Below are positions 1-64,000 of a stretch of DNA of 64,000 nt, in pieces; the first letter of the stretch is position 1, and each line of letters opens with the position of its first letter. The DNA lies in IMG/VR virus record IMGVR_UViG_3300027972_000007, positions 106,171-170,170 of that record; one strand, 5' to 3'. The notes below the pieces were generated by a model. That model made no database searches and had not been told where the DNA came from. It saw nothing but the letters and a program-made list of their open reading frames with translations. This DNA is from a virus. The translations under genes and the position numbers were made by a program.

Positions 1-116
1 AGATTATTTTTTGGACTTTTTCGAGTAATAATAGTTACATTATGTCCTTTATTGATATATTTTTTGGCTAAATGTGAACCTATAAAACCTTTTCCGCCAG
101 TAATTAAAATATTCAT
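1..116 (-). CDS. NAD-dependent sugar epimerase/dehydratase, N-terminal fragment
   Basis: Only the first ~39 codons are in the window; the gene runs off the left edge. The start MNILITGGKGFIGSHLAKKY is a Rossmann fold with the GxxGxxG dinucleotide-binding loop typical of extended short-chain dehydrogenases acting on nucleotide sugars. The ATG overlaps the stop of the upstream HAD/nucleotidyltransferase gene (ATGA), so the two are probably translated together in one sugar-nucleotide operon. The substrate cannot be read from this fragment. Confidence 0.8.
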   Translation of the reverse strand, partial: MNILITGGKGFIGSHLAKKYINKGHNVTIITRKSPKNN

Positions 117-1492
117 TTTATCCACTCCTTCCCAACTTTCAAAAACGATTGTAAATCTTCCGGAGTACCTAATCCAAACATTTTTTCTACTGAATAGATT
201 TTAATTTTCTTTCCATCTTTTATCGCTTGATTAAAAACTGGACAAACATAATATTCATTATTAACTCTAATATTTTCTTTAATCATTTCTTCTGCATATT
301 TTACATAATCTTTTCCTCTACTCCAATAATAAATACCAACTGTTGCATTATCACTTATTGGTTTTTTCTCTGCAACTTCACTAACTATTCCATTTTCATC
401 AGCTTTAGCATAAGACCATTTTGGATGAACATTTTTGAATGTTAAAATTCCGCCATCTACTCTATTTTCTATCATATTATACATAAAATCGCTACTATCC
501 CAAACAATAAATTGATCTGAATTAGCAACAATTAAACTTTCATCATTATCAATATATTCTTTAGCTAATAACGTCGTACATGCAGCTCCTTCAGTAGTAT
601 CTTTAACTGTGATTATCTTACAGTTTGGGGCTAATATATTTAATAAATAATTCAAATTATATTTATTATAGTGTTCTTCTTTCACAATAAAGATATAATT
701 GGCGTCAATATCTAAATTATCGACGACAACTTGTATCATTGGTTTACCTAAAACGTCTATCAATGGTTTTGGAAAAGTATAATTGGCATCGATAAACCGT
801 TTCCCATCTCCTGCCATTGGTATTAAAATATTCATATTATCACCTTTCCATTTTTTTCTATTTTTCAAATTTTCTAACTTATTTATAAATCCAATTATAT
901 TTTTTCTATTAGTTTCTTCAATATTTTTTACAATAAATAAATTTGCTTTGCTTGCCATTGCAGAACTAACTCCTACTTTTGAATCTTCAATTATGACAGT
1001 TTCATCAGGCGAAACAGAACATGAAGTCATACATTTTAAATATATTTCACAATTTGGTTTAGGAGTTTTTACATCTTCATTACTCAAATAATCATCTATA
1101 AACTCAATTAAACCCAATTTTAATAAATATATTTTAGTTGTTTCACGAATAGAATTTGACGCGACCCAAATTTTTATATTTTTACTTTTTAATTCTTTAA
1201 ATAATTCAATTATTTCATTGTTTGGATGAATTAATGTTTTTATTTCATCAATAGTAAATTTTTGCTTATCATTCCAAATTTGTTGATATTTTGATTTAGG
1301 TAATTTTTTTGTTTTTGATAATATTTGCAACTTTTTATTTGTTGGTAATCCGTCAAAAATAGAAAGATGTTCAGCATAAGAAATTACATATTTTTTATTA
1401 ACTTTTTCTAATGCTTTGTTTAAAGCATTAAAATGAGCTTCTTTGCTCTTAACCAACACGCCGTCTAAATCAAAAATTATCAATTTTATCAT
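113..1492 (-). CDS. HAD phosphatase fused to sugar-phosphate nucleotidyltransferase
   Basis: Two enzymes in one 459-residue chain. Residues 1-215 are a HAD hydrolase of the beta-phosphoglucomutase type: nucleophile motif DLDGVL at the N-terminus, the Ser/Asn motif in VASNS, and a late acidic motif VIIEDS. From about residue 220 begins a nucleotidyltransferase (MNILIPMAGDGKRF, then FPKPLIDVLGKPM), the fold that makes NDP-sugars. A good ribosome binding site (AAGGTGAT) sits just before the internal ATG at 835, so the second enzyme (240 aa) may also be made alone. With the neighbouring epimerase this suggests synthesis of an activated sugar for virion or DNA decoration. The exact sugar is unknown. 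Confidence 0.85.
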   Translation of the reverse strand: MIKLIIFDLDGVLVKSKEAHFNALNKALEKVNKKYVISYAEHLSIFDGLPTNKKLQILSKTKKLPKSKYQQIWNDKQKFTIDEIKTLIHPNNEIIELFKELKSKNIKIWVASNSIRETTKIYLLKLGLIEFIDDYLSNEDVKTPKPNCEIYLKCMTSCSVSPDETVIIEDSKVGVSSAMASKANLFIVKNIEETNRKNIIGFINKLENLKNRKKWKGDNMNILIPMAGDGKRFIDANYTFPKPLIDVLGKPMIQVVVDNLDIDANYIFIVKEEHYNKYNLNYLLNILAPNCKIITVKDTTEGAACTTLLAKEYIDNDESLIVANSDQFIVWDSSDFMYNMIENRVDGGILTFKNVHPKWSYAKADENGIVSEVAEKKPISDNATVGIYYWSRGKDYVKYAEEMIKENIRVNNEYYVCPVFNQAIKDGKKIKIYSVEKMFGLGTPEDLQSFLKVGKEWIK

Positions 1493-1493
1493 G

Positions 1494-1772
<279 letters not shown>

Positions 1773-2165
1773 TTATTTTATTTTTAATAAAATGTCGCAT
1801 TTATTGAGAGGCCAAATTTCTTTACAAACATTTGAAAGTCCTGTTTCGCAATTTGTTCCATCTATCCAAACTTCATAACTTTTTCCTGTATCTTCATCTA
1901 TTTCAGGTAAATTTTTTACATATTCCTTTAACTGTTTTATGGTTAATCCATTTTCATTAACTAATTTTTCATGTTTTTTGATAATAGAAACATTTTTTAA
2001 AATTGTAAAAAATTTCTGACCAAGAAAATCAACTTTTGTTACTGTTTTTAAATCGTCTCCAAAATTTCTTAAAACAAAATGTTCAAATTCATTTTCTGGG
2101 TATATTTCTATCGAATTTTCTACAAATAATTTATTTAATTCGCCGTTATGAAATGTAACTTTCAT
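1773..2165 (-). CDS. Hypothetical protein
   Basis: A 130-residue soluble protein that I do not recognise. It has no membrane segment or cysteine cluster. A mixed alpha/beta N-terminal half is followed by a helical stretch (LTIKQLKEYVKNLPEIDEDTG) and then YEVWIDG, an arrangement that recalls small phage proteins with a regulatory-type fold, but I cannot assign a family. It lies in an operon-like run, 12 bases from each neighbour. Confidence 0.6.
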   Translation of the reverse strand: MKVTFHNGELNKLFVENSIEIYPENEFEHFVLRNFGDDLKTVTKVDFLGQKFFTILKNVSIIKKHEKLVNENGLTIKQLKEYVKNLPEIDEDTGKSYEVWIDGTNCETGLSNVCKEIWPLNKCDILLKIK

Positions 2166-2177
2166 GTATCATTCCTT

Positions 2178-2801
2178 TCATAAACAATATTTCTTAACTA
2201 AATATAAAAATTTATCTGGCAATTTTTTATAACTTTTTTGAAATACTTCAGGCATTTCTCTAACAATTTCTTTTACTTCATATGGAGCTTTTTTATACCA
2301 TTTTCTTAACTCTCTAACTGAAGAAATAAAATATAGATATGCATTCATTTCTTGTATTTCTTTATTTATTTTAAATGGCAAATTATATTTTTTTATTAAA
2401 TCAATTACTCTTTTCTCGCAATCCAATTCCAATAATATATCTGTATCGATCATTAAATCAATTTCTTTTTTAGTAAAATTCTTTCCAGCGAGCCAATCAT
2501 CACTATTATATTGTCTCGAAATTTTATCATAATACTTCCAAATTTTATTCTTTTCTTTCCATTGCAAAAAATGACAATATTCATGAATAAAATTTTTATA
2601 CCACCGTAATACTGGTTTTCTAGTTCCTATAGTTAGAGTTTTTGCGTCGTCATCCCAACAAGCACTAGATTTTATACCGTTTTCGACAATAATTTTTTCT
2701 TTATTTTCAAAAATAACTTTACAATTATTTGTTAAAATATCAATTAAAATATGGCCTAAAAAGAATTTTTTATAAAAAGCGTCGAGGGATTTATTTTTCA
2801 T
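2178..2801 (-). CDS. Putative zincin-like metalloprotease (HExxH)
   Basis: A 207-residue protein with FIHEYCHFLQW near residue 90. HEYCH fits the HExxH zinc-binding active site of zincin metallopeptidases, and the surrounding helix pattern is typical of small SprT/gluzincin-like phage proteins. The sequence before it (KTLTIG) could be the edge strand that often precedes the helix. No signal peptide is visible, so it would act inside the cell. The third zinc ligand cannot be assigned with confidence. It is embedded in an operon with a glycosyltransferase-like gene. Confidence 0.6.
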   Translation of the reverse strand: MKNKSLDAFYKKFFLGHILIDILTNNCKVIFENKEKIIVENGIKSSACWDDDAKTLTIGTRKPVLRWYKNFIHEYCHFLQWKEKNKIWKYYDKISRQYNSDDWLAGKNFTKKEIDLMIDTDILLELDCEKRVIDLIKKYNLPFKINKEIQEMNAYLYFISSVRELRKWYKKAPYEVKEIVREMPEVFQKSYKKLPDKFLYLVKKYCL

Positions 2802-2803
2802 AA

Positions 2804-3649
2804 TTAATAATTTTCAAATAAATAATCTACTTCAAAATGACATGAATTAACATCTAAATTATACAGATTCTTCGTACTAATTACAAAATTATTTATAAAC
2901 TTTTCGTTTAATGACTTTAATGAATAATCTTCTTTATTCCCACATACATTTTTAAAAACTGTTTGCGTTAAATTATTTGGTATTGATAGTGTTTTTGCTT
3001 TTTCAAAAAACAATATTTTTTCATTAAAATTCCATTTTAACTGATGCATACCTGATTCTAATGTATTTGGATTATTAAAAGATATTCTTTTTAAAATATT
3101 TTTCAATAAAATTGTTGTATAAATATGAGTATTAATACATGAAGGATACGACCAATCTGAATATTCAATTTTGCTATCTATTAAATATTGTTTCCAATTC
3201 CACGAATATGCCTGTTGATTACTATTAATTGAATGATATGTTTCAAAATATCTTGGAGGATCTGAATGTGTTTTGGAAGGGTATGAATAATTTAATGTTG
3301 GATGCATTCTTAATGATATACAATGTAATTTATCAAATTTTAAAAAATCTAAAAAACCAGAAATAGGAAAATTGCGTATAATAACTTCATCATCTACTAA
3401 AATGAGTGAATATTGTTCTTTAATATTATTTACATAATTTCTAAAATCATTAACAAAATTATTTTCGTTAATCCAATTTAAATTTGGATATTTAGATATA
3501 ATTTTATCATAACCAATTTTAAAATAATTATCAGAATATTTATATAAAATTCCTATATTTTTTAATTCTGTAAAATTATCATAAATTGATCTCAGCAATA
3601 AATCGAGCTGGCATGCACGATCTTTAGAAAAAATTAAACAATTTAACAT
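2804..3649 (-). CDS. Glycosyltransferase-like protein
   Basis: A 281-residue protein whose start, LIFSKDRACQLDLLLRSI, matches the opening strand-helix of family 2-type glycosyltransferases. LVDDEVIIR near residue 85 is a plausible metal/nucleotide-sugar binding acidic motif. It is probably a cytoplasmic transferase using an NDP-sugar and sits with sugar-nucleotide genes. It is the last phage-like gene before the GC-rich cassette block on its upstream side. Confidence 0.65.
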   Translation of the reverse strand: MLNCLIFSKDRACQLDLLLRSIYDNFTELKNIGILYKYSDNYFKIGYDKIISKYPNLNWINENNFVNDFRNYVNNIKEQYSLILVDDEVIIRNFPISGFLDFLKFDKLHCISLRMHPTLNYSYPSKTHSDPPRYFETYHSINSNQQAYSWNWKQYLIDSKIEYSDWSYPSCINTHIYTTILLKNILKRISFNNPNTLESGMHQLKWNFNEKILFFEKAKTLSIPNNLTQTVFKNVCGNKEDYSLKSLNEKFINNFVISTKNLYNLDVNSCHFEVDYLFENY

Positions 3650-3712
3650 TATTTTTTACCTTTATGATGTTGCGGTTGGAATGCCAAATAAAATACAAAA
3701 TACTGACGATAT

Positions 3713-3776
3713 AACCAACAAACAAAAACTCTATCACTCGCATCTTTTGCCGTGGTAAAGCCTGCATTTGTTGCGC
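3713..3776 (-). repeat. Left-end attC-like site H
   Basis: Minus-strand GTTGGTT at 3719-3713 is preceded by GCGCAAC at 3776-3770. The arms at 3767-3773 and 3716-3722 form a 7-bp perfect inverted repeat (CAACAAA/TTTGTTG). Low-GC phage sequence resumes directly beyond it, so this is taken as the left junction of the cassette array. It is weaker than sites E, C and G. Confidence 0.4.
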
Positions 3777-3934
3777 GATTTAGGAGGTTGCCTCCATAAT
3801 TTCAGCGGTGCGGGGCTTACGGCTATATAAGGGTGGCCGGATTCATACGCCAGCACGCCTTCCCGACTTCGAGCATATAGCAACCCCTGGCAGCCGTCAA
3901 CCCTAATGCTGTCTATCGCACAGCCTATAATCAT
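3734..3934 (-). CDS. Hypothetical cassette protein
   Basis: A 66-residue ORF with an AGAGG ribosome binding site eight bases before its ATG. It forms the last cassette of the array (between sites G and H). The protein is basic at the C-terminus and has four cysteines, but no family is recognised. Its composition and codon use differ from the AT-rich phage genes around the array. Confidence 0.5.
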   Translation of the reverse strand: MIIGCAIDSIRVDGCQGLLYARSREGVLAYESGHPYIAVSPAPLKLWRQPPKSRNKCRLYHGKRCE

Positions 3935-3953
3935 AAAAGCAACCTCTTATTTC

Positions 3954-3985
3954 GCGCAACGACTGGCTATGCCTGAAGTTGCCGC
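3954..3985 (-). repeat. attC-like site G
   Basis: On the minus strand GCGGCAAC (3985-3978) pairs with GTTGCGC (3960-3954). A GGC/GCC inner stem flanks an ATA loop. The stop codon of the upstream cassette gene lies inside the site, as is common for integron attC sites. Confidence 0.5.
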
Positions 3986-4278
3986 TTTACAATATCTAAC
4001 ATAGCTTTCGCGCCTGCCATATACCATCGTACTAACAGCGGATCATTATTTTTTCGCAAACCACCGGATAATTCTTCCTTATATTTGCTGAATAACGGCA
4101 ATTTTAGGCATGTTTTGTTGGTGGATGGTTTATGGCATTCCTTAATGTAAGCACGAATGTACTTCCACGCTTCGGTTTGCCAACCATACAGTTTCGGTGG
4201 TAACATCGGACTATCACACACACTATCCATAACACAACAGGCATGTTCAATATTTGTATAAATTACAGATTCATTCAT
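3967..4278 (-). CDS. Hypothetical cassette protein
   Basis: A 103-residue protein starting MNESVIYTNIEHACC; the frame is open further upstream, but GGAGG lies seven bases before this ATG. It has a Trp/Tyr-rich central segment (LYGWQTEAWKYIRAYIKECH) and a helical C-terminus. No family is recognised. Its ATG overlaps the stop of the preceding gene (ATGA), so this cassette carries two coupled genes, and its stop codon falls inside attC-like site G. Confidence 0.6.
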   Translation of the reverse strand: MNESVIYTNIEHACCVMDSVCDSPMLPPKLYGWQTEAWKYIRAYIKECHKPSTNKTCLKLPLFSKYKEELSGGLRKNNDPLLVRWYMAGAKAMLDIVKRQLQA

Positions 4279-4484
4279 TCGTGCCTCCAATGTAAAATTG
4301 CCAAAACTTTTCCGAGCGATTCTTTGGCACACTGAAGCATCTCACCTATAGTAATATTAGAAGCAGGCTCAAAAGCCAGTTGCTCATAATACCCACGATA
4401 TGAATGCGGCGAGTTAAACCCATTTGGAACAACAAGGTCGGCTTCCTCTTGTTCGAGACGAGAAATTAAACTTTGTAAATCCAT
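4275..4484 (-). CDS. Conserved-looking small phage-type protein
   Basis: A 69-residue protein, MDLQSLISRLEQEEADLVV, followed by PNGFNSPHSYRGYYEQLAFE and a TIGEML helix. I associate the PHSYRGYYEQLAFE pattern with small conserved proteins in phages of other hosts, of unknown function. That association is from memory and was not checked. The start is chosen by AAGAAAGGA upstream. It is coupled to the downstream gene by an ATGA overlap within the same cassette. Confidence 0.6.
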   Translation of the reverse strand: MDLQSLISRLEQEEADLVVPNGFNSPHSYRGYYEQLAFEPASNITIGEMLQCAKESLGKVLAILHWRHE

Positions 4485-4537
4485 GTTTCTGTTCCTTTCT
4501 TGGCGCGGCATATAACTTAAAAAGTCAAGGCTATTGC

Positions 4538-4578
4538 GCCTAACGTTCTCAGCAACGGGTGCTGGAAACGCCTATAAT
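4538..4578 (-). repeat. attC-like site F (canonical GTTAGGC core)
   Basis: Minus-strand GTTAGGC (4544-4538) exactly fits the integron core consensus GTTRRRY. The inner stem CAGCA/TGCTG (4564-4560 with 4554-4550) encloses a CCCGT loop, with AACG/CGTT pairing flanking it. No matching AAC box is visible on the far side, so the site is asymmetric. The array motif CCTATAAT lies at 4571-4578. Confidence 0.5.
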
Positions 4579-4583
4579 AAAAT

Positions 4584-4763
4584 CTAATCATTAATATCCT
4601 GCGTTTCTGGCATCCCTTGCTGTGTTGTGCGAAGTTTGCGATGATTCCTTAATTTAGCCACCGCATAATCGTATGTATCGCACTTATCAACTTCAAAAAT
4701 CTTACATGGAAGCGTACACATTTTTTGGATGGGGCACTTTTGGCATAAAGAAACAAATGGCAT
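4584..4763 (-). CDS. Small cysteine-rich cassette protein
   Basis: A 59-residue ORF preceded by GGGAGG. The N-terminus has four cysteines in the pattern CQKC then CTLPC, suggesting a small metal-binding (zinc or Fe-S) domain, followed by a charged helix. The family is unknown. It fills the cassette between sites E and F. Confidence 0.6.
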   Translation of the reverse strand: MPFVSLCQKCPIQKMCTLPCKIFEVDKCDTYDYAVAKLRNHRKLRTTQQGMPETQDIND

Positions 4764-4810
4764 AATACCTCCCTGCGGTGGCCTACTTATATATACTCAT
4801 CGCAAATTTT

Positions 4811-4885
4811 GCACAACGTCCGACAAATGGTGAAGTTTTTGTACTCAAAAATTTGCGGGTACTCCCCACCATTTGTTTGTTGTAC
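4811..4885 (-). repeat. attC-like site E (best example)
   Basis: On the minus strand: box GTACAAC (4885-4879), 2-base spacer, arm ACAAATGGTG (4876-4867), 34-base loop, arm CACCATTTGT (4832-4823), 5-base spacer, box GTTGTGC (4817-4811). The inner arms are a perfect 10-bp inverted repeat. The asymmetric spacers around paired AAC/GTT boxes are the architecture of an integron attC site. Confidence 0.6.
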
Positions 4886-4889
4886 GAAG

Positions 4890-5078
4890 TTAATTGGCGA
4901 CTCCGCTTTCTTCTGCCGCCACATCTTCGACGAACTCCGCCGAAGCGTCAGGATTTTTTTCAAGCTGCTTGATAGCGTTACAGAGTTGCTCTTTGCCAAT
5001 AGCCAACTGGAAACCAATACGCGCTTCGGTCAAATTGTGCCTTGCATTTTCGAGAACTTCCAAAACCGATAGAGACAT
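4890..5078 (-). CDS. Hypothetical cassette protein
   Basis: A 62-residue, mostly helical, acidic protein with AAAGAAAGGA upstream of its ATG. No family is recognised. It occupies the cassette between sites D and E and ends five bases before site E. Confidence 0.55.
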   Translation of the reverse strand: MSLSVLEVLENARHNLTEARIGFQLAIGKEQLCNAIKQLEKNPDASAEFVEDVAAEESGVAN

Positions 5079-5101
5079 AACCGATCCTTTCTTTGTGGCG
5101 G

Positions 5102-5137
5102 CCTATAATAAAGACTCACCAATTAATTTTGTACAAC
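5102..5137 (-). repeat. attC-like core D with cassette leader
   Basis: Minus-strand GTTGTAC (5137-5131) is followed by the leader ending TATTATAGGCCG (to 5102) and then AAGAAAGGA before the next gene. The GTT box closely matches sites C and E, and the following ~35 bases resemble the leader after site B. A convincing partner AAC box was not found, so this is a half-supported site. Confidence 0.4.
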
Positions 5138-5145
5138 GTTCTTCG

Positions 5146-5376
5146 CTACTGGTGCTGTTTGTGTGGACACTCGCCCACGTAAATACACGCCAGTTTATCA
5201 CCAACATTGCCTGTTGAATGCTCACACTCCGCACTATTGAGAGCACAAATGGCATCCATAGCGCTGTTGTGCGATATAAAATTTTTTTCAACAAGTATTA
5301 ATGCTTCTGTAACCTCTATTGAGTGTGGAAAAGGTATTGAATTTAATATTATATCATAAGCATCTTTATTAGTCAT
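5146..5376 (-). CDS. Hypothetical cassette protein
   Basis: A 76-residue protein (start MTNKDAYDIILNS; CTGGAG precedes the ATG). It has five cysteine or histidine clusters in the second half but no recognised fold. Its stop codon lies just before core D. The frame continues upstream through site C, which is why a longer ORF is visible; the internal ATG has the ribosome binding site. Confidence 0.55.
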   Translation of the reverse strand: MTNKDAYDIILNSIPFPHSIEVTEALILVEKNFISHNSAMDAICALNSAECEHSTGNVGDKLACIYVGECPHKQHQ

Positions 5377-5400
5377 ATAATCTCCAGAAAAAATTTTATT

Positions 5401-5435
5401 GCGTACAACGTTCACCGCACTGCGCGAAGTTGCGC
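5401..5435 (-). repeat. attC-like site C
   Basis: On the minus strand GCGCAAC (5435-5429) and GTTGTACGC (5409-5401) flank an imperfect stem TTCGCGC/GCGGTGAA with an AGT loop. This is a compact 35-base site between two cassettes. Confidence 0.5.
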
Positions 5436-5507
5436 TAAAACTGCATTAAAATCATCATATTGAGCTAATGTTAATTTATCAGACAACTGTTGTTGTAAAG
5501 AAATTAT

Positions 5508-5750
5508 TCACCGTTCAATAAAAGCAATTTTGTTGCTGCGGTTGTTGGCTGTGCCCAGCCCACCTGCTACACCCCCGCTGTGCTGCGCTTCAATGTTTCC
5601 TTCTTGCCGGGCGATCTTCCAATCTTTTTCGTCAACAATAACGTGGCCTTCTGGTAAGTTTTTCTTAAACTCCATGCCCGGATGCCTGTGAAGAAACCCC
5701 ACCGTATCATTTACTGGATACCCCAAATATTCCTGCTTAAACACTTGCAT
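5508..5750 (-). CDS. Hypothetical cassette protein with GGVAGG repeat peptide
   Basis: An 80-residue protein (start MQVFKQEYLGYPVNDTVGF; AAGAAAGGA upstream). The N-terminal half is a normal soluble sequence. The C-terminal part, EAQHSGGVAGGLGTAN, is encoded by a 48-bp segment that recurs in the next cassette. After the TGA stop the same frame stays open for 31 more codons with protein-like sequence (SLQQQLSDKLTLAQYDDF), ending inside site C. The gene may once have been longer. Confidence 0.55.
   Translation of the reverse strand: MQVFKQEYLGYPVNDTVGFLHRHPGMEFKKNLPEGHVIVDEKDWKIARQEGNIEAQHSGGVAGGLGTANNRSNKIAFIER
5544..5591 (-). repeat. 48-bp coding repeat, copy 1
   Basis: It encodes AQHSGGVAGGLGTAN near the end of the upstream cassette gene product. 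It matches 5947-5994 at 46 of 48 positions. On the minus strand it starts with AGCGCAGCA and ends with CAGCCAAC, both of which are complementary to parts of the 29-bp repeat at 5773-5801. Confidence 0.8.
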
Positions 5751-5772
5751 AAAGTTCCTTTCTTTCGCCCGG

Positions 5773-5801
5773 CCTATAATCAGCGCAGCATTGCAGCCAA
5801 C
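5773..5801 (-). repeat. 29-bp exact direct repeat, copy 1 (core B leader)
   Basis: Identical to 6156-6184. On the minus strand it begins with GTTGGCT and contains TGCTGCGCT and ATTATAGG. It forms the beginning of the cassette carrying the 5508-5750 gene. Confidence 0.85.
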
Positions 5802-5826
5802 GGATTGCAAAGGCATGAAGTTAAGC
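5795..5826 (-). repeat. attC-like site B
   Basis: Minus-strand GCTTAAC (5826-5820, a full match to RYYYAAC) and GTTGGCT (5801-5795) flank a small ATGC/GCAAT stem. The stop codon of the cassette gene is inside the GCTTAAC box. Confidence 0.45.
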
Positions 5827-6138
5827 CCTATAAATAGGACAATAAATAACAGCTCCATGCCCTTTACAATTAAAACCATCCTTTTCACCAACAAAAAACT
5901 CGGAACATTCCTTATTATTACAAGGCTTAATTTTATTCTTTGTCGTGTTGGCTGTGCCCTGCCCACCTGCTACGCCCCCGCTGTGCTGCGCTTCCACCTG
6001 CTCTTGTGCGGCGATCTTTTCTTGTATCAGTTTTGCTTTCCAAATTTCCAGAAGAGCAATAGATTCCGCAAAAGTATAATCACTCTTATAAACCTGCTGC
6101 CCATTAAATTCAACAATTGACATCGTTCTGGTCTTCAT
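5821..6138 (-). CDS. Hypothetical cassette protein with GGVAGG repeat peptide
   Basis: A 105-residue protein starting MKTRTMSIVEFNGQQVY, with GAGGAG five bases before the ATG. It has an N-terminal helical domain, then EAQHSGGVAGGQGTAN (the repeat shared with the neighbouring cassette), then a cysteine-rich tail (PCNNKECSEFF, FNCKGHG, YCPIY) that looks like a small metal-binding domain. Function is unknown. It is the first cassette of the array, next to AT-rich phage DNA. Confidence 0.6.
   Translation of the reverse strand: MKTRTMSIVEFNGQQVYKSDYTFAESIALLEIWKAKLIQEKIAAQEQVEAQHSGGVAGGQGTANTTKNKIKPCNNKECSEFFVGEKDGFNCKGHGAVIYCPIYRA
5947..5994 (-). repeat. 48-bp coding repeat, copy 2
   Basis: It encodes AQHSGGVAGGQGTAN in the first cassette. 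It differs from copy 1 at two positions, each of which changes a codon in at most one residue, so the peptide is conserved too. Confidence 0.8.
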
Positions 6139-6155
6139 TTTTACTCCTCGCCGCA

Positions 6156-6184
6156 CCTATAATCAGCGCAGCATTGCAGCCAAC
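6156..6184 (-). repeat. 29-bp exact direct repeat, copy 2 (array right end)
   Basis: Identical to 5773-5801 and marks the right junction of the cassette array. Directly beyond the GTTGGCT core (6184-6178) the sequence returns to the AT-rich composition of the phage. Confidence 0.8.
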
Positions 6185-6217
6185 TATACAAAGTATGTAA
6201 TAACTATATATGTATAT

Positions 6218-6415
6218 CTATTTCTTCTTTTCATTATAACTCAATATATTATCAACATTTACATGCATTTCTTTTAACATTTTAATTGCTGCTTTTTCTA
6301 AAAAATATGATAATGAACCACAAGACTTTTTACAACCTAATTTTTTAGAATTTAAACAACAAGTTTCAGTTAATTTACTATTCCACATAATTGTTGTCGT
6401 TTTTTTATTTATCAT
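6218..6415 (-). CDS. Small cysteine-containing protein, possibly leaderless
   Basis: A 65-residue AT-rich phage-type gene with a CCLNSKKLGCKKSC cysteine cluster followed by an amphipathic helix. It is not recognised. No ribosome binding site precedes the ATG. Instead a strong -10 box ends only about six bases upstream, so the transcript would begin at or near the start codon. It lies directly upstream of the cassette array on the same strand. Confidence 0.55.
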   Translation of the reverse strand: MINKKTTTIMWNSKLTETCCLNSKKLGCKKSCGSLSYFLEKAAIKMLKEMHVNVDNILSYNEKKK

Positions 6416-6421
6416 ATTTAT

Positions 6422-6450
6422 AATATATATTATAATAAGAAATAAGTCAA
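6422..6450 (-). promoter_or_regulatory. Host-type promoter TTGACT-17-TATATT
   Basis: The minus-strand -35 TTGACT (6450-6445) and -10 TATATT (6427-6422) are spaced by exactly 17 bases. It would drive the 6218-6415 gene and possibly transcription into the cassette array. The same box pair with 17-bp spacing occurs upstream of uvsY. Confidence 0.6.
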
Positions 6451-6462
6451 GATAAAAATAAA

Positions 6463-7281
6463 TTATTTTCGGATTAATGACGCTATAATATCGTCATTTA
6501 AAATTTCTATCTTAACCATAGTTGTTGACATTTCAACCCAATTAGCCTGTCCTGGTTGTATTATAACTGTTTTGCCAATATTAGTTTTCCATACGCCGGT
6601 AATAGAATAAGATTCATGAATGTGGCCACATAATACTAATAATGGTTGAGTTTTTTCTATCCACTTATATATTGATTTCGAACCGACTCGTTTGCCATTA
6701 GAACAAACATCTAATTCCAATCCATGTGGTGGCTGGTGAATAGACATTATAGTTTTATTATCAACATTTATTTTATCTAAATCTTCTTCTATAGTTGTTC
6801 TCTCTCTAAAATATTTTTCTACGTCGTTTATTATATAATAACCATTTTTATCAAAATCGCATGGCGTTCCAATATATGGTTCATTACATTTCCAACCAGA
6901 ATAATCTAATTTGCATGCTGCTTTTAATCCGAACGGGTAATCTAATACATAAGGATACGATTTAAAATCGTATTCGCCATAATTAAAATATTTCATTTCG
7001 TCTAATAATTTACCATATTTTCTGAAATTTTCTTTCCAAACATACAAATCATCATTACCGAAAGATGTAAGAATTTCTATATCATTTCTTTTGCATGTTG
7101 TATAAAAATTCTTTAAAAATCCTTTAATAAATTTCTTTTGAGTATTAAATATATCATTTCCTTTTGGCAATATATCTGCACCGAGATGAATTAAATTTAT
7201 CTCATTTTCAATAGCAAAATTAAAAACATTTTCATAATGTTTTTCTTTGCCGTGCAAATCTGTAGCATATAAAAATTTCAT
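6463..7281 (-). CDS. Calcineurin-like metallophosphoesterase
   Basis: A 272-residue protein with the order of metal-binding motifs of this superfamily: ATDLHG at the N-terminus, LGADI, SFGNDD (a variant of GNHD), SIHQPPH and CGHIHES. It would be a cytoplasmic, two-metal phosphoesterase. The substrate cannot be deduced. Its start overlaps the stop of the upstream GT10-like gene (ATGA). Two other members of the superfamily occur in the window (gp47 and the 59057 gene) but are clearly different. Confidence 0.85.
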   Translation of the reverse strand: MKFLYATDLHGKEKHYENVFNFAIENEINLIHLGADILPKGNDIFNTQKKFIKGFLKNFYTTCKRNDIEILTSFGNDDLYVWKENFRKYGKLLDEMKYFNYGEYDFKSYPYVLDYPFGLKAACKLDYSGWKCNEPYIGTPCDFDKNGYYIINDVEKYFRERTTIEEDLDKINVDNKTIMSIHQPPHGLELDVCSNGKRVGSKSIYKWIEKTQPLLVLCGHIHESYSITGVWKTNIGKTVIIQPGQANWVEMSTTMVKIEILNDDIIASLIRK

Positions 7282-8102
7282 AATTTTTTTAACAGATTAT
7301 CCCATAACCAATTTTCTGGTACTGTATATTTTTTTGCTTCTTCAAAATTTTCCTTAACATACTCTAATTTTTCATTATAATCTTTTTCGCTAATATTTTT
7401 TAAAATAACATCTAATTCATCTAATGTTCGAAAATGATAAAAACCATCTAAATTAAAAAATTTACCGATACTTGGGCAACCCCAATAAATAGGAATTACT
7501 CCTGTAACAAAACAATCAATAATTTTTTCAGTAAAATAATAATCAAAACTTCCATTTTCAACTACTATTTGATAACGATAATCTTTCAAAGCTTCCAACT
7601 TATACTCAATCTCTTTATATCCTCTTCCGGCAATAAAATCAATTTTATCTTTAAACTTTTCTATTATTTGATGTCTCAAAATATGACCGTCAGTATGTTT
7701 TTTATTACTAAAAATAACAGATAAATTTTTAGATTTTTCATATAATAACTGATCTTTTTCTTCAATCCAACAGCCTGAAGAAGGAATAAATTTAAAATTC
7801 ATTCCGCGCTTTAAAATATCTCTATTATACGTTAAAATATAGGTAAATTTTTGACTATTATTAAACAAAAAATCATAACCACTTCTATTAATATAAATCG
7901 GCTCAAAAATAGTTGCTATATTAATATCACTTTTATTATTAATAGTATCTATTTCATGAATATGATTGCCAGTAAAAAAAGTTATTTTTTGTTTTGTATC
8001 AGTTCGATTCCAGATAAAGTTTTTTGGAATAACTTTTAAATTGCCATTACTGATAGAATGTGTATGTGCAAAAGACGAATCTCTTAATCTTATTTCATTC
8101 AT
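7278..8102 (-). CDS. Family 10 (fucosyltransferase-like) glycosyltransferase
   Basis: A 274-residue protein. Around residues 185-215 it carries VVENGSFDYYFTEKIIDCF followed by TGVIPIYWGCPSI, the conserved acceptor/GDP-sugar block of alpha-1,3-fucosyltransferase-type GT10 enzymes. It would transfer a sugar (fucose or a related GDP-sugar) to a glycan or protein in the cytoplasm. It is coupled to the phosphoesterase gene downstream. Such enzymes in phages may decorate virions or alter host glycans; the role here is inference. Confidence 0.8.
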   Translation of the reverse strand: MNEIRLRDSSFAHTHSISNGNLKVIPKNFIWNRTDTKQKITFFTGNHIHEIDTINNKSDINIATIFEPIYINRSGYDFLFNNSQKFTYILTYNRDILKRGMNFKFIPSSGCWIEEKDQLLYEKSKNLSVIFSNKKHTDGHILRHQIIEKFKDKIDFIAGRGYKEIEYKLEALKDYRYQIVVENGSFDYYFTEKIIDCFVTGVIPIYWGCPSIGKFFNLDGFYHFRTLDELDVILKNISEKDYNEKLEYVKENFEEAKKYTVPENWLWDNLLKKL

Positions 8103-8130
8103 GTTTATTCTACTTCTTTAATTAATATTA

Positions 8131-8325
8131 TTACTGGACTTTTATCGTAAAATCAACAATATTTATTTTCATATTTTTAATCTGGGATAACCACCAATTT
8201 ATCATTGTATCATATTCTTTATTACATTTATCGCATATATGATATGTTTTAATTCCGCGATAAAGAATCGATATATTTTTCTCCATTTTTCTTCCACAAC
8301 GATCACAAGTATAAGTTGCTGACAT
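8131..8325 (-). CDS. Small zinc-ribbon protein
   Basis: A 64-residue protein with CDRC near the N-terminus and CDKC about 24 residues later, a treble-clef/zinc-ribbon pattern, followed by a Trp-rich helix. A clear AGGAGG ribosome binding site is present. It is likely a DNA-, RNA- or protein-binding accessory factor; the role is unknown. Confidence 0.65.
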   Translation of the reverse strand: MSATYTCDRCGRKMEKNISILYRGIKTYHICDKCNKEYDTMINWWLSQIKNMKINIVDFTIKVQ

Positions 8326-8346
8326 TAAAAACCTCCTAATTCTAAT

Positions 8347-9063
8347 TTATTTCAATTCCATAATTCTTTTAAAACAATCGTGTTGCAACGATACATTAAC
8401 ATCATGGTCATTTAAATTAGTTTCCAAGTTATAAATATAATTAATATCTTCAGTATATAAAATTTTATCTTCTCCAGCCATTTCAATCATTGGAGTATAT
8501 ATAGCAGCATCGCCAGCCATTCGCCAATAATAATTTGTTACTGGGTCTATTAATTTTTGTTTATCGATTTTTCTGAAAAGAAATGCTTTAAATGTTCTTA
8601 AATGAGATGACGACCATGATAATTTTCTTAATTGATTAAATGGTTGCGGTTTTTTAGAAAAGCCTTTGATTATGCTATCCTTATTATTATATATTAAAAA
8701 TTGCCCGAATGTCATTAAAATATTATTTTTATAATAATTTACTATTCTATCAAAAACACTTTTATCATTTTCTGGCAACCAATCATCTAAATCAATAGAA
8801 ACACAAACATCATCATCTTTTATTTCAGGATTTTGTATTGTTTCATAATAATTGCCTGGTACATATAATTTTTTTGTATTACTGATTAAATTAAATCGTT
8901 TATCATTTTTAATTAAATCTTGCAAATACAATTGGCTTCCATCATTCGAACAATCATCACGAATATATGCTTTCCAATCGCCATAATTCTGGTTTAAAAT
9001 AGAATTTATGGTTCTATGAACGTATGAACTATAATTATAGCCGCATAAAATTAATCGTAACAT
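8347..9063 (-). CDS. Family 2 glycosyltransferase
   Basis: A 238-residue GT-A fold enzyme: LILCGYNYSSYVHRTINSIL, then YIRDDCSNDGS and SIDLDDWLP, the nucleotide-sugar and metal-binding acidic motifs of GT2. The frame is open 14 codons further upstream, but AAAGGA precedes the ATG at 9063, which is chosen. The donor is unknown. It belongs to a scattered set of at least seven glycosyltransferases in the window. Confidence 0.8.
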   Translation of the reverse strand: MLRLILCGYNYSSYVHRTINSILNQNYGDWKAYIRDDCSNDGSQLYLQDLIKNDKRFNLISNTKKLYVPGNYYETIQNPEIKDDDVCVSIDLDDWLPENDKSVFDRIVNYYKNNILMTFGQFLIYNNKDSIIKGFSKKPQPFNQLRKLSWSSSHLRTFKAFLFRKIDKQKLIDPVTNYYWRMAGDAAIYTPMIEMAGEDKILYTEDINYIYNLETNLNDHDVNVSLQHDCFKRIMELK

Positions 9064-9064
9064 T

Positions 9065-9238
9065 TTAATCCTTTTGAAAACAACCACGTAAAAAACTAAT
9101 AACACCGAAAAGTAGTGCTAAAATAATACCAATCGTCCAAATTCCACCCTTCGTTGTTGCCTTGGTAACAACTCGCCTTATACTTTTTCCTGCATTTTCA
9201 AATCCATTATTAATTTTATCAAATAATATTACATCCAT
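9065..9238 (-). CDS. Small single-pass membrane protein
   Basis: A 57-residue ORF preceded by GGAG. A basic segment is followed by a hydrophobic helix (IWTIGIILALLFGVISFL) and a short tail RGCFQKD. The single membrane span and the phage setting would allow a holin-like or membrane-anchoring role, but nothing specific identifies it. It ends one base before the start of the glycosyltransferase gene. Confidence 0.6.
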   Translation of the reverse strand: MDVILFDKINNGFENAGKSIRRVVTKATTKGGIWTIGIILALLFGVISFLRGCFQKD

Positions 9239-9251
9239 AAATTAACTCCAT

Positions 9252-9443
9252 TTAATTCATTTTATCAAATAATATTTTTGCTTGTTCATATTCTTCTTTA
9301 GATACCATTTTTGGATTATTCATTCTTTCGATAATTTTTTTAGCATCTTTCCCTTTTACTAATAAATCATTTCTATTATTAATTAAAAATTTCAAAATAA
9401 TTAATAATAAAATTATCAAAATAATTTCAAATATTAAAATCAT
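9252..9443 (-). CDS. Small N-terminally anchored membrane protein
   Basis: A 63-residue protein. Residues 1-20 are a hydrophobic helix (MILIFEIILIILLLIILKFL) and the rest is a charged amphipathic helix in the cytoplasm or periplasm. Its ATG overlaps the stop of the upstream zinc-ribbon gene (ATGA). Function is unknown; a spanin or holin role is possible but unsupported. Confidence 0.6.
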   Translation of the reverse strand: MILIFEIILIILLLIILKFLINNRNDLLVKGKDAKKIIERMNNPKMVSKEEYEQAKILFDKMN

Positions 9444-9634
9444 TCTACTAACAGATCATTTTCTTCTGCTCCGCCTTCTTCAATTTTATTAACCAAATCT
9501 AAAGGATTTTCTTGCCATTCATAACCACAATTTTTGCATTTTCTTATCATTTTTTCTGAATTTCTATCATATCTCGTAAAAGCATCATTAGCACCACATT
9601 TAATACAACCTGAAAAATTTGAAAATAATTTCAT
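9440..9634 (-). CDS. Small zinc-ribbon protein
   Basis: A 64-residue protein with CIKC and CKNC separated by about 22 residues, including GYEW after the second pair, the pattern of TFIIS/transposase-type zinc ribbons. The C-terminus is acidic. AGAGG precedes the ATG. It may bind nucleic acid; the role is unknown. Confidence 0.65.
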   Translation of the reverse strand: MKLFSNFSGCIKCGANDAFTRYDRNSEKMIRKCKNCGYEWQENPLDLVNKIEEGGAEENDLLVE

Positions 9635-9647
9635 TTATACCTCTTTT

Positions 9648-9655
9648 TATAAATA
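9648..9655 (+). promoter_or_regulatory. T4-type late promoter box TATAAATA
   Basis: An exact TATAAATA lies 19 bases before the ATG of the only plus-strand gene in this part of the window, with AAGGAG between. It fits the T4 late promoter -10 element and the presence of a gp55-like sigma factor gene at 39.0 kb. Confidence 0.55.
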
Positions 9656-9674
9656 ATTAAAAGGAGAAAAATAT

Positions 9675-9953
9675 ATGGAAAGTAATTTTAGTGCTGACGA
9701 AAATAAATCAAAATTAGCCGCAAATACTAATCTAGTTAAATCTAAAAGTTTTATACTTTTCACGCTTGACGATATTACTAAAAATATCTCTGTTAATTTA
9801 TATACTGATATGAATGCAATGGAATTTTCTGGTTTCATGCAATTCATAATTCGCAGCTGCGAAAATAGATTAGAGGAATTCATGAATGAAATAGAAAATA
9901 CTGACAAAGACGATGAAAACATAGACGACCTTGACACTGAAAATTTTAACTAA
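9675..9953 (+). CDS. Small acidic protein, isolated plus-strand gene
   Basis: A 92-residue protein with an extremely acidic tail (NTDKDDENIDDLDTENFN). It has its own TATAAATA box and AAGGAG ribosome binding site, so I prefer it over the overlapping minus-strand frame. It is convergent with the next minus-strand gene, overlapping its end by a few bases. No family is recognised. It may be a late gene inserted in the early-type block. Confidence 0.65.
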   Translation: MESNFSADENKSKLAANTNLVKSKSFILFTLDDITKNISVNLYTDMNAMEFSGFMQFIIRSCENRLEEFMNEIENTDKDDENIDDLDTENFN

Positions 9954-10158
9954 TTTTATATTTTTTATTTGGGTTCGTTTTTCCTCTAAAAGAAAACAAT
10001 GGACATAAAGTCGACGAACAATCTTTTGGGTTTGCATCAGGCATACAATCTGAACACATCAACTTTATTGCTTTTCTTGGCGAAACAACCATTTCAAATG
10101 TTTCGCCATTAATTTGCACCTTCGTGAGTGGTTTTATTTTTTTAACTACATCTGGCAT
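9946..10158 (-). CDS. Small cysteine-rich protein
   Basis: A 70-residue basic protein with a C-terminal cysteine cluster (CSDC, CSSTLC), likely a metal-binding knuckle, after a small beta domain (VQINGETFEMVVSPRKAI). GGGAG precedes the ATG. Small basic Cys-rich proteins of this type are common in phages and of unknown role. Confidence 0.6.
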   Translation of the reverse strand: MPDVVKKIKPLTKVQINGETFEMVVSPRKAIKLMCSDCMPDANPKDCSSTLCPLFSFRGKTNPNKKYKIS

Positions 10159-10189
10159 TTATTTCTCCCATTATATTTTTATACTATAA

Positions 10190-10216
10190 AATATATTAAT
10201 TAACATAAAAAGTCAA
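10190..10216 (-). promoter_or_regulatory. Possible host-type promoter
   Basis: A minus-strand TTGACT (10216-10211) is followed by TATATT at 10195-10190, with a 15-base spacer (or TATTTT with 17). It lies upstream of the 9946-10158 gene. The -35 box is the same as in the two stronger promoters at 6.4 and 32.8 kb. Confidence 0.4.
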
Positions 10217-10219
10217 GGA

Positions 10220-10576
10220 TTATTTTTTATATATTTTTCTTTTAAATTCATTTCTATGTTTTGGGCAATATTTTGGATATATATAAGTTCCAGGAAAAAT
10301 CTTAATGAGAAATTGCTCTTTACAACATTCACAATTATAAATCAAAATTTGATTATCAATAAATGTATGTTTAATAATTTGATTATTTAATAATATATTT
10401 TCTTTAATTCCATTTAAATCTATTTTATGATAAATTTCATTTTTGAATTCTTTTGTTCTATGTTTTGGACAATATTTTGCTGCGGTATGCTTCGAGGTAA
10501 ATGTATTACCACAATTTGGATATATACACGTATATGATTTTTGTTTTCTTTCATGAACTTTTTTTGGTGTTTTCAA
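10220..10576 (-). CDS. Zinc-finger protein with two CPKH modules
   Basis: About 118 residues with two related metal-binding units: CIYPNCGNTF...YCPKH in the N-terminal half and CECCKEQF...YCPKH in the C-terminal half, suggesting internal duplication. There is no ATG: TTG at 10576 has GGAG six bases upstream and is the likely start (an in-frame TTG also exists at 10588). It is probably nucleic-acid binding; the family is not recognised. Confidence 0.6.
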   Translation of the reverse strand: MKTPKKVHERKQKSYTCIYPNCGNTFTSKHTAAKYCPKHRTKEFKNEIYHKIDLNGIKENILLNNQIIKHTFIDNQILIYNCECCKEQFLIKIFPGTYIYPKYCPKHRNEFKRKIYKK

Positions 10577-10604
10577 TTTTATCTCCAAATTTTTAATTGT
10601 GTTT

Positions 10605-11156
10605 CTACAATTTTACATTACAAATATTATCAACAACATTAATATTTTTATATTTTCTGGTATTATAATTATAACGTGTTTTTGAATTAGAAATCAGAAA
10701 AGTTTTAATACCTAAATCAACTGCAGATTTGCACTCTTTAGGATTATCGTCAATCCATATATCTAATTTTTCATTAATGAATTGAAATTTTTTTGGGCTG
10801 TCTGGATTAACAAAAATTATTTTATCAAATCTATCAAAATAATTATTCAGCATTCTTTTTGTATCTAATCTAACTCTCGAATCTCTTGCAGAAATAACAA
10901 CTAATGTATGTCCTTTTTTCTTCCACTCTTCTAATTTAGATTTAAGATTTTTAATTGGTTTAGTATATTTTTTGTTGCACATATAAATAGGATTTTTGTA
11001 TCTGCGAAATACTTCTTCTCTAATAACATCAGGCACGCCAGTTAAATCCCATTTAATAATATCTTTTTTAGTATAATTGTAACCATGTTCTTTTGAAACA
11101 CATTCAATTATATAATTATCAAACATGGTTCCATCAACGTCAATTCCAATAATCAT
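10605..11156 (-). CDS. HAD-family 5'-nucleotidase-like phosphatase
   Basis: A 183-residue protein with IGIDVDGTMFDN at the N-terminus (nucleophile Asp), VISARDS (motif II), a lysine segment and WIDDNPKEC (acidic motif III). This is the deoxyribonucleotidase-like branch of HAD enzymes that phages often carry. It would dephosphorylate a (deoxy)nucleotide in the cytoplasm; the substrate is inferred. It is coupled by ATGA to the upstream gene. Confidence 0.75.
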   Translation of the reverse strand: MIIGIDVDGTMFDNYIIECVSKEHGYNYTKKDIIKWDLTGVPDVIREEVFRRYKNPIYMCNKKYTKPIKNLKSKLEEWKKKGHTLVVISARDSRVRLDTKRMLNNYFDRFDKIIFVNPDSPKKFQFINEKLDIWIDDNPKECKSAVDLGIKTFLISNSKTRYNYNTRKYKNINVVDNICNVKL

Positions 11157-11389
11157 TTTTTATCCTCGCGATCTCTAAACCATCTTTTACCTTCTTCATC
11201 GATTTCCATTCTAATATCTTCGCATGATAAATTTTCTATTGCTTGTGCATAATGAGAAAATGCTTTTATAAATATTTCACCACATCTACCATAACTTGAT
11301 AGTATATATTTAACATATTCGTATGCTAAATTAGGCACATCTGATATTGGCGCATTAATTAATTCTAATGCTCTTTGTTCAGCCTTCAT
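11153..11389 (-). CDS. Hypothetical protein
   Basis: A 78-residue all-helical protein (start MKAEQRALELINAPISDVPN) with no cysteine cluster or membrane segment. It is not recognised. Its stop overlaps the start of the HAD phosphatase gene (ATGA), so they are likely co-translated. Confidence 0.55.
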   Translation of the reverse strand: MKAEQRALELINAPISDVPNLAYEYVKYILSSYGRCGEIFIKAFSHYAQAIENLSCEDIRMEIDEEGKRWFRDREDKK

Positions 11390-11390
11390 T

Positions 11391-11663
11391 CTAATATGGG
11401 TCTCTTTCTCTCGTTAAGACTCTCGCTTGTTCTGTTAATGGCAGATTTTTTTTCCAAGCATGTTTACCATATTCGTTCATATAACACCATCCAACAATAT
11501 CGAATGATTGTCTTTGAGTGGAACAGACACGTTCTAATATTCCTTCATTACATTTTGGACATTTCAAATCTTTTGGTGGATGGAAATCTTCTGGTAATGA
11601 AAAACTATTATTATATTCTTTTTTAAAACCACATTTAGGACACAAATAATCGTGAAAAGCCAT
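11391..11663 (-). CDS. FmdB-like zinc-ribbon protein
   Basis: A 90-residue protein. The start, MAFHDYLCPKCGFKKEYNNSF, then CPKCNEGILERV, resembles the FmdB/CxxC_CxxC putative regulatory domain: two CxxC pairs with an aromatic before the first. AAAGGAG precedes the ATG. The biochemical role of this family is not established. Confidence 0.65.
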   Translation of the reverse strand: MAFHDYLCPKCGFKKEYNNSFSLPEDFHPPKDLKCPKCNEGILERVCSTQRQSFDIVGWCYMNEYGKHAWKKNLPLTEQARVLTRERDPY

Positions 11664-11675
11664 TCTAAAACTCCT

Positions 11676-11792
11676 TTATATAAACATTTCTTCACAGTAT
11701 ATATTTTTTGAATATTTATTTATTATACAAAATCTAAAAATTAAAAATAAAGCAATAAATAAACCAAATACAATTAAAAATATTCTTTTCAT
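11676..11792 (-). CDS. Tiny membrane protein
   Basis: A 38-residue ORF with GAGG five bases before the ATG: MKRIFLIVFGLFIALFLIFRF is a basic start followed by a hydrophobic helix, then a short polar tail. It is consistent with a single-pass inner-membrane peptide. It fills the gap between the clamp-loader subunit gene and the FmdB-like gene. Function is unknown. Confidence 0.5.
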   Translation of the reverse strand: MKRIFLIVFGLFIALFLIFRFCIINKYSKNIYCEEMFI

Positions 11793-11794
11793 TT

Positions 11795-12196
11795 TTACCT
11801 CGTTTTCCCGTGTTCATACTTTTTAACTATTTTTTCTATCTGTTCTTTAGTTAAAATTTCTAAATATCCTGGTAATTCTTTTTCTCCAATTTCATAATAC
11901 TTCTTTATGCATTCTTTTTGTTCGTTATTAATTTCTTTTTCTTTTTTAATATACTTAAAAAACTGTTTTCTTTTGGGTAAAAATGAACGAAAAAATTCAT
12001 AATGAATATGATTTGGTATATTTTGAAACCTATTTATTTGATTTACTACTGGAACAAAAATATCAGTCATTGAAACAAAACGATTTATCATAAACTGCGA
12101 ATATTCTTTTCTAATTTCGTCATTATCGAAATCAAACATCTCTTTTGTTTCGGTCATGCCATTAAGAAAAGAAAAAATGTTAATTTTATTTTCCAT
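11795..12196 (-). CDS. 62: Clamp loader small subunit (T4 gp62-like)
   Basis: A 133-residue protein with the features of the phage clamp-loader A subunit: EYSQFMINRFVSMTDIF in the first third, then HYEFFRSFLPKRKQFFKYI, and the end LPGYLEILTKEQIEKIVKKY. It partners the gp44-like ATPase encoded at 15.0-16.0 kb to open the sliding clamp and place it on primed DNA. The frame is open upstream, but the ATG at 12196 has AGGA nearby. In T4 genes 44 and 62 are adjacent; here about 2.8 kb separates them. Confidence 0.85.
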   Translation of the reverse strand: MENKINIFSFLNGMTETKEMFDFDNDEIRKEYSQFMINRFVSMTDIFVPVVNQINRFQNIPNHIHYEFFRSFLPKRKQFFKYIKKEKEINNEQKECIKKYYEIGEKELPGYLEILTKEQIEKIVKKYEHGKTR

Positions 12197-12218
12197 TAAA
12201 ATTCCTATTTTTTTAATT

Positions 12219-12572
12219 TTACCCTGAATAAGCAACAAATTTATTTCCACACGCATTACATTTTAAAATAATTTTATACACTCCATAATACGACGAAAAT
12301 TTTTGTGATTCGCCACATCTGCATACAATATCACAATTTTTGTCTTTTTGAAATTTAATATTAAATCTATCTTCTATATCATTCAATAATTTTTCATAAT
12401 ACACAAACCAATTACGTTGATGTTCAAAATACACTATTCTATTTTTTTCATAATTTGGTGCATAAATTAATCCGTGTATTTCATAAAAACGATATTCTTT
12501 AGTTTTATATTTTTCATTTAAACAATTTTTCAAATAATAATTCCAAATATCTTTTCTAAAAACTGGTTTCAT
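12219..12572 (-). CDS. Hypothetical protein with C-terminal zinc ribbon
   Basis: A 117-residue protein. The N-terminal 75 residues are rich in Tyr, Trp and Lys (DIWNYYLKNCLNEKYK). The C-terminal part has CRCG and CNACG, a zinc ribbon. The family is unknown. It overlaps the upstream gene by four bases. Confidence 0.55.
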   Translation of the reverse strand: MKPVFRKDIWNYYLKNCLNEKYKTKEYRFYEIHGLIYAPNYEKNRIVYFEHQRNWFVYYEKLLNDIEDRFNIKFQKDKNCDIVCRCGESQKFSSYYGVYKIILKCNACGNKFVAYSG

Positions 12573-12778
12573 ATTTTATCCTTATACTGATACATCCCTA
12601 AAAATCTTGGTAATTTTTCGTTACACCACTTTTTATATTCAACCATAGTGTCGAATATTCTTAAATTACAATCATCTAAAACTGGTCTATATGTTTTTAT
12701 ATACCCACTTTGAATTCTTTCTTTCATACTTCTCTGTAATGAAAGTTCGAATCTATTTATTTTTTCTTTGTCCAACAT
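12569..12778 (-). CDS. Hypothetical protein
   Basis: A 69-residue basic protein (start MLDKEKINRFELSLQRSMKE) with helical N-terminus and aromatic C-terminus. It is not recognised. It overlaps both neighbours, as in a tightly packed operon. Confidence 0.5.
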   Translation of the reverse strand: MLDKEKINRFELSLQRSMKERIQSGYIKTYRPVLDDCNLRIFDTMVEYKKWCNEKLPRFLGMYQYKDKI

Positions 12779-13253
12779 ATCTTAAAAAATCCTCTAATTC
12801 ATCTATACTCAATATATCTTTTTTTCTATTTGCTGCCTTTTTACTTTTAATAATACCTTCTAAATTCAATAATGGGTATCCATCTTCAATAATTTTATAT
12901 CTTTTGGCATCGTCATAACTATTAAACCCATCTGGAGCAAAAACTATATCGAGTTGAAATGGTTTTTCGAACTGAATAAAATCTTTACCTCTAATTATAT
13001 CAAGTTCAGTTAAAGTACTAATATCAAAATTAAGTTTTTTTAATGCTTTTACTATTTTTTTATTATTTTCTAAATTTTTTTGAGGATATATATCAACATC
13101 TTGTGATGTATCTGGAAATCCTTGCATTATTGCTGCACCTTTTCCAATAAACATATATTCAATTTGTAATTTATTGAAAACTTTTTTAATTTTTTCAATA
13201 TTATTTACTATGTTATTTCTTTTATTTTCGAATAACCATTTTTTAAAATTCAT
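12753..13253 (-). CDS. AbiEii/MNT-type nucleotidyltransferase
   Basis: A 166-residue protein with IGKGAAIMQGFPDTSQDVDIY at residues ~35-55, the Gx(G/A)..R/DxD signature of minimal nucleotidyltransferases of the polymerase-beta superfamily, and QLDIVF providing the third acidic residue. The start at 13253 (GGAAG upstream) is preferred over a longer frame. Proteins like this occur as toxins, antitoxin modifiers or tRNA-processing enzymes. No partner gene is evident, so the role is open. Confidence 0.7.
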   Translation of the reverse strand: MNFKKWLFENKRNNIVNNIEKIKKVFNKLQIEYMFIGKGAAIMQGFPDTSQDVDIYPQKNLENNKKIVKALKKLNFDISTLTELDIIRGKDFIQFEKPFQLDIVFAPDGFNSYDDAKRYKIIEDGYPLLNLEGIIKSKKAANRKKDILSIDELEDFLRYVGQRKNK

Positions 13254-13254
13254 G

Positions 13255-13803
13255 CTAATCTTCCATTGGCGAATTTTCGCTTCTATCATCTAAATAATAT
13301 ACTAATTCATTAACTCTATTCATCCAACCATTTAAAAATACATTCAGTTTACTATTTTTCAAAACTATTTTTTCATAAAATTCTTTACGTAGTTTTATAT
13401 ATTTTATAATAATTTCATCTTCTTGATATTGTTTCATTTGTTGTAATGTTATATCTCCAATCAATCCATCATCTTTAGCGCCAATACATCTCTGTAATAA
13501 TTTATTAGCTTGTCTAACTCCTAAATTAACACAAGTATCGAAATGGAATATTGCAACTTCCGGTTCCATTTTATCGCATTTGCCTTTTAACCAATATAAT
13601 TGAAAATATATTGCACTAACTTCTAATTTAGTTATTTTTTTAACAGAATATGGTAATTGCCCTCTTTCTTTTCTAAATGAATCAAAAACGGATTGAGTAA
13701 TTCCATAGTTTGTTGGACCGCCAGAATCGTTGGGATTATTTGTATAACCACCTTCAAATTTTAAAACTAATTCTAATGCTTCTGCAAATATACTTTTTTT
13801 CAT
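13255..13803 (-). CDS. Endolysin, glycoside hydrolase 108 type
   Basis: A 182-residue lysozyme. VLKFEGGYTNNPNDSGGPTN contains the catalytic Glu and Gly-rich loop of GH108 N-acetylmuramidases (ZliS type), and the C-terminal half (GVRQANKLLQRCIG, DDGLIGDIT) matches the peptidoglycan-binding domain that follows in this family. There is no signal peptide, so release would need a holin or other membrane lesion. It likely degrades murein at lysis. Confidence 0.85.
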   Translation of the reverse strand: MKKSIFAEALELVLKFEGGYTNNPNDSGGPTNYGITQSVFDSFRKERGQLPYSVKKITKLEVSAIYFQLYWLKGKCDKMEPEVAIFHFDTCVNLGVRQANKLLQRCIGAKDDGLIGDITLQQMKQYQEDEIIIKYIKLRKEFYEKIVLKNSKLNVFLNGWMNRVNELVYYLDDRSENSPMED

Positions 13804-13826
13804 AATAATTTCTCGTCATTAAAATA

Positions 13827-14087
13827 TTAATGCCCACAATATGGTAATCTTTCTCTATCTAATTTAGGTATTTTTTCTGCCCCAATTGGCTTTATTTTCA
13901 TTAAAGCATACCAATTATTTAATCCTAATGTTTTTTTAGATTCTATTACTGACAATTGGCGATGAACCTCATCATAATGATATCTACCGCAACATCTGCA
14001 TAAACCAGACCAGCCAGGATTAACAATAACTGAAGCGAAATAACAACATTTATTTGGTTTAACAAATACTGATTTTTCTTTTTTCAT
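13827..14087 (-). CDS. Cysteine-rich hypothetical protein
   Basis: An 86-residue protein with a CC and CRCCGRYH cluster and a C-terminal CGH, probably binding zinc. It is not recognised. Its start overlaps the stop of the upstream glycosyltransferase-like gene (ATGA). Confidence 0.55.
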   Translation of the reverse strand: MKKEKSVFVKPNKCCYFASVIVNPGWSGLCRCCGRYHYDEVHRQLSVIESKKTLGLNNWYALMKIKPIGAEKIPKLDRERLPYCGH

Positions 14088-14827
14088 GATTTAACCTTCA
14101 AATTTTCAATTAATTGAATAGTAAAAGGAAACAGTATTCCTCTTTTAGTATATTTCTGTATTAATTTCTCTTTTCCTATTTTCCACTCGTCAGTTAATGA
14201 TCCTAATCCTTCGCTTTTATGCTTTACTAATATATCGGCAACTGCAACTTTATATTCGGTATTAATCAACATATCTAAACAAAAAGAAATATCATAAAAA
14301 TTAAAATCAAATTGTTCATCAAATCTCATTCCATCCTTTAATATTTTTCCTCTAATCATTAACATTAATCCATCACAACATATTACATTATCGCTATAAC
14401 CAATATTTCCCTTTATTAGATGTGTTTCTTCGTTATTGGAATGTTCTTGGACTATATGGCCAACTAATTTATCTGGCTCGTTAGCCCACCACATACAATT
14501 TTCTTTATATTCTAAACAACCAATAACTCCCAATAACCCAATTTTTGGATTACTGAAAACCATTTCAACTTTTTCTTCAAAACACTTATCTAATATTTCA
14601 ACATCGTTATGTACAAAAATAACAATATCATTATCATTTAAAGAATCTTTAATATGTTCGATTGCATCATTATATTTTTTTGTTAAAGTTAATGTTTCGC
14701 CTTCTTTATCAAAAACATCATAAGAAACAGTTTCTCTATTAGAAAAATATTTGCCAATATATTTTTCATATATTTCTTTATCGTCTTTATTTCTTGCAAT
14801 TACAAATTTTATCATATTCTCATTCAA
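14084..14827 (-). CDS. Glycosyltransferase-like protein
   Basis: A 247-residue protein with IVIFVHNDVEIL near residue 75 and CDGLMLMIRGKIL...FDEQFDFNFYDISFCLDM near residues 150-185. This is the pattern of a GT2-like family in which the HND replaces the usual DxD and the later FYDxxFC motif lies in the acceptor site. It would be cytoplasmic. It is coupled to genes on both sides by ATGA overlaps. Confidence 0.7.
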   Translation of the reverse strand: MNENMIKFVIARNKDDKEIYEKYIGKYFSNRETVSYDVFDKEGETLTLTKKYNDAIEHIKDSLNDNDIVIFVHNDVEILDKCFEEKVEMVFSNPKIGLLGVIGCLEYKENCMWWANEPDKLVGHIVQEHSNNEETHLIKGNIGYSDNVICCDGLMLMIRGKILKDGMRFDEQFDFNFYDISFCLDMLINTEYKVAVADILVKHKSEGLGSLTDEWKIGKEKLIQKYTKRGILFPFTIQLIENLKVKS

Positions 14828-15012
14828 TCCTTTTTACATAATTCTTTTTCTAAAAAAATATTTGCATTAACCCAATCATAGAAAATTTTTATGTCATGAA
14901 TTCCTTCACCTATAATTTTAATTGCTTGTTCGTAAGTAATTTTATATTTATAAGCAAATTGTTTCGTTTGTGTTATACCATAATTAATTTGATCTTCACT
15001 TAATTGTTTCAT
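14824..15012 (-). CDS. Hypothetical protein
   Basis: A 62-residue helical protein (start MKQLSEDQINYGITQTK; AAGG upstream of the ATG at 15012). It is not recognised. It sits between the clamp-loader ATPase gene and a glycosyltransferase-like gene, overlapping the latter. Confidence 0.5.
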   Translation of the reverse strand: MKQLSEDQINYGITQTKQFAYKYKITYEQAIKIIGEGIHDIKIFYDWVNANIFLEKELCKKD

Positions 15013-15014
15013 GA

Positions 15015-15956
15015 TTACCTTAAACACTTCTGAAAAAATTCAATTAATGTAGCACAAAAATTAATTTCTTTGTCAATAACTATAGAATCCCAACGCATAC
15101 CTTCTGCAATAATAGATATTGCTTGCGCTCTTTTATCCTCTTTCAATCGAGGAATAATATTATCAAATATTAAACGATATAATTCACTATAATTCATACT
15201 CTTTTCTAATAGATATTTTCTTATTTTGGCATACTCAACATTCATAATCATATCGTAAAATTCGTCATTCACTGCTTGCATATCCAATATTTGTTCATTA
15301 ATACAATCATATATACTGGAAAATTGCTGTAATAGTTTTATCATTGAACGAATATCGGGATAATTTTTATCAATTATTTTATTGATAACTTCTTCTTTAT
15401 ATTCTACTTTTTTATACGAAAGAATTTCAGTTAATCTCTTCAAAATCTTAGGTTTCATTTCATCTACAACTTTTTTATCTGTCATATTGAAATCGACTAA
15501 TTCACATCTTGATTGAAGAGGATCAATTACTCTTGTAATTTGATTACATGTTAAAATAAATCTACACGTTTGATGAAATTCCTCTATAAATGCACGTAAT
15601 GCTTTTTGCATAGCTACATTAGAAGTAGAATCAATTTCGTCTAATATAACTACTTTCGGTTTTCCATTCAAACTTTTAACAGTCGCAAATTGTTTAACTT
15701 TATTTCGTATAGTATCAATACCAGTTTCTTCAGAAGCATTAATATAAATGAAATCGCAATCAATATCATTGCAAATTGCTTTAGCAGTAGTCGTCTTACC
15801 ACTTCCAGGCGAAACCGAAAAGAAGATCATATTCTTAATTTCTCTTGCTTCGATCATTTTTGAAAAATATATTTTCAATTTTCGAGGCAAAATAATATTT
15901 TTTATATTTTTAGGACGAAAATGTTCAACCCACAAAAAACAATCGTACTCTTTCAT
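15015..15956 (-). CDS. 44: Clamp loader ATPase subunit (T4 gp44-like)
   Basis: A 313-residue AAA+ ATPase. Walker A SPGSGKTT lies at residues 49-56, Walker B VVILDEID near 100, sensor segment ILTCNQ, and the arginine-finger motif SRC near 150, as in RFC/gp44 subunits. Four copies with one gp62 would form the loader that opens the gp45 ring with ATP. The C-terminal collar region is shorter on motifs but the length is typical. It lies one gene away from the clamp gene. Confidence 0.92.
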   Translation of the reverse strand: MKEYDCFLWVEHFRPKNIKNIILPRKLKIYFSKMIEAREIKNMIFFSVSPGSGKTTTAKAICNDIDCDFIYINASEETGIDTIRNKVKQFATVKSLNGKPKVVILDEIDSTSNVAMQKALRAFIEEFHQTCRFILTCNQITRVIDPLQSRCELVDFNMTDKKVVDEMKPKILKRLTEILSYKKVEYKEEVINKIIDKNYPDIRSMIKLLQQFSSIYDCINEQILDMQAVNDEFYDMIMNVEYAKIRKYLLEKSMNYSELYRLIFDNIIPRLKEDKRAQAISIIAEGMRWDSIVIDKEINFCATLIEFFQKCLR

Positions 15957-15957
15957 A

Positions 15958-16419
15958 TTATTTTCCTTTGCGTTTCATTTGTTTTCTTATTTGCTTTTTA
16001 TAAAATCTTCTCTGATTGCGGTTCATATTAATATTTAACCCCTGCAAATACTGTTTCTGTTTTTCAGAATCAGGAAAAATGCAACCACAAGCAAATGGTT
16101 CACCTGTAGTTGCAGACCTCCCCAACCATCCCCTACCCCCACATTTTCTACAACCTTTTTTTGGTTCTTTAATATTGATTCCATTTTTTTGTGCTATTAC
16201 TTTTATTATTTGATATGGATTTAAATTTTTCTTATCAACAATTTCTTTAGAATTTTGATCTAAATATTCTACATGTTCTTCGGGTACTTCGTATTCGTCT
16301 TGAAATTGATTTAAATCTGGCACTTTAACATCAAAACTATCAGAACTTGCAGAAATAACCTGTTCTTTATATAAATCATTTGGCGTTGCACTCAATAAAA
16401 TATTTTCTTGTTGTTCCAT
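15958..16419 (-). CDS. Phage protein with GCRKCGGRGW zinc knuckle
   Basis: A 153-residue protein. An acidic, probably disordered N-terminal half is followed by KKGCRKCGGRGWLGRSATTG and CGCIF, which form a four-cysteine metal site, and a very basic tail (QRRFYKKQIRKQMKRKGK). I recognise the knuckle as typical of small phage proteins of unknown function; nucleic-acid binding is a fair inference. It lies between the clamp-loader and clamp genes. Confidence 0.6.
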   Translation of the reverse strand: MEQQENILLSATPNDLYKEQVISASSDSFDVKVPDLNQFQDEYEVPEEHVEYLDQNSKEIVDKKNLNPYQIIKVIAQKNGINIKEPKKGCRKCGGRGWLGRSATTGEPFACGCIFPDSEKQKQYLQGLNINMNRNQRRFYKKQIRKQMKRKGK

Positions 16420-16589
16420 TATTTATCCCTTTTCAATATACGAACCATCCATAAAGGTTTTATTACTTTAATTCTTTTAAATTTCTTCCATCTCTTTTGT
16501 TTTTCATTCAAATAAGTGTAAACAACATTTAAATCTTTTTTAGCTTGTTTACACTTATTTGAAATACTTTTTAAAATATCTTCAACCAT
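16419..16589 (-). CDS. Small basic protein
   Basis: A 56-residue ORF with GAG five bases before the ATG and a stop that overlaps the next ATG (TAATG). It is strongly basic and helical, with a Trp-containing C-terminus (KRWKKFKRIKVIKPLW). Unknown; its position between the clamp gene and the zinc-knuckle gene suggests co-expression with the replication operon. Confidence 0.55.
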   Translation of the reverse strand: MVEDILKSISNKCKQAKKDLNVVYTYLNEKQKRWKKFKRIKVIKPLWMVRILKRDK

Positions 16590-16591
16590 TT

Positions 16592-17314
16592 TTACTCGTC
16601 TTTTTCTTCTTTTTCGCTACCTTCATTTAATGATGCCACAAAAACTTCAAGATTTACGTTTTCAGTATTATAGACGAATCTAACGATACCGTCAGATGCA
16701 ATATTAAGAGAATAATCATAATCGGGTATAAGTGTAAAAACTTTACTTGAAATGGTTATATTAAATCTCTTTTCTATACTTTTCTCCAACTTAAATTCAT
16801 CTTCCCATGAATTAGAATGTGAATCGTTAAAACATCTTATAGTAACATTATCGTTGTCAATTTTAAATGATACTTTTTCTGCTTTAATCAAACCAATCAT
16901 TTTCTTAACATTTCTCAAAATATCTTTATCGAGTTTCAATGTTACAAATTCTTGAGGGAATGTTATCTCTTTAGGGCCTTTCTGAATACTTTCAACATCA
17001 GACACTAGATATTTTACTTTTGATTTTTTAGAACAAATCAAAATCTTGTTTTCGTCTACTACCATACTCGGTTCGTCAAAAACGTTTAACAACTGATGAA
17101 ATTCTGGATAATTATAAATTGCTAATGCTTCATCACCAAAATCAAACGAATCTGATGTGGCTGAAAGTACATACGCAACAGTTACTGCCGGATCAGTTCT
17201 TTTAACAATAACTGATTTCGAATCATTTTTCTCAAAAATGATACTTGGGTTAATAGTTGTAAGATCATTAACCAAATTAAGAAAATCTTTCTTAAACTTC
17301 AAAGAATCAGACAT
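16592..17314 (-). CDS. 45: Sliding clamp (T4 gp45-like)
   Basis: A 240-residue protein with the two-domain beta-rich layout of gp45/PCNA-type clamps: a start MSDSLKFKKDFLNLVNDLT, repeated strands ending in acidic loops, and a C-terminal domain beginning near FNITISSKVF. The length is close to T4 gp45 (228). As a trimer it tethers the polymerase and, in T4, also activates late transcription. AAGGAG lies seven bases before the ATG at 17314. It is preceded by a special ~125-bp regulatory region also found at 60.3 kb. Confidence 0.85.
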   Translation of the reverse strand: MSDSLKFKKDFLNLVNDLTTINPSIIFEKNDSKSVIVKRTDPAVTVAYVLSATSDSFDFGDEALAIYNYPEFHQLLNVFDEPSMVVDENKILICSKKSKVKYLVSDVESIQKGPKEITFPQEFVTLKLDKDILRNVKKMIGLIKAEKVSFKIDNDNVTIRCFNDSHSNSWEDEFKLEKSIEKRFNITISSKVFTLIPDYDYSLNIASDGIVRFVYNTENVNLEVFVASLNEGSEKEEKDE

Positions 17315-17335
17315 AAACAAACTCCTTATTTTAAT

Positions 17336-17460
17336 TGTTTATTATTTACTTGAAATATACCCTATTTAAACGTTTAAATACACCCTACAATTAAGGATAA
17401 TAGAAAAGTAATATCAAAGTACAACAAAAATTATCCTCAATTCTAGGTATGAAATAACGT
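17336..17460 (-). promoter_or_regulatory. Duplicated regulatory element, clamp copy
   Basis: On the minus strand this ~125-bp gap contains, in order, a hairpin (AATTGAGGATAAT at 17442-17430 and ATTATCCTTAATT at 17401-17389, with one G-U type pair), the motif GTAGGGTG, an 18-bp perfect palindrome TATTTAAACGTTTAAATA (17380-17363) and GTAAATAATAAA before the ribosome binding site. A near copy lies on the plus strand at 60300-60425. It could combine a terminator for the upstream gene with an operator and promoter for the clamp. Confidence 0.8.
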
Positions 17461-17465
17461 GTTTT

Positions 17466-18209
17466 TCAATCTATCATCATAATCTTGTATAATTCTTGGA
17501 TTTGACTTTCAATTTCAGTTTTTTTAGTAATTTCTGCAGCATCTAAACCATCGCCTATTCCCATTTTATTAGTCAATTTTTTATCTTCTTCTATCTTAAC
17601 TAATAAATCTGCTAATCTGTCTTTATAATCATTTCCTCTTTCATCCCAATCAATAAACAACTTCATTATCTGTAATGGTCTTGTCCAATATCCTTTTTTA
17701 TAATATTTACAAAATCTTAAAGCTGAAGAAACAGGACAGTGAATATTTTTAATTGCTAAAAATTGCATTTTTTCGTGTTCTGCAAAATCTTCGTCTGCTA
17801 TACATTCGTTTTCATTAATTATTGCAATACGAGTTACTGTAAAATCAAAATTTTCTAATATCTCTTCAACTGTACCGTTTGTTTTAACATGAAATTCTTC
17901 TTTAGGTTTTATTAAATTAACTTTCGGGCACGGATAAAAAGAAACTGACGGTTTAAATACTACTGATATTTCATTTTCGTGTTTATTTTCAAATTTATTT
18001 GAAGTTAAAATATTTTTCAGTTCATTAAATGTTTCTTCATCTTTGCAATAAATATCAACATCGTCAGTTTGAGCTACTTTTTTAGTAGTAGAACAACAAT
18101 ATCTTGCATAGCCGCCGCAAATATATGCATTCTTATCTTTCATTAATTCATACAACTTTTTAATTTCCGTAAAACCTCTTAATATTGGCAATTTAACAAA
18201 AGTGGTCAT
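17466..18209 (-). CDS. Nucleotidyltransferase-fold protein
   Basis: A 247-residue protein with YICGGYARYCC near residue 30 and TDDVDIY near 50: the GG...AR and DxD catalytic motifs of the polymerase-beta nucleotidyltransferase superfamily, in the arrangement of tRNA nucleotidyltransferase-like phage proteins. A third acidic position may be in FDFTVTRIAI. It may add nucleotides to RNA or a protein; the substrate is unknown. It ends immediately before the regulatory element of the clamp gene. Confidence 0.7.
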   Translation of the reverse strand: MTTFVKLPILRGFTEIKKLYELMKDKNAYICGGYARYCCSTTKKVAQTDDVDIYCKDEETFNELKNILTSNKFENKHENEISVVFKPSVSFYPCPKVNLIKPKEEFHVKTNGTVEEILENFDFTVTRIAIINENECIADEDFAEHEKMQFLAIKNIHCPVSSALRFCKYYKKGYWTRPLQIMKLFIDWDERGNDYKDRLADLLVKIEEDKKLTNKMGIGDGLDAAEITKKTEIESQIQELYKIMMID

Positions 18210-19075
18210 TATTTCCTCAATTCTTCAAAATTTTTATATAATATTAACTCTAATTTCTTAATCTTTATTTTCAAATCTTCGAAACTACTAAATTTAAATC
18301 CTGCTGCCTTTGCATGTCCGCCGCCCCATTGTAATTTTTTTATTAATGTTCCAATATTCAAACTATCTACATTATGACGAATACTAACTGAATTTTGACT
18401 TTGACTTATTATAAAAATAATTTTATATCTCTGTTTCAAAAAATATTCTGCTAATTCATTATAAAATTTATCAGTATAAAACATTAAACCAAGTATAATT
18501 TCTGTTGGAAAAATTTCTAATTCATCTAATGCTTTTTGAAAACTCGCCTTTTCTTTCTGTATTAATTCTTTTTCAAAATCATTCCATTCAACTCTACCAT
18601 CTTTAAATTCCTGTCTAAATCTTTGAGGAAAATAATGCCAAAATAAAATATTCAATTCTTTTGATTTAAAATGATTATGAATCCACATATCATAATCGTT
18701 TGTTAAATGAACTAATTCATTAAATTTCGATAAATCAACTTTAAAATTCTTCTCTAAAAATAATTTTGTTAATTTTGCACCACAATATTTCTTTATTACA
18801 AATTTATTTATACTCGGATCGTGCCATTCAATAATCGATTCGTGATGATCTATTAAAATAATATTGTCAGATAAATAAATATTATCTCTATTTTCTGGAT
18901 GAATATCAGTCAAAAAAACTTTTTCATATTTACTATAATCTATTTTCTTTAATAAATCATCAAGAATACCAAATTTATAGCTAATATATTCAATATTAGG
19001 AAATACTTTTCCGAGAAGTATTTGGCACACTGTTCCGTCTAAATCATCGTGAGATATTGAAAGTATTGGTTTCAT
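18209..19075 (-). CDS. DHH-family phosphoesterase
   Basis: A 288-residue protein with all signature motifs: SHDDLDG (motif I), FLTDIH (motif II), LIDHHES (the DHH motif, near residue 80) and, in the C-terminal DHHA1 domain, GGGHAKAAGF. Two metal ions would support phosphodiester hydrolysis of a short RNA/DNA or a nucleotide second messenger. Its start and stop each overlap a neighbouring gene by one base. Confidence 0.88.
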   Translation of the reverse strand: MKPILSISHDDLDGTVCQILLGKVFPNIEYISYKFGILDDLLKKIDYSKYEKVFLTDIHPENRDNIYLSDNIILIDHHESIIEWHDPSINKFVIKKYCGAKLTKLFLEKNFKVDLSKFNELVHLTNDYDMWIHNHFKSKELNILFWHYFPQRFRQEFKDGRVEWNDFEKELIQKEKASFQKALDELEIFPTEIILGLMFYTDKFYNELAEYFLKQRYKIIFIISQSQNSVSIRHNVDSLNIGTLIKKLQWGGGHAKAAGFKFSSFEDLKIKIKKLELILYKNFEELRK

Positions 19076-20301
19076 TAAAATTGTGCAAACTTATTTAAAT
19101 TAGTTGTTACTTCTTCTTTACTGTTATCTATTTCTGATATAACATCCCTGTTTCTTAAAATAAAATTTAATGGGTCCTTTTCTTCAAATGCTCTATCAAT
19201 TAAATTAAAAATTATAAAATCTTTTGAATTAAAAACTGATTCATAAAGTTCTTTTTCATCTACATTAATGGTATTTTCCATAATATTTTTATAATCTAAA
19301 AATTTATATAAATTATGCATAGCAACATAATTATAAAAATCTATATTTAATCCCGTTCCTCTCTTACCAACAAATCCTAATAAATCAGAGAATTTCATCG
19401 CCTTACAAACTGGACACTGACAAGGCAAATTAACATCTAAATTAATTTTTCTCTTTTCTCTATTTATTTTGTTAGAAATACACATATATTTTATTCCGTC
19501 TCTACTACACAATAGGCCATATCTCCCAAAACCGGCAGAAATTGTAAATATTGATGAATCAAAAGAAATATTAATATTCAAACCCAAATCATTTAATTTC
19601 TTTTGTAAATAAAATATATAAGGTAAAGAAAATAATTTACTATATCCTAAAATATGTATTAAACATTGTTTATTATTATTCTTTTCAATTTCGCCTTTTG
19701 AAAACAAAAAGAAAAAACTATATAATATATAAAATAAATTAACTGAACAGCCACCCAATGCCCAACCACCAGCAAAAGAAAAATCTTTAACTGAATCATA
19801 CCACAAACTAATTTTTTCTTTATCTCTTCCATGTAATACATTTAAATATTTAGTTTTGCCTGTTTGTTTATTCTGAAAGTACTCGAAATTTTTTACACTA
19901 ATTTTTATTTTTTCTTTAAAGTGTTCGCTAAAATTTTTTTTCGAGTTTTCATTTGAAACATATGGTGGGAAATCTAAATTTATTGCATAATTTGTATTAT
20001 TTTCTAACCAATTAAATATTTTTCCTACTATATCATTTTCATATTTTAAAACGCCGGTCGCTAATTGAAACCCACCGCTATCTCCCAAAACAATATTTCT
20101 ATTCAAATCATAATTTAAATCTTTTTTTGTTTCTTTTTTATAATTATGCCCGGCAGAAATCAACAAATAATTATAATTAAAAACACTATCTTTTTCATAA
20201 ATTTTAAAACTTTTATTTGTATATTTATGAAATAAATTATCTTTGAACATCTTTAATTGTGGCACAAAATAAGCGGGAAAATAAATAGTTTTATTCATCA
20301 A
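19075..20301 (-). CDS. dpdA: DpdA-like DNA guanine transglycosylase
   Basis: A 408-residue member of the tRNA-guanine transglycosylase superfamily. It has LGDSGGFQL (catalytic Asp near 74), NLDFPP, NVLHGRD, GGWALGG, a second Asp in ISFDSS (near 248), and the zinc site CxCxxC (294, 296, 299) with a later His near 329. It is divergent from bacterial Tgt and resembles the DpdA branch, which swaps guanine in DNA for a 7-deazaguanine. Together with FolE, QueD and QueE genes in the same window this supports 7-deazaguanine modification of the phage genome. Confidence 0.8.
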   Translation of the reverse strand: MMNKTIYFPAYFVPQLKMFKDNLFHKYTNKSFKIYEKDSVFNYNYLLISAGHNYKKETKKDLNYDLNRNIVLGDSGGFQLATGVLKYENDIVGKIFNWLENNTNYAINLDFPPYVSNENSKKNFSEHFKEKIKISVKNFEYFQNKQTGKTKYLNVLHGRDKEKISLWYDSVKDFSFAGGWALGGCSVNLFYILYSFFFLFSKGEIEKNNNKQCLIHILGYSKLFSLPYIFYLQKKLNDLGLNINISFDSSIFTISAGFGRYGLLCSRDGIKYMCISNKINREKRKINLDVNLPCQCPVCKAMKFSDLLGFVGKRGTGLNIDFYNYVAMHNLYKFLDYKNIMENTINVDEKELYESVFNSKDFIIFNLIDRAFEEKDPLNFILRNRDVISEIDNSKEEVTTNLNKFAQF

Positions 20302-21322
20302 TTACCTCAGTATATATATTATCAATTAAACAGTATTTTTCTTTTATAATTTCTATATTAGAAATCATCTGCAATAAATTTTGATCATAATTTAAAAATA
20401 ATTTTTTTATAAAATCTAATAATTTTTTCTTATTTTTTAAATAACTTATAAAATCAGTAGTCCAATTACTTGGATATCTAAAAATTCTATAATACATTTC
20501 TTCATAACTTAATCTATTAGGTAAAATTGGCAAAACATTTAAATATAATCCCTCAAAAGTTCCTATTCCCCATGTTTCTTGTAAATTAGCAGAAAATAAT
20601 AATTTACTTTTAGCTAATTCTCTATAATATTCATCTTTTTTATAATTTTTTTCTTGACAAAAATTACATTTGATGCCTATTTCATTCAATTCTTTTTCTA
20701 AATCTTTTAAAATTTCTGGTTGTTTTTCTTTACTCATTCTATGTGGAAAAATTATAATATCTTCCTTTTTAATATTTTTATATTTATCTAAATCTTCAAA
20801 TTTAAATGGCAACCCAGTTATAATAACTTTTTTTTCGAACTCGTAATTAAATTCTTTTAAAACCATCTCTTTATGATATTCAGTTGCGACAAATGATTTT
20901 TTTAATATATTAAAAATACTTTTTTCAAAATAATTATAATTCTTATAAAATTTTCCTAATAAATCATTTCTATCATAACTTCCTGCATGCCAAATTCCAT
21001 AAATACTAACTGGTATATTATTTAAATCGCTCATATACTTAAGAGCTATAATTCCGTAATGCCACGCGTCGTAAAATAAAAATTTATCATTTTCTTGAAT
21101 TTTATTCAATCTAAATAAATTACTAATTTTTATAATTTGTTCACTCTTCCAAATATTAGTAACATTAGGATTTAAAAAATTTTTATTATTAGTTTCTTCA
21201 TAGGTTATTCCGTCAATTTCAATTATATCAGTTCTTTTTTCAATAAAATATTCAAACACCCATTTTTTCCATTGAGAAGTATATCTTTTTTCGGAGGGTT
21301 CTAAAGTAATTAAATAAATCAT
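20291..21322 (-). CDS. GT-B glycosyltransferase
   Basis: A 343-residue protein with a two-domain GT-B look. The second half has IIIFPHRMSKEKQPEILKDL and LFSANLQETWGIGTFEGLY, the latter being the NDP-sugar binding Glu block of GT4-like enzymes. It overlaps the DpdA gene by several bases. Given its place beside DpdA, decoration of modified DNA is imaginable, but the adjacent glycan operon is the simpler context. Confidence 0.7.
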   Translation of the reverse strand: MIYLITLEPSEKRYTSQWKKWVFEYFIEKRTDIIEIDGITYEETNNKNFLNPNVTNIWKSEQIIKISNLFRLNKIQENDKFLFYDAWHYGIIALKYMSDLNNIPVSIYGIWHAGSYDRNDLLGKFYKNYNYFEKSIFNILKKSFVATEYHKEMVLKEFNYEFEKKVIITGLPFKFEDLDKYKNIKKEDIIIFPHRMSKEKQPEILKDLEKELNEIGIKCNFCQEKNYKKDEYYRELAKSKLLFSANLQETWGIGTFEGLYLNVLPILPNRLSYEEMYYRIFRYPSNWTTDFISYLKNKKKLLDFIKKLFLNYDQNLLQMISNIEIIKEKYCLIDNIYTEVIDE

Positions 21323-22221
21323 ATATAAAAATAACCTCTAATATAATTAAAATCTCTATTTAACCCAGCTTCAAATCCTTCTTTATATTCACTAAACATT
21401 TTAAATCCTTTAGACCAAAGTTCTTCAGTATTTAAAATATTATTTTTTATTAACTCCACCGACAATTCCATACTTTTAATAAAATCTGAATTTCTTGGAC
21501 TCGGCATTAAAATTGTGTGACATTTCCAACAATTTTCGAAAAAATTAGTTACAATATTTTCCTTAGGTGTACTTGCATAATTAATAATACCTTCATTTTT
21601 ACAAATGTTTGTTATTTTTTTAAAATTTTCCGCTTTAGAAGACAAATCTATAACATAATCATAACTATTTTCTTCAATATCTTCTATATTATTTAATTTT
21701 AAATTTAATTTACCCCAATTTTTTTTGTTGCTGCTCCCACAAATATCAATTTTTATTTTGAGAATTTTAGTGCAGTATTCCGCAATAATTAAAGACATAA
21801 ATCCAGAACCCACCAATAAAATATCTTTATTATTCTTATTATAATTTAAAGTTTTTTGCAATATATTTAATGCACATGCTACGGGCTGTATAATATATTT
21901 TTGATTTAATTCTGGGACTTTAACGAACTCGTTTTCTTTTGCAAAATAAAATTCAGAATAAGCTGGGTCAGAAATAGTTGAAACAAAATCTCCTTCTTTT
22001 ACATTTTTTATTTCTTTTCCCACACTAACTACTACACCCAACCCCTCATGCCCGAATTTACCTAAAAACATTGGTGTTTCAAAACCACCATATACTGCAA
22101 TATCTGAATTACAAATACCACAATATTTGGTTTGAATTTTTATTTCATTAGAATAGGCATTTCTTTCTTCATAATACCAACTATCTATATTTTTTTTACC
22201 AAAACTATGCAATATTTTCAT
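21319..22221 (-). CDS. Zinc-type medium-chain dehydrogenase
   Basis: A 300-residue MDR-family protein. CGICNSD (catalytic zinc ligand), FGHEGLGVVVSVG (the GHE zinc motif), then a Rossmann segment LVGSGFMSLIIAEY. The structural four-cysteine zinc loop seems to be missing and the protein is shorter than the usual ~340-350 residues. Likely NAD(P)-linked oxidation/reduction of a sugar or polyol, in an operon with glycosyltransferases and a Gfo/Idh/MocA protein. Confidence 0.75.
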   Translation of the reverse strand: MKILHSFGKKNIDSWYYEERNAYSNEIKIQTKYCGICNSDIAVYGGFETPMFLGKFGHEGLGVVVSVGKEIKNVKEGDFVSTISDPAYSEFYFAKENEFVKVPELNQKYIIQPVACALNILQKTLNYNKNNKDILLVGSGFMSLIIAEYCTKILKIKIDICGSSNKKNWGKLNLKLNNIEDIEENSYDYVIDLSSKAENFKKITNICKNEGIINYASTPKENIVTNFFENCWKCHTILMPSPRNSDFIKSMELSVELIKNNILNTEELWSKGFKMFSEYKEGFEAGLNRDFNYIRGYFYI

Positions 22222-23551
22222 CTTTAATTCCTATAAATATTTCTTTTTTATTTTCTTTTATAAAATTAAATGTAATATTCTCTTTAATATAAAATCTATT
22301 TTTCAATTTATATATTTGCAAGAAATCACTTAAATAAGGTTCTCTATTTAATCGAGTAAAGAAATCTTTTAACTTCGTCCCACCATTTAATAAATATTTA
22401 TAAAACGCAGATTTATTATTTATTTCAATATTTTCTATATTTTTATTTCTTAAATTTAATAGATATTCCCCCCAATAATTTTTATCAATATTATTCAACT
22501 TAATTGAATTATTTAACAATGTATTTCTATCTATTGGCTCATTATAAAGATTAAATAAATCATCTACTACTTCTTCTCTATCTGTAACATTTACGAAACC
22601 ATCCCACATTTTCCACCAACCATATTCTTTCATTAATAAACAATGAATATATGGCATGCATTCTTTTATAACAATGCAATAAGCTTCTAATTTTGAAGGA
22701 TAAAATAAAACCTTACTATTAGATATAATATTAATTTTTTCTTGTTCATTTAAATTAGCATAAATTTCAAAATTATTATAATTTATTTCTTTAAATTTAT
22801 TTTTAAATTTAATCTTATTATTTTCTTTAGTAATAATTTTTATTTTATATTCACAATTATATTTTTTCTTTAATTTATTTATAACATCGAAAAAGAATAA
22901 AATATTTTTTCTATCGTCCCACCTTCCTATAAATAAAATTCCTTCATTTTCTGAAATATTTGGGTTATATTTTTCTTCATAAAGGATCGGAAGTACGATA
23001 CAATTTCCGTCTAATAATTTATTATTCAATTCACTTTGAGTAGCAAAATTTATACCAGGTAATAATTTCACATTTTTTAAAAAATCTATATATTGTTTAG
23101 AAAAAACATCTGTATTAGAATTATGTATTTCAGAATATTGAATAATTGAATGACAATGAGTATAATATAATACATGAATATATTTTTGCAAACCAAAATT
23201 TTGCACGCATAGAACAGATTCTACATCATTACAAATCAATAAATCAAAAATATTTTCCTTTAAAGATTCTGTAAAACTTTTTCTATAATTAATTACATTT
23301 TCGTATTGAATTCCTTCTTCAAATTGAAAAATTTGTCTATGTTCTGTTATTTTAATTGGATTTTCATTAAAATAGATATTTAAATCTTCTAAATTTAAAT
23401 CTTTTATTGAATTTTTAAAGGGCGAATTTACTATTAAACATATTCGCCAATTATATTCTTTAAAAATTTTTACACATGATAATAAAAATACTCCTATACC
23501 ACAAGGATAGAAAAATTTACTATCAAAAAATATTCCTACAGTCTTAACCAC
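22205..23551 (-). CDS. Family 4-type glycosyltransferase
   Basis: A 448-residue GT-B enzyme. GILFIGRWDDRKNILFF (start of the second Rossmann domain) and VLFYPSKLEAYCIVIKECM (donor binding) are the standard GT4 landmarks. The C-terminal ~100 residues are extra and lack known motifs. It overlaps both neighbours, so it belongs to a five-gene glycan operon from 24.4 down to 20.3 kb. Confidence 0.8.
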   Translation of the reverse strand: MVKTVGIFFDSKFFYPCGIGVFLLSCVKIFKEYNWRICLIVNSPFKNSIKDLNLEDLNIYFNENPIKITEHRQIFQFEEGIQYENVINYRKSFTESLKENIFDLLICNDVESVLCVQNFGLQKYIHVLYYTHCHSIIQYSEIHNSNTDVFSKQYIDFLKNVKLLPGINFATQSELNNKLLDGNCIVLPILYEEKYNPNISENEGILFIGRWDDRKNILFFFDVINKLKKKYNCEYKIKIITKENNKIKFKNKFKEINYNNFEIYANLNEQEKINIISNSKVLFYPSKLEAYCIVIKECMPYIHCLLMKEYGWWKMWDGFVNVTDREEVVDDLFNLYNEPIDRNTLLNNSIKLNNIDKNYWGEYLLNLRNKNIENIEINNKSAFYKYLLNGGTKLKDFFTRLNREPYLSDFLQIYKLKNRFYIKENITFNFIKENKKEIFIGIKDENIA

Positions 23552-24446
23552 CTATTATCTCCAATATTTTTTTATCAATTTTTTGGTGATCGATATATTT
23601 TAATTTTGAAGGATAGATAATATCATCTATCATAATTTTATATACATAATCGGGGCACAAATCAAAAATATATTTAAATTTTGAATTGTCAGTAAATCCA
23701 ATATCAATTTCTCTTTTATCTTCTATATTATTTTGCCAGCAACTAATTAATGATATATTTATATTAAGATATTTCATTAAAATTATATTATAATCGTCTA
23801 CATCATATACACCATCTTTATTAATATTTCCATAATCGGTGTGTATAATTTCTTCTAATGAAAAATTATGACATTTATGATTTTTAATGATTTTTAATTT
23901 ATTTATATTATTTATTCCAATAATACCAAATAAAAAATGCAATAAATGAGGCATTAAATCATAAGAGACGCCGCCAAAAGCTAATTCTTTATTGGTAAAC
24001 CAACTGCCCGGGTATGGAATTCTATTTTTATTTAACCAATATAAATGTATATATTTTATACTATCTATTTTTTCAAAAATTATTTTATAAATATATTGTA
24101 ATTGATCCCTATACAAATTATTTTTAACCATTATCAATTTTTTACATTTTTTTGAGGCTTCATTCCAATCTTCTATATTTTTCAATCCCGGTTTTTCAAC
24201 TAAAATCACATTAGATATTTTACTCAATTTATAAATATACTCTTCATGCAAAAAATTAGGTAAAGATATTATACTTAAATCAATTTTATAATTTTCTTTT
24301 AAAAAATCTTCTATATTCAAAAAATCTGCGTTTTTATTTTTATCACTATCTATTGTAATAATATTATAATCTTTTTTTAGTAAAGAATAATATAATTTTC
24401 CAATTCCCAATCCGCAAATTAATATTTTTTTCTTACAAATATTCAT
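23544..24446 (-). CDS. Gfo/Idh/MocA-family oxidoreductase
   Basis: About 300 residues. An N-terminal Rossmann fold (KKILICGLGIGKLYYSLL), VILVEKPG (the EKP motif) and FGGVSYDLMPHLLHFLFG (the GG...D..H active-site block) are the family landmarks. It would oxidise or reduce a sugar with NAD(P). Several in-frame starts exist (GTG at 24473, ATG at 24464 and 24446); the last puts the Rossmann strand right at the N-terminus and was chosen. It overlaps the upstream T-fold gene. Confidence 0.78.
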   Translation of the reverse strand: MNICKKKILICGLGIGKLYYSLLKKDYNIITIDSDKNKNADFLNIEDFLKENYKIDLSIISLPNFLHEEYIYKLSKISNVILVEKPGLKNIEDWNEASKKCKKLIMVKNNLYRDQLQYIYKIIFEKIDSIKYIHLYWLNKNRIPYPGSWFTNKELAFGGVSYDLMPHLLHFLFGIIGINNINKLKIIKNHKCHNFSLEEIIHTDYGNINKDGVYDVDDYNIILMKYLNINISLISCWQNNIEDKREIDIGFTDNSKFKYIFDLCPDYVYKIMIDDIIYPSKLKYIDHQKIDKKILEIIGG

Positions 24447-24768
24447 TCCTGCATCCATTTTCATTATCTTCACTAACTTCTATTATAATTGTTCTATCTG
24501 TGAACTTTTTTCTTATAATATTATATAGCCAATCAGCAATCATCTCACAAGATTTATTTTCCCACAATTTTTTTGGTTCTAATTTATGCTCAATAAAATT
24601 TTTGAATTGAAAAAATTCTATTTCCCTATCATCATGAAATACTTCTATATATACTTTAAAATAAAATATATGACGATGTTTATATTTTAAAAATTCAACA
24701 TCATTTTTTGCGTCTTTCCAAGAATGAAAGTTACTTTGTTGAGTGGTTACCCAAATATATGATTTCAT
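24433..24768 (-). CDS. QueD-like T-fold small protein
   Basis: A 111-residue protein: VTTQQSNFHSW, then KYKHRHIFYFKVYIEVF, HDDREIEFFQFK and SCEMIADWLYNII. The strand-His-strand arrangement and the SCE..A..L helix recall 6-pyruvoyl-tetrahydropterin synthase-like (QueD) proteins, and I recall similar short versions in other phages. It is distinct from the true QueD gene at 25.8 kb. Its place directly beside folE suggests a link to the 7-deazaguanine pathway. Confidence 0.55.
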   Translation of the reverse strand: MKSYIWVTTQQSNFHSWKDAKNDVEFLKYKHRHIFYFKVYIEVFHDDREIEFFQFKNFIEHKLEPKKLWENKSCEMIADWLYNIIRKKFTDRTIIIEVSEDNENGCRNEYL

Positions 24769-24770
24769 AA

Positions 24771-25319
24771 TTATTCTTTTATTAAACTAAAAAACTCTGC
24801 TCTTGTATTATTATTAGTTTGAAAATTTCCCAATAATTTACTTGTTTTCATATACGAATTATGATTTCTAACTCCGCGCATTTTCATACATAAATGTTGT
24901 GCTTCAACTACTACTCCAACGCCTAATGGTTTTAATTCATCCATTATAGCTTCTGCTATTTGTGTAGTCATATTTTCTTGTATCTGTAATCTTCTTGCAA
25001 AAATTTCAACTAATCGTGCTAATTTTGACAATCCAACAACTTTTCCTTGTGGTAAATAACCAATATGACATTTTCCAAAAAAAGGTAACATGTGATGTTC
25101 ACACATTGAATAAAAATCAATATTATTACAAAATACCATTTCATCATTAGATGAATTAAATCTCGTACTTAAAATATCTTTTGGGTTCTGTTTATATCCC
25201 GAGAATAATTCGCTATATGATTTAATTACTCTATATGGCGTTTTAACTAAACCTTCTCTATTAGGGTCTTCGCCAATATATTCTAATAATTTTATAATAT
25301 GTTCTTCTGCGTTATTCAT
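24771..25319 (-). CDS. folE: GTP cyclohydrolase I
   Basis: A 182-residue protein of typical FolE length, with [15 protein letters not shown], the zinc-site [28 protein letters not shown], and HLCMKMRGV (second zinc Cys). It converts GTP to dihydroneopterin triphosphate, the first step to folates and to 7-deazaguanines. With queD, queE and dpdA in the same region it most likely feeds preQ0 synthesis for DNA modification. A moderate ribosome binding site (AAAGG) precedes the ATG. Confidence 0.95.
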
Positions 25320-25331
25320 AATTATTCACCT

Positions 25332-25793
25332 TTAAATCATAAAATCTTCAAAATATTTTGTAATATATTTTTTAAAATCTTTTTTATTTACGCTATTCCA
25401 TTTGTCATAATATTGAACGATTCTATCAATATTTTCATCTATATCAATATTTTCATTTTCCCACGGAAACACCACCCAACCATATTTTTTGTGATCTTCA
25501 TTATTTTGTTTATCTATTAAAGCTTCAAATTTTGCATTAGGATATTTTTCTACCCATTTTTTCTTTGTATTGCCGCTGTCAACAATATCGTCGACGATCA
25601 AAATCTTATCGATTTCGTCGTGATTATAATATAAATCTAAATCATGGGAAATAGTTGGAAGATTTTTAAAACAACTGGCAAGAATCATTCCGCCTTTTGG
25701 AATACCAAAAACTAAATAGTCTCGGTATTCAATTTCTATTTTATAAACCCAATCAATTACTTCATCCCAAGTAACACAATATCTATTCTTCAA
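25332..25793 (-). CDS. Phosphoribosyltransferase
   Basis: About 153 residues. KILIVDDIVDSGNT is the PRPP-binding loop of type I phosphoribosyltransferases; an earlier VFGIPKGGMILAS is the typical upstream loop, and WVVFPWE the base-binding end. There is no ATG near the beginning: TTG at 25793 has AGGAG seven bases upstream and is preferred. It overlaps the end of queD. Likely a hypoxanthine/guanine or related base salvage enzyme, or a 7-deazaguanine-related transferase. Confidence 0.78.
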   Translation of the reverse strand: MKNRYCVTWDEVIDWVYKIEIEYRDYLVFGIPKGGMILASCFKNLPTISHDLDLYYNHDEIDKILIVDDIVDSGNTKKKWVEKYPNAKFEALIDKQNNEDHKKYGWVVFPWENENIDIDENIDRIVQYYDKWNSVNKKDFKKYITKYFEDFMI

Positions 25794-26271
25794 TTTTACT
25801 CTCCTCAAATGAAATAACATCAAATGCGTCTGCTTCACTTGTTCTCGCTGAAGAATTTTCAGTTTCCCATACTTCAGCATATGAAACAAATATCGTTCTT
25901 TTAGATTTATCATATTTAAAATCTGTTTTTAGCCAATCATCTGCTTTTTTAAATAATGCTCGGGCCATATTCTCTGCAGTTGGATTTCTTACCATTATAA
26001 TAACACGTTTAAAATTATTTTTAAAGAATTCTTTAACTGAATTTTCTTCTTTACTCCATAAAACAGTAGAATGATCGAATTTATCAACAAAATCTTTGAT
26101 GGGTTTTAATAATTTAAAATCAATTAACATGCCGTTTGATTGGTCGACATCACCATCTAAACCAATAACCCACTTATATGAATGACCGTGAATATTGAAT
26201 TTACATCTAGTAGAAAATGAATTTCTTACTATGTGAGCAGTTTCTGATTTGAAAATCTTTTGAATAGACAA
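25783..26271 (-). CDS. queD: 6-carboxytetrahydropterin synthase
   Basis: A 162-residue protein with SETAHIVRNSFSTRC, NIHGHSYKW (two zinc His and the catalytic region), NGMLIDFKLLK, FDHSTVLW and a late EVWET Glu. These are the conserved residues of QueD, which makes 6-carboxy-tetrahydropterin from the FolE product. The start is a TTG with AAAGGA seven bases upstream. It is the second step of the preQ0 pathway. Confidence 0.88.
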   Translation of the reverse strand: MSIQKIFKSETAHIVRNSFSTRCKFNIHGHSYKWVIGLDGDVDQSNGMLIDFKLLKPIKDFVDKFDHSTVLWSKEENSVKEFFKNNFKRVIIMVRNPTAENMARALFKKADDWLKTDFKYDKSKRTIFVSYAEVWETENSSARTSEADAFDVISFEESKIEE

Positions 26272-26297
26272 ACTAAAATCCTTTCACTTGTTCAATT

Positions 26298-26330
26298 ATA
26301 AAAATAATAGATTTAAAAATAAAAACAAGA
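26298..26330 (-). repeat. Dispersed AT-rich motif, copy 3
   Basis: The minus-strand sequence starts CTTGTTTTTATTTTTAAATC and continues TATTATTTTTATAAT. It lies between the 709-residue gene and queD, oriented toward queD. Related copies are at 28774-28804, 30093-30125, 34591-34620, 34938-34969 and 42571-42600. It may be a promoter of this phage. Confidence 0.6.
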
Positions 26331-26343
26331 GTTATTTTTTAAT

Positions 26344-26351
26344 TATTTATA
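26344..26351 (-). promoter_or_regulatory. T4-type late promoter box TATAAATA
   Basis: An exact TATAAATA on the minus strand, about 73 bases upstream of the queD start and just after the stop of the 709-residue gene. Plausible late promoter; the dispersed motif lies between it and queD. Confidence 0.4.
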
Positions 26352-26353
26352 AT

Positions 26354-28483
26354 CTAAAGGTATTCTGCCATAATTTTATCTATATCAAAAGGCGTTATTC
26401 CTTTATCTACAGAAAAAATAATATCTGCTTTTTCCTTATCATTAACTATTTTTCCTCTACCTTTTGCATGCATATTAAATAAATCATACAAATTAGGTTT
26501 AACTAAATTAACCATTGCTTTACCCATTAATGCGGCACCTTTTGTATTCGTTTCATAACAATTAAAATTCGGACTCTTTTTTAATGCTAAATCTGTCCAT
26601 ATCATTTTTCTTTCAACTAAATCAAATATAAATGGTATGCAAATAGTAGTATCTGCAGATATATCAATTTTATCTTGTACGGTTTTTGGTTCAAATATTT
26701 CGCCTGAATTTGGCTTCTGTCTTATCATCCAACCCATAAAACATTCAGGTATAGTATTATACGGTTGATTTGTATAACAATATAAATTTGCCATTACATA
26801 ACGTATATCAGAATCAATAGCAGAAACTATATCAATATCAATAAATTCACAAGCCCCATTTGGAGCATTAGTTATATCGCCACTATGATATCCTCTAAAT
26901 GATGCACTTTTCAAATTCGTCCAACTAATAAATTCTTTGCTTTTCCAATTCTCATTAAATGTTGCTGCAGTTAAATCAATATCTACCCTATCAAACCCGC
27001 GCCAAATATAACCATTTTTGCTAATATTCTTCCACCAAAGAAAAAATCTTAACGTATTCCCTTCTGGAATATTTATTTTACTACCTCTCACAATAGTTCT
27101 TAATGCTTTGCTTGCAGATCTTTGTGAAAATGGCACTAAAAATTCTTTCAATTTTTCATCAATATATACATTTCCTAATTCAGATAAATTACTAAATTTT
27201 TTAATTAATGTTTTTTCACAAATAGAAACAACATCTTTGCATGTTTCTTCGTTTATTTTCTTTAAATTATTTTCTTCTAAATGACCTTTTGCAACATTCC
27301 CTTTAGGGAAGAATATTCTTTGTTCTGTATTTTTATTTCTATTTTTAAAATGCGAATGAACTTGAAGCAAAACTGGCGTTGAAATTTTGTTCGCAATATC
27401 TTCAAAATTTTCGAGAACTGAACTTCTATTACTGGTTAAACGCAATAAATGATCTAATTTACGAGCAAAATCGCCGGGTCTATTTTTCAAAATATTACTG
27501 GCTTCTTTAACATTATGATCTTTTAGTAATTTTTCAACTTTTGAATTAAATGTTTCAAATGGCTTATTATTTCTCAAAATATCAAAAGATTCATATACAT
27601 CTAAAAATTTGTTCTTATAATCACCAGGATGCAAATATTCTCCTAATTTAATCCATTGTGTTTTAAATCGTAGCATATCTTCAGTAATATTTCTGCATCC
27701 TTCTAATAGTGTTAATAATAATCTTCTTTCTTTTCTGCTAAATTTCTTAAATTTAGTATTTTTAGCTAAACTAATATCACCGTCAGACAATGAAACTGCA
27801 AATCTTAATACGTCAGTTGCTGTTTTAAAATATTTACATAAATATAATTCTCCGTGTTGCACATATTTAAGTAATAAATTGGCTAACAGAGCAACATTTT
27901 CTTTTAATGGTATACTTTCTGGCAAAAAATCTTTAATGTTTTTGCTATTTTCTTTTATAAACCATTCAACATCATTTTTATCGGTTTCAGACAGTGATGT
28001 TTTTGACGATAACAAATTAATACAAATTTGAAAAAATTCTTGTTCTGTTCCTAAATCAATAACTTTCAATTCTATATCATCCCGCAATCCTTCTCTTTTT
28101 TCCTTCTTATATTTTGGAAGAACTGATTGAATTTTTCCATCAGTAATATCAGAACACCATGTTGTTATATAATGGATATATGCATTTAAATATAATTCTA
28201 TTTCGCTCATTTCCATTACTTGTGTTGGGAAATTAGAATACATTGGATTGAATTTTTTATTTGCGCCAATATTTTTTCTTAAATTAGCAATTAAATTATT
28301 ATAGAAATTTGTTGCTTCAGAAGTTGAAAGTGTTCTTACTCTATTTAATAATTTTCTGGAAAAAACATAACCGAGTGATTCGATATTTTTCAATATAGTT
28401 GCTAAATATTGATTTGTTAATTTGAAATTACCTTTTTCAACAATAACTTTATTCTTTCTTCTCAACAAAATTAAATCATTCAT
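26354..28483 (-). CDS. Large TerD-associated (MXAN_6230/SCO0854-like) protein
   Basis: A 709-residue protein with an all-helical N-terminal two thirds and a C-terminal TerD-like beta domain: RVDIDLTAATFNENW near residue 515, FRGYHSGDITNAPNGACEFIDIDI near 550, then YCYTNQPYNTIPECFMGWM. These motifs recall a bacterial family found with tellurite-resistance (Ter) genes. The role in phage is unknown; stress or envelope functions have been proposed for Ter proteins. It is preceded on the minus strand by the triple hairpin array. Confidence 0.6.
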   Translation of the reverse strand: MNDLILLRRKNKVIVEKGNFKLTNQYLATILKNIESLGYVFSRKLLNRVRTLSTSEATNFYNNLIANLRKNIGANKKFNPMYSNFPTQVMEMSEIELYLNAYIHYITTWCSDITDGKIQSVLPKYKKEKREGLRDDIELKVIDLGTEQEFFQICINLLSSKTSLSETDKNDVEWFIKENSKNIKDFLPESIPLKENVALLANLLLKYVQHGELYLCKYFKTATDVLRFAVSLSDGDISLAKNTKFKKFSRKERRLLLTLLEGCRNITEDMLRFKTQWIKLGEYLHPGDYKNKFLDVYESFDILRNNKPFETFNSKVEKLLKDHNVKEASNILKNRPGDFARKLDHLLRLTSNRSSVLENFEDIANKISTPVLLQVHSHFKNRNKNTEQRIFFPKGNVAKGHLEENNLKKINEETCKDVVSICEKTLIKKFSNLSELGNVYIDEKLKEFLVPFSQRSASKALRTIVRGSKINIPEGNTLRFFLWWKNISKNGYIWRGFDRVDIDLTAATFNENWKSKEFISWTNLKSASFRGYHSGDITNAPNGACEFIDIDIVSAIDSDIRYVMANLYCYTNQPYNTIPECFMGWMIRQKPNSGEIFEPKTVQDKIDISADTTICIPFIFDLVERKMIWTDLALKKSPNFNCYETNTKGAALMGKAMVNLVKPNLYDLFNMHAKGRGKIVNDKEKADIIFSVDKGITPFDIDKIMAEYL

Positions 28484-28508
28484 ATCAAACTCCTCACAAA
28501 TAAAAAAT

Positions 28509-28734
28509 AAGGAAATTGGCAGTTCTAATTTCGTGGCAGCGCCGAAGCGCTTAAGATTTAGAAGGAAGAACCACCATAGCCTTTAAAGTTTATAAAAAAG
28601 AGGAAATTAACAAATCTAAGTTATAATAATAGTAGAGAAGGAAGATTTGTTATGGCCTCTATTATTTTCAGTAGGAAATAGATAAAACTATTAATACCAA
28701 ATTATTTATAGAAGGAAGTTTCATCATGGCCTAC
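28509..28734 (-). ncRNA. Tandem array of three covarying hairpin RNA elements
   Basis: Three units lie at 28509-28583, 28600-28659 and 28671-28734. On the minus strand each has outer stem AAGG/CCTT, GAGG/CCTC or TAGG/CCTA; then CYAT; then a 9-bp inner stem whose sequence differs completely between units yet pairs in all three (GGTGGTTCT/AGAACTGCC, AACAAATCT/AGATTTGTT, GATGAAACT/AGTTTTATC); a conserved TCCTTCT at the start of the apical loop; and WATTT before the closing strand. Unit 28509-28583 also has an extra AGCGC-TTCG-GCGCT hairpin in its loop. It forms most of the 5' leader of the 709-residue gene. No known RNA family is recognised. Confidence 0.7.
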
Positions 28735-28773
28735 TTTATCTAACAAAAAGGAGAAAACAAATAACACCACATA

Positions 28774-28804
28774 TAAAATAATTGATTTATTTTTAAAAAA
28801 CAAG
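28774..28804 (-). repeat. Dispersed AT-rich motif, copy 2
   Basis: The minus-strand motif (CTTGTTTTTTAAAAATAAAT, then CAATTATTTTA) abuts the stop codon of the 28805-29119 gene and precedes the hairpin array. Confidence 0.6.
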
Positions 28805-29119
28805 TTATTTTTCAATTCTTTTTAATAATTCTTCTTTTCCCATAATGCCCATTTTTTCAATTAACTTATTAATATCAAATTTTCCATTCCAAAAAGATTC
28901 TACAAGAAAATCATAATCAACTTCTTCTTTTTCGTTGCTAAATAAATCTATTTCGTCTAATGCTAATTTTAAATCATCTTCATCAAAAAGAGATAAAATT
29001 TCACCAATTTCCATTTTACCTTCAAGATATTTAAAAATCTCTTCATTATCAATTTGTTCTAAAACTTCAATTGGATCTATATCTACTGTCGTGGAAATAT
29101 CTACATCGACGTTTCTCAT
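28805..29119 (-). CDS. Acidic hypothetical protein
   Basis: A 104-residue strongly acidic, helical protein (IDPIEVLEQIDNEEIFKYL, LSLFDEDDLKLALDEI). I recall helical phage proteins with a similar EEIxxYL pattern but cannot assign a function. Its ATG shares a base with the stop of queE upstream. Confidence 0.55.
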   Translation of the reverse strand: MRNVDVDISTTVDIDPIEVLEQIDNEEIFKYLEGKMEIGEILSLFDEDDLKLALDEIDLFSNEKEEVDYDFLVESFWNGKFDINKLIEKMGIMGKEELLKRIEK

Positions 29120-29805
29120 TATACACCCCTTTCATTATCAAATAATAAACAGTGCAATCTACCAGAAATGTTCCAGCCATTATTTATGATTATTTTAAAA
29201 TGATCTCTTAATCTATCTAATATTTCGGCTCCCATTACTCCAACAGGTTGCATATATACTAATGCATCAGGAATAAAATATTTTTTTTGTAATTCTCTCA
29301 CATAATTAAAATCTTTATCGTCATAAAACAAAAATTTAACTATATAATTTAAACCTTGTTGATGACACTGTTGAATAAATATTGGATCTGTATTATGAAT
29401 TTTCTCTTGTTGAAAATTACCTTTCGGCGAAATATTAAATACCGTATTTCTATATGTCTTCAAATTTTTCAATGTTACTGAATCTATTATTTGAGTGCCG
29501 TTCGTTTCTATCTCATAAAATTTATTTAAATTTTCTACATAAGGAAACCACGAAAAAATTTCAAGTATTTTTTGGTAATTATTTTTAAGTAACGGCTCGC
29601 CGCCAGTAAATACTATATTAACTGAATCTTTTATTAACTTTTTCAATTTAACATCTGATATATCTTTAATATTTCCTTTTAATGCATAATTAGAATCACA
29701 ATTTTCACAAGACAAATTGCACGAAGGAAATCTAATAAATAATGAATTAGTGCCTTGATTGATTCCTTCTCCCTGAATTGATTTAAAACATTCTATTATT
29801 TTCAT
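29119..29805 (-). CDS. queE: 7-carboxy-7-deazaguanine synthase (radical SAM)
   Basis: A 228-residue QueE. ECFKSIQGEGINQG lies at the start, then the iron-sulfur cluster motif CNLSCENCD (CxxxCxxC), VFTGGEPLL, EIETNGT, FNISPKG and a C-terminal RLHCLLF. It converts carboxytetrahydropterin to 7-carboxy-7-deazaguanine using SAM. The start at 29805 (ATGA overlap with the upstream gene) is preferred over a longer frame. With FolE, QueD and DpdA it completes most of the pathway; QueC is not in the window. Confidence 0.9.
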   Translation of the reverse strand: MKIIECFKSIQGEGINQGTNSLFIRFPSCNLSCENCDSNYALKGNIKDISDVKLKKLIKDSVNIVFTGGEPLLKNNYQKILEIFSWFPYVENLNKFYEIETNGTQIIDSVTLKNLKTYRNTVFNISPKGNFQQEKIHNTDPIFIQQCHQQGLNYIVKFLFYDDKDFNYVRELQKKYFIPDALVYMQPVGVMGAEILDRLRDHFKIIINNGWNISGRLHCLLFDNERGV

Positions 29806-30089
29806 TTTATTCTTATATCTTTTATTATTAAAGGTTTTTCTGGTAACGGTTGCCAATGCGTTGCTTTTTCTTCATACCAATTTCCATATTTTTTAAATTC
29901 ATTACGCTCACATGCATGATTACACGCATAATTTTTGAATATTTTTTTTCTAAAATCAAAAAGTGCTTCCCTCGGTTTATCTCCGCATTCTTCATCTTCT
30001 TTAGTATCGAAAATTAAAACTGGAACTCCATATTTCCCGGCATAAGGAGTTTTTCTATTTGGTAATATTTTTACGCTTATCCAACTCAT
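29802..30089 (-). CDS. DUF551-like protein
   Basis: A 95-residue protein starting MSWISVKILPNRKTPYAGKY and containing ATHWQPLPEKP near the end, the two ends of the DUF551 domain common in phages. An insert with CNHAC is present in between. Function is unknown. No ribosome binding site precedes the ATG; the dispersed AT-rich motif ends only three bases upstream. Confidence 0.7.
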   Translation of the reverse strand: MSWISVKILPNRKTPYAGKYGVPVLIFDTKEDEECGDKPREALFDFRKKIFKNYACNHACERNEFKKYGNWYEEKATHWQPLPEKPLIIKDIRIK

Positions 30090-30092
30090 ATT

Positions 30093-30125
30093 ATAAAAAT
30101 AATTGATTTAAATTTAAAAACAAGA
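30093..30125 (-). repeat. Dispersed AT-rich motif, copy 1
   Basis: The minus-strand copy fills almost the whole 42-base gap before the DUF551 gene, and its final TATAAT directly touches that ATG. If it were a simple promoter the transcript would start inside the gene, which argues that the motif is more than a -10/-35 pair. Confidence 0.6.
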
Positions 30126-30131
30126 TTTATT

Positions 30132-30647
30132 TTAAAAATTATTCAATGCGTCGCAAATTTTTTTACATGAATCCGGTACACTCTTATCGTCTTTTAGATG
30201 CTCGCGACTTGCAGTATGAATATGATAACGTTCTACAGTATCGTATACATGCCAAGTTCTTCCGCCATCTTCATAATCAAAATGTTGAATTTCATATCTA
30301 TTTTTACATTTATTTGGGTTTAAAATATCGGGGCGATGACTTACAGAAAGAGATAATGAATCTAAATTTATACTCATTCGTGAATTTTGAGAACCACACC
30401 AGTGACATCTTCCATCTGCCTTTATTTGAATATCATGTAAATCATTTTTACAATTATCATTTTTATTTTTATTAATAATTTTCTTACGTTTTAATGCTCC
30501 TTGAGGAGCCTTCTCAAAATCTTCGTCTGTCATACACAATAAATCAGTCCAATGAAAATTAATATCTTCATAAATAAAGGATGATCCGTCAAATATCAAA
30601 CCCATTTCTTGAAGTTTTTTACTACGTTCTTTTGTTTTTTCATTCAT
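30132..30647 (-). CDS. Hypothetical protein
   Basis: A 171-residue protein with a small CHWCG metal-knuckle-like motif near residue 80, a basic linker before it and a histidine-rich second half (TWHVYDTVERYHIHTASREH). It is not recognised. Same-strand neighbours lie two bases upstream and one dispersed motif downstream. Confidence 0.55.
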   Translation of the reverse strand: MNEKTKERSKKLQEMGLIFDGSSFIYEDINFHWTDLLCMTDEDFEKAPQGALKRKKIINKNKNDNCKNDLHDIQIKADGRCHWCGSQNSRMSINLDSLSLSVSHRPDILNPNKCKNRYEIQHFDYEDGGRTWHVYDTVERYHIHTASREHLKDDKSVPDSCKKICDALNNF

Positions 30648-30648
30648 A

Positions 30649-31029
30649 TTATCCCCTTTTAACTGCTCTTTTAATACTCATAAATTTCTCTGCACTTACT
30701 GATTTTTCAGTACAGTAAACCTCCAAATAATCAAAAAATGGATCATTTTTTAATTTGTAATCTTTATATTTATCATAAAAACTACATAATTTCTGATAAT
30801 TATCTTTTGCTCCATTAACAAATTCTTTTATTATTTTTTTCTCACTATCGGAAATTACTCCGTCAGTGCTTGCTTTTTCTTTTTTTGTTATTTTTTTATT
30901 TTTATCAATAATTTTATCTATATTTTCTTGCAAATTATCATTAGTTTTAGTTTCTATATTATTTTCTTGTTTTTTTATAACTTTTACTTCTTCATCATTC
31001 ATTTTCATGAATTTTTCTAAATTTTTCAA
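30649..31029 (-). CDS. Hypothetical protein
   Basis: A 126-residue protein. The N-terminal 50 residues are a charged, low-complexity helix (Lys/Asp/Glu/Asn); the rest looks like a small helical domain (FVNGAKDNYQKLCSFYDKYKD). The start could also be a few codons in. It is not recognised. Confidence 0.5.
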   Translation of the reverse strand: MKNLEKFMKMNDEEVKVIKKQENNIETKTNDNLQENIDKIIDKNKKITKKEKASTDGVISDSEKKIIKEFVNGAKDNYQKLCSFYDKYKDYKLKNDPFFDYLEVYCTEKSVSAEKFMSIKRAVKRG

Positions 31030-31334
31030 ATTTTACTCCCGTTCATTTTACCAAAAAATGTTATAATACTTCTATAATCTTCTGGAATATTTAATAAACA
31101 TTGTAATTTATTTCTTTCCCACAATAAATCAAAACTTCCATTTGGGCCCGGCAATATTTTTGGAGTATATAATATATTTCCTAAATTAACAAATAATTTT
31201 AAAAATGATTCCACTCTATCTAAAGTTTCTTTTTTATATTCTTTAGATCCTTCTCCATCCCAATTATCTTTATATTCTAAATATTTTTCTGCTTCTTTTA
31301 TTATTTTTTCTATATCGCTCAATAAAATTCCCAT
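31026..31334 (-). CDS. Small conserved-type hypothetical protein
   Basis: A 102-residue protein with KDNWDGEGSKEY followed by PKILPGPNGSFDLLWE. I associate this pair of motifs (NWDGEG...PGPxGSxDLxWE) with a small bacterial/phage family of unknown function; this was not checked. It overlaps the next gene by four bases. Confidence 0.55.
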   Translation of the reverse strand: MGILLSDIEKIIKEAEKYLEYKDNWDGEGSKEYKKETLDRVESFLKLFVNLGNILYTPKILPGPNGSFDLLWERNKLQCLLNIPEDYRSIITFFGKMNGSKI

Positions 31335-31357
31335 ATTATTTTACTCCTATCTATATA

Positions 31358-32344
31358 TTAATAATTTTTTATTAATATTTTATCGCCTTTTTTTAATTTT
31401 TCGACTTTTTTCTTACCTTTTGGTGTAAAAATATTATGATTTTTTGTAATTCCTTCATGAAAACAAATATTTCCAAAATTATCTTCAATCGTATATAACT
31501 TTTTTGTATTTTTAATCACATTTTTAAATATTTTAGTTACTTTTTTATTTTCTATTTGTTTTGTCTTAAAATTATATGATTGAACTATATCACCCAATTT
31601 GACATTCTTTATTTTTTTAATGGTATCATCGCCCATTCTAACTGAAGAATCAGGATGAAAACACTCATCAATCAATAATCCTGCAAATCTTTGAAAAAAT
31701 CCAGATTCTTTATTTTGCAGAGTTTGCCATGTACAAATTAAAACTGGTTTTCGTTCGTCGTACTCTTGTCCACTAAATAGAGTACAGACATATTTATCTG
31801 CATCAACCCATCCATAATCTTTAAAGTCTGATAACATTTGAAGCGTAAGATTGGTAGTAGGAACTACCAATAAAACTTGTTTTTGCAATAATAAAAGGTA
31901 TCTAATTAAAACAAAAAGAACTAGACTTTTACCTGAACCCGTAGCACTTACTACCACCCCACGTTTATTCTTTACGGCTATTTTAAATGATTCATCCTGG
32001 TAATCTCTTAACTTAAATTTACTATCTGCAAATAATCTTCGTAAAAATTCATCTAATGTTGAAATCGATATATCATTTCTTATTTCATTAATATCAAATT
32101 TGGTTTCATATTGATATTCATTTTTAATACAAAATCTTTGAAATTCTTTATAAAATCCTATCGGCAACAAAGAATTTTTCATGTCATAAAACGATACTTT
32201 TCCATCCCATTTTTTCATTTTAACAAGAGGATTGAACCACCTATTTTCAATATAGCAAGAAAAATAATCCTTAATTTCTCTTTCTATATCATTATCAGTA
32301 TCCAATTTTAGAAAAATTTCATTATATTTGTATATGTTTATCAA
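31358..32344 (-). CDS. uvsW: UvsW helicase, N-terminal half with N-part of split intein
   Basis: Residues 1-227 are the first RecA-like domain of UvsW: KLRDYQ (Q-like motif), ATGSGKS (Walker A, 134-140), VVPTTNLTLQM, and LLIDE at 223-227, where the DExH box begins. At residue 228 the sequence changes to CFHPDSSVRMGDDTIKKI (intein block A) and GITKNHNIF (block B), and it ends with a stop 101 residues into the intein. The rest of the intein and the second helicase domain are encoded at 58091-59056 on the other strand. Protein trans-splicing should give a ~509-residue helicase. It lies next to uvsY, as in T4. Confidence 0.88.
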   Translation of the reverse strand: MINIYKYNEIFLKLDTDNDIEREIKDYFSCYIENRWFNPLVKMKKWDGKVSFYDMKNSLLPIGFYKEFQRFCIKNEYQYETKFDINEIRNDISISTLDEFLRRLFADSKFKLRDYQDESFKIAVKNKRGVVVSATGSGKSLVLFVLIRYLLLLQKQVLLVVPTTNLTLQMLSDFKDYGWVDADKYVCTLFSGQEYDERKPVLICTWQTLQNKESGFFQRFAGLLIDECFHPDSSVRMGDDTIKKIKNVKLGDIVQSYNFKTKQIENKKVTKIFKNVIKNTKKLYTIEDNFGNICFHEGITKNHNIFTPKGKKKVEKLKKGDKILIKNY

Positions 32345-32755
32345 CTATATACCACCTTCAAGAAATTTACGATAATCAACATAATTTTTAATAGAAAATC
32401 CCATACTTTTCACTGCATCTAATACTTTTTCTAAATATTTGACAATCACCTCCTGGTCGTTAAAGTTCTTCATTAAAGAACACCACTTATCGTCTTTAAA
32501 TATATATGGTTCTATATCTGTTCTCTTATCTAATTTAAATTGATATTCATGTTTATAATAATGGTAAAGTTGGCCATATACCTTTTCTTTTTCTAAAGAC
32601 ATATTCCGAAATATTTTCAATTGTTCGGAAAAGATTTGACTATAATAAGAGTATAATTTTGGAACTATTAATGATTTATTTAAAACATTATTTTTATCTA
32701 TATTAACATCATCATTAACTTTTTCTTGTAATATTCGAAATTCTTTTTCATCCAT
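32345..32755 (-). CDS. uvsY: UvsY-like recombination mediator
   Basis: A 136-residue protein, the same length as T4 UvsY (137), with the matching C-terminal block LDAVKSMGFSIKNYVDYRKFLEGG (UvsY has DAIKSRGFAIKHIQDMRAFE) and the HYYKHEYQF region in the middle. It would help load UvsX on gp32-coated ssDNA. It is immediately upstream of the uvsW N-half, the T4 order. Confidence 0.82.
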   Translation of the reverse strand: MDEKEFRILQEKVNDDVNIDKNNVLNKSLIVPKLYSYYSQIFSEQLKIFRNMSLEKEKVYGQLYHYYKHEYQFKLDKRTDIEPYIFKDDKWCSLMKNFNDQEVIVKYLEKVLDAVKSMGFSIKNYVDYRKFLEGGI

Positions 32756-32811
32756 AATACTATTACCTTTATTTTTTATTAAAGAATATTCTGAAGATTT
32801 TGGTTAATACT

Positions 32812-32840
32812 AATATAACTTATTTGCAGAAAAAAGTCAA
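32812..32840 (-). promoter_or_regulatory. Host-type promoter TTGACT-17-TATATT
   Basis: Minus-strand -35 TTGACT (32840-32835) and -10 TATATT (32817-32812) lie exactly 17 bases apart, ~57 bases upstream of uvsY. Identical boxes and spacing occur at 6422-6450. Confidence 0.65.
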
Positions 32841-32857
32841 GATAAAAATTAATTAAA

Positions 32858-32898
32858 AATTAATTATTGCTTGAGCGTAGCGAAAGCAATAATTAATT
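32858..32898 (-). terminator. Inverted repeat, probable terminator
   Basis: A perfect 15-bp inverted repeat (AATTAATTATTGCTT and its complement) encloses the 11-base loop GAGCGTAGCGA. On the minus strand it is followed by a T-rich run, and the uvsY promoter lies just downstream, so it probably stops transcripts from the 33367-34317 gene. The stem is AT-rich, so strength is uncertain. Confidence 0.5.
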
Positions 32899-33094
32899 TT
32901 ACTTCGTAGTGTAGCGTAGAAGTTATAAATATACAATTTTGCAAATAAAATATTTAAATTTATAGTGAAAACAATAGATTTAGCAAAAATGAAAATAGTA
33001 TCCCCTTTTAAAATATATATAAATATATTAACTAAAATTTTGTAACTTCAAACTTTTATTTTGCAACAATAAACTTTTATCAAGTCTTTAAGTT

Positions 33095-33123
33095 AAATTG
33101 CTTTCGCTATGCTCAAGCAATTT
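33095..33123. repeat. Second GCTT-loop inverted repeat
   Basis: AAATTGCTT/AAGCAATTT (9 bp) encloses TCGCTATGCTC. This loop is the reverse complement, with one change, of the loop at 32873-32883, so the two hairpins are inverted copies of one 21-base element, about 225 bases apart. Between them the sequence is AT-rich with no gene. Confidence 0.6.
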
Positions 33124-33124
33124 A

Positions 33125-33366
33125 TTTTTGTAAACAAAAATTATACCTTTCTATTTATTTTTGCAAGCAAAAGTTTATTCTATATTCTATATTCTTTATT
33201 CTGCATATTGTTTATACTCCTTATTCTGCAAATTATCTATATTCTTTATTTTGCTAACAACAAAAATAATTTTAATGTTTATTATAATACTTGTCTAATA
33301 CCGTTATAAGATTTTTATAATGGTTAAAATTCTTACAATAAAGTAAAAATTTTAAAATTAAATTTT
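33125..33366. repeat. Low-complexity AT-rich gap
   Basis: The right part of a 611-base gap without a gene (32756-33366). It contains many imperfect TATTCT/TTTATTCT units, mainly 33175-33255, and otherwise only A/T runs. No convincing ORF, tRNA or promoter is seen in this part. Confidence 0.6.
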
Positions 33367-34317
33367 TTATAATTTAATTTTTTTAGCTAAAGTATTAAGA
33401 TAAGAGTTTTCAGTTAATTTTGGAAAAATATGTTTTTTACGCCAATCTGATGCATATTCAACATGTCTAGTTCCAAGACTAATTTGTTTATTTTTTTTAT
33501 CTTGTAGAAGACTATGTTCATGTTCTAAATTGGCCATTTTTTCCCAATAATTTATTAAAAATTTCTTATCATTATCGTCATAAAAATAATTACAATCATT
33601 ATATATTAATTTATTTAAAATATGTTCATTTAATTTGCTTGTAGTCGCATAATAATTTTTATAATAATAGTTTCCAGTACATATATTTAATTCATATTCT
33701 GTGTATTTTTTAAATGGTAATTCATCACTTTTAAAATAATTTTTACATTTTTGTCCAATAAAATATTTTGATATATTAGTGCAATCATTATATGATAGAT
33801 TTAAATCATTTCGTAATTCATATTTTGTTACCGGTGTATTATAGTATAATCTTGCTATTAATTCAGTAAATATAAAGTCTCTAAAATTTTTGTATTTTAA
33901 TTTTTTAAATTCATTAAATGTATGATTTTCATAAAGATATAGTTTTGAGTCATAAAAATTAAATATGTTACGATAACCAATTTTAATATTATAGTTTTTA
34001 GTTAGATCAAATATTGTTTTTGTTTGTGATTTTAATTGATATTCAAATTTGTTTTTTTCGATAAAATTAAATTTTGATAATAATTTTAAGTGTGATATAG
34101 TAGTTGGTGTTGAATGTTGATAATTAAATTTTTGTTGTTGAAATATTTTGATTTTTTTTGGATCGATGTTATTTTTTAAAAATATGCACGGTATATACGT
34201 ATCTAATATAGTATTTGGTAGATTTAGTTTATTGAACAATATAGGGAGATTAAAGAGTAATGGCTCTTTATCTTCATCTATTTGCTCTTTATAGTAAAAT
34301 TTATATTTTTCTGTCAT
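33367..34317 (-). CDS. Hypothetical protein
   Basis: A 316-residue, highly basic, Tyr/Asn-rich protein (start MTEKYKFYYKEQIDEDKEPL). It has possible helix-turn-helix character (TPVTKYELRNDLNLSYNDCTNISKYF) in the middle, which would suit a replication initiator or DNA-binding protein, but I cannot name a family. It is flanked on both sides by long AT-rich, motif-filled non-coding stretches, unusual in this compact genome. Confidence 0.55.
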   Translation of the reverse strand: MTEKYKFYYKEQIDEDKEPLLFNLPILFNKLNLPNTILDTYIPCIFLKNNIDPKKIKIFQQQKFNYQHSTPTTISHLKLLSKFNFIEKNKFEYQLKSQTKTIFDLTKNYNIKIGYRNIFNFYDSKLYLYENHTFNEFKKLKYKNFRDFIFTELIARLYYNTPVTKYELRNDLNLSYNDCTNISKYFIGQKCKNYFKSDELPFKKYTEYELNICTGNYYYKNYYATTSKLNEHILNKLIYNDCNYFYDDNDKKFLINYWEKMANLEHEHSLLQDKKNKQISLGTRHVEYASDWRKKHIFPKLTENSYLNTLAKKIKL

Positions 34318-34350
34318 TCGAAATTTCTTTTATAAATAGTTTTGAGGGAC

Positions 34351-34382
34351 AGCCAACTTTACTGTCATTCAGTTGGTTTTTT
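34351..34382 (+). terminator. Rho-independent terminator
   Basis: AGCCAACT (34351-34358), a 12-base loop and AGTTGGTT are followed by a run of T. It points along the plus strand although no plus gene lies to the left. A TATAAATA box at 34331-34338 lies just upstream, so a very short (~40-nt) plus-strand transcript is conceivable. Confidence 0.55.
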
Positions 34383-34419
34383 GAACAAGTCGACATTCAG
34401 AATTACCTCACTTTTTAAT

Positions 34420-34450
34420 TATTTATAACCGACGTTTTTAATTATTTATA
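34420..34450 (-). promoter_or_regulatory. Two TATAAATA late boxes
   Basis: Exact minus-strand TATAAATA at 34427-34420 and again at 34450-34443, 23 bases apart, about 105-130 bases upstream of the 33367-34317 gene. They lie within a 318-base gap (34318-34635) that otherwise holds the terminator, AT-rich DNA and a copy of the dispersed motif. Confidence 0.45.
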
Positions 34451-34590
34451 ATAACAATTTTTTTTTATCATTAAAATTTACTTTACATGTAATAATTTTC
34501 ATTATAATTTATTGATTTATATAGCGAAAATATTTTTTAAAAATAGTAAAAATATCTTAAATTCATACTAAAAATTAAATTTTACTTTTT

Positions 34591-34620
34591 AAAATAATTG
34601 ATTTAATTTTAAAAACAAGA
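34591..34620 (-). repeat. Dispersed AT-rich motif, copy 4
   Basis: The minus-strand copy reads CTTGTTTTTAAAATTAAATC then AATTATTTT, almost identical to copy 5 on the other strand at 34938-34969. It begins 15 bases after the stop codon of the small 34636-34797 gene. Confidence 0.65.
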
Positions 34621-34635
34621 TTTATTTTAAATTTA

Positions 34636-34797
34636 TTATTTTTTGTTCTTTTCGTCTAATTTAATCTTCCACAATCTATGTGAGCATTTGGAAGGTTCTA
34701 TATATTCATCTTGTTTTTTATCTAATTTTGCTAATTCACACTCACCCAATTCATTTCTTGGGCAATTATCAATTTCACATTTTGAATTAGTAGTCAT
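34636..34797 (-). CDS. Small cysteine-containing protein
   Basis: A 53-residue ORF with AAAAAGGA six bases before its ATG. Four cysteines in CEIDNC, GECELA and KCSHRLW suggest a small zinc-binding fold. It is not recognised. It is the first minus-strand gene at the divergent switch point and has an upstream TATAAATA box. Confidence 0.6.
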   Translation of the reverse strand: MTTNSKCEIDNCPRNELGECELAKLDKKQDEYIEPSKCSHRLWKIKLDEKNKK

Positions 34798-34991
34798 AAA
34801 AAATCCTTTTTATTTAATAAAATAATAGATTTAATCAATACTATTTTAATTATTTATAATTTCTATGAAAACAGGAAAATAATTTTATATAATAGTAATA
34901 ATGAGCATATATTATAATATAATAAAGTTTTAATTTTTCTTGTTTTTAAAATTAAATCAATTATTTTTTAATTATAAGAAAAGGAAAATAT
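34798..34991. promoter_or_regulatory. Divergent promoter region
   Basis: The ~195-bp gap between the minus-strand and plus-strand halves. It holds a minus-strand TATAAATA (34858-34851), a partial dispersed motif on the minus strand (34819-34832) and a full copy on the plus strand (34938-34969: CTTGTTTTTAAAATTAAATC then AATTATTTTT), followed by AAGGAAAA before the 34992 gene. It is strongly AT-rich, so an origin function is also possible. Confidence 0.6.
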
Positions 34992-35438
34992 ATGAAAAAT
35001 TATGCTGAACTTCATGATACTTTTTTGAAAAAAGTTAAAGAAAATTTGCCTGAATTAGAAGAAACTTTAAAAAGAGTAAGCGATCACTGGCATTATGAAG
35101 ATTTGATATATAGATTTTATCATTATTCATTTAAGGTTTTTTATATTCAATCAGAGACAGAAAAAATGTTAGAAGTATTAAAGAAGTTAAAACCTAACGA
35201 AAAATGTGAATTTAATGATTTTTTTAAACAGATAGTGATAGAGGGAGTGTGCAAACGTTTTAATTCAGATACAACTAATAAACATTGGTTAAAAGAAACG
35301 AAACCAATGTTAGAAGCATTTTTTCATTGCAAATATTTTATTGAAATGGCTGTTAAATATGGAAAAGAATTAGAAAAAGCGCCTGAATGCATGCCGTCTG
35401 GATGGGCTGGGTTGTTATATTTGTATAATTTGAGGTAA
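34992..35438 (+). CDS. Conserved-type hypothetical protein
   Basis: A 148-residue helical protein: VSDHWHYEDLIYRFYHYSFKVFYIQ, then KHWLKETKPMLEAFFHCKYFIEMAVKYG, ending MPSGWAGLLYLYNLR. I associate this pattern (HWxYEDxIYRFYHxSFKV...PSGWAxLLYLYNLR) with a family found in both bacteria and phages, function unknown; this was not checked. First gene of the plus-strand block. Confidence 0.65.
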   Translation: MKNYAELHDTFLKKVKENLPELEETLKRVSDHWHYEDLIYRFYHYSFKVFYIQSETEKMLEVLKKLKPNEKCEFNDFFKQIVIEGVCKRFNSDTTNKHWLKETKPMLEAFFHCKYFIEMAVKYGKELEKAPECMPSGWAGLLYLYNLR

Positions 35439-35440
35439 AC

Positions 35441-35977
35441 ATGAAAATAGAAAGTTTTGGAAATACTGCAAGAAAGAGTGATATTGTTTTAACGCCAGAA
35501 TTAATAGCGAAGGATATAATAGAATATTTTAAACCTTCAGGTATTATTTTAGACCCATGTCGAGGTATTAATGCAGTTTTTCATAAATATATGCCTATAG
35601 GTTCTCCATTTTGTGAAATTCAAGAAGGTATTAATTTTTTTGAATATAATAAATATGTTGATTGGATTATAGGTAATCCACCATATTCGATTTTTAGAGA
35701 ATGGATTACTCATAGTTTTAGTATTTCTAATAATATTGTTTATTTGCTGCCGATTCAATTAGTTTATAATCCGTTACTATTATTACGCGAAATATTTGAA
35801 TATGGCGGTATACCTCATATTAGATGGTATGATGTCGGATCGTATATTTTTTGGAGCCGTTCAAGAATTATAGTAGCAGTTTATTTTAAGAAAAATTATA
35901 AAGGTCCTACTTCGTGGAGTATAGTAAAAAATATATCACAAGATACAAAAATTAAATCATTTATTGAGATGGAATAA
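35441..35977 (+). CDS. N6-adenine methyltransferase-like protein
   Basis: A 178-residue protein. ILDPCRG near residue 38 is a SAM-binding motif variant and DWIIGNPPYSIF near residue 72 is the catalytic NPPY motif of adenine-N6 methyltransferases. It is short for a Dam-type enzyme and lacks a clear separate target-recognition domain. It could protect or regulate phage DNA. Different from the two tandem methyltransferases at 48-49.5 kb. Confidence 0.7.
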   Translation: MKIESFGNTARKSDIVLTPELIAKDIIEYFKPSGIILDPCRGINAVFHKYMPIGSPFCEIQEGINFFEYNKYVDWIIGNPPYSIFREWITHSFSISNNIVYLLPIQLVYNPLLLLREIFEYGGIPHIRWYDVGSYIFWSRSRIIVAVYFKKNYKGPTSWSIVKNISQDTKIKSFIEME

Positions 35978-35979
35978 AT

Positions 35980-36213
35980 ATGGAAGAAATGAAAGATAAC
36001 TTTTTGGAATTTAGAAAAAATATTGATAATGTTATCACTTATTTAACTAATTTAAGGAATGAAATTAATAAAAATAACGCCAATTTAGTAGAAATATTTA
36101 TTTCAGAAAAACAAGAATCGGAACCGTTTTATAATTCGTATAATACAGTAACTGAATTTGAACCAATATGGAAAGAAAAAGAAATATTAATACGGGACTT
36201 TAGACGGGCATAA
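35980..36213 (+). CDS. Hypothetical protein
   Basis: A 77-residue helical, mildly acidic protein (start MEEMKDNFLEFRKNIDNVI). It is not recognised. It lies between the methyltransferase-like gene and the gp46 gene with short gaps. Confidence 0.5.
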   Translation: MEEMKDNFLEFRKNIDNVITYLTNLRNEINKNNANLVEIFISEKQESEPFYNSYNTVTEFEPIWKEKEILIRDFRRA

Positions 36214-36224
36214 GGATTTCAAAT

Positions 36225-38387
36225 ATGTACATTCATTTCGAGTATATTTCATTTAAAAATTTTCTAAGTTATCCTGCAACTGAAACTAAATTCGAATTTA
36301 AAAAAGGATTTAGTTTACTGACTGCAAAAAATGGCGAAGGAAAATCATCAGTTATTGACGCTTTATCATATAATCTTTTTGGCGAGCCATACAGAAAAAT
36401 TAAATTAGAAGAGCTTATTAATAGAACAAACCGTAAATGTCTTTATACTGAATCGCAATTTAGAATTAATAAAGATGTATATAAAATTATTCGAATGATG
36501 AAACCCGATAAATTAATTATAAAGAAGAACGATACTGAATTGGATATGTTATCGTCAAAGAAATTAATGCAGGAAGAAATTGATAAAATTCTTGGCATAG
36601 ATTATAAAATGTTTAAAAATGTTATTTCACTTGCTATTAACTATAATAAGCCGTTCTTAGAATTATCAAAGCAGGAAAAGAGAGAGATTATTGAATTGAT
36701 TTTTAATGTAGATATTTTTGGCGAAATGTTAAAAGTATTAAAAAAGAAAATATCAATACTTTCTACTGATGTTGAAATAGATAAAAATACAGTAAAAATA
36801 AAAGAAGATAATATAGTAGAAGAGAAGAAAAGAATTGGAAATTTGAAGAAAAGTAAAGAAAATTTTGAAAAGAAGAAGAAAGAAGAAATTGTTGATATTG
36901 AAGATGATATTGATAGAAAAATAGTAAGTATAGAAAAAACAAAACAAAAAATCGAAGAATTAAAAACATTATTAAAAAATATTAATGAATTGAATGAAAC
37001 AACTATTAAAGAATATGAACAAAAAATAATTGAAGAAACGAAAAAAATTGAAGATCAAACTAAAAAAGTAGAAGAAAATATAAGTAATGAAATTGTTGAA
37101 TATAATAAAAAAATAGAAAGTGTTAAAAGGGAAATACTTAATTTAGAAAATGAATTAACAGAAAAAATAGAAAAATTAAAAGAGAATTTAATTGAGTATG
37201 AAAAGGTAGACATTAACAAAGAATCAGAAATTTTAAAACAAATAAAAGTTAAGGAAAATGAAAGTTATTCATTAGAAAAAGACAAAATTAGAATAGGAAA
37301 GAAAGTAGATTTTTTTAAGAATAATGATATTTGTCCGGAATGTGAAGAAAAAATAAGTGAAGAAAAAAGGAATATTAAAATAGAAGAAAAAAATACTCAA
37401 ATAAAAGATATTTTGGAGAATATAAAAAATATTGGGGCAGAAGTCGATATATTAGAAAATAAGATAAAAATTATTAATGAAAAGAAGGTTTTAGAAAGTA
37501 ATGTGAAATTTGAAGAAACAAAAAAGAAAAATGATATTGAAAAATATGATAAATTAATAAAAGAATATAGTGATAAGATATTATTTTTAAACCAATCATT
37601 AGAGAATAAAATTCAAAATATAAAATTATCTTCTAAAGTAAAAGATTATGGGCACGAAATTGATAAATTAAAACAAAACGTAAAGAAAAAAGAAGTCGAT
37701 TCTCAAATACAATTAGAAGAGAAAAATATTGAAAATAATTTATTGAATATTGAAAGTTTAAAAGTTAAAAAAGTTAATGAAGAAAAAAGAGAATTTGATG
37801 TTAATATTGTTGAAATAGAAAAAGAATTTGAAATTAAATGTGATGAATACAAAAATTTATATACTAAATATAAGAGTAATTCTGATCATTTAGATAACTG
37901 CAATATAGCAAAAGAATTATTGTCAGAAAAAGGAATTAAGGCATATTTCTTTAAGAAATTAATACCAATCCTTAATCATAAAGTTAATGGTTATTTAGGT
38001 AAATTTGATTTACCAGTATGTATAGTTTTTTCGGAAGAGATGGAAGAAAAAATTTCTACTTTAGACGGAAGAGAATCGAGTATTAATTATTTTAGTTTTT
38101 CTGCAGGAGAAAGAAAGAGAATAGATTTAAGTATATTATTTAGTTTTATCGATACTATGAAATTAATATCTAATTGGCAGTGTAATATTTATTTTCTCGA
38201 CGAAGTGTTAGATTCAGGTATTGATTCAGATGGGTTAGAAAGTCTTATAAATAATTTAAAGGAGATGTCAGTCAATTCAAAAGATATTGCTATTTATTTA
38301 ATTAGCCATAAACTGCAAGATGATTCAATTTTTGACAATGTAATTAAGGTAGAAAAAGAATTAGGATTTTCAAAAATAATTTTTTAA
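36225..38387 (+). CDS. 46: Recombination nuclease ATPase subunit (gp46/SbcC/Rad50-like)
   Basis: A 720-residue ATPase: Walker A NGEGKSS (36-42) at the N-terminus, a very long charged coiled coil interrupted by a CPEC zinc hook near residue 370, the ABC signature FSAGERKR near 625 and Walker B IYFLDEVLDSG near 656. It pairs with the gp47-like nuclease encoded at 39.6-40.6 kb to resect DNA ends for recombination-dependent replication. T4 gp46 is 560 residues; the coiled coil here is longer. Confidence 0.93.
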   Translation: MYIHFEYISFKNFLSYPATETKFEFKKGFSLLTAKNGEGKSSVIDALSYNLFGEPYRKIKLEELINRTNRKCLYTESQFRINKDVYKIIRMMKPDKLIIKKNDTELDMLSSKKLMQEEIDKILGIDYKMFKNVISLAINYNKPFLELSKQEKREIIELIFNVDIFGEMLKVLKKKISILSTDVEIDKNTVKIKEDNIVEEKKRIGNLKKSKENFEKKKKEEIVDIEDDIDRKIVSIEKTKQKIEELKTLLKNINELNETTIKEYEQKIIEETKKIEDQTKKVEENISNEIVEYNKKIESVKREILNLENELTEKIEKLKENLIEYEKVDINKESEILKQIKVKENESYSLEKDKIRIGKKVDFFKNNDICPECEEKISEEKRNIKIEEKNTQIKDILENIKNIGAEVDILENKIKIINEKKVLESNVKFEETKKKNDIEKYDKLIKEYSDKILFLNQSLENKIQNIKLSSKVKDYGHEIDKLKQNVKKKEVDSQIQLEEKNIENNLLNIESLKVKKVNEEKREFDVNIVEIEKEFEIKCDEYKNLYTKYKSNSDHLDNCNIAKELLSEKGIKAYFFKKLIPILNHKVNGYLGKFDLPVCIVFSEEMEEKISTLDGRESSINYFSFSAGERKRIDLSILFSFIDTMKLISNWQCNIYFLDEVLDSGIDSDGLESLINNLKEMSVNSKDIAIYLISHKLQDDSIFDNVIKVEKELGFSKIIF

Positions 38388-38394
38388 AGGAATT

Positions 38395-38994
38395 ATGATG
38401 TTTAGAAATATTGTTAGAAGAATAGAAAGATTATTTCAGAGAATATTTAGAGGATGGGATGATAGTGATTTGTGGAGTATCGATTATTCATTTTCTAAAT
38501 GGTTTTTGAAACTATATAATAAAGATTTTAAATTTAGATTTATATTTGTGGAATCATTTAAAGCATTCAATTTAGTATTAAATGAAAGTTATTTAGATTA
38601 TATAGGAATAGATGATTATAAAAGATTATTAGAAGAAAGAGAAAAAGAAATTGATAAAGGGATTAATGAATTAGTAACAAACTATTTTCTTTGGCAAGAA
38701 TATGGTATAGTTGATTGGTTATTACCGAGGTTGAAAAGATTTAGAGAAATGACTAATGGATATCCGACAATAATACCTATAAGTATGAGGTATAAAGATT
38801 TAAAATTAGACGATAAAAAAGAACAAGAATTGACTGAAATGGGATTTAAACAATGGAAACAAATATTAGATAAAATGATTTTAGCATTAGAATTATTAAA
38901 TGAAGAGTTTTATTATTGCGATCCAGTAAAATTAAGAAATGTTAGAAAAGGATTGCAATATTTTAGAAAATATTTTAGAGCATTATGTGATTGA
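38395..38994 (+). CDS. Phage hypothetical protein (GWDDSDLWS type)
   Basis: A 199-residue protein: FRGWDDSDLWSIDYSFSKWFL at the start, LLPRLKRFREMTNGYP in the middle, then MGFKQWKQILDKMILALELL. I associate these landmarks with a widespread family of phage proteins without known function; not checked. Lies between the gp46 and sigma factor genes. Confidence 0.65.
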   Translation: MMFRNIVRRIERLFQRIFRGWDDSDLWSIDYSFSKWFLKLYNKDFKFRFIFVESFKAFNLVLNESYLDYIGIDDYKRLLEEREKEIDKGINELVTNYFLWQEYGIVDWLLPRLKRFREMTNGYPTIIPISMRYKDLKLDDKKEQELTEMGFKQWKQILDKMILALELLNEEFYYCDPVKLRNVRKGLQYFRKYFRALCD

Positions 38995-39000
38995 GGTATT

Positions 39001-39453
39001 ATGTCTGAATATGTAAATAATGATGATTTTTATTTATTAATAAAAGAGTATCGTAGAACTAAATCTAAAAAAAATTATGAACAAATAGGAAAGATTTTTT
39101 TAGAAATAGTTAATCATTTATTATATAGCCCCCGTTTCATCAATTATGATGATAATATTAAAACTAATATTGTTTCTGATGCGTGTTGGTTTATGGTAAA
39201 ATATATGGATAATTTTGATAGTGAACAATATTCAAATCCATTTTCATATTTTACTACATGTGCGTGGAACGCCGTATTAGCTAATATTAATAAGTTCCAT
39301 AAAACACATAGAACCACAATTTCTTTAAATTCTATGGATAATTTAAATGAAACAGATTCGGTTAATGTAGATTATAATGAAACGTATAAAGTTGATGAAG
39401 ACTTTGTTGAAAATGAAATTAAAAAATATATTTCTCATTATTATAAAACATAG
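39001..39453 (+). CDS. 55: Late transcription sigma factor (T4 gp55-like)
   Basis: A 150-residue protein. The block SDACWFMVKYMDNFDSEQYSN followed by PFSYFTTCAWNAVLANINKF matches the sigma region 2-like core of gp55 proteins. In T4, gp55 with gp33 and the clamp directs host RNA polymerase to late promoters with TATAAATA at -10. Such boxes are present in this window. Shorter than T4 gp55 (185). The stop codon overlaps the first bases of a tRNA-like sequence. Confidence 0.8.
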   Translation: MSEYVNNDDFYLLIKEYRRTKSKKNYEQIGKIFLEIVNHLLYSPRFINYDDNIKTNIVSDACWFMVKYMDNFDSEQYSNPFSYFTTCAWNAVLANINKFHKTHRTTISLNSMDNLNETDSVNVDYNETYKVDEDFVENEIKKYISHYYKT

Positions 39454-39527
39454 CAGGGTGGACTGGATGAGGTACCAGCTCAGCCTCATAAGCTGAATTA
39501 AGTGAGTTCGAGTCTCACCCCCTGCTA
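39452..39527 (+). tRNA. tRNA with CAT anticodon (Met or Ile2 type), irregular
   Basis: The anticodon arm TCAGC-CTCATAA-GCTGA and the T arm GTGAG-TTCGAGT-CTCAC are perfect. The acceptor stem AGCAGGG/CCCTGCT has 7 pairs. The D arm (CTGG/CCAG) is shifted, and one extra C lies between the T stem and the acceptor strand. The 3' end reads ACC, then T, so CCA is not fully encoded. It overlaps the gp55 stop codon. CAT could be elongator/initiator Met, or Ile if modified to lysidine. Confidence 0.6.
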
Positions 39528-39549
39528 CCTTATTCTGAAGGAGTTGAAA

Positions 39550-40596
39550 GTGAAAGTTGGTTTAATTGCAGATTTGCATTTCGGTATTCATAAATCTTCC
39601 AATATTTTTTTAGATTCACAATTAAAATATTTTAATGACGAATTTATTCCTTATCTAAAAAATAATACTATTAATGATGTGTTTATTTTAGGAGATATTT
39701 TTGATAATAGAAATTCAATTAATGTAAAAATTATTAATGAAGTATATCATTTATTCGATGAATTATCAAAAGTTAGTAAATTATATATTCTAATTGGCAA
39801 TCACGATATGTATTTGAAAACTAATAATGATATTCATTCGTTGAAGTTTTTAAAGAAATTTGAAAATATAAAACTAATCGATGATAAAGAAATAATAGAG
39901 ATAAACGATAAAAAAATATTATTATCTTCGTGGCAAATAGACGAGAATGATTTTACAAAATATCTGAATAATGTAACTGCAGATTATTGTTTTGGCCATT
40001 TCGATATAAATGGTTTTAAGATGAATAAATTTAAGAATTGCGATATGGGATTTAATGATAAAATTTTTCATAGATTTAAAAAAGTTTTTAGTGGCCATTA
40101 TCATTTAAGAAGTAGTCAAACCAAGAATAATACAGAAATAATATATGTTGGAACACCATATTCTTTTACACGAGATGATATTAATGAAGAAAAAGGATTT
40201 TGTGTATTAGATTTAGAAAAAGATAATTATGAATTTATAAATAATAAAAATAGTATTAAGTTTATTCTTATAAAATACCCAACAGAGATCAATAAAGATT
40301 TAATCAAAAATAATATAGTAGACGTTCAAGTTGAATATAATGATAAGTATAATGAAGCAGATTTTCAAAATTATTTGCAAAAAATAGAAACTTTTTCGCC
40401 TATTAGTGTGAGTACGAAATTAATTAATAATTTTTTAACTGGCGATGAAATAAAAAATGTAGAAGAATACAAAACAACTGATATATTGTCATTAATTGAT
40501 CAATATATTATGGGATTGGATATTAATAATAAAGAGAAAATAGAAAGAATAATTCATGAATTATATGAAGAAGTGAAAGTGAGTACGGTAAAATGA
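39550..40596 (+). CDS. 47: Recombination nuclease subunit (gp47/SbcD/Mre11-like)
   Basis: A 348-residue protein (T4 gp47: 339). IADLHFG, LGDIFDNRN, IGNHDMY, FGHFDING and SGHYHLRS are the five metal-binding phosphoesterase motifs in the right order. GTG at 39550 with AAGGAG six bases before it is chosen; the frame is open upstream only through the tRNA. Partner of the gp46-like ATPase. Confidence 0.93.
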   Translation: MKVGLIADLHFGIHKSSNIFLDSQLKYFNDEFIPYLKNNTINDVFILGDIFDNRNSINVKIINEVYHLFDELSKVSKLYILIGNHDMYLKTNNDIHSLKFLKKFENIKLIDDKEIIEINDKKILLSSWQIDENDFTKYLNNVTADYCFGHFDINGFKMNKFKNCDMGFNDKIFHRFKKVFSGHYHLRSSQTKNNTEIIYVGTPYSFTRDDINEEKGFCVLDLEKDNYEFINNKNSIKFILIKYPTEINKDLIKNNIVDVQVEYNDKYNEADFQNYLQKIETFSPISVSTKLINNFLTGDEIKNVEEYKTTDILSLIDQYIMGLDINNKEKIERIIHELYEEVKVSTVK

Positions 40597-40931
40597 AAAA
40601 TGAAGTTTTTATAAAAGAATTTAATAAAATTGCAAAAGCAGTAAATGATATCGCAAAAGAAAAAGGTTGGTGGAATGGTGATAGAAATGACGGCGAATTG
40701 ATTGCACTTATGCATTCAGAGTTATCTGAGTGTTTGGAAGGAATGAGGCACAATAATCCTCAATCTGATCATATTTTAAATTTTACAATCGTGGAAGAAG
40801 AATTAGCAGATGTTATTATTAGAATTATGGATTTTGCAGCACAGAGAAAATATAAAGTAGCAGAAGCTTTAATGGAAAAAATAAATTTCAATAAAAGTAG
40901 AGAGTATAAACACGGTGGCAAGAAATTTTAA
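40593..40931 (+). CDS. MazG-like nucleotide pyrophosphohydrolase
   Basis: A 112-residue helical protein with LIALMHSELSECLEGMRHNN (the ExxE...E metal-binding helix) and VEEELADVIIRIMD (the EExxD helix), the core of all-alpha NTP pyrophosphatases. It would hydrolyse dUTP or another NTP. It is coupled to the gp47 gene (ATGA overlap). Confidence 0.82.
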   Translation: MKNEVFIKEFNKIAKAVNDIAKEKGWWNGDRNDGELIALMHSELSECLEGMRHNNPQSDHILNFTIVEEELADVIIRIMDFAAQRKYKVAEALMEKINFNKSREYKHGGKKF

Positions 40932-40948
40932 ATTAAAGGATAAATAAT

Positions 40949-41347
40949 ATGTCTGAAGAAAAACAAATTATACAATATGACCCGTCGAAATTAATGGAAA
41001 TGGTGAGAGATAGGATACGGGCAACGTATGTATCATTGATACCTGAAGAACAATGGTCACAGATGGTCAAGAAAGAGATTGATGCGTTTTTTGTAGAACG
41101 CGAGGGTTATAGAAATTATGAACGGATGTCTAATTTTAAACAGGTAGTTTATGGCGAATTAGAGAAAAAAGCAAAGGAAATTGCAAAGCAATATCTTGAT
41201 TCTATTTCTTCTAATGATTGGGAAGGAAATGTTCTAAAACCGAGTGATTTCGTGAAAGAACTATTTGCCGAACATGCAGGAAAAATACTTTTAAGTACTC
41301 TTGGTAATATGGTTCAACAAGCAGTTAATAACTCAAAACAATATTAG
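40949..41347 (+). CDS. Hypothetical protein
   Basis: A 132-residue soluble helical protein with LMEMVRDRIRATYVSLIPEEQW and a C-terminal LLSTLGNMVQQAVNNSKQY. Proteins of this type are found in phages, but the function is unknown to me. GGATAA lies before the ATG. Confidence 0.55.
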   Translation: MSEEKQIIQYDPSKLMEMVRDRIRATYVSLIPEEQWSQMVKKEIDAFFVEREGYRNYERMSNFKQVVYGELEKKAKEIAKQYLDSISSNDWEGNVLKPSDFVKELFAEHAGKILLSTLGNMVQQAVNNSKQY

Positions 41348-41357
41348 AGGATAAATA

Positions 41358-42566
41358 ATGAATTACGGATCACTGACAAGCAATTTAGAAGAGTTTAAAA
41401 AACAACTGACAGAAGGTAAAAAATTTACTCCGCAAGTTCAACAACAAATTGTTAGAGTAACTAAGAATTTGATCTGTGCGGTGCCGAGTGACTACAGCGG
41501 CTGCGGTTTCATAAGATGTCACTGGCCATTAGGATATCTCAATTCAGTTTTCGGTAAATCACAAAAATTACAAACAGTTGTTATGCCATTTTTCTGCACG
41601 CAAGAAGATATTTTAGTTAAAACCAGATCAATATTTTTACAAAGGACAATGAATCCAATTCTCGTACCGATGGTTATGCGTTATAAAGAAATTCAGAAAA
41701 AATTAAAATTTAAAATGATTTATGATATTGATGATTTTATTTGGAAGGGAAATAATATAGGAGAAGATATTCCAGATTATAATTTTGGAGGAGAAAAATT
41801 TGACGATAATGCAAGAAATGCATGTAATCAGATAATGAGTCTTTGTGATATTATTTGTGTTTCATCAGAATTTTTAAAAAAATATATAACAGAAACAATC
41901 AAAATAAAAAATGAAATTAGAGTTATTCAAAATACTGTTCCAATGTTTTTTTGGGGTAATAAAAGAAAAGAACCCATAAAAGAAAGAATTAAAAAGCCTA
42001 AAATAATATGGACGGCATCGCCAACTCACTGGCACGAAGTTAAAAAATTGAAAGGCGACATGGATAATGCGTGGTGTGAATATATCATCAAAAATGTTAA
42101 AGAAAATAAAATAGATTTTGCTATAATGGGATGTGAAAGTGCGCCTTTCTTTTTTAAAGAATTAGAAGGCAGAAGTAATTTTCATACTATTGGATGGGTT
42201 ATTTCTTATAAATATCATTTACCTGTTTTAGAATACGGTGCAGATTTTGCAATTGGGCCTTTAGTACCAAATTATTTCAATTATTCTAAAAGTTGTATTA
42301 AAATGCAAGAGTCGTATGCTTCAGGGTCAGTTTTTATTGGAAGTACGTTTAATAATGGTTTTCCTTCTCCTTATGATGAAGGAATGGTAACTATACCTCA
42401 TAATTGTTTAGTTAAAGATATTGAAGATTGTATTGAAAGATTGAGTGAACCGAAAGAGTATAATACAATTCTGGAAAATCAATACAAAATGATGCACGAA
42501 AAAGGTTGGTATTTAGAATCTGCTAAATATGTTAATAAATTAGTTGAGTTATTTTTTAAAAAATAA
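41358..42566 (+). CDS. GT-B glycosyltransferase-like protein
   Basis: A 402-residue protein with MIYDIDDFIW near residue 120 and a GT-B-like second half (IIWTASPTHW, FHTIGWVISYKYHLPVLEYGADFAIGPL, KMQESYASG). The DIDDFIW motif occurs in phage glycosyltransferases. It could modify phage DNA or virion; no closer assignment is possible. It lies immediately upstream of the polymerase gene. Confidence 0.65.
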   Translation: MNYGSLTSNLEEFKKQLTEGKKFTPQVQQQIVRVTKNLICAVPSDYSGCGFIRCHWPLGYLNSVFGKSQKLQTVVMPFFCTQEDILVKTRSIFLQRTMNPILVPMVMRYKEIQKKLKFKMIYDIDDFIWKGNNIGEDIPDYNFGGEKFDDNARNACNQIMSLCDIICVSSEFLKKYITETIKIKNEIRVIQNTVPMFFWGNKRKEPIKERIKKPKIIWTASPTHWHEVKKLKGDMDNAWCEYIIKNVKENKIDFAIMGCESAPFFFKELEGRSNFHTIGWVISYKYHLPVLEYGADFAIGPLVPNYFNYSKSCIKMQESYASGSVFIGSTFNNGFPSPYDEGMVTIPHNCLVKDIEDCIERLSEPKEYNTILENQYKMMHEKGWYLESAKYVNKLVELFFKK

Positions 42567-42570
42567 TTTA

Positions 42571-42608
42571 TCTTGTTTTTAAAATTAAATCTATTATTTT
42601 TATAAATA
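42571..42608 (+). promoter_or_regulatory. Dispersed motif copy 6 followed by TATAAATA
   Basis: CTTGTTTTTAAAATTAAATC and TATTATTTT (42571-42600) run straight into TATAAATA (42601-42608), 13 bases before the polymerase start codon. The combination suggests a composite promoter for the polymerase. Confidence 0.5.
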
Positions 42609-42621
42609 GAAAAGGCAAAAA

Positions 42622-45183
42622 ATGTTATATTTATCAATTAATTACGATTTTTTTAATAATAAAGTTTATCACAAATATATTGATAACGAAGGTAAGAGAA
42701 AGAGTGAGATAGTTTCTCCAGAAATAGAATATTATATTTTTGACAAAACAGGAAAATCTAATATAAAAGATATTTATGGAAATAGTGTTATTAGAAAAAC
42801 TACAGATGAATATAATAAATTAAAAAGTGTTTTAGATAGTGGCGCAGAATGTTGTGAAGCTGATTTACCTGGTGAATTGAAGTTTTTAAATAAGATTTAT
42901 TTAGATGAAAAGATCGAGTTCGAACAAGAAAATTTTAATATATGTAAAATTGATATAGAAGTTAAAAGTCCCGATGAATTTCCTTCTCCTGCAGATGCAA
43001 AAAAATATCCAATTAATTTAATTTCAGTTAAAATTAATGGCGAAATGACAACTTTTGGTATAGAGGAATATACTGGCGATAAAGTAAAAAATTATTATTA
43101 TATACCAGAAGAAAAGACTATGTTAGAAGAGTTTGTAGATTTTTTTAGAAAGAAAAAAATTGATATTTTAACCGGTTGGTATATCAATCAATTCGATATA
43201 CCATATTTAGTTAATAGATGTAAACATTTAAATATTGATTATACAAGATTATCGCCATTTAATGTAGTTAATGAAAAGAAAAAGTTTAGCGAGTATGTTA
43301 TATTTGGTATTTCACAATTAGATTATATTGATTTATATAAAAAATTTACTTATGGAAGCAGGGAATCTTATTCGTTGCATTCTATAAGTATGTTAGAATT
43401 GCAAGAAGGAAAATTAAAATTAGAAGGTTCTGTTAATAATGAATGGCAATACAATTGGAATAATTTTGTTGAATATAATGTTCAGGACGTTAATTTAGTT
43501 GATAAATTAGATCATAAATTGCGTTTTATTGAATTAGCTTTGATTATGTCGTTTGATGCATTAATTCCTTTTGAAAATATTTTTTCTACATTGCCATTAC
43601 ATACTGGTTATATTTTGAGATATTTACATAAAAATAATATGGTAATGCCTCAAAAGAAAAAGCAAGAAGACGAAAAATATCCAGGTGCGTATGTTTTTGC
43701 TGAACCAGGTATATATAAAAATATAATTAGTTATGACGTAGAGAGTGAATATCCTTCGATGATTATGCGTTATAATATATCGCCAGAAACTTTAAGAAAA
43801 GATCCAAAAGATTTTACTAATTTAATTTCAACCCCTCTATCAGAATATAAAAAATGGGAAACAGTAGATGGGCTTAAAGAATATGGCGGGATTTATTATG
43901 ATGGAAGTAAAAAAGGAGTGTTAAATTCAATTACTGAAGAAGTTTTTGCCGAAAGAAAGAAATTAAATTTAAAAAAAGAAATATGCAAATATAAATCTAA
44001 AAATAAAGAAATTGAAGAAATTGCAAAAATATTAAATATTGATAAAAATAGAATATTAGAATTATATAAAGAAATTGAAGAAGAAAGAGGCAATTCTAAT
44101 TTATATGATGTTAGACAAAAAGCAAGAAAAATACAATTAAATTCTTTATATGGCGCTATAGCTAATAGACATTTTCATTTATATAATATTCATAATGTTA
44201 TTACAATTACATTAGGCGGACAGACTTTGATAAAATATTTAGTGAATAATATTAATGATTATTTGCGAAATTATTTTTATAAAAATAAGAAATATTTTAG
44301 TGTAATAGACGAAAAAAATAAATTAGTTAAACCTATATCAGTTGTTATCGATACGGATTCGATTTATTTGTGCCTTAATGAAGTTATAGAAAAGTTAGGA
44401 TTGAAATTTAGTAATGACGATGAATTTAGAAATTGGGCTTTGAATTTTGACAGAGAATTTTTGTCACCATTTTTTAAAAAAATATTAGATATTGATGCAG
44501 GAAAATATAATGTAGAATCTATTATAAATTTTAAGCGCGAAAAAATTATTAGTGATATGATAGTTATAGCCAAGAAAAGATATATAAATTTTGTAACAGA
44601 CGAAAAAGGTCATAAATTCGACGAGCCTGAAATTAGCAGTACTGGAGTTGAGATTGTTAGAACAGATACGCCTAAGTTTTGTAGAGAAAAAATAAAAGAA
44701 ACAGTACAAAAAATTATTAATTCTAATAAAGACGAAACTATAGAATTAATGAAGAAAATTTATAAGGAGTTTAAAAGTTCTAATGTTGGCGATATTGCTA
44801 ATCCAACAGGAATTTCAGATTATAAAAAATATGCCAAATCTATGGAATTTTATGAAAAGAATGGTTTACAGTATCCAAAAGCATGCCCGATTCATGTACG
44901 TGCAGCTATTAATTATAATTATTTAATAGATAAATACAAGTTGAAATTACAAAGAATTTCTAATGGTACTAAAATGAGATATTTATATGTTTCTGAACAA
45001 AATGAATTGAATAATAATGCTATAGGATTTATTGGCGAGTATCCAGAGAAATTTAAAGAAATTTTTAGAGTTGACTATAAAGTACAGTGGGAAAAAACAT
45101 TTCAAAATGTTATTCAAAGGATTTTTGATGCTATAGGTTGGGGAGCTATTTCATTAGAAAATTCATTAAAAAAATGGTTTTAA
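42622..45183 (+). CDS. 43: DNA polymerase, family B (T4 gp43-like)
   Basis: An 853-residue replicative polymerase (T4 gp43: 898). Exonuclease motifs DIEVKS (near 110), NQFDIPYLVNR and YNVQDV; polymerase motifs DVESEYPSMIM (near 372), KIQLNSLYGAIAN (near 503), DTDSIYLC (near 577) and KKRYI. It has 3'-5' proofreading and works with the gp45 clamp. No intein is evident. Confidence 0.96.
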   Translation: MLYLSINYDFFNNKVYHKYIDNEGKRKSEIVSPEIEYYIFDKTGKSNIKDIYGNSVIRKTTDEYNKLKSVLDSGAECCEADLPGELKFLNKIYLDEKIEFEQENFNICKIDIEVKSPDEFPSPADAKKYPINLISVKINGEMTTFGIEEYTGDKVKNYYYIPEEKTMLEEFVDFFRKKKIDILTGWYINQFDIPYLVNRCKHLNIDYTRLSPFNVVNEKKKFSEYVIFGISQLDYIDLYKKFTYGSRESYSLHSISMLELQEGKLKLEGSVNNEWQYNWNNFVEYNVQDVNLVDKLDHKLRFIELALIMSFDALIPFENIFSTLPLHTGYILRYLHKNNMVMPQKKKQEDEKYPGAYVFAEPGIYKNIISYDVESEYPSMIMRYNISPETLRKDPKDFTNLISTPLSEYKKWETVDGLKEYGGIYYDGSKKGVLNSITEEVFAERKKLNLKKEICKYKSKNKEIEEIAKILNIDKNRILELYKEIEEERGNSNLYDVRQKARKIQLNSLYGAIANRHFHLYNIHNVITITLGGQTLIKYLVNNINDYLRNYFYKNKKYFSVIDEKNKLVKPISVVIDTDSIYLCLNEVIEKLGLKFSNDDEFRNWALNFDREFLSPFFKKILDIDAGKYNVESIINFKREKIISDMIVIAKKRYINFVTDEKGHKFDEPEISSTGVEIVRTDTPKFCREKIKETVQKIINSNKDETIELMKKIYKEFKSSNVGDIANPTGISDYKKYAKSMEFYEKNGLQYPKACPIHVRAAINYNYLIDKYKLKLQRISNGTKMRYLYVSEQNELNNNAIGFIGEYPEKFKEIFRVDYKVQWEKTFQNVIQRIFDAIGWGAISLENSLKKWF

Positions 45184-45198
45184 TTAATAGGAGGATTA

Positions 45199-46215
45199 AT
45201 GAGTAAAAATTCATTACTTGATAGAATATTAGAAACGTCAAAATCACCATATAAAAATTTGCTGTGCGATTCTGAAATTTTTAAAGGAACAGAATCTATT
45301 CCTACTTCAATACCAATGTTGAATGTAGCATTATCGAGTCAAATTGATGGTGGATTGACTCATGGAATTACTATGATTGCAGGTGATACAAAAAGATTTA
45401 AGACACTATTTGGTTTGCATTTAATGTCTGCGTTTCAGAAGAAATACAAAGACGGTGTATGTATTTTTTATGATACAGAAGCGGGAATTACAGAGCGGTA
45501 TATAGAAAATGCCGAAGTTGATTGGAAGAAAGTTATTCATATTCCAGTTAATTCAATTGAAATATTAAAAACAGAACTTATAAATCAAATAGAACTTATC
45601 AAAGCCAATAAAAATAAAAATGATAAGGTTTTTATTTTTATTGATTCAATTGGAAATTTAGCGTCTAAAAAAGAAATTGATGATGCTATAAAAGGCGATA
45701 TTAAAGTTGATATGACAAGAGCAAAACAGTTAAAATCATTGTTTAGAATTATAACAATGGATATTAATCTTTTGAAAATACCTTTAGTTTGTATTAATCA
45801 TACGTATAAATCACAAGATTTTATTCAACAAGATATTGTTGGAGGTGGATCGGGCGGGCAATTGGCTAGTGACACAATCTGGATTATAAGTAGAAAACAA
45901 GAAAAAGACGGCGATGAAATAGTAGGATATGATTTTTTCATTAATGTTTGGAAATCAAGAACAGTTAAAGAAAAAATATCAAAAATTCCTATTAGAGTTT
46001 TTTGGAAAGATGGAATTCATAAATTTAGTGGGTTATCTGATTTAGCAATAGAATTGGGTGTTGTTGAAAAGACAAAAGAAGAAAAAGAAAAAGTTTTAAA
46101 ATTTGAAGATAAAATAGTTTCAGTAGATGCCGAAGATATGAATGCAGATTTTTGGAATTACGTATTAGAAAAATCAAATCTTAAGCAATTAATTAATGAA
46201 AAATACCGAATTTAA
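45199..46215 (+). CDS. uvsX: UvsX RecA-like recombinase
   Basis: A 338-residue protein. IAGDTKRFKTLFGLHLM holds an atypical Walker A (GDTKRFKT near 61-68), like the variant in T4 UvsX (GPSKSFKS). IFYDTEAGI, VFIFIDSIGNL (Walker B) and NHTYKSQDFIQQDIVGGGSGG follow in order. It promotes strand exchange with UvsY and gp32. Confidence 0.92.
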   Translation: MSKNSLLDRILETSKSPYKNLLCDSEIFKGTESIPTSIPMLNVALSSQIDGGLTHGITMIAGDTKRFKTLFGLHLMSAFQKKYKDGVCIFYDTEAGITERYIENAEVDWKKVIHIPVNSIEILKTELINQIELIKANKNKNDKVFIFIDSIGNLASKKEIDDAIKGDIKVDMTRAKQLKSLFRIITMDINLLKIPLVCINHTYKSQDFIQQDIVGGGSGGQLASDTIWIISRKQEKDGDEIVGYDFFINVWKSRTVKEKISKIPIRVFWKDGIHKFSGLSDLAIELGVVEKTKEEKEKVLKFEDKIVSVDAEDMNADFWNYVLEKSNLKQLINEKYRI

Positions 46216-46227
46216 AGGGCGTGATTT

Positions 46228-47607
46228 ATCGATCCGATTTTCTTTGAAAAAGTTCTTTTAAAATTCATTATATTAGATGAAAAAGTAAGAGGGAAAGTTC
46301 TTCCTTTTGTACCTATAAAGATTTTTGATGACCCACAGTGTAAAAGTTTATTAAAAATTATTTATAAGTTTCAAAAAGAGTATAAGAAATTTCCTTCTAT
46401 TAAAGAACTTAAATTACTTATAAAAGATTCGAATATTCTTGATCGATTAGAATCAGTTTTGAATACTGATACAAAAGAATATGAGAATGAATTTCTTCTA
46501 AAAGAATTAGAAGATAATTTTAGAGTTAAGCTAATTTTTAATGAATTTGCTAATGGCGTTGAACAATTAAAGGAAGGCGAAGTTGATAAGATAAGTATTG
46601 TTGCTGATGAAATTAAAAAAATAACTTCATTTACATTCGATACTAAAATAGGATTAAATCTTTTTTCGAAAGACGGTTTAGATAGAATTTATCAGCACAT
46701 TCATTCAAATAATATAGTTGTGCCAACAGGAATTAAAGAGTTTGATAGTAAAATACAAGGCGGTTTTCATAAAAAGTCTGTCAGTGTTATATTAGCAGAA
46801 GGTGGTAAAGGAAAAACTCTTATATTGTGTGCATTTTCAGCAAATATGATTTTACAGAATTATAAAGTGCTATATATAACATTAGAATTGAGTGAAGAGT
46901 ATATAGGAGAGAGAATAATACAGAATATTTTTAATGTAGAACAAACAGATTTGAAAGGTTTATCGAAAGAATCATTGTTTAATAAGTTTGAAAAAGTTAA
47001 AAGCGGCATTCAAGATAAGTTAATAATAAAAAAATATCCCGCCGGTGTTTTAAATGTTAATATGGTAAAAAGTTTAATGCGAGAATTAGAAGGAAAATTG
47101 AAATTTGAACCTGATATAGTAATGATAGATTATTTGGGTTTGTTTGCGGCATTGGGAGCAGGTAAAGATGCAGGTAGCAACGAAAAAGGTATAGCTAAAT
47201 GCCAAGAATTAGAGGCTTTTGCTGACGAATATAATTTACCAGTGGTTGTTCCAGCACAAAGTAATAGATCTGGTTATGGTTCTTCTTCTTTAAACCCCAA
47301 AAATATTGCTGATGCCATTGGTATATTTACGGAAACTGATTTGGTTGTTGGAGTAACGCAAACAGAAGAACAACGAGAATTAGCAATACCGGTTTATTCT
47401 TGGAGCATAATGAAAAATAGATTTGGTTTAAATATGCAAGATTTGAGTGTTGGTGTTAATTATGATAAGATGAAATTAATTAATTTGGATAGCCATGAAG
47501 TTACTCAAGAAATGGATAAAATAGAAGCAGAAAAAATAAAAAATATAGTTTCAGATAAAGATTTTAAACAAGACGACAAGATGAAAGATATTATAAAATG
47601 GAGTTAA
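46228..47607 (+). CDS. 41: Replicative DNA helicase (T4 gp41/DnaB-like), non-AUG start
   Basis: About 459 residues (T4 gp41: 475). The RecA core has AEGGKGKTLILCAF (Walker A near 190), VLYITLELSEEYIGERI, IVMIDYLGLF (Walker B) and VVVPAQSNRSGYG. The N-terminal domain (FFEKVLLKFIILDEKVRG; FPSIKELKLLI) is in frame far upstream of any ATG, GTG or TTG; the stop at 46222 leaves ATC at 46228 as the best start, with AAAGGG eight bases before it. Only a shorter product from TTG at 46459 would use a usual start, but it would lose the N-terminal domain. Confidence 0.85.
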   Translation: MDPIFFEKVLLKFIILDEKVRGKVLPFVPIKIFDDPQCKSLLKIIYKFQKEYKKFPSIKELKLLIKDSNILDRLESVLNTDTKEYENEFLLKELEDNFRVKLIFNEFANGVEQLKEGEVDKISIVADEIKKITSFTFDTKIGLNLFSKDGLDRIYQHIHSNNIVVPTGIKEFDSKIQGGFHKKSVSVILAEGGKGKTLILCAFSANMILQNYKVLYITLELSEEYIGERIIQNIFNVEQTDLKGLSKESLFNKFEKVKSGIQDKLIIKKYPAGVLNVNMVKSLMRELEGKLKFEPDIVMIDYLGLFAALGAGKDAGSNEKGIAKCQELEAFADEYNLPVVVPAQSNRSGYGSSSLNPKNIADAIGIFTETDLVVGVTQTEEQRELAIPVYSWSIMKNRFGLNMQDLSVGVNYDKMKLINLDSHEVTQEMDKIEAEKIKNIVSDKDFKQDDKMKDIIKWS

Positions 47608-47608
47608 T

Positions 47609-47953
47609 ATGACTGACCACTTGTTTTGGGAAATAAGAAGAAGAGAATTTTATAGTTGTTTGGAAGGAATAAATGATTTTTCAATTAAAACTTTAAAAAA
47701 TATTTTTCCAAATAAATCAGTTAATCTCGCGTATAAGGAAGATTTTAATTTTATATTGAGGCATTTAAAAAAGAATGACGAATTTGATTTAATCGATTCC
47801 ATTACTTATATAGAAGAAGATTTAACAAACATGAAAAATATAATGTTAATTTTAGACGGAGAATCGATGGAAATAATAAGAAAAGAATTAGCTAAAAAAT
47901 ATCATAAAAAAATAGAAAAAAGTAAATTAGAACAGTTTTTAAAGTTTTTGTAA
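47609..47953 (+). CDS. Hypothetical protein
   Basis: A 114-residue helical, charged protein (start MTDHLFWEIRRREFYSCLEG). It lies directly after the helicase gene, where T4-like phages may carry helicase accessory factors, but no similarity to gp59 can be claimed. Unknown. Confidence 0.5.
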   Translation: MTDHLFWEIRRREFYSCLEGINDFSIKTLKNIFPNKSVNLAYKEDFNFILRHLKKNDEFDLIDSITYIEEDLTNMKNIMLILDGESMEIIRKELAKKYHKKIEKSKLEQFLKFL

Positions 47954-47954
47954 T

Positions 47955-48761
47955 ATGAAAAATATAAATGATTTTGTAAATAAGATAATTTGTGGTGATT
48001 GTCTGGAAGTAATGAAAGAAATTCCGGATAAGAGTATTGATATGATACTTCAAGACCCGCCTTATTTTTCTATAGCATGCGAGTGGGAATGGGATATCAT
48101 GACTAAAATAGAAGAATTATGGGCGGAATGGAAGAGAATTATTAAAGATAATGGCGCAATAGTAATGACAGCATCTCAACCATTTACAAGTAAATTAATT
48201 ATGAGTAATTTGGATATGTTTAAGTATGAGTTGATATGGGATAAAAGAAGAGGGTTCGAACCACAGTTGGCTATGATAAGACCTCAAAAAAGTCACGAAA
48301 ATATATTGATATTTTGTAAAGGTAAAACTACTTATAACCCACAAAAAACAATATTAGATAAATTGGATAGAAGAATTGGGAGTGGTAGAAGAAATAATAG
48401 GATAGATGGAACTGGGCATAATTTACTTTCGTCAATAAGTTCTGGCGAAAAGGAATATAAAGATAGATTTTCATTAAGTATACAGTTTTTTGGAAATGCA
48501 AATCAAAAAGATAAACAGCATCCCACTCAAAAACCATTATTACTTTTTGAATATTTAATTAAAACTTACACAAATGAATGCAATATTGTATTTGATGGTT
48601 TCTGCGGTTCAGGAACAACCGCAGTTGCATGTCATAATTTAAATAGAAATTTTATATGTATAGATAAAGAAGAAAAGTATATAGAAATATCAAATCAAAG
48701 ATATGATAAGGCAGTTAAAGAAAAATTACCATCTATTAATTTAAAAACTTGGATAAAATGA
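47955..48761 (+). CDS. DNA methyltransferase (DPPY type)
   Basis: A 268-residue amino-methyltransferase. IICGDCLEVMKEIPDKSIDMI, then DPPYFS (catalytic DPPY) near residue 36, and FDGFCGSGTTAVAC (the SAM-binding FxGxG motif) near the C-terminus: the beta-class order. DPPY is common in adenine-N6 enzymes. Its 5' end shares 59 identical bases with the next gene, marking a tandem pair. Confidence 0.87.
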   Translation: MKNINDFVNKIICGDCLEVMKEIPDKSIDMILQDPPYFSIACEWEWDIMTKIEELWAEWKRIIKDNGAIVMTASQPFTSKLIMSNLDMFKYELIWDKRRGFEPQLAMIRPQKSHENILIFCKGKTTYNPQKTILDKLDRRIGSGRRNNRIDGTGHNLLSSISSGEKEYKDRFSLSIQFFGNANQKDKQHPTQKPLLLFEYLIKTYTNECNIVFDGFCGSGTTAVACHNLNRNFICIDKEEKYIEISNQRYDKAVKEKLPSINLKTWIK

Positions 48762-49549
48762 AAAATATATCTGAATTTGTAAATAAGATAATTTGTGGTG
48801 ATTGTCTGGAAGTAATGAAAGAAATTCCGGATAATTCTATAGATTTAGTTGTTACAAGTCCGCCATACAATATTGGGATTGATTATGATAGTTGTAATGA
48901 TTCATTATTGTGGCATAAATATTATAGACAATGTGAAAAATGGATGGAACAACTATATAAAGTTTTAAAAGATGATGGAAGATTTGTTTTAAACCATTAT
49001 TTATCGTTAGGTACTTCAGAAAAAAGATCTGCTCCTTTAATGGAATTAAATCATAGAGCTTGTGATTTAGGATTTAAACATCATTCTGTAGCATTATGGA
49101 TGGATTATACTATTTGTGCTCCAACTGCATGGGGAAGCTGGATGTCTGCAAGTGCGCCTTATATAAATTCGCCAATTGAAGGAATTTTAATATTATATAA
49201 AAATAGTTGGAAAAAACATGAAAAAGGTATTAGTGATATATCAAAAAATGATTTTATTAATTTAACTCATGGAAAATGGAATATTAAAACTGAAACAAAA
49301 GGGCTAACTAAAGCCAATTTCAGTATTGATTTGGCGAATAAATGTATTCAATTACTTTCTTATAAAAATGATATAATTTTAGACCCATTTATGGGTTCGG
49401 GCACAACAGCTGTTTCTTGTATTAAGAATGATAGAAGATATATTGGTATAGAGATAAGTCAAAATTATTGTAATATCGCCGAAGAAAGAATTAAGAAATT
49501 AGAACCGGAAATTGAAAGTAAAAAGAATTTAAGTAAATGGATAATGTAA
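48758..49549 (+). CDS. DNA methyltransferase (TSPPY type)
   Basis: A 263-residue beta-class amino-methyltransferase, paralogous to the gene before it. TSPPYNIG is the catalytic motif and LDPFMGSGTTAVSC the SAM motif. SPPY motifs are frequent in N4-cytosine enzymes, but N6-adenine cannot be excluded. The ATG at 48758 overlaps the stop of the first gene (ATGA). The middle portions, where target recognition would lie, are dissimilar, so the two probably recognise different sites. Confidence 0.87.
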   Translation: MKNISEFVNKIICGDCLEVMKEIPDNSIDLVVTSPPYNIGIDYDSCNDSLLWHKYYRQCEKWMEQLYKVLKDDGRFVLNHYLSLGTSEKRSAPLMELNHRACDLGFKHHSVALWMDYTICAPTAWGSWMSASAPYINSPIEGILILYKNSWKKHEKGISDISKNDFINLTHGKWNIKTETKGLTKANFSIDLANKCIQLLSYKNDIILDPFMGSGTTAVSCIKNDRRYIGIEISQNYCNIAEERIKKLEPEIESKKNLSKWIM

Positions 49550-50116
49550 ATGGAATCATCAGTTATTAGAGTATTTTCAATTATTAGTAATATTAGGGAA
49601 TCTTTGAAGAAGAATAAAGAAATAGATATAGATAGATTAGTTTTTTTTAAAAGACTGGAAAGGATGCATGATTTTTTAAAAAAACATTATAAAAGAATTT
49701 ATAACGAAATAGAAAATTCTTTTTATACGTATGTTGATTTGAAATTGTTTTGTTATCATCAAATTATTCTTAATGATAGAGTTAAAGAACAAGATATTAA
49801 TCAAAAGAATGTTTTAGCAATAAAAGAAGAATATACAGAAAAAAATATAGAATTTAATAAAAAGGTATTGATAGCAATTGATAATAAAATGAGATTGGGT
49901 TCATTGAAAAAATATTTTATGATACGCAGTAATGGAATTTCATTGATTTATGAATTAATTAAGATTAAACGTTATATTAGTGTATATTTTTGGATTTTGA
50001 ATGATAAATTTTTTAAAGCTCATTTAGATGAAAGTGCTGAACATTTGAAATTTAGAAATAGTTGTATTTTATTTAAAAAACAAATTAAACTTTTTGAAAG
50101 GAGTTTATATGTCTAA
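49550..50116 (+). CDS. Hypothetical protein
   Basis: A 188-residue basic helical protein (start MESSVIRVFSIISNIRESL). It is not recognised. Its end overlaps the start of the gp32 gene by eight bases, and its start codon is one base after the methyltransferase stop. Confidence 0.55.
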   Translation: MESSVIRVFSIISNIRESLKKNKEIDIDRLVFFKRLERMHDFLKKHYKRIYNEIENSFYTYVDLKLFCYHQIILNDRVKEQDINQKNVLAIKEEYTEKNIEFNKKVLIAIDNKMRLGSLKKYFMIRSNGISLIYELIKIKRYISVYFWILNDKFFKAHLDESAEHLKFRNSCILFKKQIKLFERSLYV

Positions 50117-51056
50117 ATTAATGGATTTTGATTGGGGAGCTATTCAGAAAGGATTAGTATCTCAACAAGAAAAGAAAAAAGAGTATAAGAAGGATGAAAG
50201 ATTTTATACTCCAGATAAAGAGAAGGACGGGACTTTTCAGGGTACGATAAGATTTTTGCCTCCAAAAACTAAAAGTGGGTTGCCAGTCGTAAAAGTTTAT
50301 AACCACAATTTTGATTTTAATGGGAAATATATAAATGAAAATTGTCCAACCACTATAGGCAAGGAATGTCCAATTTGTAAAGCTAATGGAGAATTGTGGA
50401 ATTCAGGAAAACAAGATTTGGCTCGTCATCGTAAACGGAAGATAACGTATTTTAGCAACATTATAGTTGTTAAAGATGCCAAAAATGAGAAGAATGAAGG
50501 CAAGGTTTTTCTTTTTAGATATGGTGAAAAAATTCATAATATTATCATGGAGGCAATTGCTCCGAGTGATAAGGATGAAAAGCCAATTAATGTTTTTGAT
50601 TATTTAAAGGGTTGCGATTTTAAACTAAATTTATATGTCGAAGAAGTTTTGAATAAAATTTCTAATAAGAAGGACGTTTTTACTCAATTTGATAAGTGTA
50701 AATTTAGAAATTCTTCGGAGTTGTTTGACGGAAATGAAGAAAAGATTCTTAAGGTCCACGAACAAATATATGAATTGGATGATTTTATAAACCCAAGTAA
50801 TTTTAAAACATACGAAGAAATAGACGCAAGGTTTCAGAAAGTTCTTGGCGCAGCACCTAAAATTATAGTTAATGAAGAAAAGAAAGAAGAAAAAGTAATT
50901 GATATTCAACCAGAAAAAGTAATTGATATTCAACTAGAAAAAGTTACTGTTAAATTAGATAAAGAAGAAATTAAAGAAAAGGAGGTTGAAGATTTAGATT
51001 TGAATATTATTGATGATGACGACGATTTTATTAAGAAAGTTCGCGAGGGTAAGTAG
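50109..51056 (+). CDS. 32: Single-stranded DNA-binding protein (T4 gp32-like)
   Basis: A 315-residue protein (T4 gp32: 301) with FQGTIRFLPP, the metal-binding NCPTTIGKECPICKANGE, ITYFSNIIVVKD and a strongly acidic tail (VEDLDLNIIDDDDDFIKKV). Two VIDIQ-type repeats lie in the linker before the tail. It coats ssDNA and interacts with helicase loader, primase and UvsY in T4. ATG at 50109 with AAAGGAG is chosen. Confidence 0.9.
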   Translation: MSKLMDFDWGAIQKGLVSQQEKKKEYKKDERFYTPDKEKDGTFQGTIRFLPPKTKSGLPVVKVYNHNFDFNGKYINENCPTTIGKECPICKANGELWNSGKQDLARHRKRKITYFSNIIVVKDAKNEKNEGKVFLFRYGEKIHNIIMEAIAPSDKDEKPINVFDYLKGCDFKLNLYVEEVLNKISNKKDVFTQFDKCKFRNSSELFDGNEEKILKVHEQIYELDDFINPSNFKTYEEIDARFQKVLGAAPKIIVNEEKKEEKVIDIQPEKVIDIQLEKVTVKLDKEEIKEKEVEDLDLNIIDDDDDFIKKVREGK

Positions 51057-52063
51057 TGGAAAATAATTCACTGCTCAAAAAATATTTAGGAATTGTTCTT
51101 TCAACTTATTTCCCCGAAACTACTCAACACGATCAGGGAAATAAGTTTAATTTTCGCTGCAATATTTGCGGTGATAGTAAACAATCTAAGAAAAAGAAAA
51201 GAGGATGGTTATTATTATATAAAGGTACTTGGATTTTTAAATGTTGGAATTGTCCTACTCCAACGATGCTTGCAAAACAATGGTTAAAAATTTATTTCCC
51301 AGAATTTTATAGTATGTATATAAAAGAAATTTTGCAAACCGATGGGATAAAAAAACCAGAAAATGTAACAAAACAGATAATATTCGATGTTAAAGAGAAA
51401 GGTATAGAAGTCGATCAGTTACAGTATTTTATACCTTTCTCTAATGTTGATTTTAAATCTGAAAATTTTAAAATAGCATTAAAGATTTTGCAAGATAGAA
51501 GAATTCCAAAATACGTTTATAAAGATTGGTTTTTTTGTTTTGATAATAAATTTAGGGATAGAATTATTATACCTATTTATGATAAGGATAATAAAATTAT
51601 TTATTGGCAAGGCAGGACTATATTTAAGAATTTTGAGCCTAAATATATGAATTGTTCAGTTAATAAAACTAAAGTTATATTATCACAATTAGAAAAAGTA
51701 AATAAACAAAAACCAATATTAGTTTTTGAGGGATATATTGATTCTATTTTTGCTGATAATTCTATTAATGTTTTAGGTTATAATTTTGGTAAAGATGTTG
51801 AGAGAGAATTAGATAAATTGCAGTGTTATTATGTGATTGATTTTGAAACTGTAGAAGAAACTAAAAAAAGAATTTTAGAATTATTGCAAAAAGGGAAATA
51901 CATATTTAATTGGAAAAGATTTTTAAAATATAATAATATACCATTTAGAAAAAAATGGGATTTTAATGATTTATATATTTATATGAATAGAGATAAAAAT
52001 TTTACTTTTGAAGAATTGAAATGTTGGTTTACCAATAATTGGTTCGATAAAATTTATTTTTAA
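51056..52063 (+). CDS. 61: DNA primase (T4 gp61-like)
   Basis: A 335-residue primase (T4 gp61: 342). The N-terminal zinc site CNICGDSKQS...FKCWNC, the RII-P-IYDKDNKIIYWQGR block and the TOPRIM motif VFEGYIDSIF are visible. It makes RNA primers with gp41. The GTG start overlaps the stop of the gp32 gene (TAGTG). Confidence 0.88.
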   Translation: MENNSLLKKYLGIVLSTYFPETTQHDQGNKFNFRCNICGDSKQSKKKKRGWLLLYKGTWIFKCWNCPTPTMLAKQWLKIYFPEFYSMYIKEILQTDGIKKPENVTKQIIFDVKEKGIEVDQLQYFIPFSNVDFKSENFKIALKILQDRRIPKYVYKDWFFCFDNKFRDRIIIPIYDKDNKIIYWQGRTIFKNFEPKYMNCSVNKTKVILSQLEKVNKQKPILVFEGYIDSIFADNSINVLGYNFGKDVERELDKLQCYYVIDFETVEETKKRILELLQKGKYIFNWKRFLKYNNIPFRKKWDFNDLYIYMNRDKNFTFEELKCWFTNNWFDKIYF

Positions 52064-52074
52064 AAGGATAAAAT

Positions 52075-53028
52075 ATGAAAAAAATATTGCAGATCGATGG
52101 CGGCGGCCTGAAAGGTATAATACCGGCAATTATATTAGAAAATTTTGAAAAGAAAATTGGTAAACAGTGTTGTGACGTTTTCGATCTTATTTGTGGTACT
52201 TCTACTGGCGCTGTTATTGGTGGCGTTTTAGCATCAGGCGTTACGCCCGCGAGTACCATTAAAAAAATGTATGTTGAAAAAGTACCAAAATTATTTACTC
52301 CGAGAGTACCATTATTTCCATTTTTAGGAACTTTATTTAAAGGTTCAAAATATGATAAAGAGGAATTTATAGAATTGATAAAAAAATATACTGGCCATAA
52401 AAAAATGAAAGATGCTAATACATTGTTTATGGCAACCACTATGAATTTATGTTCCGGTAGAACTCATTTTATTTATTCAGACGACGCGTATGAGAAAGAT
52501 TACTATATATGGGAAATAATATCTTGGTCTGCTTTATCTGCAGCAGCATATTTTGGTAAAATAAATGTGCCGGGATTTATATGGGATGATTTTTTGCCTG
52601 ACGGGTCTGTTATAGAAGATATAAAAGGCGGAGTTTTTCAGGATGGAGGTCAAGGAATAAATAATTGTACTTTAGGAACAGCGACGCTTATTTCTGTTGC
52701 TAAAAAATGGTTCGATGAAGGCGTAGTAATTTTATCTATAGGATGCGGTGATTATCATAAAGCAGAAACATATGAAGAAGCATCTAAAACCGGTTGGTTA
52801 GGCCAAGTAGTAGATTTTTTTACACAGGCAAGAAATGAAGCACAAATAACGCAATATATGGCATCAAGATATATTTCAATAACAAGAAAAGAAAATTATA
52901 CTTTAGTAAGAGTAAATTGTTTTATGCCAAAAAAAGCTGATACATTGGACGGAGTAAAATATGTCGATACTTATCAAACACTCGGCAATCAATTAAAAGA
53001 TTCGATACCGTTTGAATTATTTAAATAG
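52075..53028 (+). CDS. Patatin-like phospholipase
   Basis: A 317-residue protein with the patatin active-site set: DGGGLKG (oxyanion hole, residues 8-14), GTSTG (nucleophile elbow, Ser 43) and QDGG (catalytic Asp near 190). It should hydrolyse membrane lipids by a Ser-Asp dyad. There is no signal peptide, so it is cytosolic. Patatin proteins are found as effectors in bacterial anti-phage systems and in lipid metabolism; here it is embedded in a replication operon, so a phage role such as membrane remodelling at lysis is possible. Confidence 0.85.
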   Translation: MKKILQIDGGGLKGIIPAIILENFEKKIGKQCCDVFDLICGTSTGAVIGGVLASGVTPASTIKKMYVEKVPKLFTPRVPLFPFLGTLFKGSKYDKEEFIELIKKYTGHKKMKDANTLFMATTMNLCSGRTHFIYSDDAYEKDYYIWEIISWSALSAAAYFGKINVPGFIWDDFLPDGSVIEDIKGGVFQDGGQGINNCTLGTATLISVAKKWFDEGVVILSIGCGDYHKAETYEEASKTGWLGQVVDFFTQARNEAQITQYMASRYISITRKENYTLVRVNCFMPKKADTLDGVKYVDTYQTLGNQLKDSIPFELFK

Positions 53029-53039
53029 AGGAGATTAAG

Positions 53040-53663
53040 ATGAAAATTATTAAACCAAGTTTTGAAATTATGGATAACGTTGATGGAATTAAGTTATTAA
53101 AAAACATTGAGAGATATGGCAGAATATGTTATAAGACAGAAGGAAAAATAACAGAAGAATCTTATAAAGAGTTTGTTAAAAAAAGAATAGATGAAGGACA
53201 TGAAGCAATTATTGAACACGAAAAAATTACAGTAATAATAACTTGTGATAGAGGAGTAACACACGAAATTGTAAGACACAGAATAGCAAGTTATTCGCAA
53301 GAATCGACTCGTTATTGTAATTATTCTAATGATATTTTTGGAAATGAAATAACAGTTATTGAACCGTTTTTTCTTGTAGATAAGCCATTACCTTATAAAA
53401 TTTGGGAACACTCTTGTTTATATAGTGAAGTAAAATATTTCGATTTATTAAATGCAGGATCGACGGCACAAGAGGCAAGATCAGTTTTGCCTAATTCTTT
53501 AAAAACCGAAATAGTAGTTACAATGAATTTAAGAGAGTGGAGACATTTTTTTAAATTAAGAACAGCCAAATCAGCTCACCCACAAATGAGAGAAATTACT
53601 ATTCCAATGCTGGCTAAATTTAAAGAATTAATTCCAATCATTTTTGATAATATTAATAATTAG
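53040..53663 (+). CDS. thyX: Flavin-dependent thymidylate synthase
   Basis: A 207-residue ThyX. The signature RHRIASYSQESTRY (RHRxxSxxxxSxR) is near residue 80 and the C-terminal LRTAKSAHPQMRE helix is also typical. It makes dTMP from dUMP with FAD and methylene-THF. It supports the AT-rich phage's dTTP supply. Confidence 0.95.
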   Translation: MKIIKPSFEIMDNVDGIKLLKNIERYGRICYKTEGKITEESYKEFVKKRIDEGHEAIIEHEKITVIITCDRGVTHEIVRHRIASYSQESTRYCNYSNDIFGNEITVIEPFFLVDKPLPYKIWEHSCLYSEVKYFDLLNAGSTAQEARSVLPNSLKTEIVVTMNLREWRHFFKLRTAKSAHPQMREITIPMLAKFKELIPIIFDNINN

Positions 53664-53675
53664 GGGGGTGTGTTT

Positions 53676-53942
53676 ATGATAAGTAAAAAAACTTGGCAAG
53701 AATTTAGAAATACTGGTTTATTATTTTTTATAAATCAGATACTTCATGTTTTTGGATGGGCTATTGTAGTTGCTTTTAAAAATTATGATAGTGAAAAAGA
53801 TGAAGGAGAAATAAATGATGTTTATCCTGCAAGAGTTACATTTCGCGGATTTGGAGAAAAATCAATAGATAAAGGTTATAAAGCAATTTCAAAATTTATG
53901 AAAGATAATGCAGATGAATTATTGAAAGAGGCAAACGAATAA
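53676..53942 (+). CDS. Conserved-type small phage protein
   Basis: An 88-residue protein: MISKKTWQEFRNTGLLFFIN, HVFGWAIVVAF, VYPARVTFRGF and a helical end. I associate this pattern (FRxTGLLxFINxxLHxFGWAIV) with small phage/bacterial proteins of unknown function; unchecked. GGGGGG-rich ribosome binding site; ATG at 53676 preferred over the GTG two codons earlier. Confidence 0.65.
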   Translation: MISKKTWQEFRNTGLLFFINQILHVFGWAIVVAFKNYDSEKDEGEINDVYPARVTFRGFGEKSIDKGYKAISKFMKDNADELLKEANE

Positions 53943-54523
53943 TGAAATTTTTAGGTATAGATAGTAGTTCGAAAAGTACTGGTTGGGCATTAATAGAAGA
54001 TAAAAAACTTATAGAATATGGTAAAATTAATCCAACTGATATTTCGTCTTATTGCCAAAAATTAAATCTATTTTATGTTGAAATTGGTAAAATATTTGAA
54101 AGATTCAGACCAGATAAAATAGCTATAGAAGAAACTGTTTTTGTAAGAAATTCAAAATCTTTTCGAGTATTAGCGAGGATACATGGAGTAATTTTATTGG
54201 CAGTTTATCAATATTTAAATGAAGAACCAGTATTATATGAGCCATCTAAATGGAAAAAAATGTTAGATGATTGCAATGGTTCAGCTAAAAAATATGAAAT
54301 ACAATTATCTGTTTGTAAAATTTATAATTTAATGAAAATAGAAAAAATTCAATCATATTTGAAAAGAGCTGAAAGTATAAAAAATGATAGTAAATTGAAT
54401 AAAAAAGAAAAGAATAAATTATTTGATCAATTGAGTATTGAAATTTATTCAGAAAGTGGAATTAATAATGATATTGCCGATGCTATTGGTATAACTACAG
54501 TTTTAGAAAAGGAGTTGAAATGA
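53942..54523 (+). CDS. ruvC: RuvC-like Holliday junction resolvase
   Basis: A 193-residue RNase H-fold nuclease: FLGIDSSSKSTGWAL (first Asp), KIAIEETVFVRNSKS (Glu) and the C-terminal NNDIADAIGI (two Asp). These are the catalytic acidic residues of RuvC. An insert of helical, Lys/Asn-rich sequence around residues 125-165 is longer than usual. T4 uses gp49 instead, so this is a functional replacement. Confidence 0.85.
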   Translation: MKFLGIDSSSKSTGWALIEDKKLIEYGKINPTDISSYCQKLNLFYVEIGKIFERFRPDKIAIEETVFVRNSKSFRVLARIHGVILLAVYQYLNEEPVLYEPSKWKKMLDDCNGSAKKYEIQLSVCKIYNLMKIEKIQSYLKRAESIKNDSKLNKKEKNKLFDQLSIEIYSESGINNDIADAIGITTVLEKELK

Positions 54524-54726
54524 TAACCAGAACTATATTAGATGTTTTGAAAGAATATATTGATGCTAAAATTAATTTAGAAAGATATTGTGATGCCGAC
54601 GATTCTAACGATTTTAAAGAAGCAGACGAAAGATTGGAAAAAGCAGAAAAAGTATTAGAAGAAGCAAATGAAAGATTTATAATTATAGCTAAACAAATTG
54701 ATGAAAGGATTAAAGATGGAAAGTAA
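54520..54726 (+). CDS. Small coiled-coil protein
   Basis: A 68-residue charged helix (KEADERLEKAEKVLEEANERF) preceded and followed by gene overlaps. It is not recognised. Could be an accessory of the neighbouring nuclease genes. Confidence 0.55.
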   Translation: MITRTILDVLKEYIDAKINLERYCDADDSNDFKEADERLEKAEKVLEEANERFIIIAKQIDERIKDGK

Positions 54727-55648
54727 TTTATCAAATTTTATGCAAATTGAAAAGGCTAAGAATAAAATTTTAATTTTTGATTTTCATAATTTATGTTATC
54801 GAACTATTTTTGTAGCAGCAAATGAATTTAGAAATAATCAAACAAAAGTTTTTGATAGAGATCCCGAAATGAAGGATTTATATCAATATTGGAAACATAT
54901 AGTTTTAAATGCATTTTTTTATAATAGTTTAGAAAAAAATCCAAGTAAAATTATTATTGCAGTAGATGAAAGGAATAGTTGGAGAAAAAAAGTATATTCT
55001 GGTTATAAAGAAAATAGAGCTAAAAGTAGAGAAGATTCGCTGGTAGATTTTGGAACGTTTTTTCCAATAATGAATGAGTTTATAAATAATTTAAAAGAGA
55101 TGTTTCCGAATGTTTATATTCTCAAAGTAAATGAATGTGAAGCTGATGATATTATAGCAGTTTTAACAGCAGAATTAGCAAAAGACGATAATCGTATTGA
55201 ATTAATTAGTACAGATAAAGATTTTTATCAACTTCACAAATTTAAAAATTTTAAACAGTTTAATCCCATCAAAAAAGAATATGTAGTTTCAATGAATCCC
55301 AAAAAAGATTTAGAAGTAAAAATTTTAACGGGCGATAAGGGAGACGATATTCCAGCAGTTAGAGAACGTTTAGGAGAAAAAACTGCAGAGAAATTATTAA
55401 ATGAGGGATTAGAAGAATTATTACAAGACGAAGTTGTAAAAAAGAATTTTATTAGAAATAGAGAATTAATAGATTTTGATTATATACCGGCAAATTTAAA
55501 GGAAAAAATTATTCAAGAATATAAAAATTATCCTTTGAATACTATGGATAGAAGTATTATTTGGGCTTGGTTATTAAGAGAAAAATTAAAAAAATTAGCA
55601 GACGAATTTCAAAAATTTGTTTTGTTGTTTAATAATTTGAACTCATAA
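54716..55648 (+). CDS. rnh: 5'-3' exonuclease / RNase H (FEN type)
   Basis: A 310-residue flap-endonuclease family protein (T4 RNase H: 305). KILIFDFHNLCYR, NECEADDIIAVL, ISTDKDFYQL and TGDKGDDIPAV are the acidic metal-binding motifs in FEN order. It would remove RNA primers and 5' flaps. The ATG at 54716 has GGA upstream and lies within the end of the previous gene. Confidence 0.9.
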   Translation: MESNLSNFMQIEKAKNKILIFDFHNLCYRTIFVAANEFRNNQTKVFDRDPEMKDLYQYWKHIVLNAFFYNSLEKNPSKIIIAVDERNSWRKKVYSGYKENRAKSREDSLVDFGTFFPIMNEFINNLKEMFPNVYILKVNECEADDIIAVLTAELAKDDNRIELISTDKDFYQLHKFKNFKQFNPIKKEYVVSMNPKKDLEVKILTGDKGDDIPAVRERLGEKTAEKLLNEGLEELLQDEVVKKNFIRNRELIDFDYIPANLKEKIIQEYKNYPLNTMDRSIIWAWLLREKLKKLADEFQKFVLLFNNLNS

Positions 55649-55703
55649 CATATTAGTAATATGCCGTTATTTATTCTTATAATAATAAAATATTAATAGT
55701 GAA

Positions 55704-56156
55704 ATGACAGAACACAATTTTTTTAATGTAGCAAATAAATCGAAATTTCTTGGTTCTTCTAATCCCATTTATCGTTCGTCGTGGGAAAAAAGAATAATGA
55801 CATTTTGTGATATTAATGAACGAGTGAAAAGATGGGGTTATGAATATGTTACTATACCATATTATGGCGGCGATGGTAAACAGCATCGGTATATTATAGA
55901 TTTTTATATAGAAATTTTAGATAATAGTAATAAATTACGAAAATGTTTGGTTGAAGTGAAGCCAATGAAAGATTCAGTTAAACCTAAACCGCCAAAAGTT
56001 AATAATAGAAAAGCAATGTTTCGATATATTTACGAATTAAATACTTTTAAGAAAAATACTAATAAATGGAATGCGGCAAGAATGTTTTGTGAAAGTAAAA
56101 ATTTAGAATTTCATGTTTTAACTGAAGCTACAATTAAAAGATTTGGTGCTCTATAA
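55704..56156 (+). CDS. 4: Head completion nuclease (T4 gp4-like)
   Basis: A 150-residue protein of T4 gp4 length (150), with IYRSSWEKRIMTFCDIN, VKRWGYEYVTIPYYGGDGKQ, YIIDFYIEI and LVEVKPMKD: the E...D...ExK pattern of TnsA/restriction-like nucleases. It probably acts when the head is closed after packaging. GTG-like and other starts upstream are possible; ATG at 55704 is taken although the ribosome binding site is weak. Confidence 0.75.
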   Translation: MTEHNFFNVANKSKFLGSSNPIYRSSWEKRIMTFCDINERVKRWGYEYVTIPYYGGDGKQHRYIIDFYIEILDNSNKLRKCLVEVKPMKDSVKPKPPKVNNRKAMFRYIYELNTFKKNTNKWNAARMFCESKNLEFHVLTEATIKRFGAL

Positions 56157-56341
56157 TGTTTAATATTTCTCAGGCAGTCAATAAAAAAACTAGTAGAATG
56201 AATATAGGAGAAATTAAGGATGCTATTAAATTAGTAAAAGAAGTTATTGATAATGATAATTTTCAATATGATAAAAAATTGTTTAGAGATAGAATGGACG
56301 AACTTGTAGAACAATTAAAGATAAGAGAGGAAAGAATGTAA
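56156..56341 (+). CDS. Small hypothetical protein
   Basis: A 61-residue helical protein (start MFNISQAVNKKTSRMNIGEI), with overlaps at both ends (TAATG). It is not recognised. Confidence 0.5.
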   Translation: MFNISQAVNKKTSRMNIGEIKDAIKLVKEVIDNDNFQYDKKLFRDRMDELVEQLKIREERM

Positions 56342-58089
56342 TGAATAATATAGTGGAGGATTATGTAGATAATAATGATTGGAGGGTAAAAGAAAATGCT
56401 AATGTTGGTTATTCATTGGGCGGTTTAATTCTACATAATAGCGGCGCATTAACAGCTAATTATTGGTTATATGAGATTTATGATAAAAAGATTAGAGATT
56501 ATCATAAAAAAGGTTATTTTCATATTCATGATTTATCGATGCTTTCGACCTACTGCTGCGGGTGGAGTTTGAGAGATTTAATTTATAAAGGATTGTGCGG
56601 CGTAGAAAATAAAGTATCATCAAAACCACCAAAACATTTACATAGTTTATGTCAAACAATAATTAATTTTTTTGGTGTGATGCAAAACGAGTCCGCAGGC
56701 GCACAAGCTTTTAGTTCTTTCGATACATATTTAGCACCTTTTGTTAGAGAAGATAAGTTAAAATTTGAAGAAGTTAAACAGTGTATTCAATCATTTATTT
56801 TTGGTGTCAATGTGGCTTCGAGATGGGGTTCACAGAGTCCTTTTACTAATATTACTATAGATTGGAAAGTTCCAAATGATTTGAAAGATCAACATGCTAT
56901 AGTTGCAGGAAAGGATTTAAAAACTACATATTCAGATTATCAAGAAGAGATGGATATAATTAATAAAGCATTGATAGAAATTATGATTGAAGGAGACGCT
57001 AATGGAAGAATCTTTAATTATCCAATAATTACATATAATATAACAAAAGATTTTGATTGGAATTCACATAATGCAAATTTGCTTTTTAAAATGGCAGGTA
57101 AATATGGACAATGTTATTTTGCTAATTTTATTCATAGCGACTTAGACCCATCGGATATTCGCTCCATGTGCTGCAGGCTTAGACTCGATAAGAGAGAGTT
57201 AGTAAGAAGAGCTGGTGGATTATTTGGTGCGGGTGAATTAACGGGCAGCGTTGGCGTAGTTACACTCAATATGCCGCGTATTGGTTATACAGCAAAAAAT
57301 AAAGAAGAATATTTTAGTTTATTATCAGAAACTATGGATATTGCTAAAAATTCATTAGAATTAAAAAGAGAGGCTTTAAATGATTTTTTAAATAGAGGTT
57401 TATATCCTTATATTAGAAATTATTTAAAAAATTGGAATAATCATTTTTCAACGATTGGTTTGGTTGGAATGAATGAGTCAGTTTTAAATTTTCTAAAAAA
57501 AGATTTAACGCACGAAGATTCTATAAATTTTACTCTCGAAGTATTAGATTTTATGAATAAGAAATTATCAGATTATCAAGAAAAGACAGGTAATTTATAT
57601 AACCTCGAAGCATCACCGGCGGAGGGAACAAGTTATAGATTAGCAAGAATTGATAAAAAAAGATATAAAAATATTATTCAATCAGGAGATGGCGAGCCAT
57701 ATTACACTAATTCAACACAATTACCAGTTAATTGGTCAGATGATTTGTTTGCTTCATTAGATATACAAGATAGAATTCAGGTTAAGTATACTGGGGGAAC
57801 TGTATTTCATTGTTTTTTGGGTGAAGCAATTGATGATTTTGTTACTGTTAGAAATTTAGTGAAAAAAATAGCAAATAATTATAAAATTCCTTATTTTACT
57901 ATAAGTCCAGTATTTTCTACTTGTAAAGATCATGGGTATTTAAAAGGCGAACATTTTAATTGTCCGAATTGCGGTGGAAAGACTGAAATTTATTCGAGAA
58001 TTGTAGGATATTATAGACCACTTGAAAATTGGAATAGCGGCAAAAAATCCGAATATTCTAAAAGAAAAAGTTTTAAATTGAAGGAATAG
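56341..58089 (+). CDS. nrdD: Anaerobic ribonucleotide reductase, class III
   Basis: A 582-residue NrdD: the first catalytic region with YFHIHDLSML, then the conserved C-terminal CKDHGY...CPNCGGKTE zinc ribbon and glycyl-radical segment SRIVGYYRP followed by WNSGKKSEYSKRKSF. It reduces NTPs to dNTPs without oxygen. The N-terminal ATP-cone is absent, as in T4 NrdD. The activating enzyme NrdG is not in the window. Confidence 0.95.
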   Translation: MNNIVEDYVDNNDWRVKENANVGYSLGGLILHNSGALTANYWLYEIYDKKIRDYHKKGYFHIHDLSMLSTYCCGWSLRDLIYKGLCGVENKVSSKPPKHLHSLCQTIINFFGVMQNESAGAQAFSSFDTYLAPFVREDKLKFEEVKQCIQSFIFGVNVASRWGSQSPFTNITIDWKVPNDLKDQHAIVAGKDLKTTYSDYQEEMDIINKALIEIMIEGDANGRIFNYPIITYNITKDFDWNSHNANLLFKMAGKYGQCYFANFIHSDLDPSDIRSMCCRLRLDKRELVRRAGGLFGAGELTGSVGVVTLNMPRIGYTAKNKEEYFSLLSETMDIAKNSLELKREALNDFLNRGLYPYIRNYLKNWNNHFSTIGLVGMNESVLNFLKKDLTHEDSINFTLEVLDFMNKKLSDYQEKTGNLYNLEASPAEGTSYRLARIDKKRYKNIIQSGDGEPYYTNSTQLPVNWSDDLFASLDIQDRIQVKYTGGTVFHCFLGEAIDDFVTVRNLVKKIANNYKIPYFTISPVFSTCKDHGYLKGEHFNCPNCGGKTEIYSRIVGYYRPLENWNSGKKSEYSKRKSFKLKE

Positions 58090-58090
58090 A

Positions 58091-59056
58091 ATGTTAAATA
58101 CTATTACGGTTGAAAAATTACATTCAAGGGATTATAGAGGGAATGTTTATAATCTTGAAGTAGAAGATAATCATAATTATTTTGTTGATGATATTTTAGT
58201 TTCAAATTGTCATGGAGCCAAATCTTATGAAGTTAATAAAATAGGAAAACGTTGTATTAATGCAGATTATAGATTTGGTTTTACTGGTACATTATCAGAT
58301 TCAAAAATTGATAATATGAATATTCAGGCAGTATTAGGAGAAAAAATCTTCGATTTAAAACCAAAAGAATTAATTGAAAAAGGAGTTTTATCAAATGTAC
58401 TTATTGCAAATATTATTTTGAAGTACCCAGAAAATATTTGTTTAGAATTTAAGCCTAAAGTATTTATGATTAACGGTAAAAAAACTATAATAAGGAAATC
58501 TTATATAGAAGAACTCGATTATTTGTATGAAAAGTATGAACATAGAAATAAGATATTAAAGTGGATTTTTAGTAAAATTAAGGATGGAGAAAATTCATTA
58601 ATTCTTGTTAGAAAAATAGAGCATTTAAAAAAGGTTGAGGAATTTTTAATAAATAATTTAGAGAAGGGTAAATATAAAATTTTTGTTGTATATGGAGAGA
58701 CAAAAGCTGCAGAAAGAGAACGTATAAGAAAATTAATGGAAAGTGAAAGTAATATGATTATCGTTTCAAATTTTGCAGTTTTTAAAATGGGTATTAATAT
58801 TAAGAAATTAATGAATGTGGTTTTATATTCTTCTCTAAAAAGCGATATTAGCATTCCACAGGCCATTGGGCGTTCCCTTCGTGCTCATTCTGAAAAAGTA
58901 AAAGCAGTTATATGGGATGTTGTAGACGATCTCAGAATTAAGAAATTTAAAAATTATTGTTTTGTTCATTTTTTAAGAAGGTTAGAATTATATAAAAAAT
59001 ATAATTTCGATTATATAACTAAAGAATTAGAAATTAATAAAATAAAGGAGCTATAA
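58091..59056 (+). CDS. uvsW: UvsW helicase, C-terminal half with C-part of split intein
   Basis: Residues 1-39 are the C-terminal part of an intein: VYNLEVEDNHNYFVDDILVSN (blocks F and G; the usual HN is SN). At residue 40 the helicase resumes with CHGAKSYEV, completing the DE|CH box begun by the N-half at 31358-32344, followed by FGFTGTLSD, SLILVRKIEH, VVYGETK, VVSNFAVFKMGINI and IPQAIGRSLRAH (motifs III-VI of SF2 helicases). The +1 residue is Cys, as required for splicing. The ATG is 2 bases after nrdD. Confidence 0.88.
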   Translation: MLNTITVEKLHSRDYRGNVYNLEVEDNHNYFVDDILVSNCHGAKSYEVNKIGKRCINADYRFGFTGTLSDSKIDNMNIQAVLGEKIFDLKPKELIEKGVLSNVLIANIILKYPENICLEFKPKVFMINGKKTIIRKSYIEELDYLYEKYEHRNKILKWIFSKIKDGENSLILVRKIEHLKKVEEFLINNLEKGKYKIFVVYGETKAAERERIRKLMESESNMIIVSNFAVFKMGINIKKLMNVVLYSSLKSDISIPQAIGRSLRAHSEKVKAVIWDVVDDLRIKKFKNYCFVHFLRRLELYKKYNFDYITKELEINKIKEL

Positions 59057-60298
59057 ATGATTTGCAAATATTGTAATTCAGAAAATGTTATTAAAAAAGG
59101 GTTTAAGAATAAAAAACAAGTATTTTTATGCAAATTATGTGGAAGAAAATTTACAGAAACGAAGTCATTTAAAAATGATGTAATTATACAGCCAAAACAT
59201 AATAAAGTCGAATTCGAGCAGAGTGGCAATAAAGCAGTTGGTACAGTAACATTAATTAAAAAACCAAAAACTTTAGATGAAATTTTATCGTTATTTGATA
59301 TTGATTTAAAAATATGGAAAGTGAATCGTTTTTGTGTTAATAGTTGGGATGTTACAAATGGAGCAGGCGAAACATATACGAATTATCAAGTAAAGGTTTG
59401 GCTTGATAGAATTCAAGATACTTTCAATTATGAATTAATAAAGAATGAGTTTATAGAGTTAGCGAAAAAATATGTACCAACATATAAGAAAATAAAATAT
59501 AGTGAAAAATGTGATGAAAAGAATTTATTGGAAATTAATATTGCAGATTTGCATTTAGGAAAACTTTGTTGGCATGGAGAAACGGGTGAAAATTTTGATA
59601 CAAAAATTGCTCAAGAAAGATTTTTAAATATATTGAAACAATTAATTGAAAGAGTTAAATTTTTTGATTATGAAAGAATTTTATTTCCAGTGGGTAATGA
59701 TTTTTTTAATAGTGATAATTTATTTAATTCAACAACAGCAGGAACACCTCAGGACGATGATTTAAGATGGCAAAAATTATATAAAATCGGAAGGGAATTA
59801 TTAATAAGAGCAATAGATTATTTGAGATTATATGCACCAGTTGATGTGGTAGTAATTCAAGGCAATCACGATTTTCAGCGAATGTATTATTTGGGTGATT
59901 CATTATCGCTTTGGTATAGTCGTTGTGATGATGTTACAGTAAATAATGAACCAAAGACCAGAAAATATTATAAATACGGTAAAGTATTATTAGGGTTTGC
60001 TCATGGAAGTGACGAAAAATTTAAAGAACTTCCGTTAATTATGGCGCAAGAGGCTTCCGATTTATGGAGTGATACGAAATATAGAGAAGTTCATATTGGT
60101 CATTTTCATCATAAGAAAGTAATGAATTTTCTAGAATCAGAAGATTTTAAAGGAATTATGATTAGACAAATGAGTTCTATTACTGGCATAGATGCTTGGC
60201 ATGCTAAAAAAGGTTTTGTCGGGAATATAAAAGCAGCTAATGCATTTTTATGGAATGAGGATAATGGTTTAATTGCTATTTTTGAAGCTAATGTATGA
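59057..60298 (+). CDS. Metallophosphoesterase with N-terminal zinc ribbon
   Basis: A 413-residue protein. Residues 1-35 form an InsA-like zinc ribbon (CKYCNSENVIKKGF...FLCKLCGRKFT). The catalytic domain has IADLHLGKL, VGNDFF (variant of GDxxD), VIQGNHDFQRMY and HIGHFHHKK. Probably a nucleic-acid-associated phosphoesterase; substrate unknown. I recall phage proteins with the middle GDxxN..DN block. Its stop is followed directly by the duplicated regulatory element. Confidence 0.8.
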   Translation: MICKYCNSENVIKKGFKNKKQVFLCKLCGRKFTETKSFKNDVIIQPKHNKVEFEQSGNKAVGTVTLIKKPKTLDEILSLFDIDLKIWKVNRFCVNSWDVTNGAGETYTNYQVKVWLDRIQDTFNYELIKNEFIELAKKYVPTYKKIKYSEKCDEKNLLEINIADLHLGKLCWHGETGENFDTKIAQERFLNILKQLIERVKFFDYERILFPVGNDFFNSDNLFNSTTAGTPQDDDLRWQKLYKIGRELLIRAIDYLRLYAPVDVVVIQGNHDFQRMYYLGDSLSLWYSRCDDVTVNNEPKTRKYYKYGKVLLGFAHGSDEKFKELPLIMAQEASDLWSDTKYREVHIGHFHHKKVMNFLESEDFKGIMIRQMSSITGIDAWHAKKGFVGNIKAANAFLWNEDNGLIAIFEANV

Positions 60299-60299
60299 T

Positions 60300-60425
60300 A
60301 CGTTATTTAGCATCTAGAATTGAGGATAATTTTTAATGTACTTTGATATTACTTTCCAATTATCCTCAATTGTAGGGTGTATTTAAACGTTTAAATAGTA
60401 TAGATTTTAGGTAAATAATAAATAA
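60300..60425 (+). promoter_or_regulatory. Duplicated regulatory element, late-region copy
   Basis: Same layout as at 17336-17460 but on the plus strand: AATTGAGGATAATT (60318-60331) and AATTATCCTCAATT (60358-60371) form a perfect 14-bp inverted repeat with a 26-base loop that includes ACTTTGATATTACTTT, identical in both copies; then GTAGGGTG; the 18-bp palindrome TATTTAAACGTTTAAATA (60380-60397); and GTAAATAATAAA. It precedes the 60443 gene. Confidence 0.8.
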
Positions 60426-60442
60426 TTTAAAAGGATTGGAAT

Positions 60443-60763
60443 ATGAGTAAGAGTTTTTTAGATTATTTGAAGGACGAACAGGGTAAAAAATGGAATAAAA
60501 TAGTTAAAAAGCTAGAAAAAAAGATTAATGATATAGGGGTTCCAATTTTAAGAAAAGAAGCAATAAATATTTCCGATAAAATACTCGAACATGCAGAAAA
60601 TGAAAGAAATGTTTCATTAAAAGAAGAGCAGAAGAATAGTTTAAATCCATTAGAACACGCTATGTTAATTTATGAAGGTTTAGGAAAAACGTCGAAAGGT
60701 AGAGGAACTATTATTAGTGATGATATGAATGATCCTTTAGCACATGCTGCTATGTTATTATGA
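60443..60763 (+). CDS. Hypothetical protein
   Basis: A 106-residue mixed-charge helical protein (start MSKSFLDYLKDEQGKKWNKI) ending DDMNDPLAHAAMLL. It is not recognised. AAAGGA precedes the ATG. The gene is flanked upstream by the special regulatory element and downstream by a strong terminator, so it is a single-gene transcription unit. It shares its control region with the clamp, so it may act with it, but this is speculation. Confidence 0.6.
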   Translation: MSKSFLDYLKDEQGKKWNKIVKKLEKKINDIGVPILRKEAINISDKILEHAENERNVSLKEEQKNSLNPLEHAMLIYEGLGKTSKGRGTIISDDMNDPLAHAAMLL

Positions 60764-60795
60764 AAATTTGAATGATAATTTTAATTTTTGTTTTG

Positions 60796-60832
60796 AAAAA
60801 GGTTTGTTGTGAATAATGACAAACCTTTTTTT
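60796..60832 (+). terminator. Rho-independent terminator
   Basis: A perfect 12-bp stem (AAAAAGGTTTGT at 60796-60807 with ACAAACCTTTTT at 60819-60830), an 11-base loop and a T run. It ends the 60443 unit just before the late promoter. Confidence 0.85.
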
Positions 60833-60836
60833 GTTT

Positions 60837-60844
60837 TATAAATA
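60837..60844 (+). promoter_or_regulatory. T4-type late promoter box TATAAATA
   Basis: An exact TATAAATA right after the terminator and 35 bases before the first virion gene ATG, the expected place for a late promoter read by gp55. Confidence 0.65.
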
Positions 60845-60879
60845 ATTAAAAATAGAAAAATTAGATAGGAGAAATAAAA

Positions 60880-61302
60880 ATGAGCAACATCGTATGTAAC
60901 GAGTGGAAGCAAAAGGTTAATACTTCATCATTATCTGCAGATACTTATAATGTGGCATTAGTAACAAGTGCAATTACATTGAGTTCTGATGATCAGATAA
61001 GAGAAGTAACAAGTTGGTCACAATTATCTGCTATGGAAGTTGTTGGTACTGGTTATGTTGCTGGGGGAAAAGCATTATCTGGTGTTACTATAACTAAAAA
61101 TTCTACAACCGATAAAGGTATTTTTGATGCTGACGATTTAACATGGACAGGCACTACATTATCTGCAGTTCGAGCAGCAATTATTTATAAAAGTACTGGA
61201 GCACCAGTAGCAGGTAAAGTTGATTTCGGAGTTAATAAAACGACATCAAGTGCGTCGTTTATTATAAATTGGAATGCAAATGGAATTTTGGTAATTAATT
61301 AG
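60880..61302 (+). CDS. Virion protein (probable)
   Basis: A 140-residue, Ser/Thr/Gly/Ala-rich beta protein: start MSNIVCNEWKQKV, then NVALVTSAITLSSDDQ, VVGTGYVAGGKALSGVT, KGIFDADDLTWTGTTL, RAAIIYKSTG. It resembles small virion or tail-associated phage proteins with this repeated GTGY..G.AL pattern. It is preceded by a late promoter and strong ribosome binding site (AGGAGA), consistent with a highly expressed structural gene. Confidence 0.6.
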   Translation: MSNIVCNEWKQKVNTSSLSADTYNVALVTSAITLSSDDQIREVTSWSQLSAMEVVGTGYVAGGKALSGVTITKNSTTDKGIFDADDLTWTGTTLSAVRAAIIYKSTGAPVAGKVDFGVNKTTSSASFIINWNANGILVIN

Positions 61303-61315
61303 AAAAGATTATTAA

Positions 61316-62020
61316 ATGACAACTTATAACCAATATTCAGATTTGCCGAATAGTGAATATTTTAAAAAAAATAGTTCTCGTTATAATAATGAACGTGAAT
61401 TTTACGATTTATTATTAACCGAGGCATATAATAAATTTGGTATTTCATTAGTTTATTATACCACGACATACGATACATCTTATAATAAAATTTTTGCAGA
61501 AGATGGAAATAGATTTTTTGTAAGAAAATTTGATATAATGGGTTTTTGTGAAATACCAAAAGAAATGCAATATTGGAATAATTTTGGGATTGAAGATTTA
61601 GATATTTTCCCTATTTTTGTTAGCAAAAGGCATTTTTATAGAGCATCGAGAGTTAGTAATAATACAGCATATACACCTAAAGTTGGTGATGTTATTGAAA
61701 TTTTATATAAAATAATGGATCATGATACAAATTTATATACTAATCATAGTAGATTTTATGAAATAATTGATATAGGTCAAGAAGATGGAATGTTTTTACA
61801 GCAAAAACATACATGGACTTTTATGGTTAGAATATATCGAGATACTCATGTTTTATTGAGTGCATCAACTTCAGCAACAATGACAAATTTGGATGATTAT
61901 ACTAATAAAGATGATGATATTTTTAGTTTGAGTGCTGATATCGATACAGCAAAAAATGATATACTTTATGATAAACCAGATACGGAAACAGGTCAAGATT
62001 CGATTTTTGGTGATTGGTAG
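61316..62020 (+). CDS. Neck protein-like (T4 gp14-like), tentative
   Basis: A 234-residue protein: EREFYDLLLTEAYNKFGISL, then DGNRFFVRKFDIMGFCEIPK and DLDIFPIFVSKRHF. The pattern of an EDxxR..RRFE..EIP segment followed by a beta region recalls gp14-type neck proteins of T4-like phages, about the same length (T4 gp14: 256). The C-terminus is acidic and low-complexity. Call is tentative. Confidence 0.5.
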   Translation: MTTYNQYSDLPNSEYFKKNSSRYNNEREFYDLLLTEAYNKFGISLVYYTTTYDTSYNKIFAEDGNRFFVRKFDIMGFCEIPKEMQYWNNFGIEDLDIFPIFVSKRHFYRASRVSNNTAYTPKVGDVIEILYKIMDHDTNLYTNHSRFYEIIDIGQEDGMFLQQKHTWTFMVRIYRDTHVLLSASTSATMTNLDDYTNKDDDIFSLSADIDTAKNDILYDKPDTETGQDSIFGDW

Positions 62021-62115
62021 AAATTGATTATTATATTTGCAACGAAGGGGTATATGGTATGATTAAAATACTTAAAGTAGAAAGTCTTACTTATTGACCA
62101 GGGTGAGGAGTAATT

Positions 62116-62769
62116 ATGATTAACACAAAATACAGTTACAATGGTGGTATAAAAGCCACCGAACTGAATGCCGTCCAAAGAAAGTATGATCTTTTGGTAG
62201 AGGCGAGGATTGCACTTTATAAAACAGGGATGAAGTCAAGTGCAGATCAAAAGCTGCTTCGAGCTGATTTGTCTGCCTTGCGTATTGCCTGCAATGCAGA
62301 GCAGAATAAACTTCGCACGTTTAAACGTCAGACTTTTCTTGACCGCCCTGCTTCAGAGTTTAACGATACCGAAATAGAAGGTTCTTGTTTCTATCAGGAT
62401 AAACCGTATTCTGATGTTTTTCCTCCTGATATAAAAAATGTTGTATTCAGGAACTGCAATCTTGATAATTGTAATATTCCAATAGGTGCGACAGTAAACG
62501 GAGGGACAAACAAGCACTATAAAACGATGAACGATCAGGAATATTGGATTTTAGATAAACAAGGGAATCCCATTGAACCGAGAGATGCTGCAAGTTTTGA
62601 CAAGTGCGGGTTGAGTAAAGACCCAAAGGATATACCGGTTGAAAAAATTGCCGAACCAATAACGTATACGAATGATCCCAAAAAAATAGAACGGGATAAA
62701 ATTAATTCCTTTCTTGCAGACCCCGAAAAAGTAAAAGCAGCAGCACTTGCAGAGAAAGGAGTTAAGTAA
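62116..62769 (+). CDS. Virion-associated protein of GC-richer tail module
   Basis: A 217-residue protein. Helical N-terminal half (TELNAVQRKYDLLVEARIAL), then a beta segment (IEGSCFYQDKPYSDVFPPDI; VVFRNCNLDNCNIPIGATV) that looks like a short pentapeptide-type or beta-helix turn, then a charged tail. GAGGAG precedes the ATG. From this gene on the base composition and codon use change (more G and C), suggesting horizontal acquisition. Confidence 0.55.
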   Translation: MINTKYSYNGGIKATELNAVQRKYDLLVEARIALYKTGMKSSADQKLLRADLSALRIACNAEQNKLRTFKRQTFLDRPASEFNDTEIEGSCFYQDKPYSDVFPPDIKNVVFRNCNLDNCNIPIGATVNGGTNKHYKTMNDQEYWILDKQGNPIEPRDAASFDKCGLSKDPKDIPVEKIAEPITYTNDPKKIERDKINSFLADPEKVKAAALAEKGVK

Positions 62770-62771
62770 AT

Positions 62772-63788
62772 ATGGCTATCAATTCATATCTTCACGTTAC
62801 TCCTGCTGGTGCAGGAACAAAAGATGGGACTACATGGGCAAAGGCGATGGGAGAGGCTGAATTTGAAGCGCACCTTGAAGGAACGGTTGTTGCAGGAGAC
62901 GTTTATTTTGTAAAGGAAGGAACGTATACCCTTGACAGTGCTATTGATTCTTCCGCAAGAGACGGGACGGCTACCGCTCCAATTGTTATAATAGGGGTTA
63001 AATCAGCTACAACAAACGAAGGGGCAAACGTAGCGTATTCCGATTGGGCAACGGGAGCAAACAGACCGTTTTTTGATTGTGCTACTTATCAATTTTCCGT
63101 TGGAGATTATTATGTAATACGAAATATTGATTTTCAAGGTGAAGCGAGCAATATGGTTAGTGCGGGAATTTCGTGTGTAATTGCTAATTGCAAATTCGAT
63201 CAAGACTATGCGTCGTCCGCTGCAAGATATTCATTATATGTACTTAATTATTGTATAATAATTGGCTGTGAGTTTTTATCTACAAAATGTAACGGAGTGA
63301 TGTTGTACAATGGAGGTTGCAGGGTTTTATATTGTTATTTTCACGATATGCCGGATACTACCGGCGGGTTGGCGCTTCGGTGTGATGCTGCTTTTGAGAC
63401 AATTGCATATAATATCTTTGATACCGTATATGTTGGAATATATACTGGCGGTTACCATTACCATAGTTTCATTAACAACACCTTTTACGAGGCAGCTACC
63501 GGTATTAGTGGCGCGGATAGCAATACGTGTTTAACATTAAACACTATATTTAGCGATTGTGATACCGATGCTATTAAATGGCTAACACAAACCGATATAA
63601 ATTTATTCTGGAATAACAACTTTTATAATAACGGTGATGATTTTGATGGGGTTGACGAAACTACTGTATTTCAGGATTACGCAAAAGTGTCAGGTGATCC
63701 CAAGTTTACGACCGCTGGTAGTGACTTTTCTCTTGATACCGGGAGTCCTTGTCTACAAACTGGCATGAGCATAGAGTTAGGCGTATAG
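62772..63788 (+). CDS. Right-handed beta-helix virion protein
   Basis: A 338-residue protein. The start, LHVTPAGAGTKDGTTWAKAM, is the entry motif of DUF1565/pectate-lyase-like parallel beta-helix domains. It is followed by repeats such as YVIRNIDFQG, CVIANCKFD, CIIIGCEFL, RVLYCYFHD, ETIAYNIFD and NNTFYEAATG, and ends with DPKFTTAGSDFSLDTGSPC. Such folds are usual in tail spikes and host-glycan-degrading or -binding fibres. No obvious catalytic residues can be assigned. Confidence 0.75.
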   Translation: MAINSYLHVTPAGAGTKDGTTWAKAMGEAEFEAHLEGTVVAGDVYFVKEGTYTLDSAIDSSARDGTATAPIVIIGVKSATTNEGANVAYSDWATGANRPFFDCATYQFSVGDYYVIRNIDFQGEASNMVSAGISCVIANCKFDQDYASSAARYSLYVLNYCIIIGCEFLSTKCNGVMLYNGGCRVLYCYFHDMPDTTGGLALRCDAAFETIAYNIFDTVYVGIYTGGYHYHSFINNTFYEAATGISGADSNTCLTLNTIFSDCDTDAIKWLTQTDINLFWNNNFYNNGDDFDGVDETTVFQDYAKVSGDPKFTTAGSDFSLDTGSPCLQTGMSIELGV

Positions 63789-63789
63789 C

Positions 63790-64000
63790 ATGGCAGCTGG
63801 AATGAACATTGGGGCGTGGCAGGGCGGTGTCGGCGTTCCTGGCATGAATATTGGGGCGTGGCAGGGGATTGTAGATGGAGGAGATTCAACAAGCCCAAGT
63901 TTAAGCGAATCAGCAAGCGAATCTGCAAGCCCAAGTTTAAGCGAATCAGCAAGCGAATCTGCAAGCCCAAGTTTAAGCGAATCAGCAAGCGAATCAGCAA
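63790..64000 (+). CDS. Ser/Glu-rich repeat protein (partial, runs off window)
   Basis: At least 70 residues, open to the window end. It has two copies of GMNIGAWQG at the start, then tandem 12-residue units SPSLSESASESA. The repeats look like a flexible, possibly glycosylated stalk, as in adhesins or tail fibres. It follows the beta-helix gene, so a virion appendage is likely. No clear ribosome binding site precedes the ATG. Confidence 0.6.
   Translation, partial: MAAGMNIGAWQGGVGVPGMNIGAWQGIVDGGDSTSPSLSESASESASPSLSESASESASPSLSESASESA
63892..64000 (+). repeat. 36-bp tandem repeat
   Basis: Units begin at 63892, 63928 and 63964; each encodes SPSLSESASESA. The repeats are nearly identical at DNA level, indicating recent expansion, and continue at the window edge. 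Confidence 0.9.

What the first reader, a model, noticed from the sequence alone, without database searches (positions are those of the whole stretch)
28509..28734. Three tandem hairpins with strong covariation, a candidate new structured RNA
Three ~60-75-nt units share GG-CYAT and TCCTTCT and WATTT-CC at fixed places, while their 4-bp outer and 9-bp inner stems differ in sequence but keep pairing (GGTGGTTCT/AGAACTGCC, AACAAATCT/AGATTTGTT, GATGAAACT/AGTTTTATC). That is covariation within one locus. On the minus strand they lie in the leader of a TerD-associated gene. The exposed TCCTTCT resembles the anti-Shine-Dalgarno end of 16S rRNA. On the plus strand the same site is AGAAGGA followed nine bases later by ATGG, like a ribosome binding site in a loop with mini-ORFs. 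Possible roles: riboswitch-like tandem sensor, protein-binding (GGA-type) sponge, or translation-inhibiting sRNA.
Basis: partly seen in the sequence, partly recalled or inferred. Interest (0 to 1): 0.82.

Follow-up and report, generated by a model that had tools for sequence, protein, structure and literature searches.

The report
Y-RNA-like RNA partnering a TerD protein
The three hairpins belong to a large, apparently undescribed family of structured noncoding RNAs in big phages and many bacteria; they sit beside, and are probably bound by, one TerD-domain protein, and some carry a built-in tRNA look-alike, as the bacterial Y RNAs tied to tRNA damage and RNA repair do.

Summary
Three tandem units lie on the minus strand, in the leader of a 709-aa gene. 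Each has an outer stem closed by GG/CC, an internal loop (CYA / NYUN), a 9-10-bp stem of free sequence, then an invariant UCCUUCU. The unit recurs at more than 100 loci in phages, Streptomyces, Paenibacillus and other bacteria, with strong covariation. No Rfam family matches at its curated threshold.

It travels with one protein, of the MXAN_6230/SCO0854 family: a helical N-terminal domain without known fold plus a TerD domain. All 178 unit-gene pairs in 109 loci are same-strand, at a median distance of 26 nt, 5' or 3' of the gene. In 121 sampled genomes the same 8 carry both. In phages, further units lie 9-113 kb away, mostly in tRNA clusters, so the RNA probably acts in trans.

About a tenth of units hold a permuted, capped tRNA-like module, the layout of the bacterial Y RNA YrlA (sub-threshold match). 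A few loci link the system to RNA-repair genes. The protein is not Ro60. Best reading: a Y-RNA-like RNP with a new protein partner. Binding and function are inferred.

The parts
28669..28736 (-). RNA unit 1 (5'-most): outer stem, GGCCAT, 9-bp stem, TCCTTCT, 20-nt loop, 9-bp stem, TATTTCC, outer stem
   Evidence: R1 covariance model 53 bits, E 4e-12; fold z -2.6
28597..28662 (-). RNA unit 2: same plan, 18-nt loop
   Evidence: R1 58.5 bits, E 1e-13; fold z -4.2
28506..28586 (-). RNA unit 3: same plan, 33-nt loop holding a GCGC-TTCG-GCGC hairpin
   Evidence: R1 52 bits, E 8e-12; fold z -3.4
28717..28725 (-). unit 1, 5' arm of 9-bp stem (GATGAAACT), pairs with 28681-28689 (AGTTTTATC)
28643..28651 (-). 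unit 2, 5' arm (AACAAATCT), pairs with 28609-28617 (AGATTTGTT)
28567..28575 (-). unit 3, 5' arm (GGTGGTTCT), pairs with 28518-28526 (AGAACTGCC)
28710..28716 (-). conserved loop box TCCTTCT, unit 1
28636..28642 (-). conserved loop box TCCTTCT, unit 2
28560..28566 (-). conserved loop box TCCTTCT, unit 3
26354..28483 (-). partner gene: 709-aa protein, helical N-terminal domain + TerD domain, related to NCBIfam NF041916 (MXAN_6230/SCO0854 family) but below its cut-off and shorter
   Evidence: NF041916 E 5e-134, 448 bits, cut-off 600; model pLDDT 92; TerD folds 3ibz, 2kxt; 51% identical to the Paenibacillus homologue

Best explanation
The units are a family of small structured noncoding RNAs, transcribed with (and in phages also apart from) the gene of a TerD-domain protein of the MXAN_6230/SCO0854 family, and bound by that protein. 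The constant part (outer stem, CYA/NYUN internal loop, stem of fixed length, UCCUUCU) is the protein-binding platform. The variable loop is an effector module, in some units a permuted, capped tRNA mimic. The particle works like a bacterial Y-RNA RNP: the RNA stores, gates or tethers an RNA-handling protein in the response to damaged tRNA or RNA, and in phages it probably protects tRNAs or decoys host anticodon nucleases. Shown: the RNA fold by covariation, the gene linkage, the tRNA-like inserts, the repair-gene context at a few loci. Inferred: existence as separate RNAs, protein binding, RNA-damage function.
For: Covariation. Linkage to the protein: 109 of 129 unit loci, 178/178 pairs same strand; 22 of the 28 protein loci without a strict unit have a covariance-model hit at E<=0.01; the identical 8 of 121 genomes carry RNA and protein, p about 1e-12 if genomes were independent, and the extra unit in two of them sits by a second paralogue. 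Trans action: phage units 9-113 kb from the gene, most inside tRNA clusters on the same strand. tRNA mimicry: 21 of 184 distinct units have a T-arm, 16 of them followed by a capped 7-bp acceptor stem; YrlA (RF02553) matches six such units in five loci at 38-47 bits. RNA repair: unit 52 nt after rtcA in an rtcR/rtcBA locus (L188); gene divergent from rtcR behind a perfect sigma-54 site in Variovorax (L351); in Aliikangiella (L358) a near-consensus sigma-54 site just before two units, then the protein, an exonuclease, RNA ligases and an HD/kinase protein. Salmonella rsr-yrlBA-rtcBA has a similar plan and answers to tRNA fragments (PMC7790460).
Against: No transcript, binding or phenotype was tested. 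The protein shows no similarity to Ro60 (hhalign probability 0.3%; Ro60 not among the 50 best fold matches). The repair-gene linkage is seen at only a few loci and not in Streptomyces or Paenibacillus. The constant part differs in sequence from the platform of YrlA. Most units have no tRNA module, the window's three included.
Confidence: 0.62

Rival explanations
1. Cis-regulatory autoregulation: the protein binds hairpins in its own mRNA leader or trailer and controls its own translation or mRNA stability.
For: Units sit at a median of 26 nt from the gene, always on its strand; in the window they end about 20 nt before the gene's start codon.
Against: Both 5' and 3' positions; units 9-113 kb away in phages, mostly in tRNA clusters; tRNA-like inserts are hard to explain by autoregulation. 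Both roles could coexist.
Confidence: 0.18
2. The units are processing or permuted-intron elements: the hairpin brings cut sites together and releases the loop, giving circular RNAs or mature permuted tRNAs.
For: Permuted tRNA order in loops; linkers with a CCA remnant in L069 and L041; RNA ligase genes in 15 of 24 carrier records.
Against: Most loops hold no tRNA; acceptor stems are closed by short caps such as UUCG or GAAA, which fits a capped mimic better than a maturing tRNA; no known ribozyme or splice motif was recognised.
Confidence: 0.1
3. Metabolite riboswitch or RNA thermometer in tandem.
For: Tandem leaders before a stress-type gene in the window; conserved internal loop.
Against: 3' positions and solitary copies in tRNA clusters; no terminator-like expression platform in the window leader; one protein partner instead of a shared metabolic pathway.
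Confidence: 0.03

Closest known systems
Bacterial Y RNA YrlA (Rfam RF02553) with Ro60/Rsr (TROVE, PF05731)
   Same: Small RNA encoded beside its protein gene on the same strand; stem-internal loop-stem platform with a variable distal part; permuted tRNA module with T-arm, capped acceptor and D-arm; RtcR and sigma-54 RNA-repair context at some loci.
   Different: Different platform sequence (GGCYAU / RNYUNCC plus UCCUUCU); often several short tandem units, most without the tRNA module; partner protein unrelated to TROVE by sequence or fold; YrlA matches only below its gathering score.
MXAN_6230/SCO0854 family RING domain protein (NCBIfam NF041916)
   Same: The window protein and its homologues match much of this model (E 5e-134).
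   Different: The window protein is shorter and falls below the equivalog cut-off; the RNA partner is not part of the entry as seen here, and no paper in the library names SCO0854.
TerD-dependent stress systems
   Same: C-terminal TerD fold with conserved D...HSGD residues.
   Different: Fused to a long helical domain with no solved relative; travels with an RNA.
T4 species 1 and 2 RNAs (rnaC, rnaD)
   Same: Small stable phage RNAs beside tRNA genes.
   Different: The strict motif scan found no unit in the T4 tRNA cluster (L328); no other test was made.

Membership tests
YrlA / Y RNA (RF02553) | Score at or above the Rfam gathering threshold (69 bits) | tested here: not met
   Best 47.1 bits (L173), 43.2 and 42.3 (L080); none in the window
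YrlA / Y RNA (RF02553) | tRNA-like module: T-arm, capped acceptor, D-arm in permuted order | tested here: inconclusive
   Met in a minority of related units (T-arm in 21 of 184, capped acceptor in 16), absent from the window's three
YrlA / Y RNA (RF02553) | Stem-internal loop-stem protein-binding platform at the RNA ends | tested here: inconclusive
   Architecture present with covariation, but sequence boxes differ from the YrlA consensus
YrlA / Y RNA (RF02553) | Bound by a Ro60/Rsr protein | not testable with these tools
   TROVE genes found in 2 of 24 carrier records and 7 of 121 sampled genomes, on other contigs or far away
Ro60 / TROVE protein (PF05731) | TROVE profile match or Ro60 fold in the partner protein | tested here: not met
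   No Pfam TROVE hit in 64 homologues; hhalign 0.3%; Ro60 not among the 50 best Foldseek matches for the whole protein or the N-terminal domain
MXAN_6230/SCO0854 family (NF041916) | Equivalog cut-off of 600 bits | tested here: not met
   448, 496 and 335 bits for window, Paenibacillus and Streptomyces proteins: clearly related, but below the curated cut-off
TerD domain (PF02342) | TerD fold | tested here: met
   Foldseek 3ibz E 8e-7, 2kxt E 3e-6; Pfam TerD in 5 of 64 homologues
Riboswitch or other Rfam family | Match at gathering score over the units | tested here: not met
   No family over the units in the window or in 23 related loci

The most novel reading that the evidence does not exclude
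A second, Ro60-independent class of Y-RNA-type ribonucleoproteins, in bacteria and phages: an unstudied TerD/helical protein uses short tandem RNAs, some of them permuted tRNA mimics, to sense or counter tRNA cleavage, and phages carry it to protect their tRNAs against host anticodon nucleases.
Probability: 0.42. Interest if true: 0.9.

Novelty: new variant of a known kind. Interest (0 to 1): 0.8.

Why it matters
It gives an uncharacterised protein family (named only by locus tags) a specific RNA partner, and adds a large RNA family not in Rfam. If the RNP reading holds, the Y-RNA idea (a small RNA with a tRNA-mimic module beside a stress protein in the tRNA-damage response) exists with more than one protein, and large phages carry it inside their tRNA clusters. 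That would make the open question of what Y-RNA tRNA mimics do testable in tractable hosts such as Paenibacillus and Streptomyces.

Tried and rejected
Known Rfam families: none at threshold; the weak plus-strand freshwater-2 hit (19 bits, E 1.5) is chance. Ro60 as partner: rejected by HMM, profile-profile and fold comparison. PADLOC defence models: only isolated weak hits, one member each of 64. PDB sequence search: only a weak TerD hit. T4 rnaC/rnaD cluster: no unit by the strict motif. Retron, integron attC and TIGR arrays were considered from memory and set aside, because the variable arms covary as an RNA stem; not formally tested. A pattern-only search gives many false sites (L004, L007 and others) that lack the stem and served as a natural control. 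A search for the partner in IMG/VR by conserved peptides found only one near-identical contig, so relatives came through the RNA pattern. Primary Y-RNA and RNA-repair papers (PMC4201824, PMC10870794, doi 10.1093/nar/gkw722) were not held, so what is said of Y RNAs rests on PMC7790460, PMC4726728 and general knowledge.

Full report
Observation. Each reads: outer stem closed by GG/CC; CYAU; nine free bases ending mostly in CT; TCCTTCT; variable loop; AG plus the complementary bases; R-NYTN-CC; outer stem. Single-unit folds beat shuffles. Rfam has nothing at threshold.

Wider family. Many hits lack the stem and are chance. Of 393 distinct sites matching GGCYAT-N9-TCCTTCT alone, 123 have a perfect 9-bp partner and tail, against 3.1 with swapped arms. 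On 81 diverse units nine of the ten inner pairs show both-side changes (the first, U-R, varies on one side) and the outer stem covaries too. A covariance model, R1, recovers the three window units and nothing else convincing in the window.

Protein partner. The window gene has a 51% identical homologue right after two units in Paenibacillus, and a distant one right before a unit in Streptomyces. By profile search 109 of 129 unit loci hold the gene; 178 of 178 pairs are same-strand; 61 loci have units only 3', 41 only 5', 7 both; the median nearest distance is 26 nt. Loci include near-duplicates; 88 proteins remain after removing those at least 85% identical. For units whose locus lacked the gene, 12 of 16 whole records had a match, one of them only a short piece. 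In 121 genomes of the Paenibacillus class, RNA and protein searches pick the same 8, about 1e-12 by chance if genomes were independent, which related genomes are not. NCBIfam places the protein near the MXAN_6230/SCO0854 RING family. The AlphaFold model is confident (pLDDT 92): the C-terminus is TerD; the N-terminal 460 residues match no solved fold.

Not only a leader. In phage records units also lie 9-113 kb from the gene (G002, G004, G007, G009, G015). Four of the five regions read hold tRNA genes on the unit's strand, one with 26 of them. Separately transcribed stable RNA is therefore likely, though not shown.

tRNA mimicry. Of 184 distinct units 21 have a T-arm in the loop, and in 16 it is followed by a 7-bp acceptor stem closed by a short cap such as UUCG or GAAA, with a D-arm-like stretch next in at least 11. 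This is the YrlA layout: YrlA matches six such units in five loci at 38-47 bits, below its 69-bit threshold; a seventh match in L006 (33 bits) was not checked. The window's own units carry no tRNA module; unit 3 has only a UUCG hairpin.

RNA-repair context. In an alphaproteobacterial MAG a full-length unit (49 bits) follows rtcB-rtcA, with rtcR divergent and a sigma-54 site; no match to the protein was found in that MAG. In Variovorax the gene is divergent from rtcR behind TGGCACGGGCATTGCA, with two weaker units downstream. In Aliikangiella a near-consensus site (TGGCACGGCACCTGCT, read by eye) is followed at once by two units, the gene, an RNase_T exonuclease, two RNA ligases and an HD/kinase protein. 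Rhodococcus phage Weasels2 has rtcB 3 kb downstream of the gene. RNA ligase genes occur in 15 of 24 carrier records, the window's virus included, but no control was run. Salmonella's rsr-yrlBA-rtcBA operon is switched on by tRNA fragments through RtcR (PMC7790460), which suggests the same setting here.

Reading. What it works like: a Y-RNA RNP. What it is: not shown to be a Y RNA, since the partner is not Ro60 and YrlA scores stay below threshold. The functional step rests on analogy and a few loci.

Noticed in passing
window 31358-32344 (-): A helicase-like ORF runs into what looks like an intein N-terminal part (CFHPDSSVRMGDDTIKKIKN...) and then ends; possibly a split intein.
   Followed up: no
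window 24771-29856 (-): 7-deazaguanine-type genes surround the system: GTP cyclohydrolase I (24771-25319), QueD-like PTPS (25783-26271), a QueE-like radical SAM ORF (29119-29856), and a phosphoribosyltransferase-like ORF (25332-25913).
   Followed up: partly
G000:C1:103222-103692 (outside the window): The virus also encodes an RNA ligase (PF09414, 49 bits).
   Followed up: no
L006 4738-5051, L041 6028-6373: tmRNA genes in phage contigs that carry the units; ARAGORN also calls the one in L041, with tag DENSFALVA.
   Followed up: no
L188 5532-6053: An ORF that looks like an IS630-type transposase follows the unit in the rtcBA locus, which may explain the missing protein gene.
   Followed up: no
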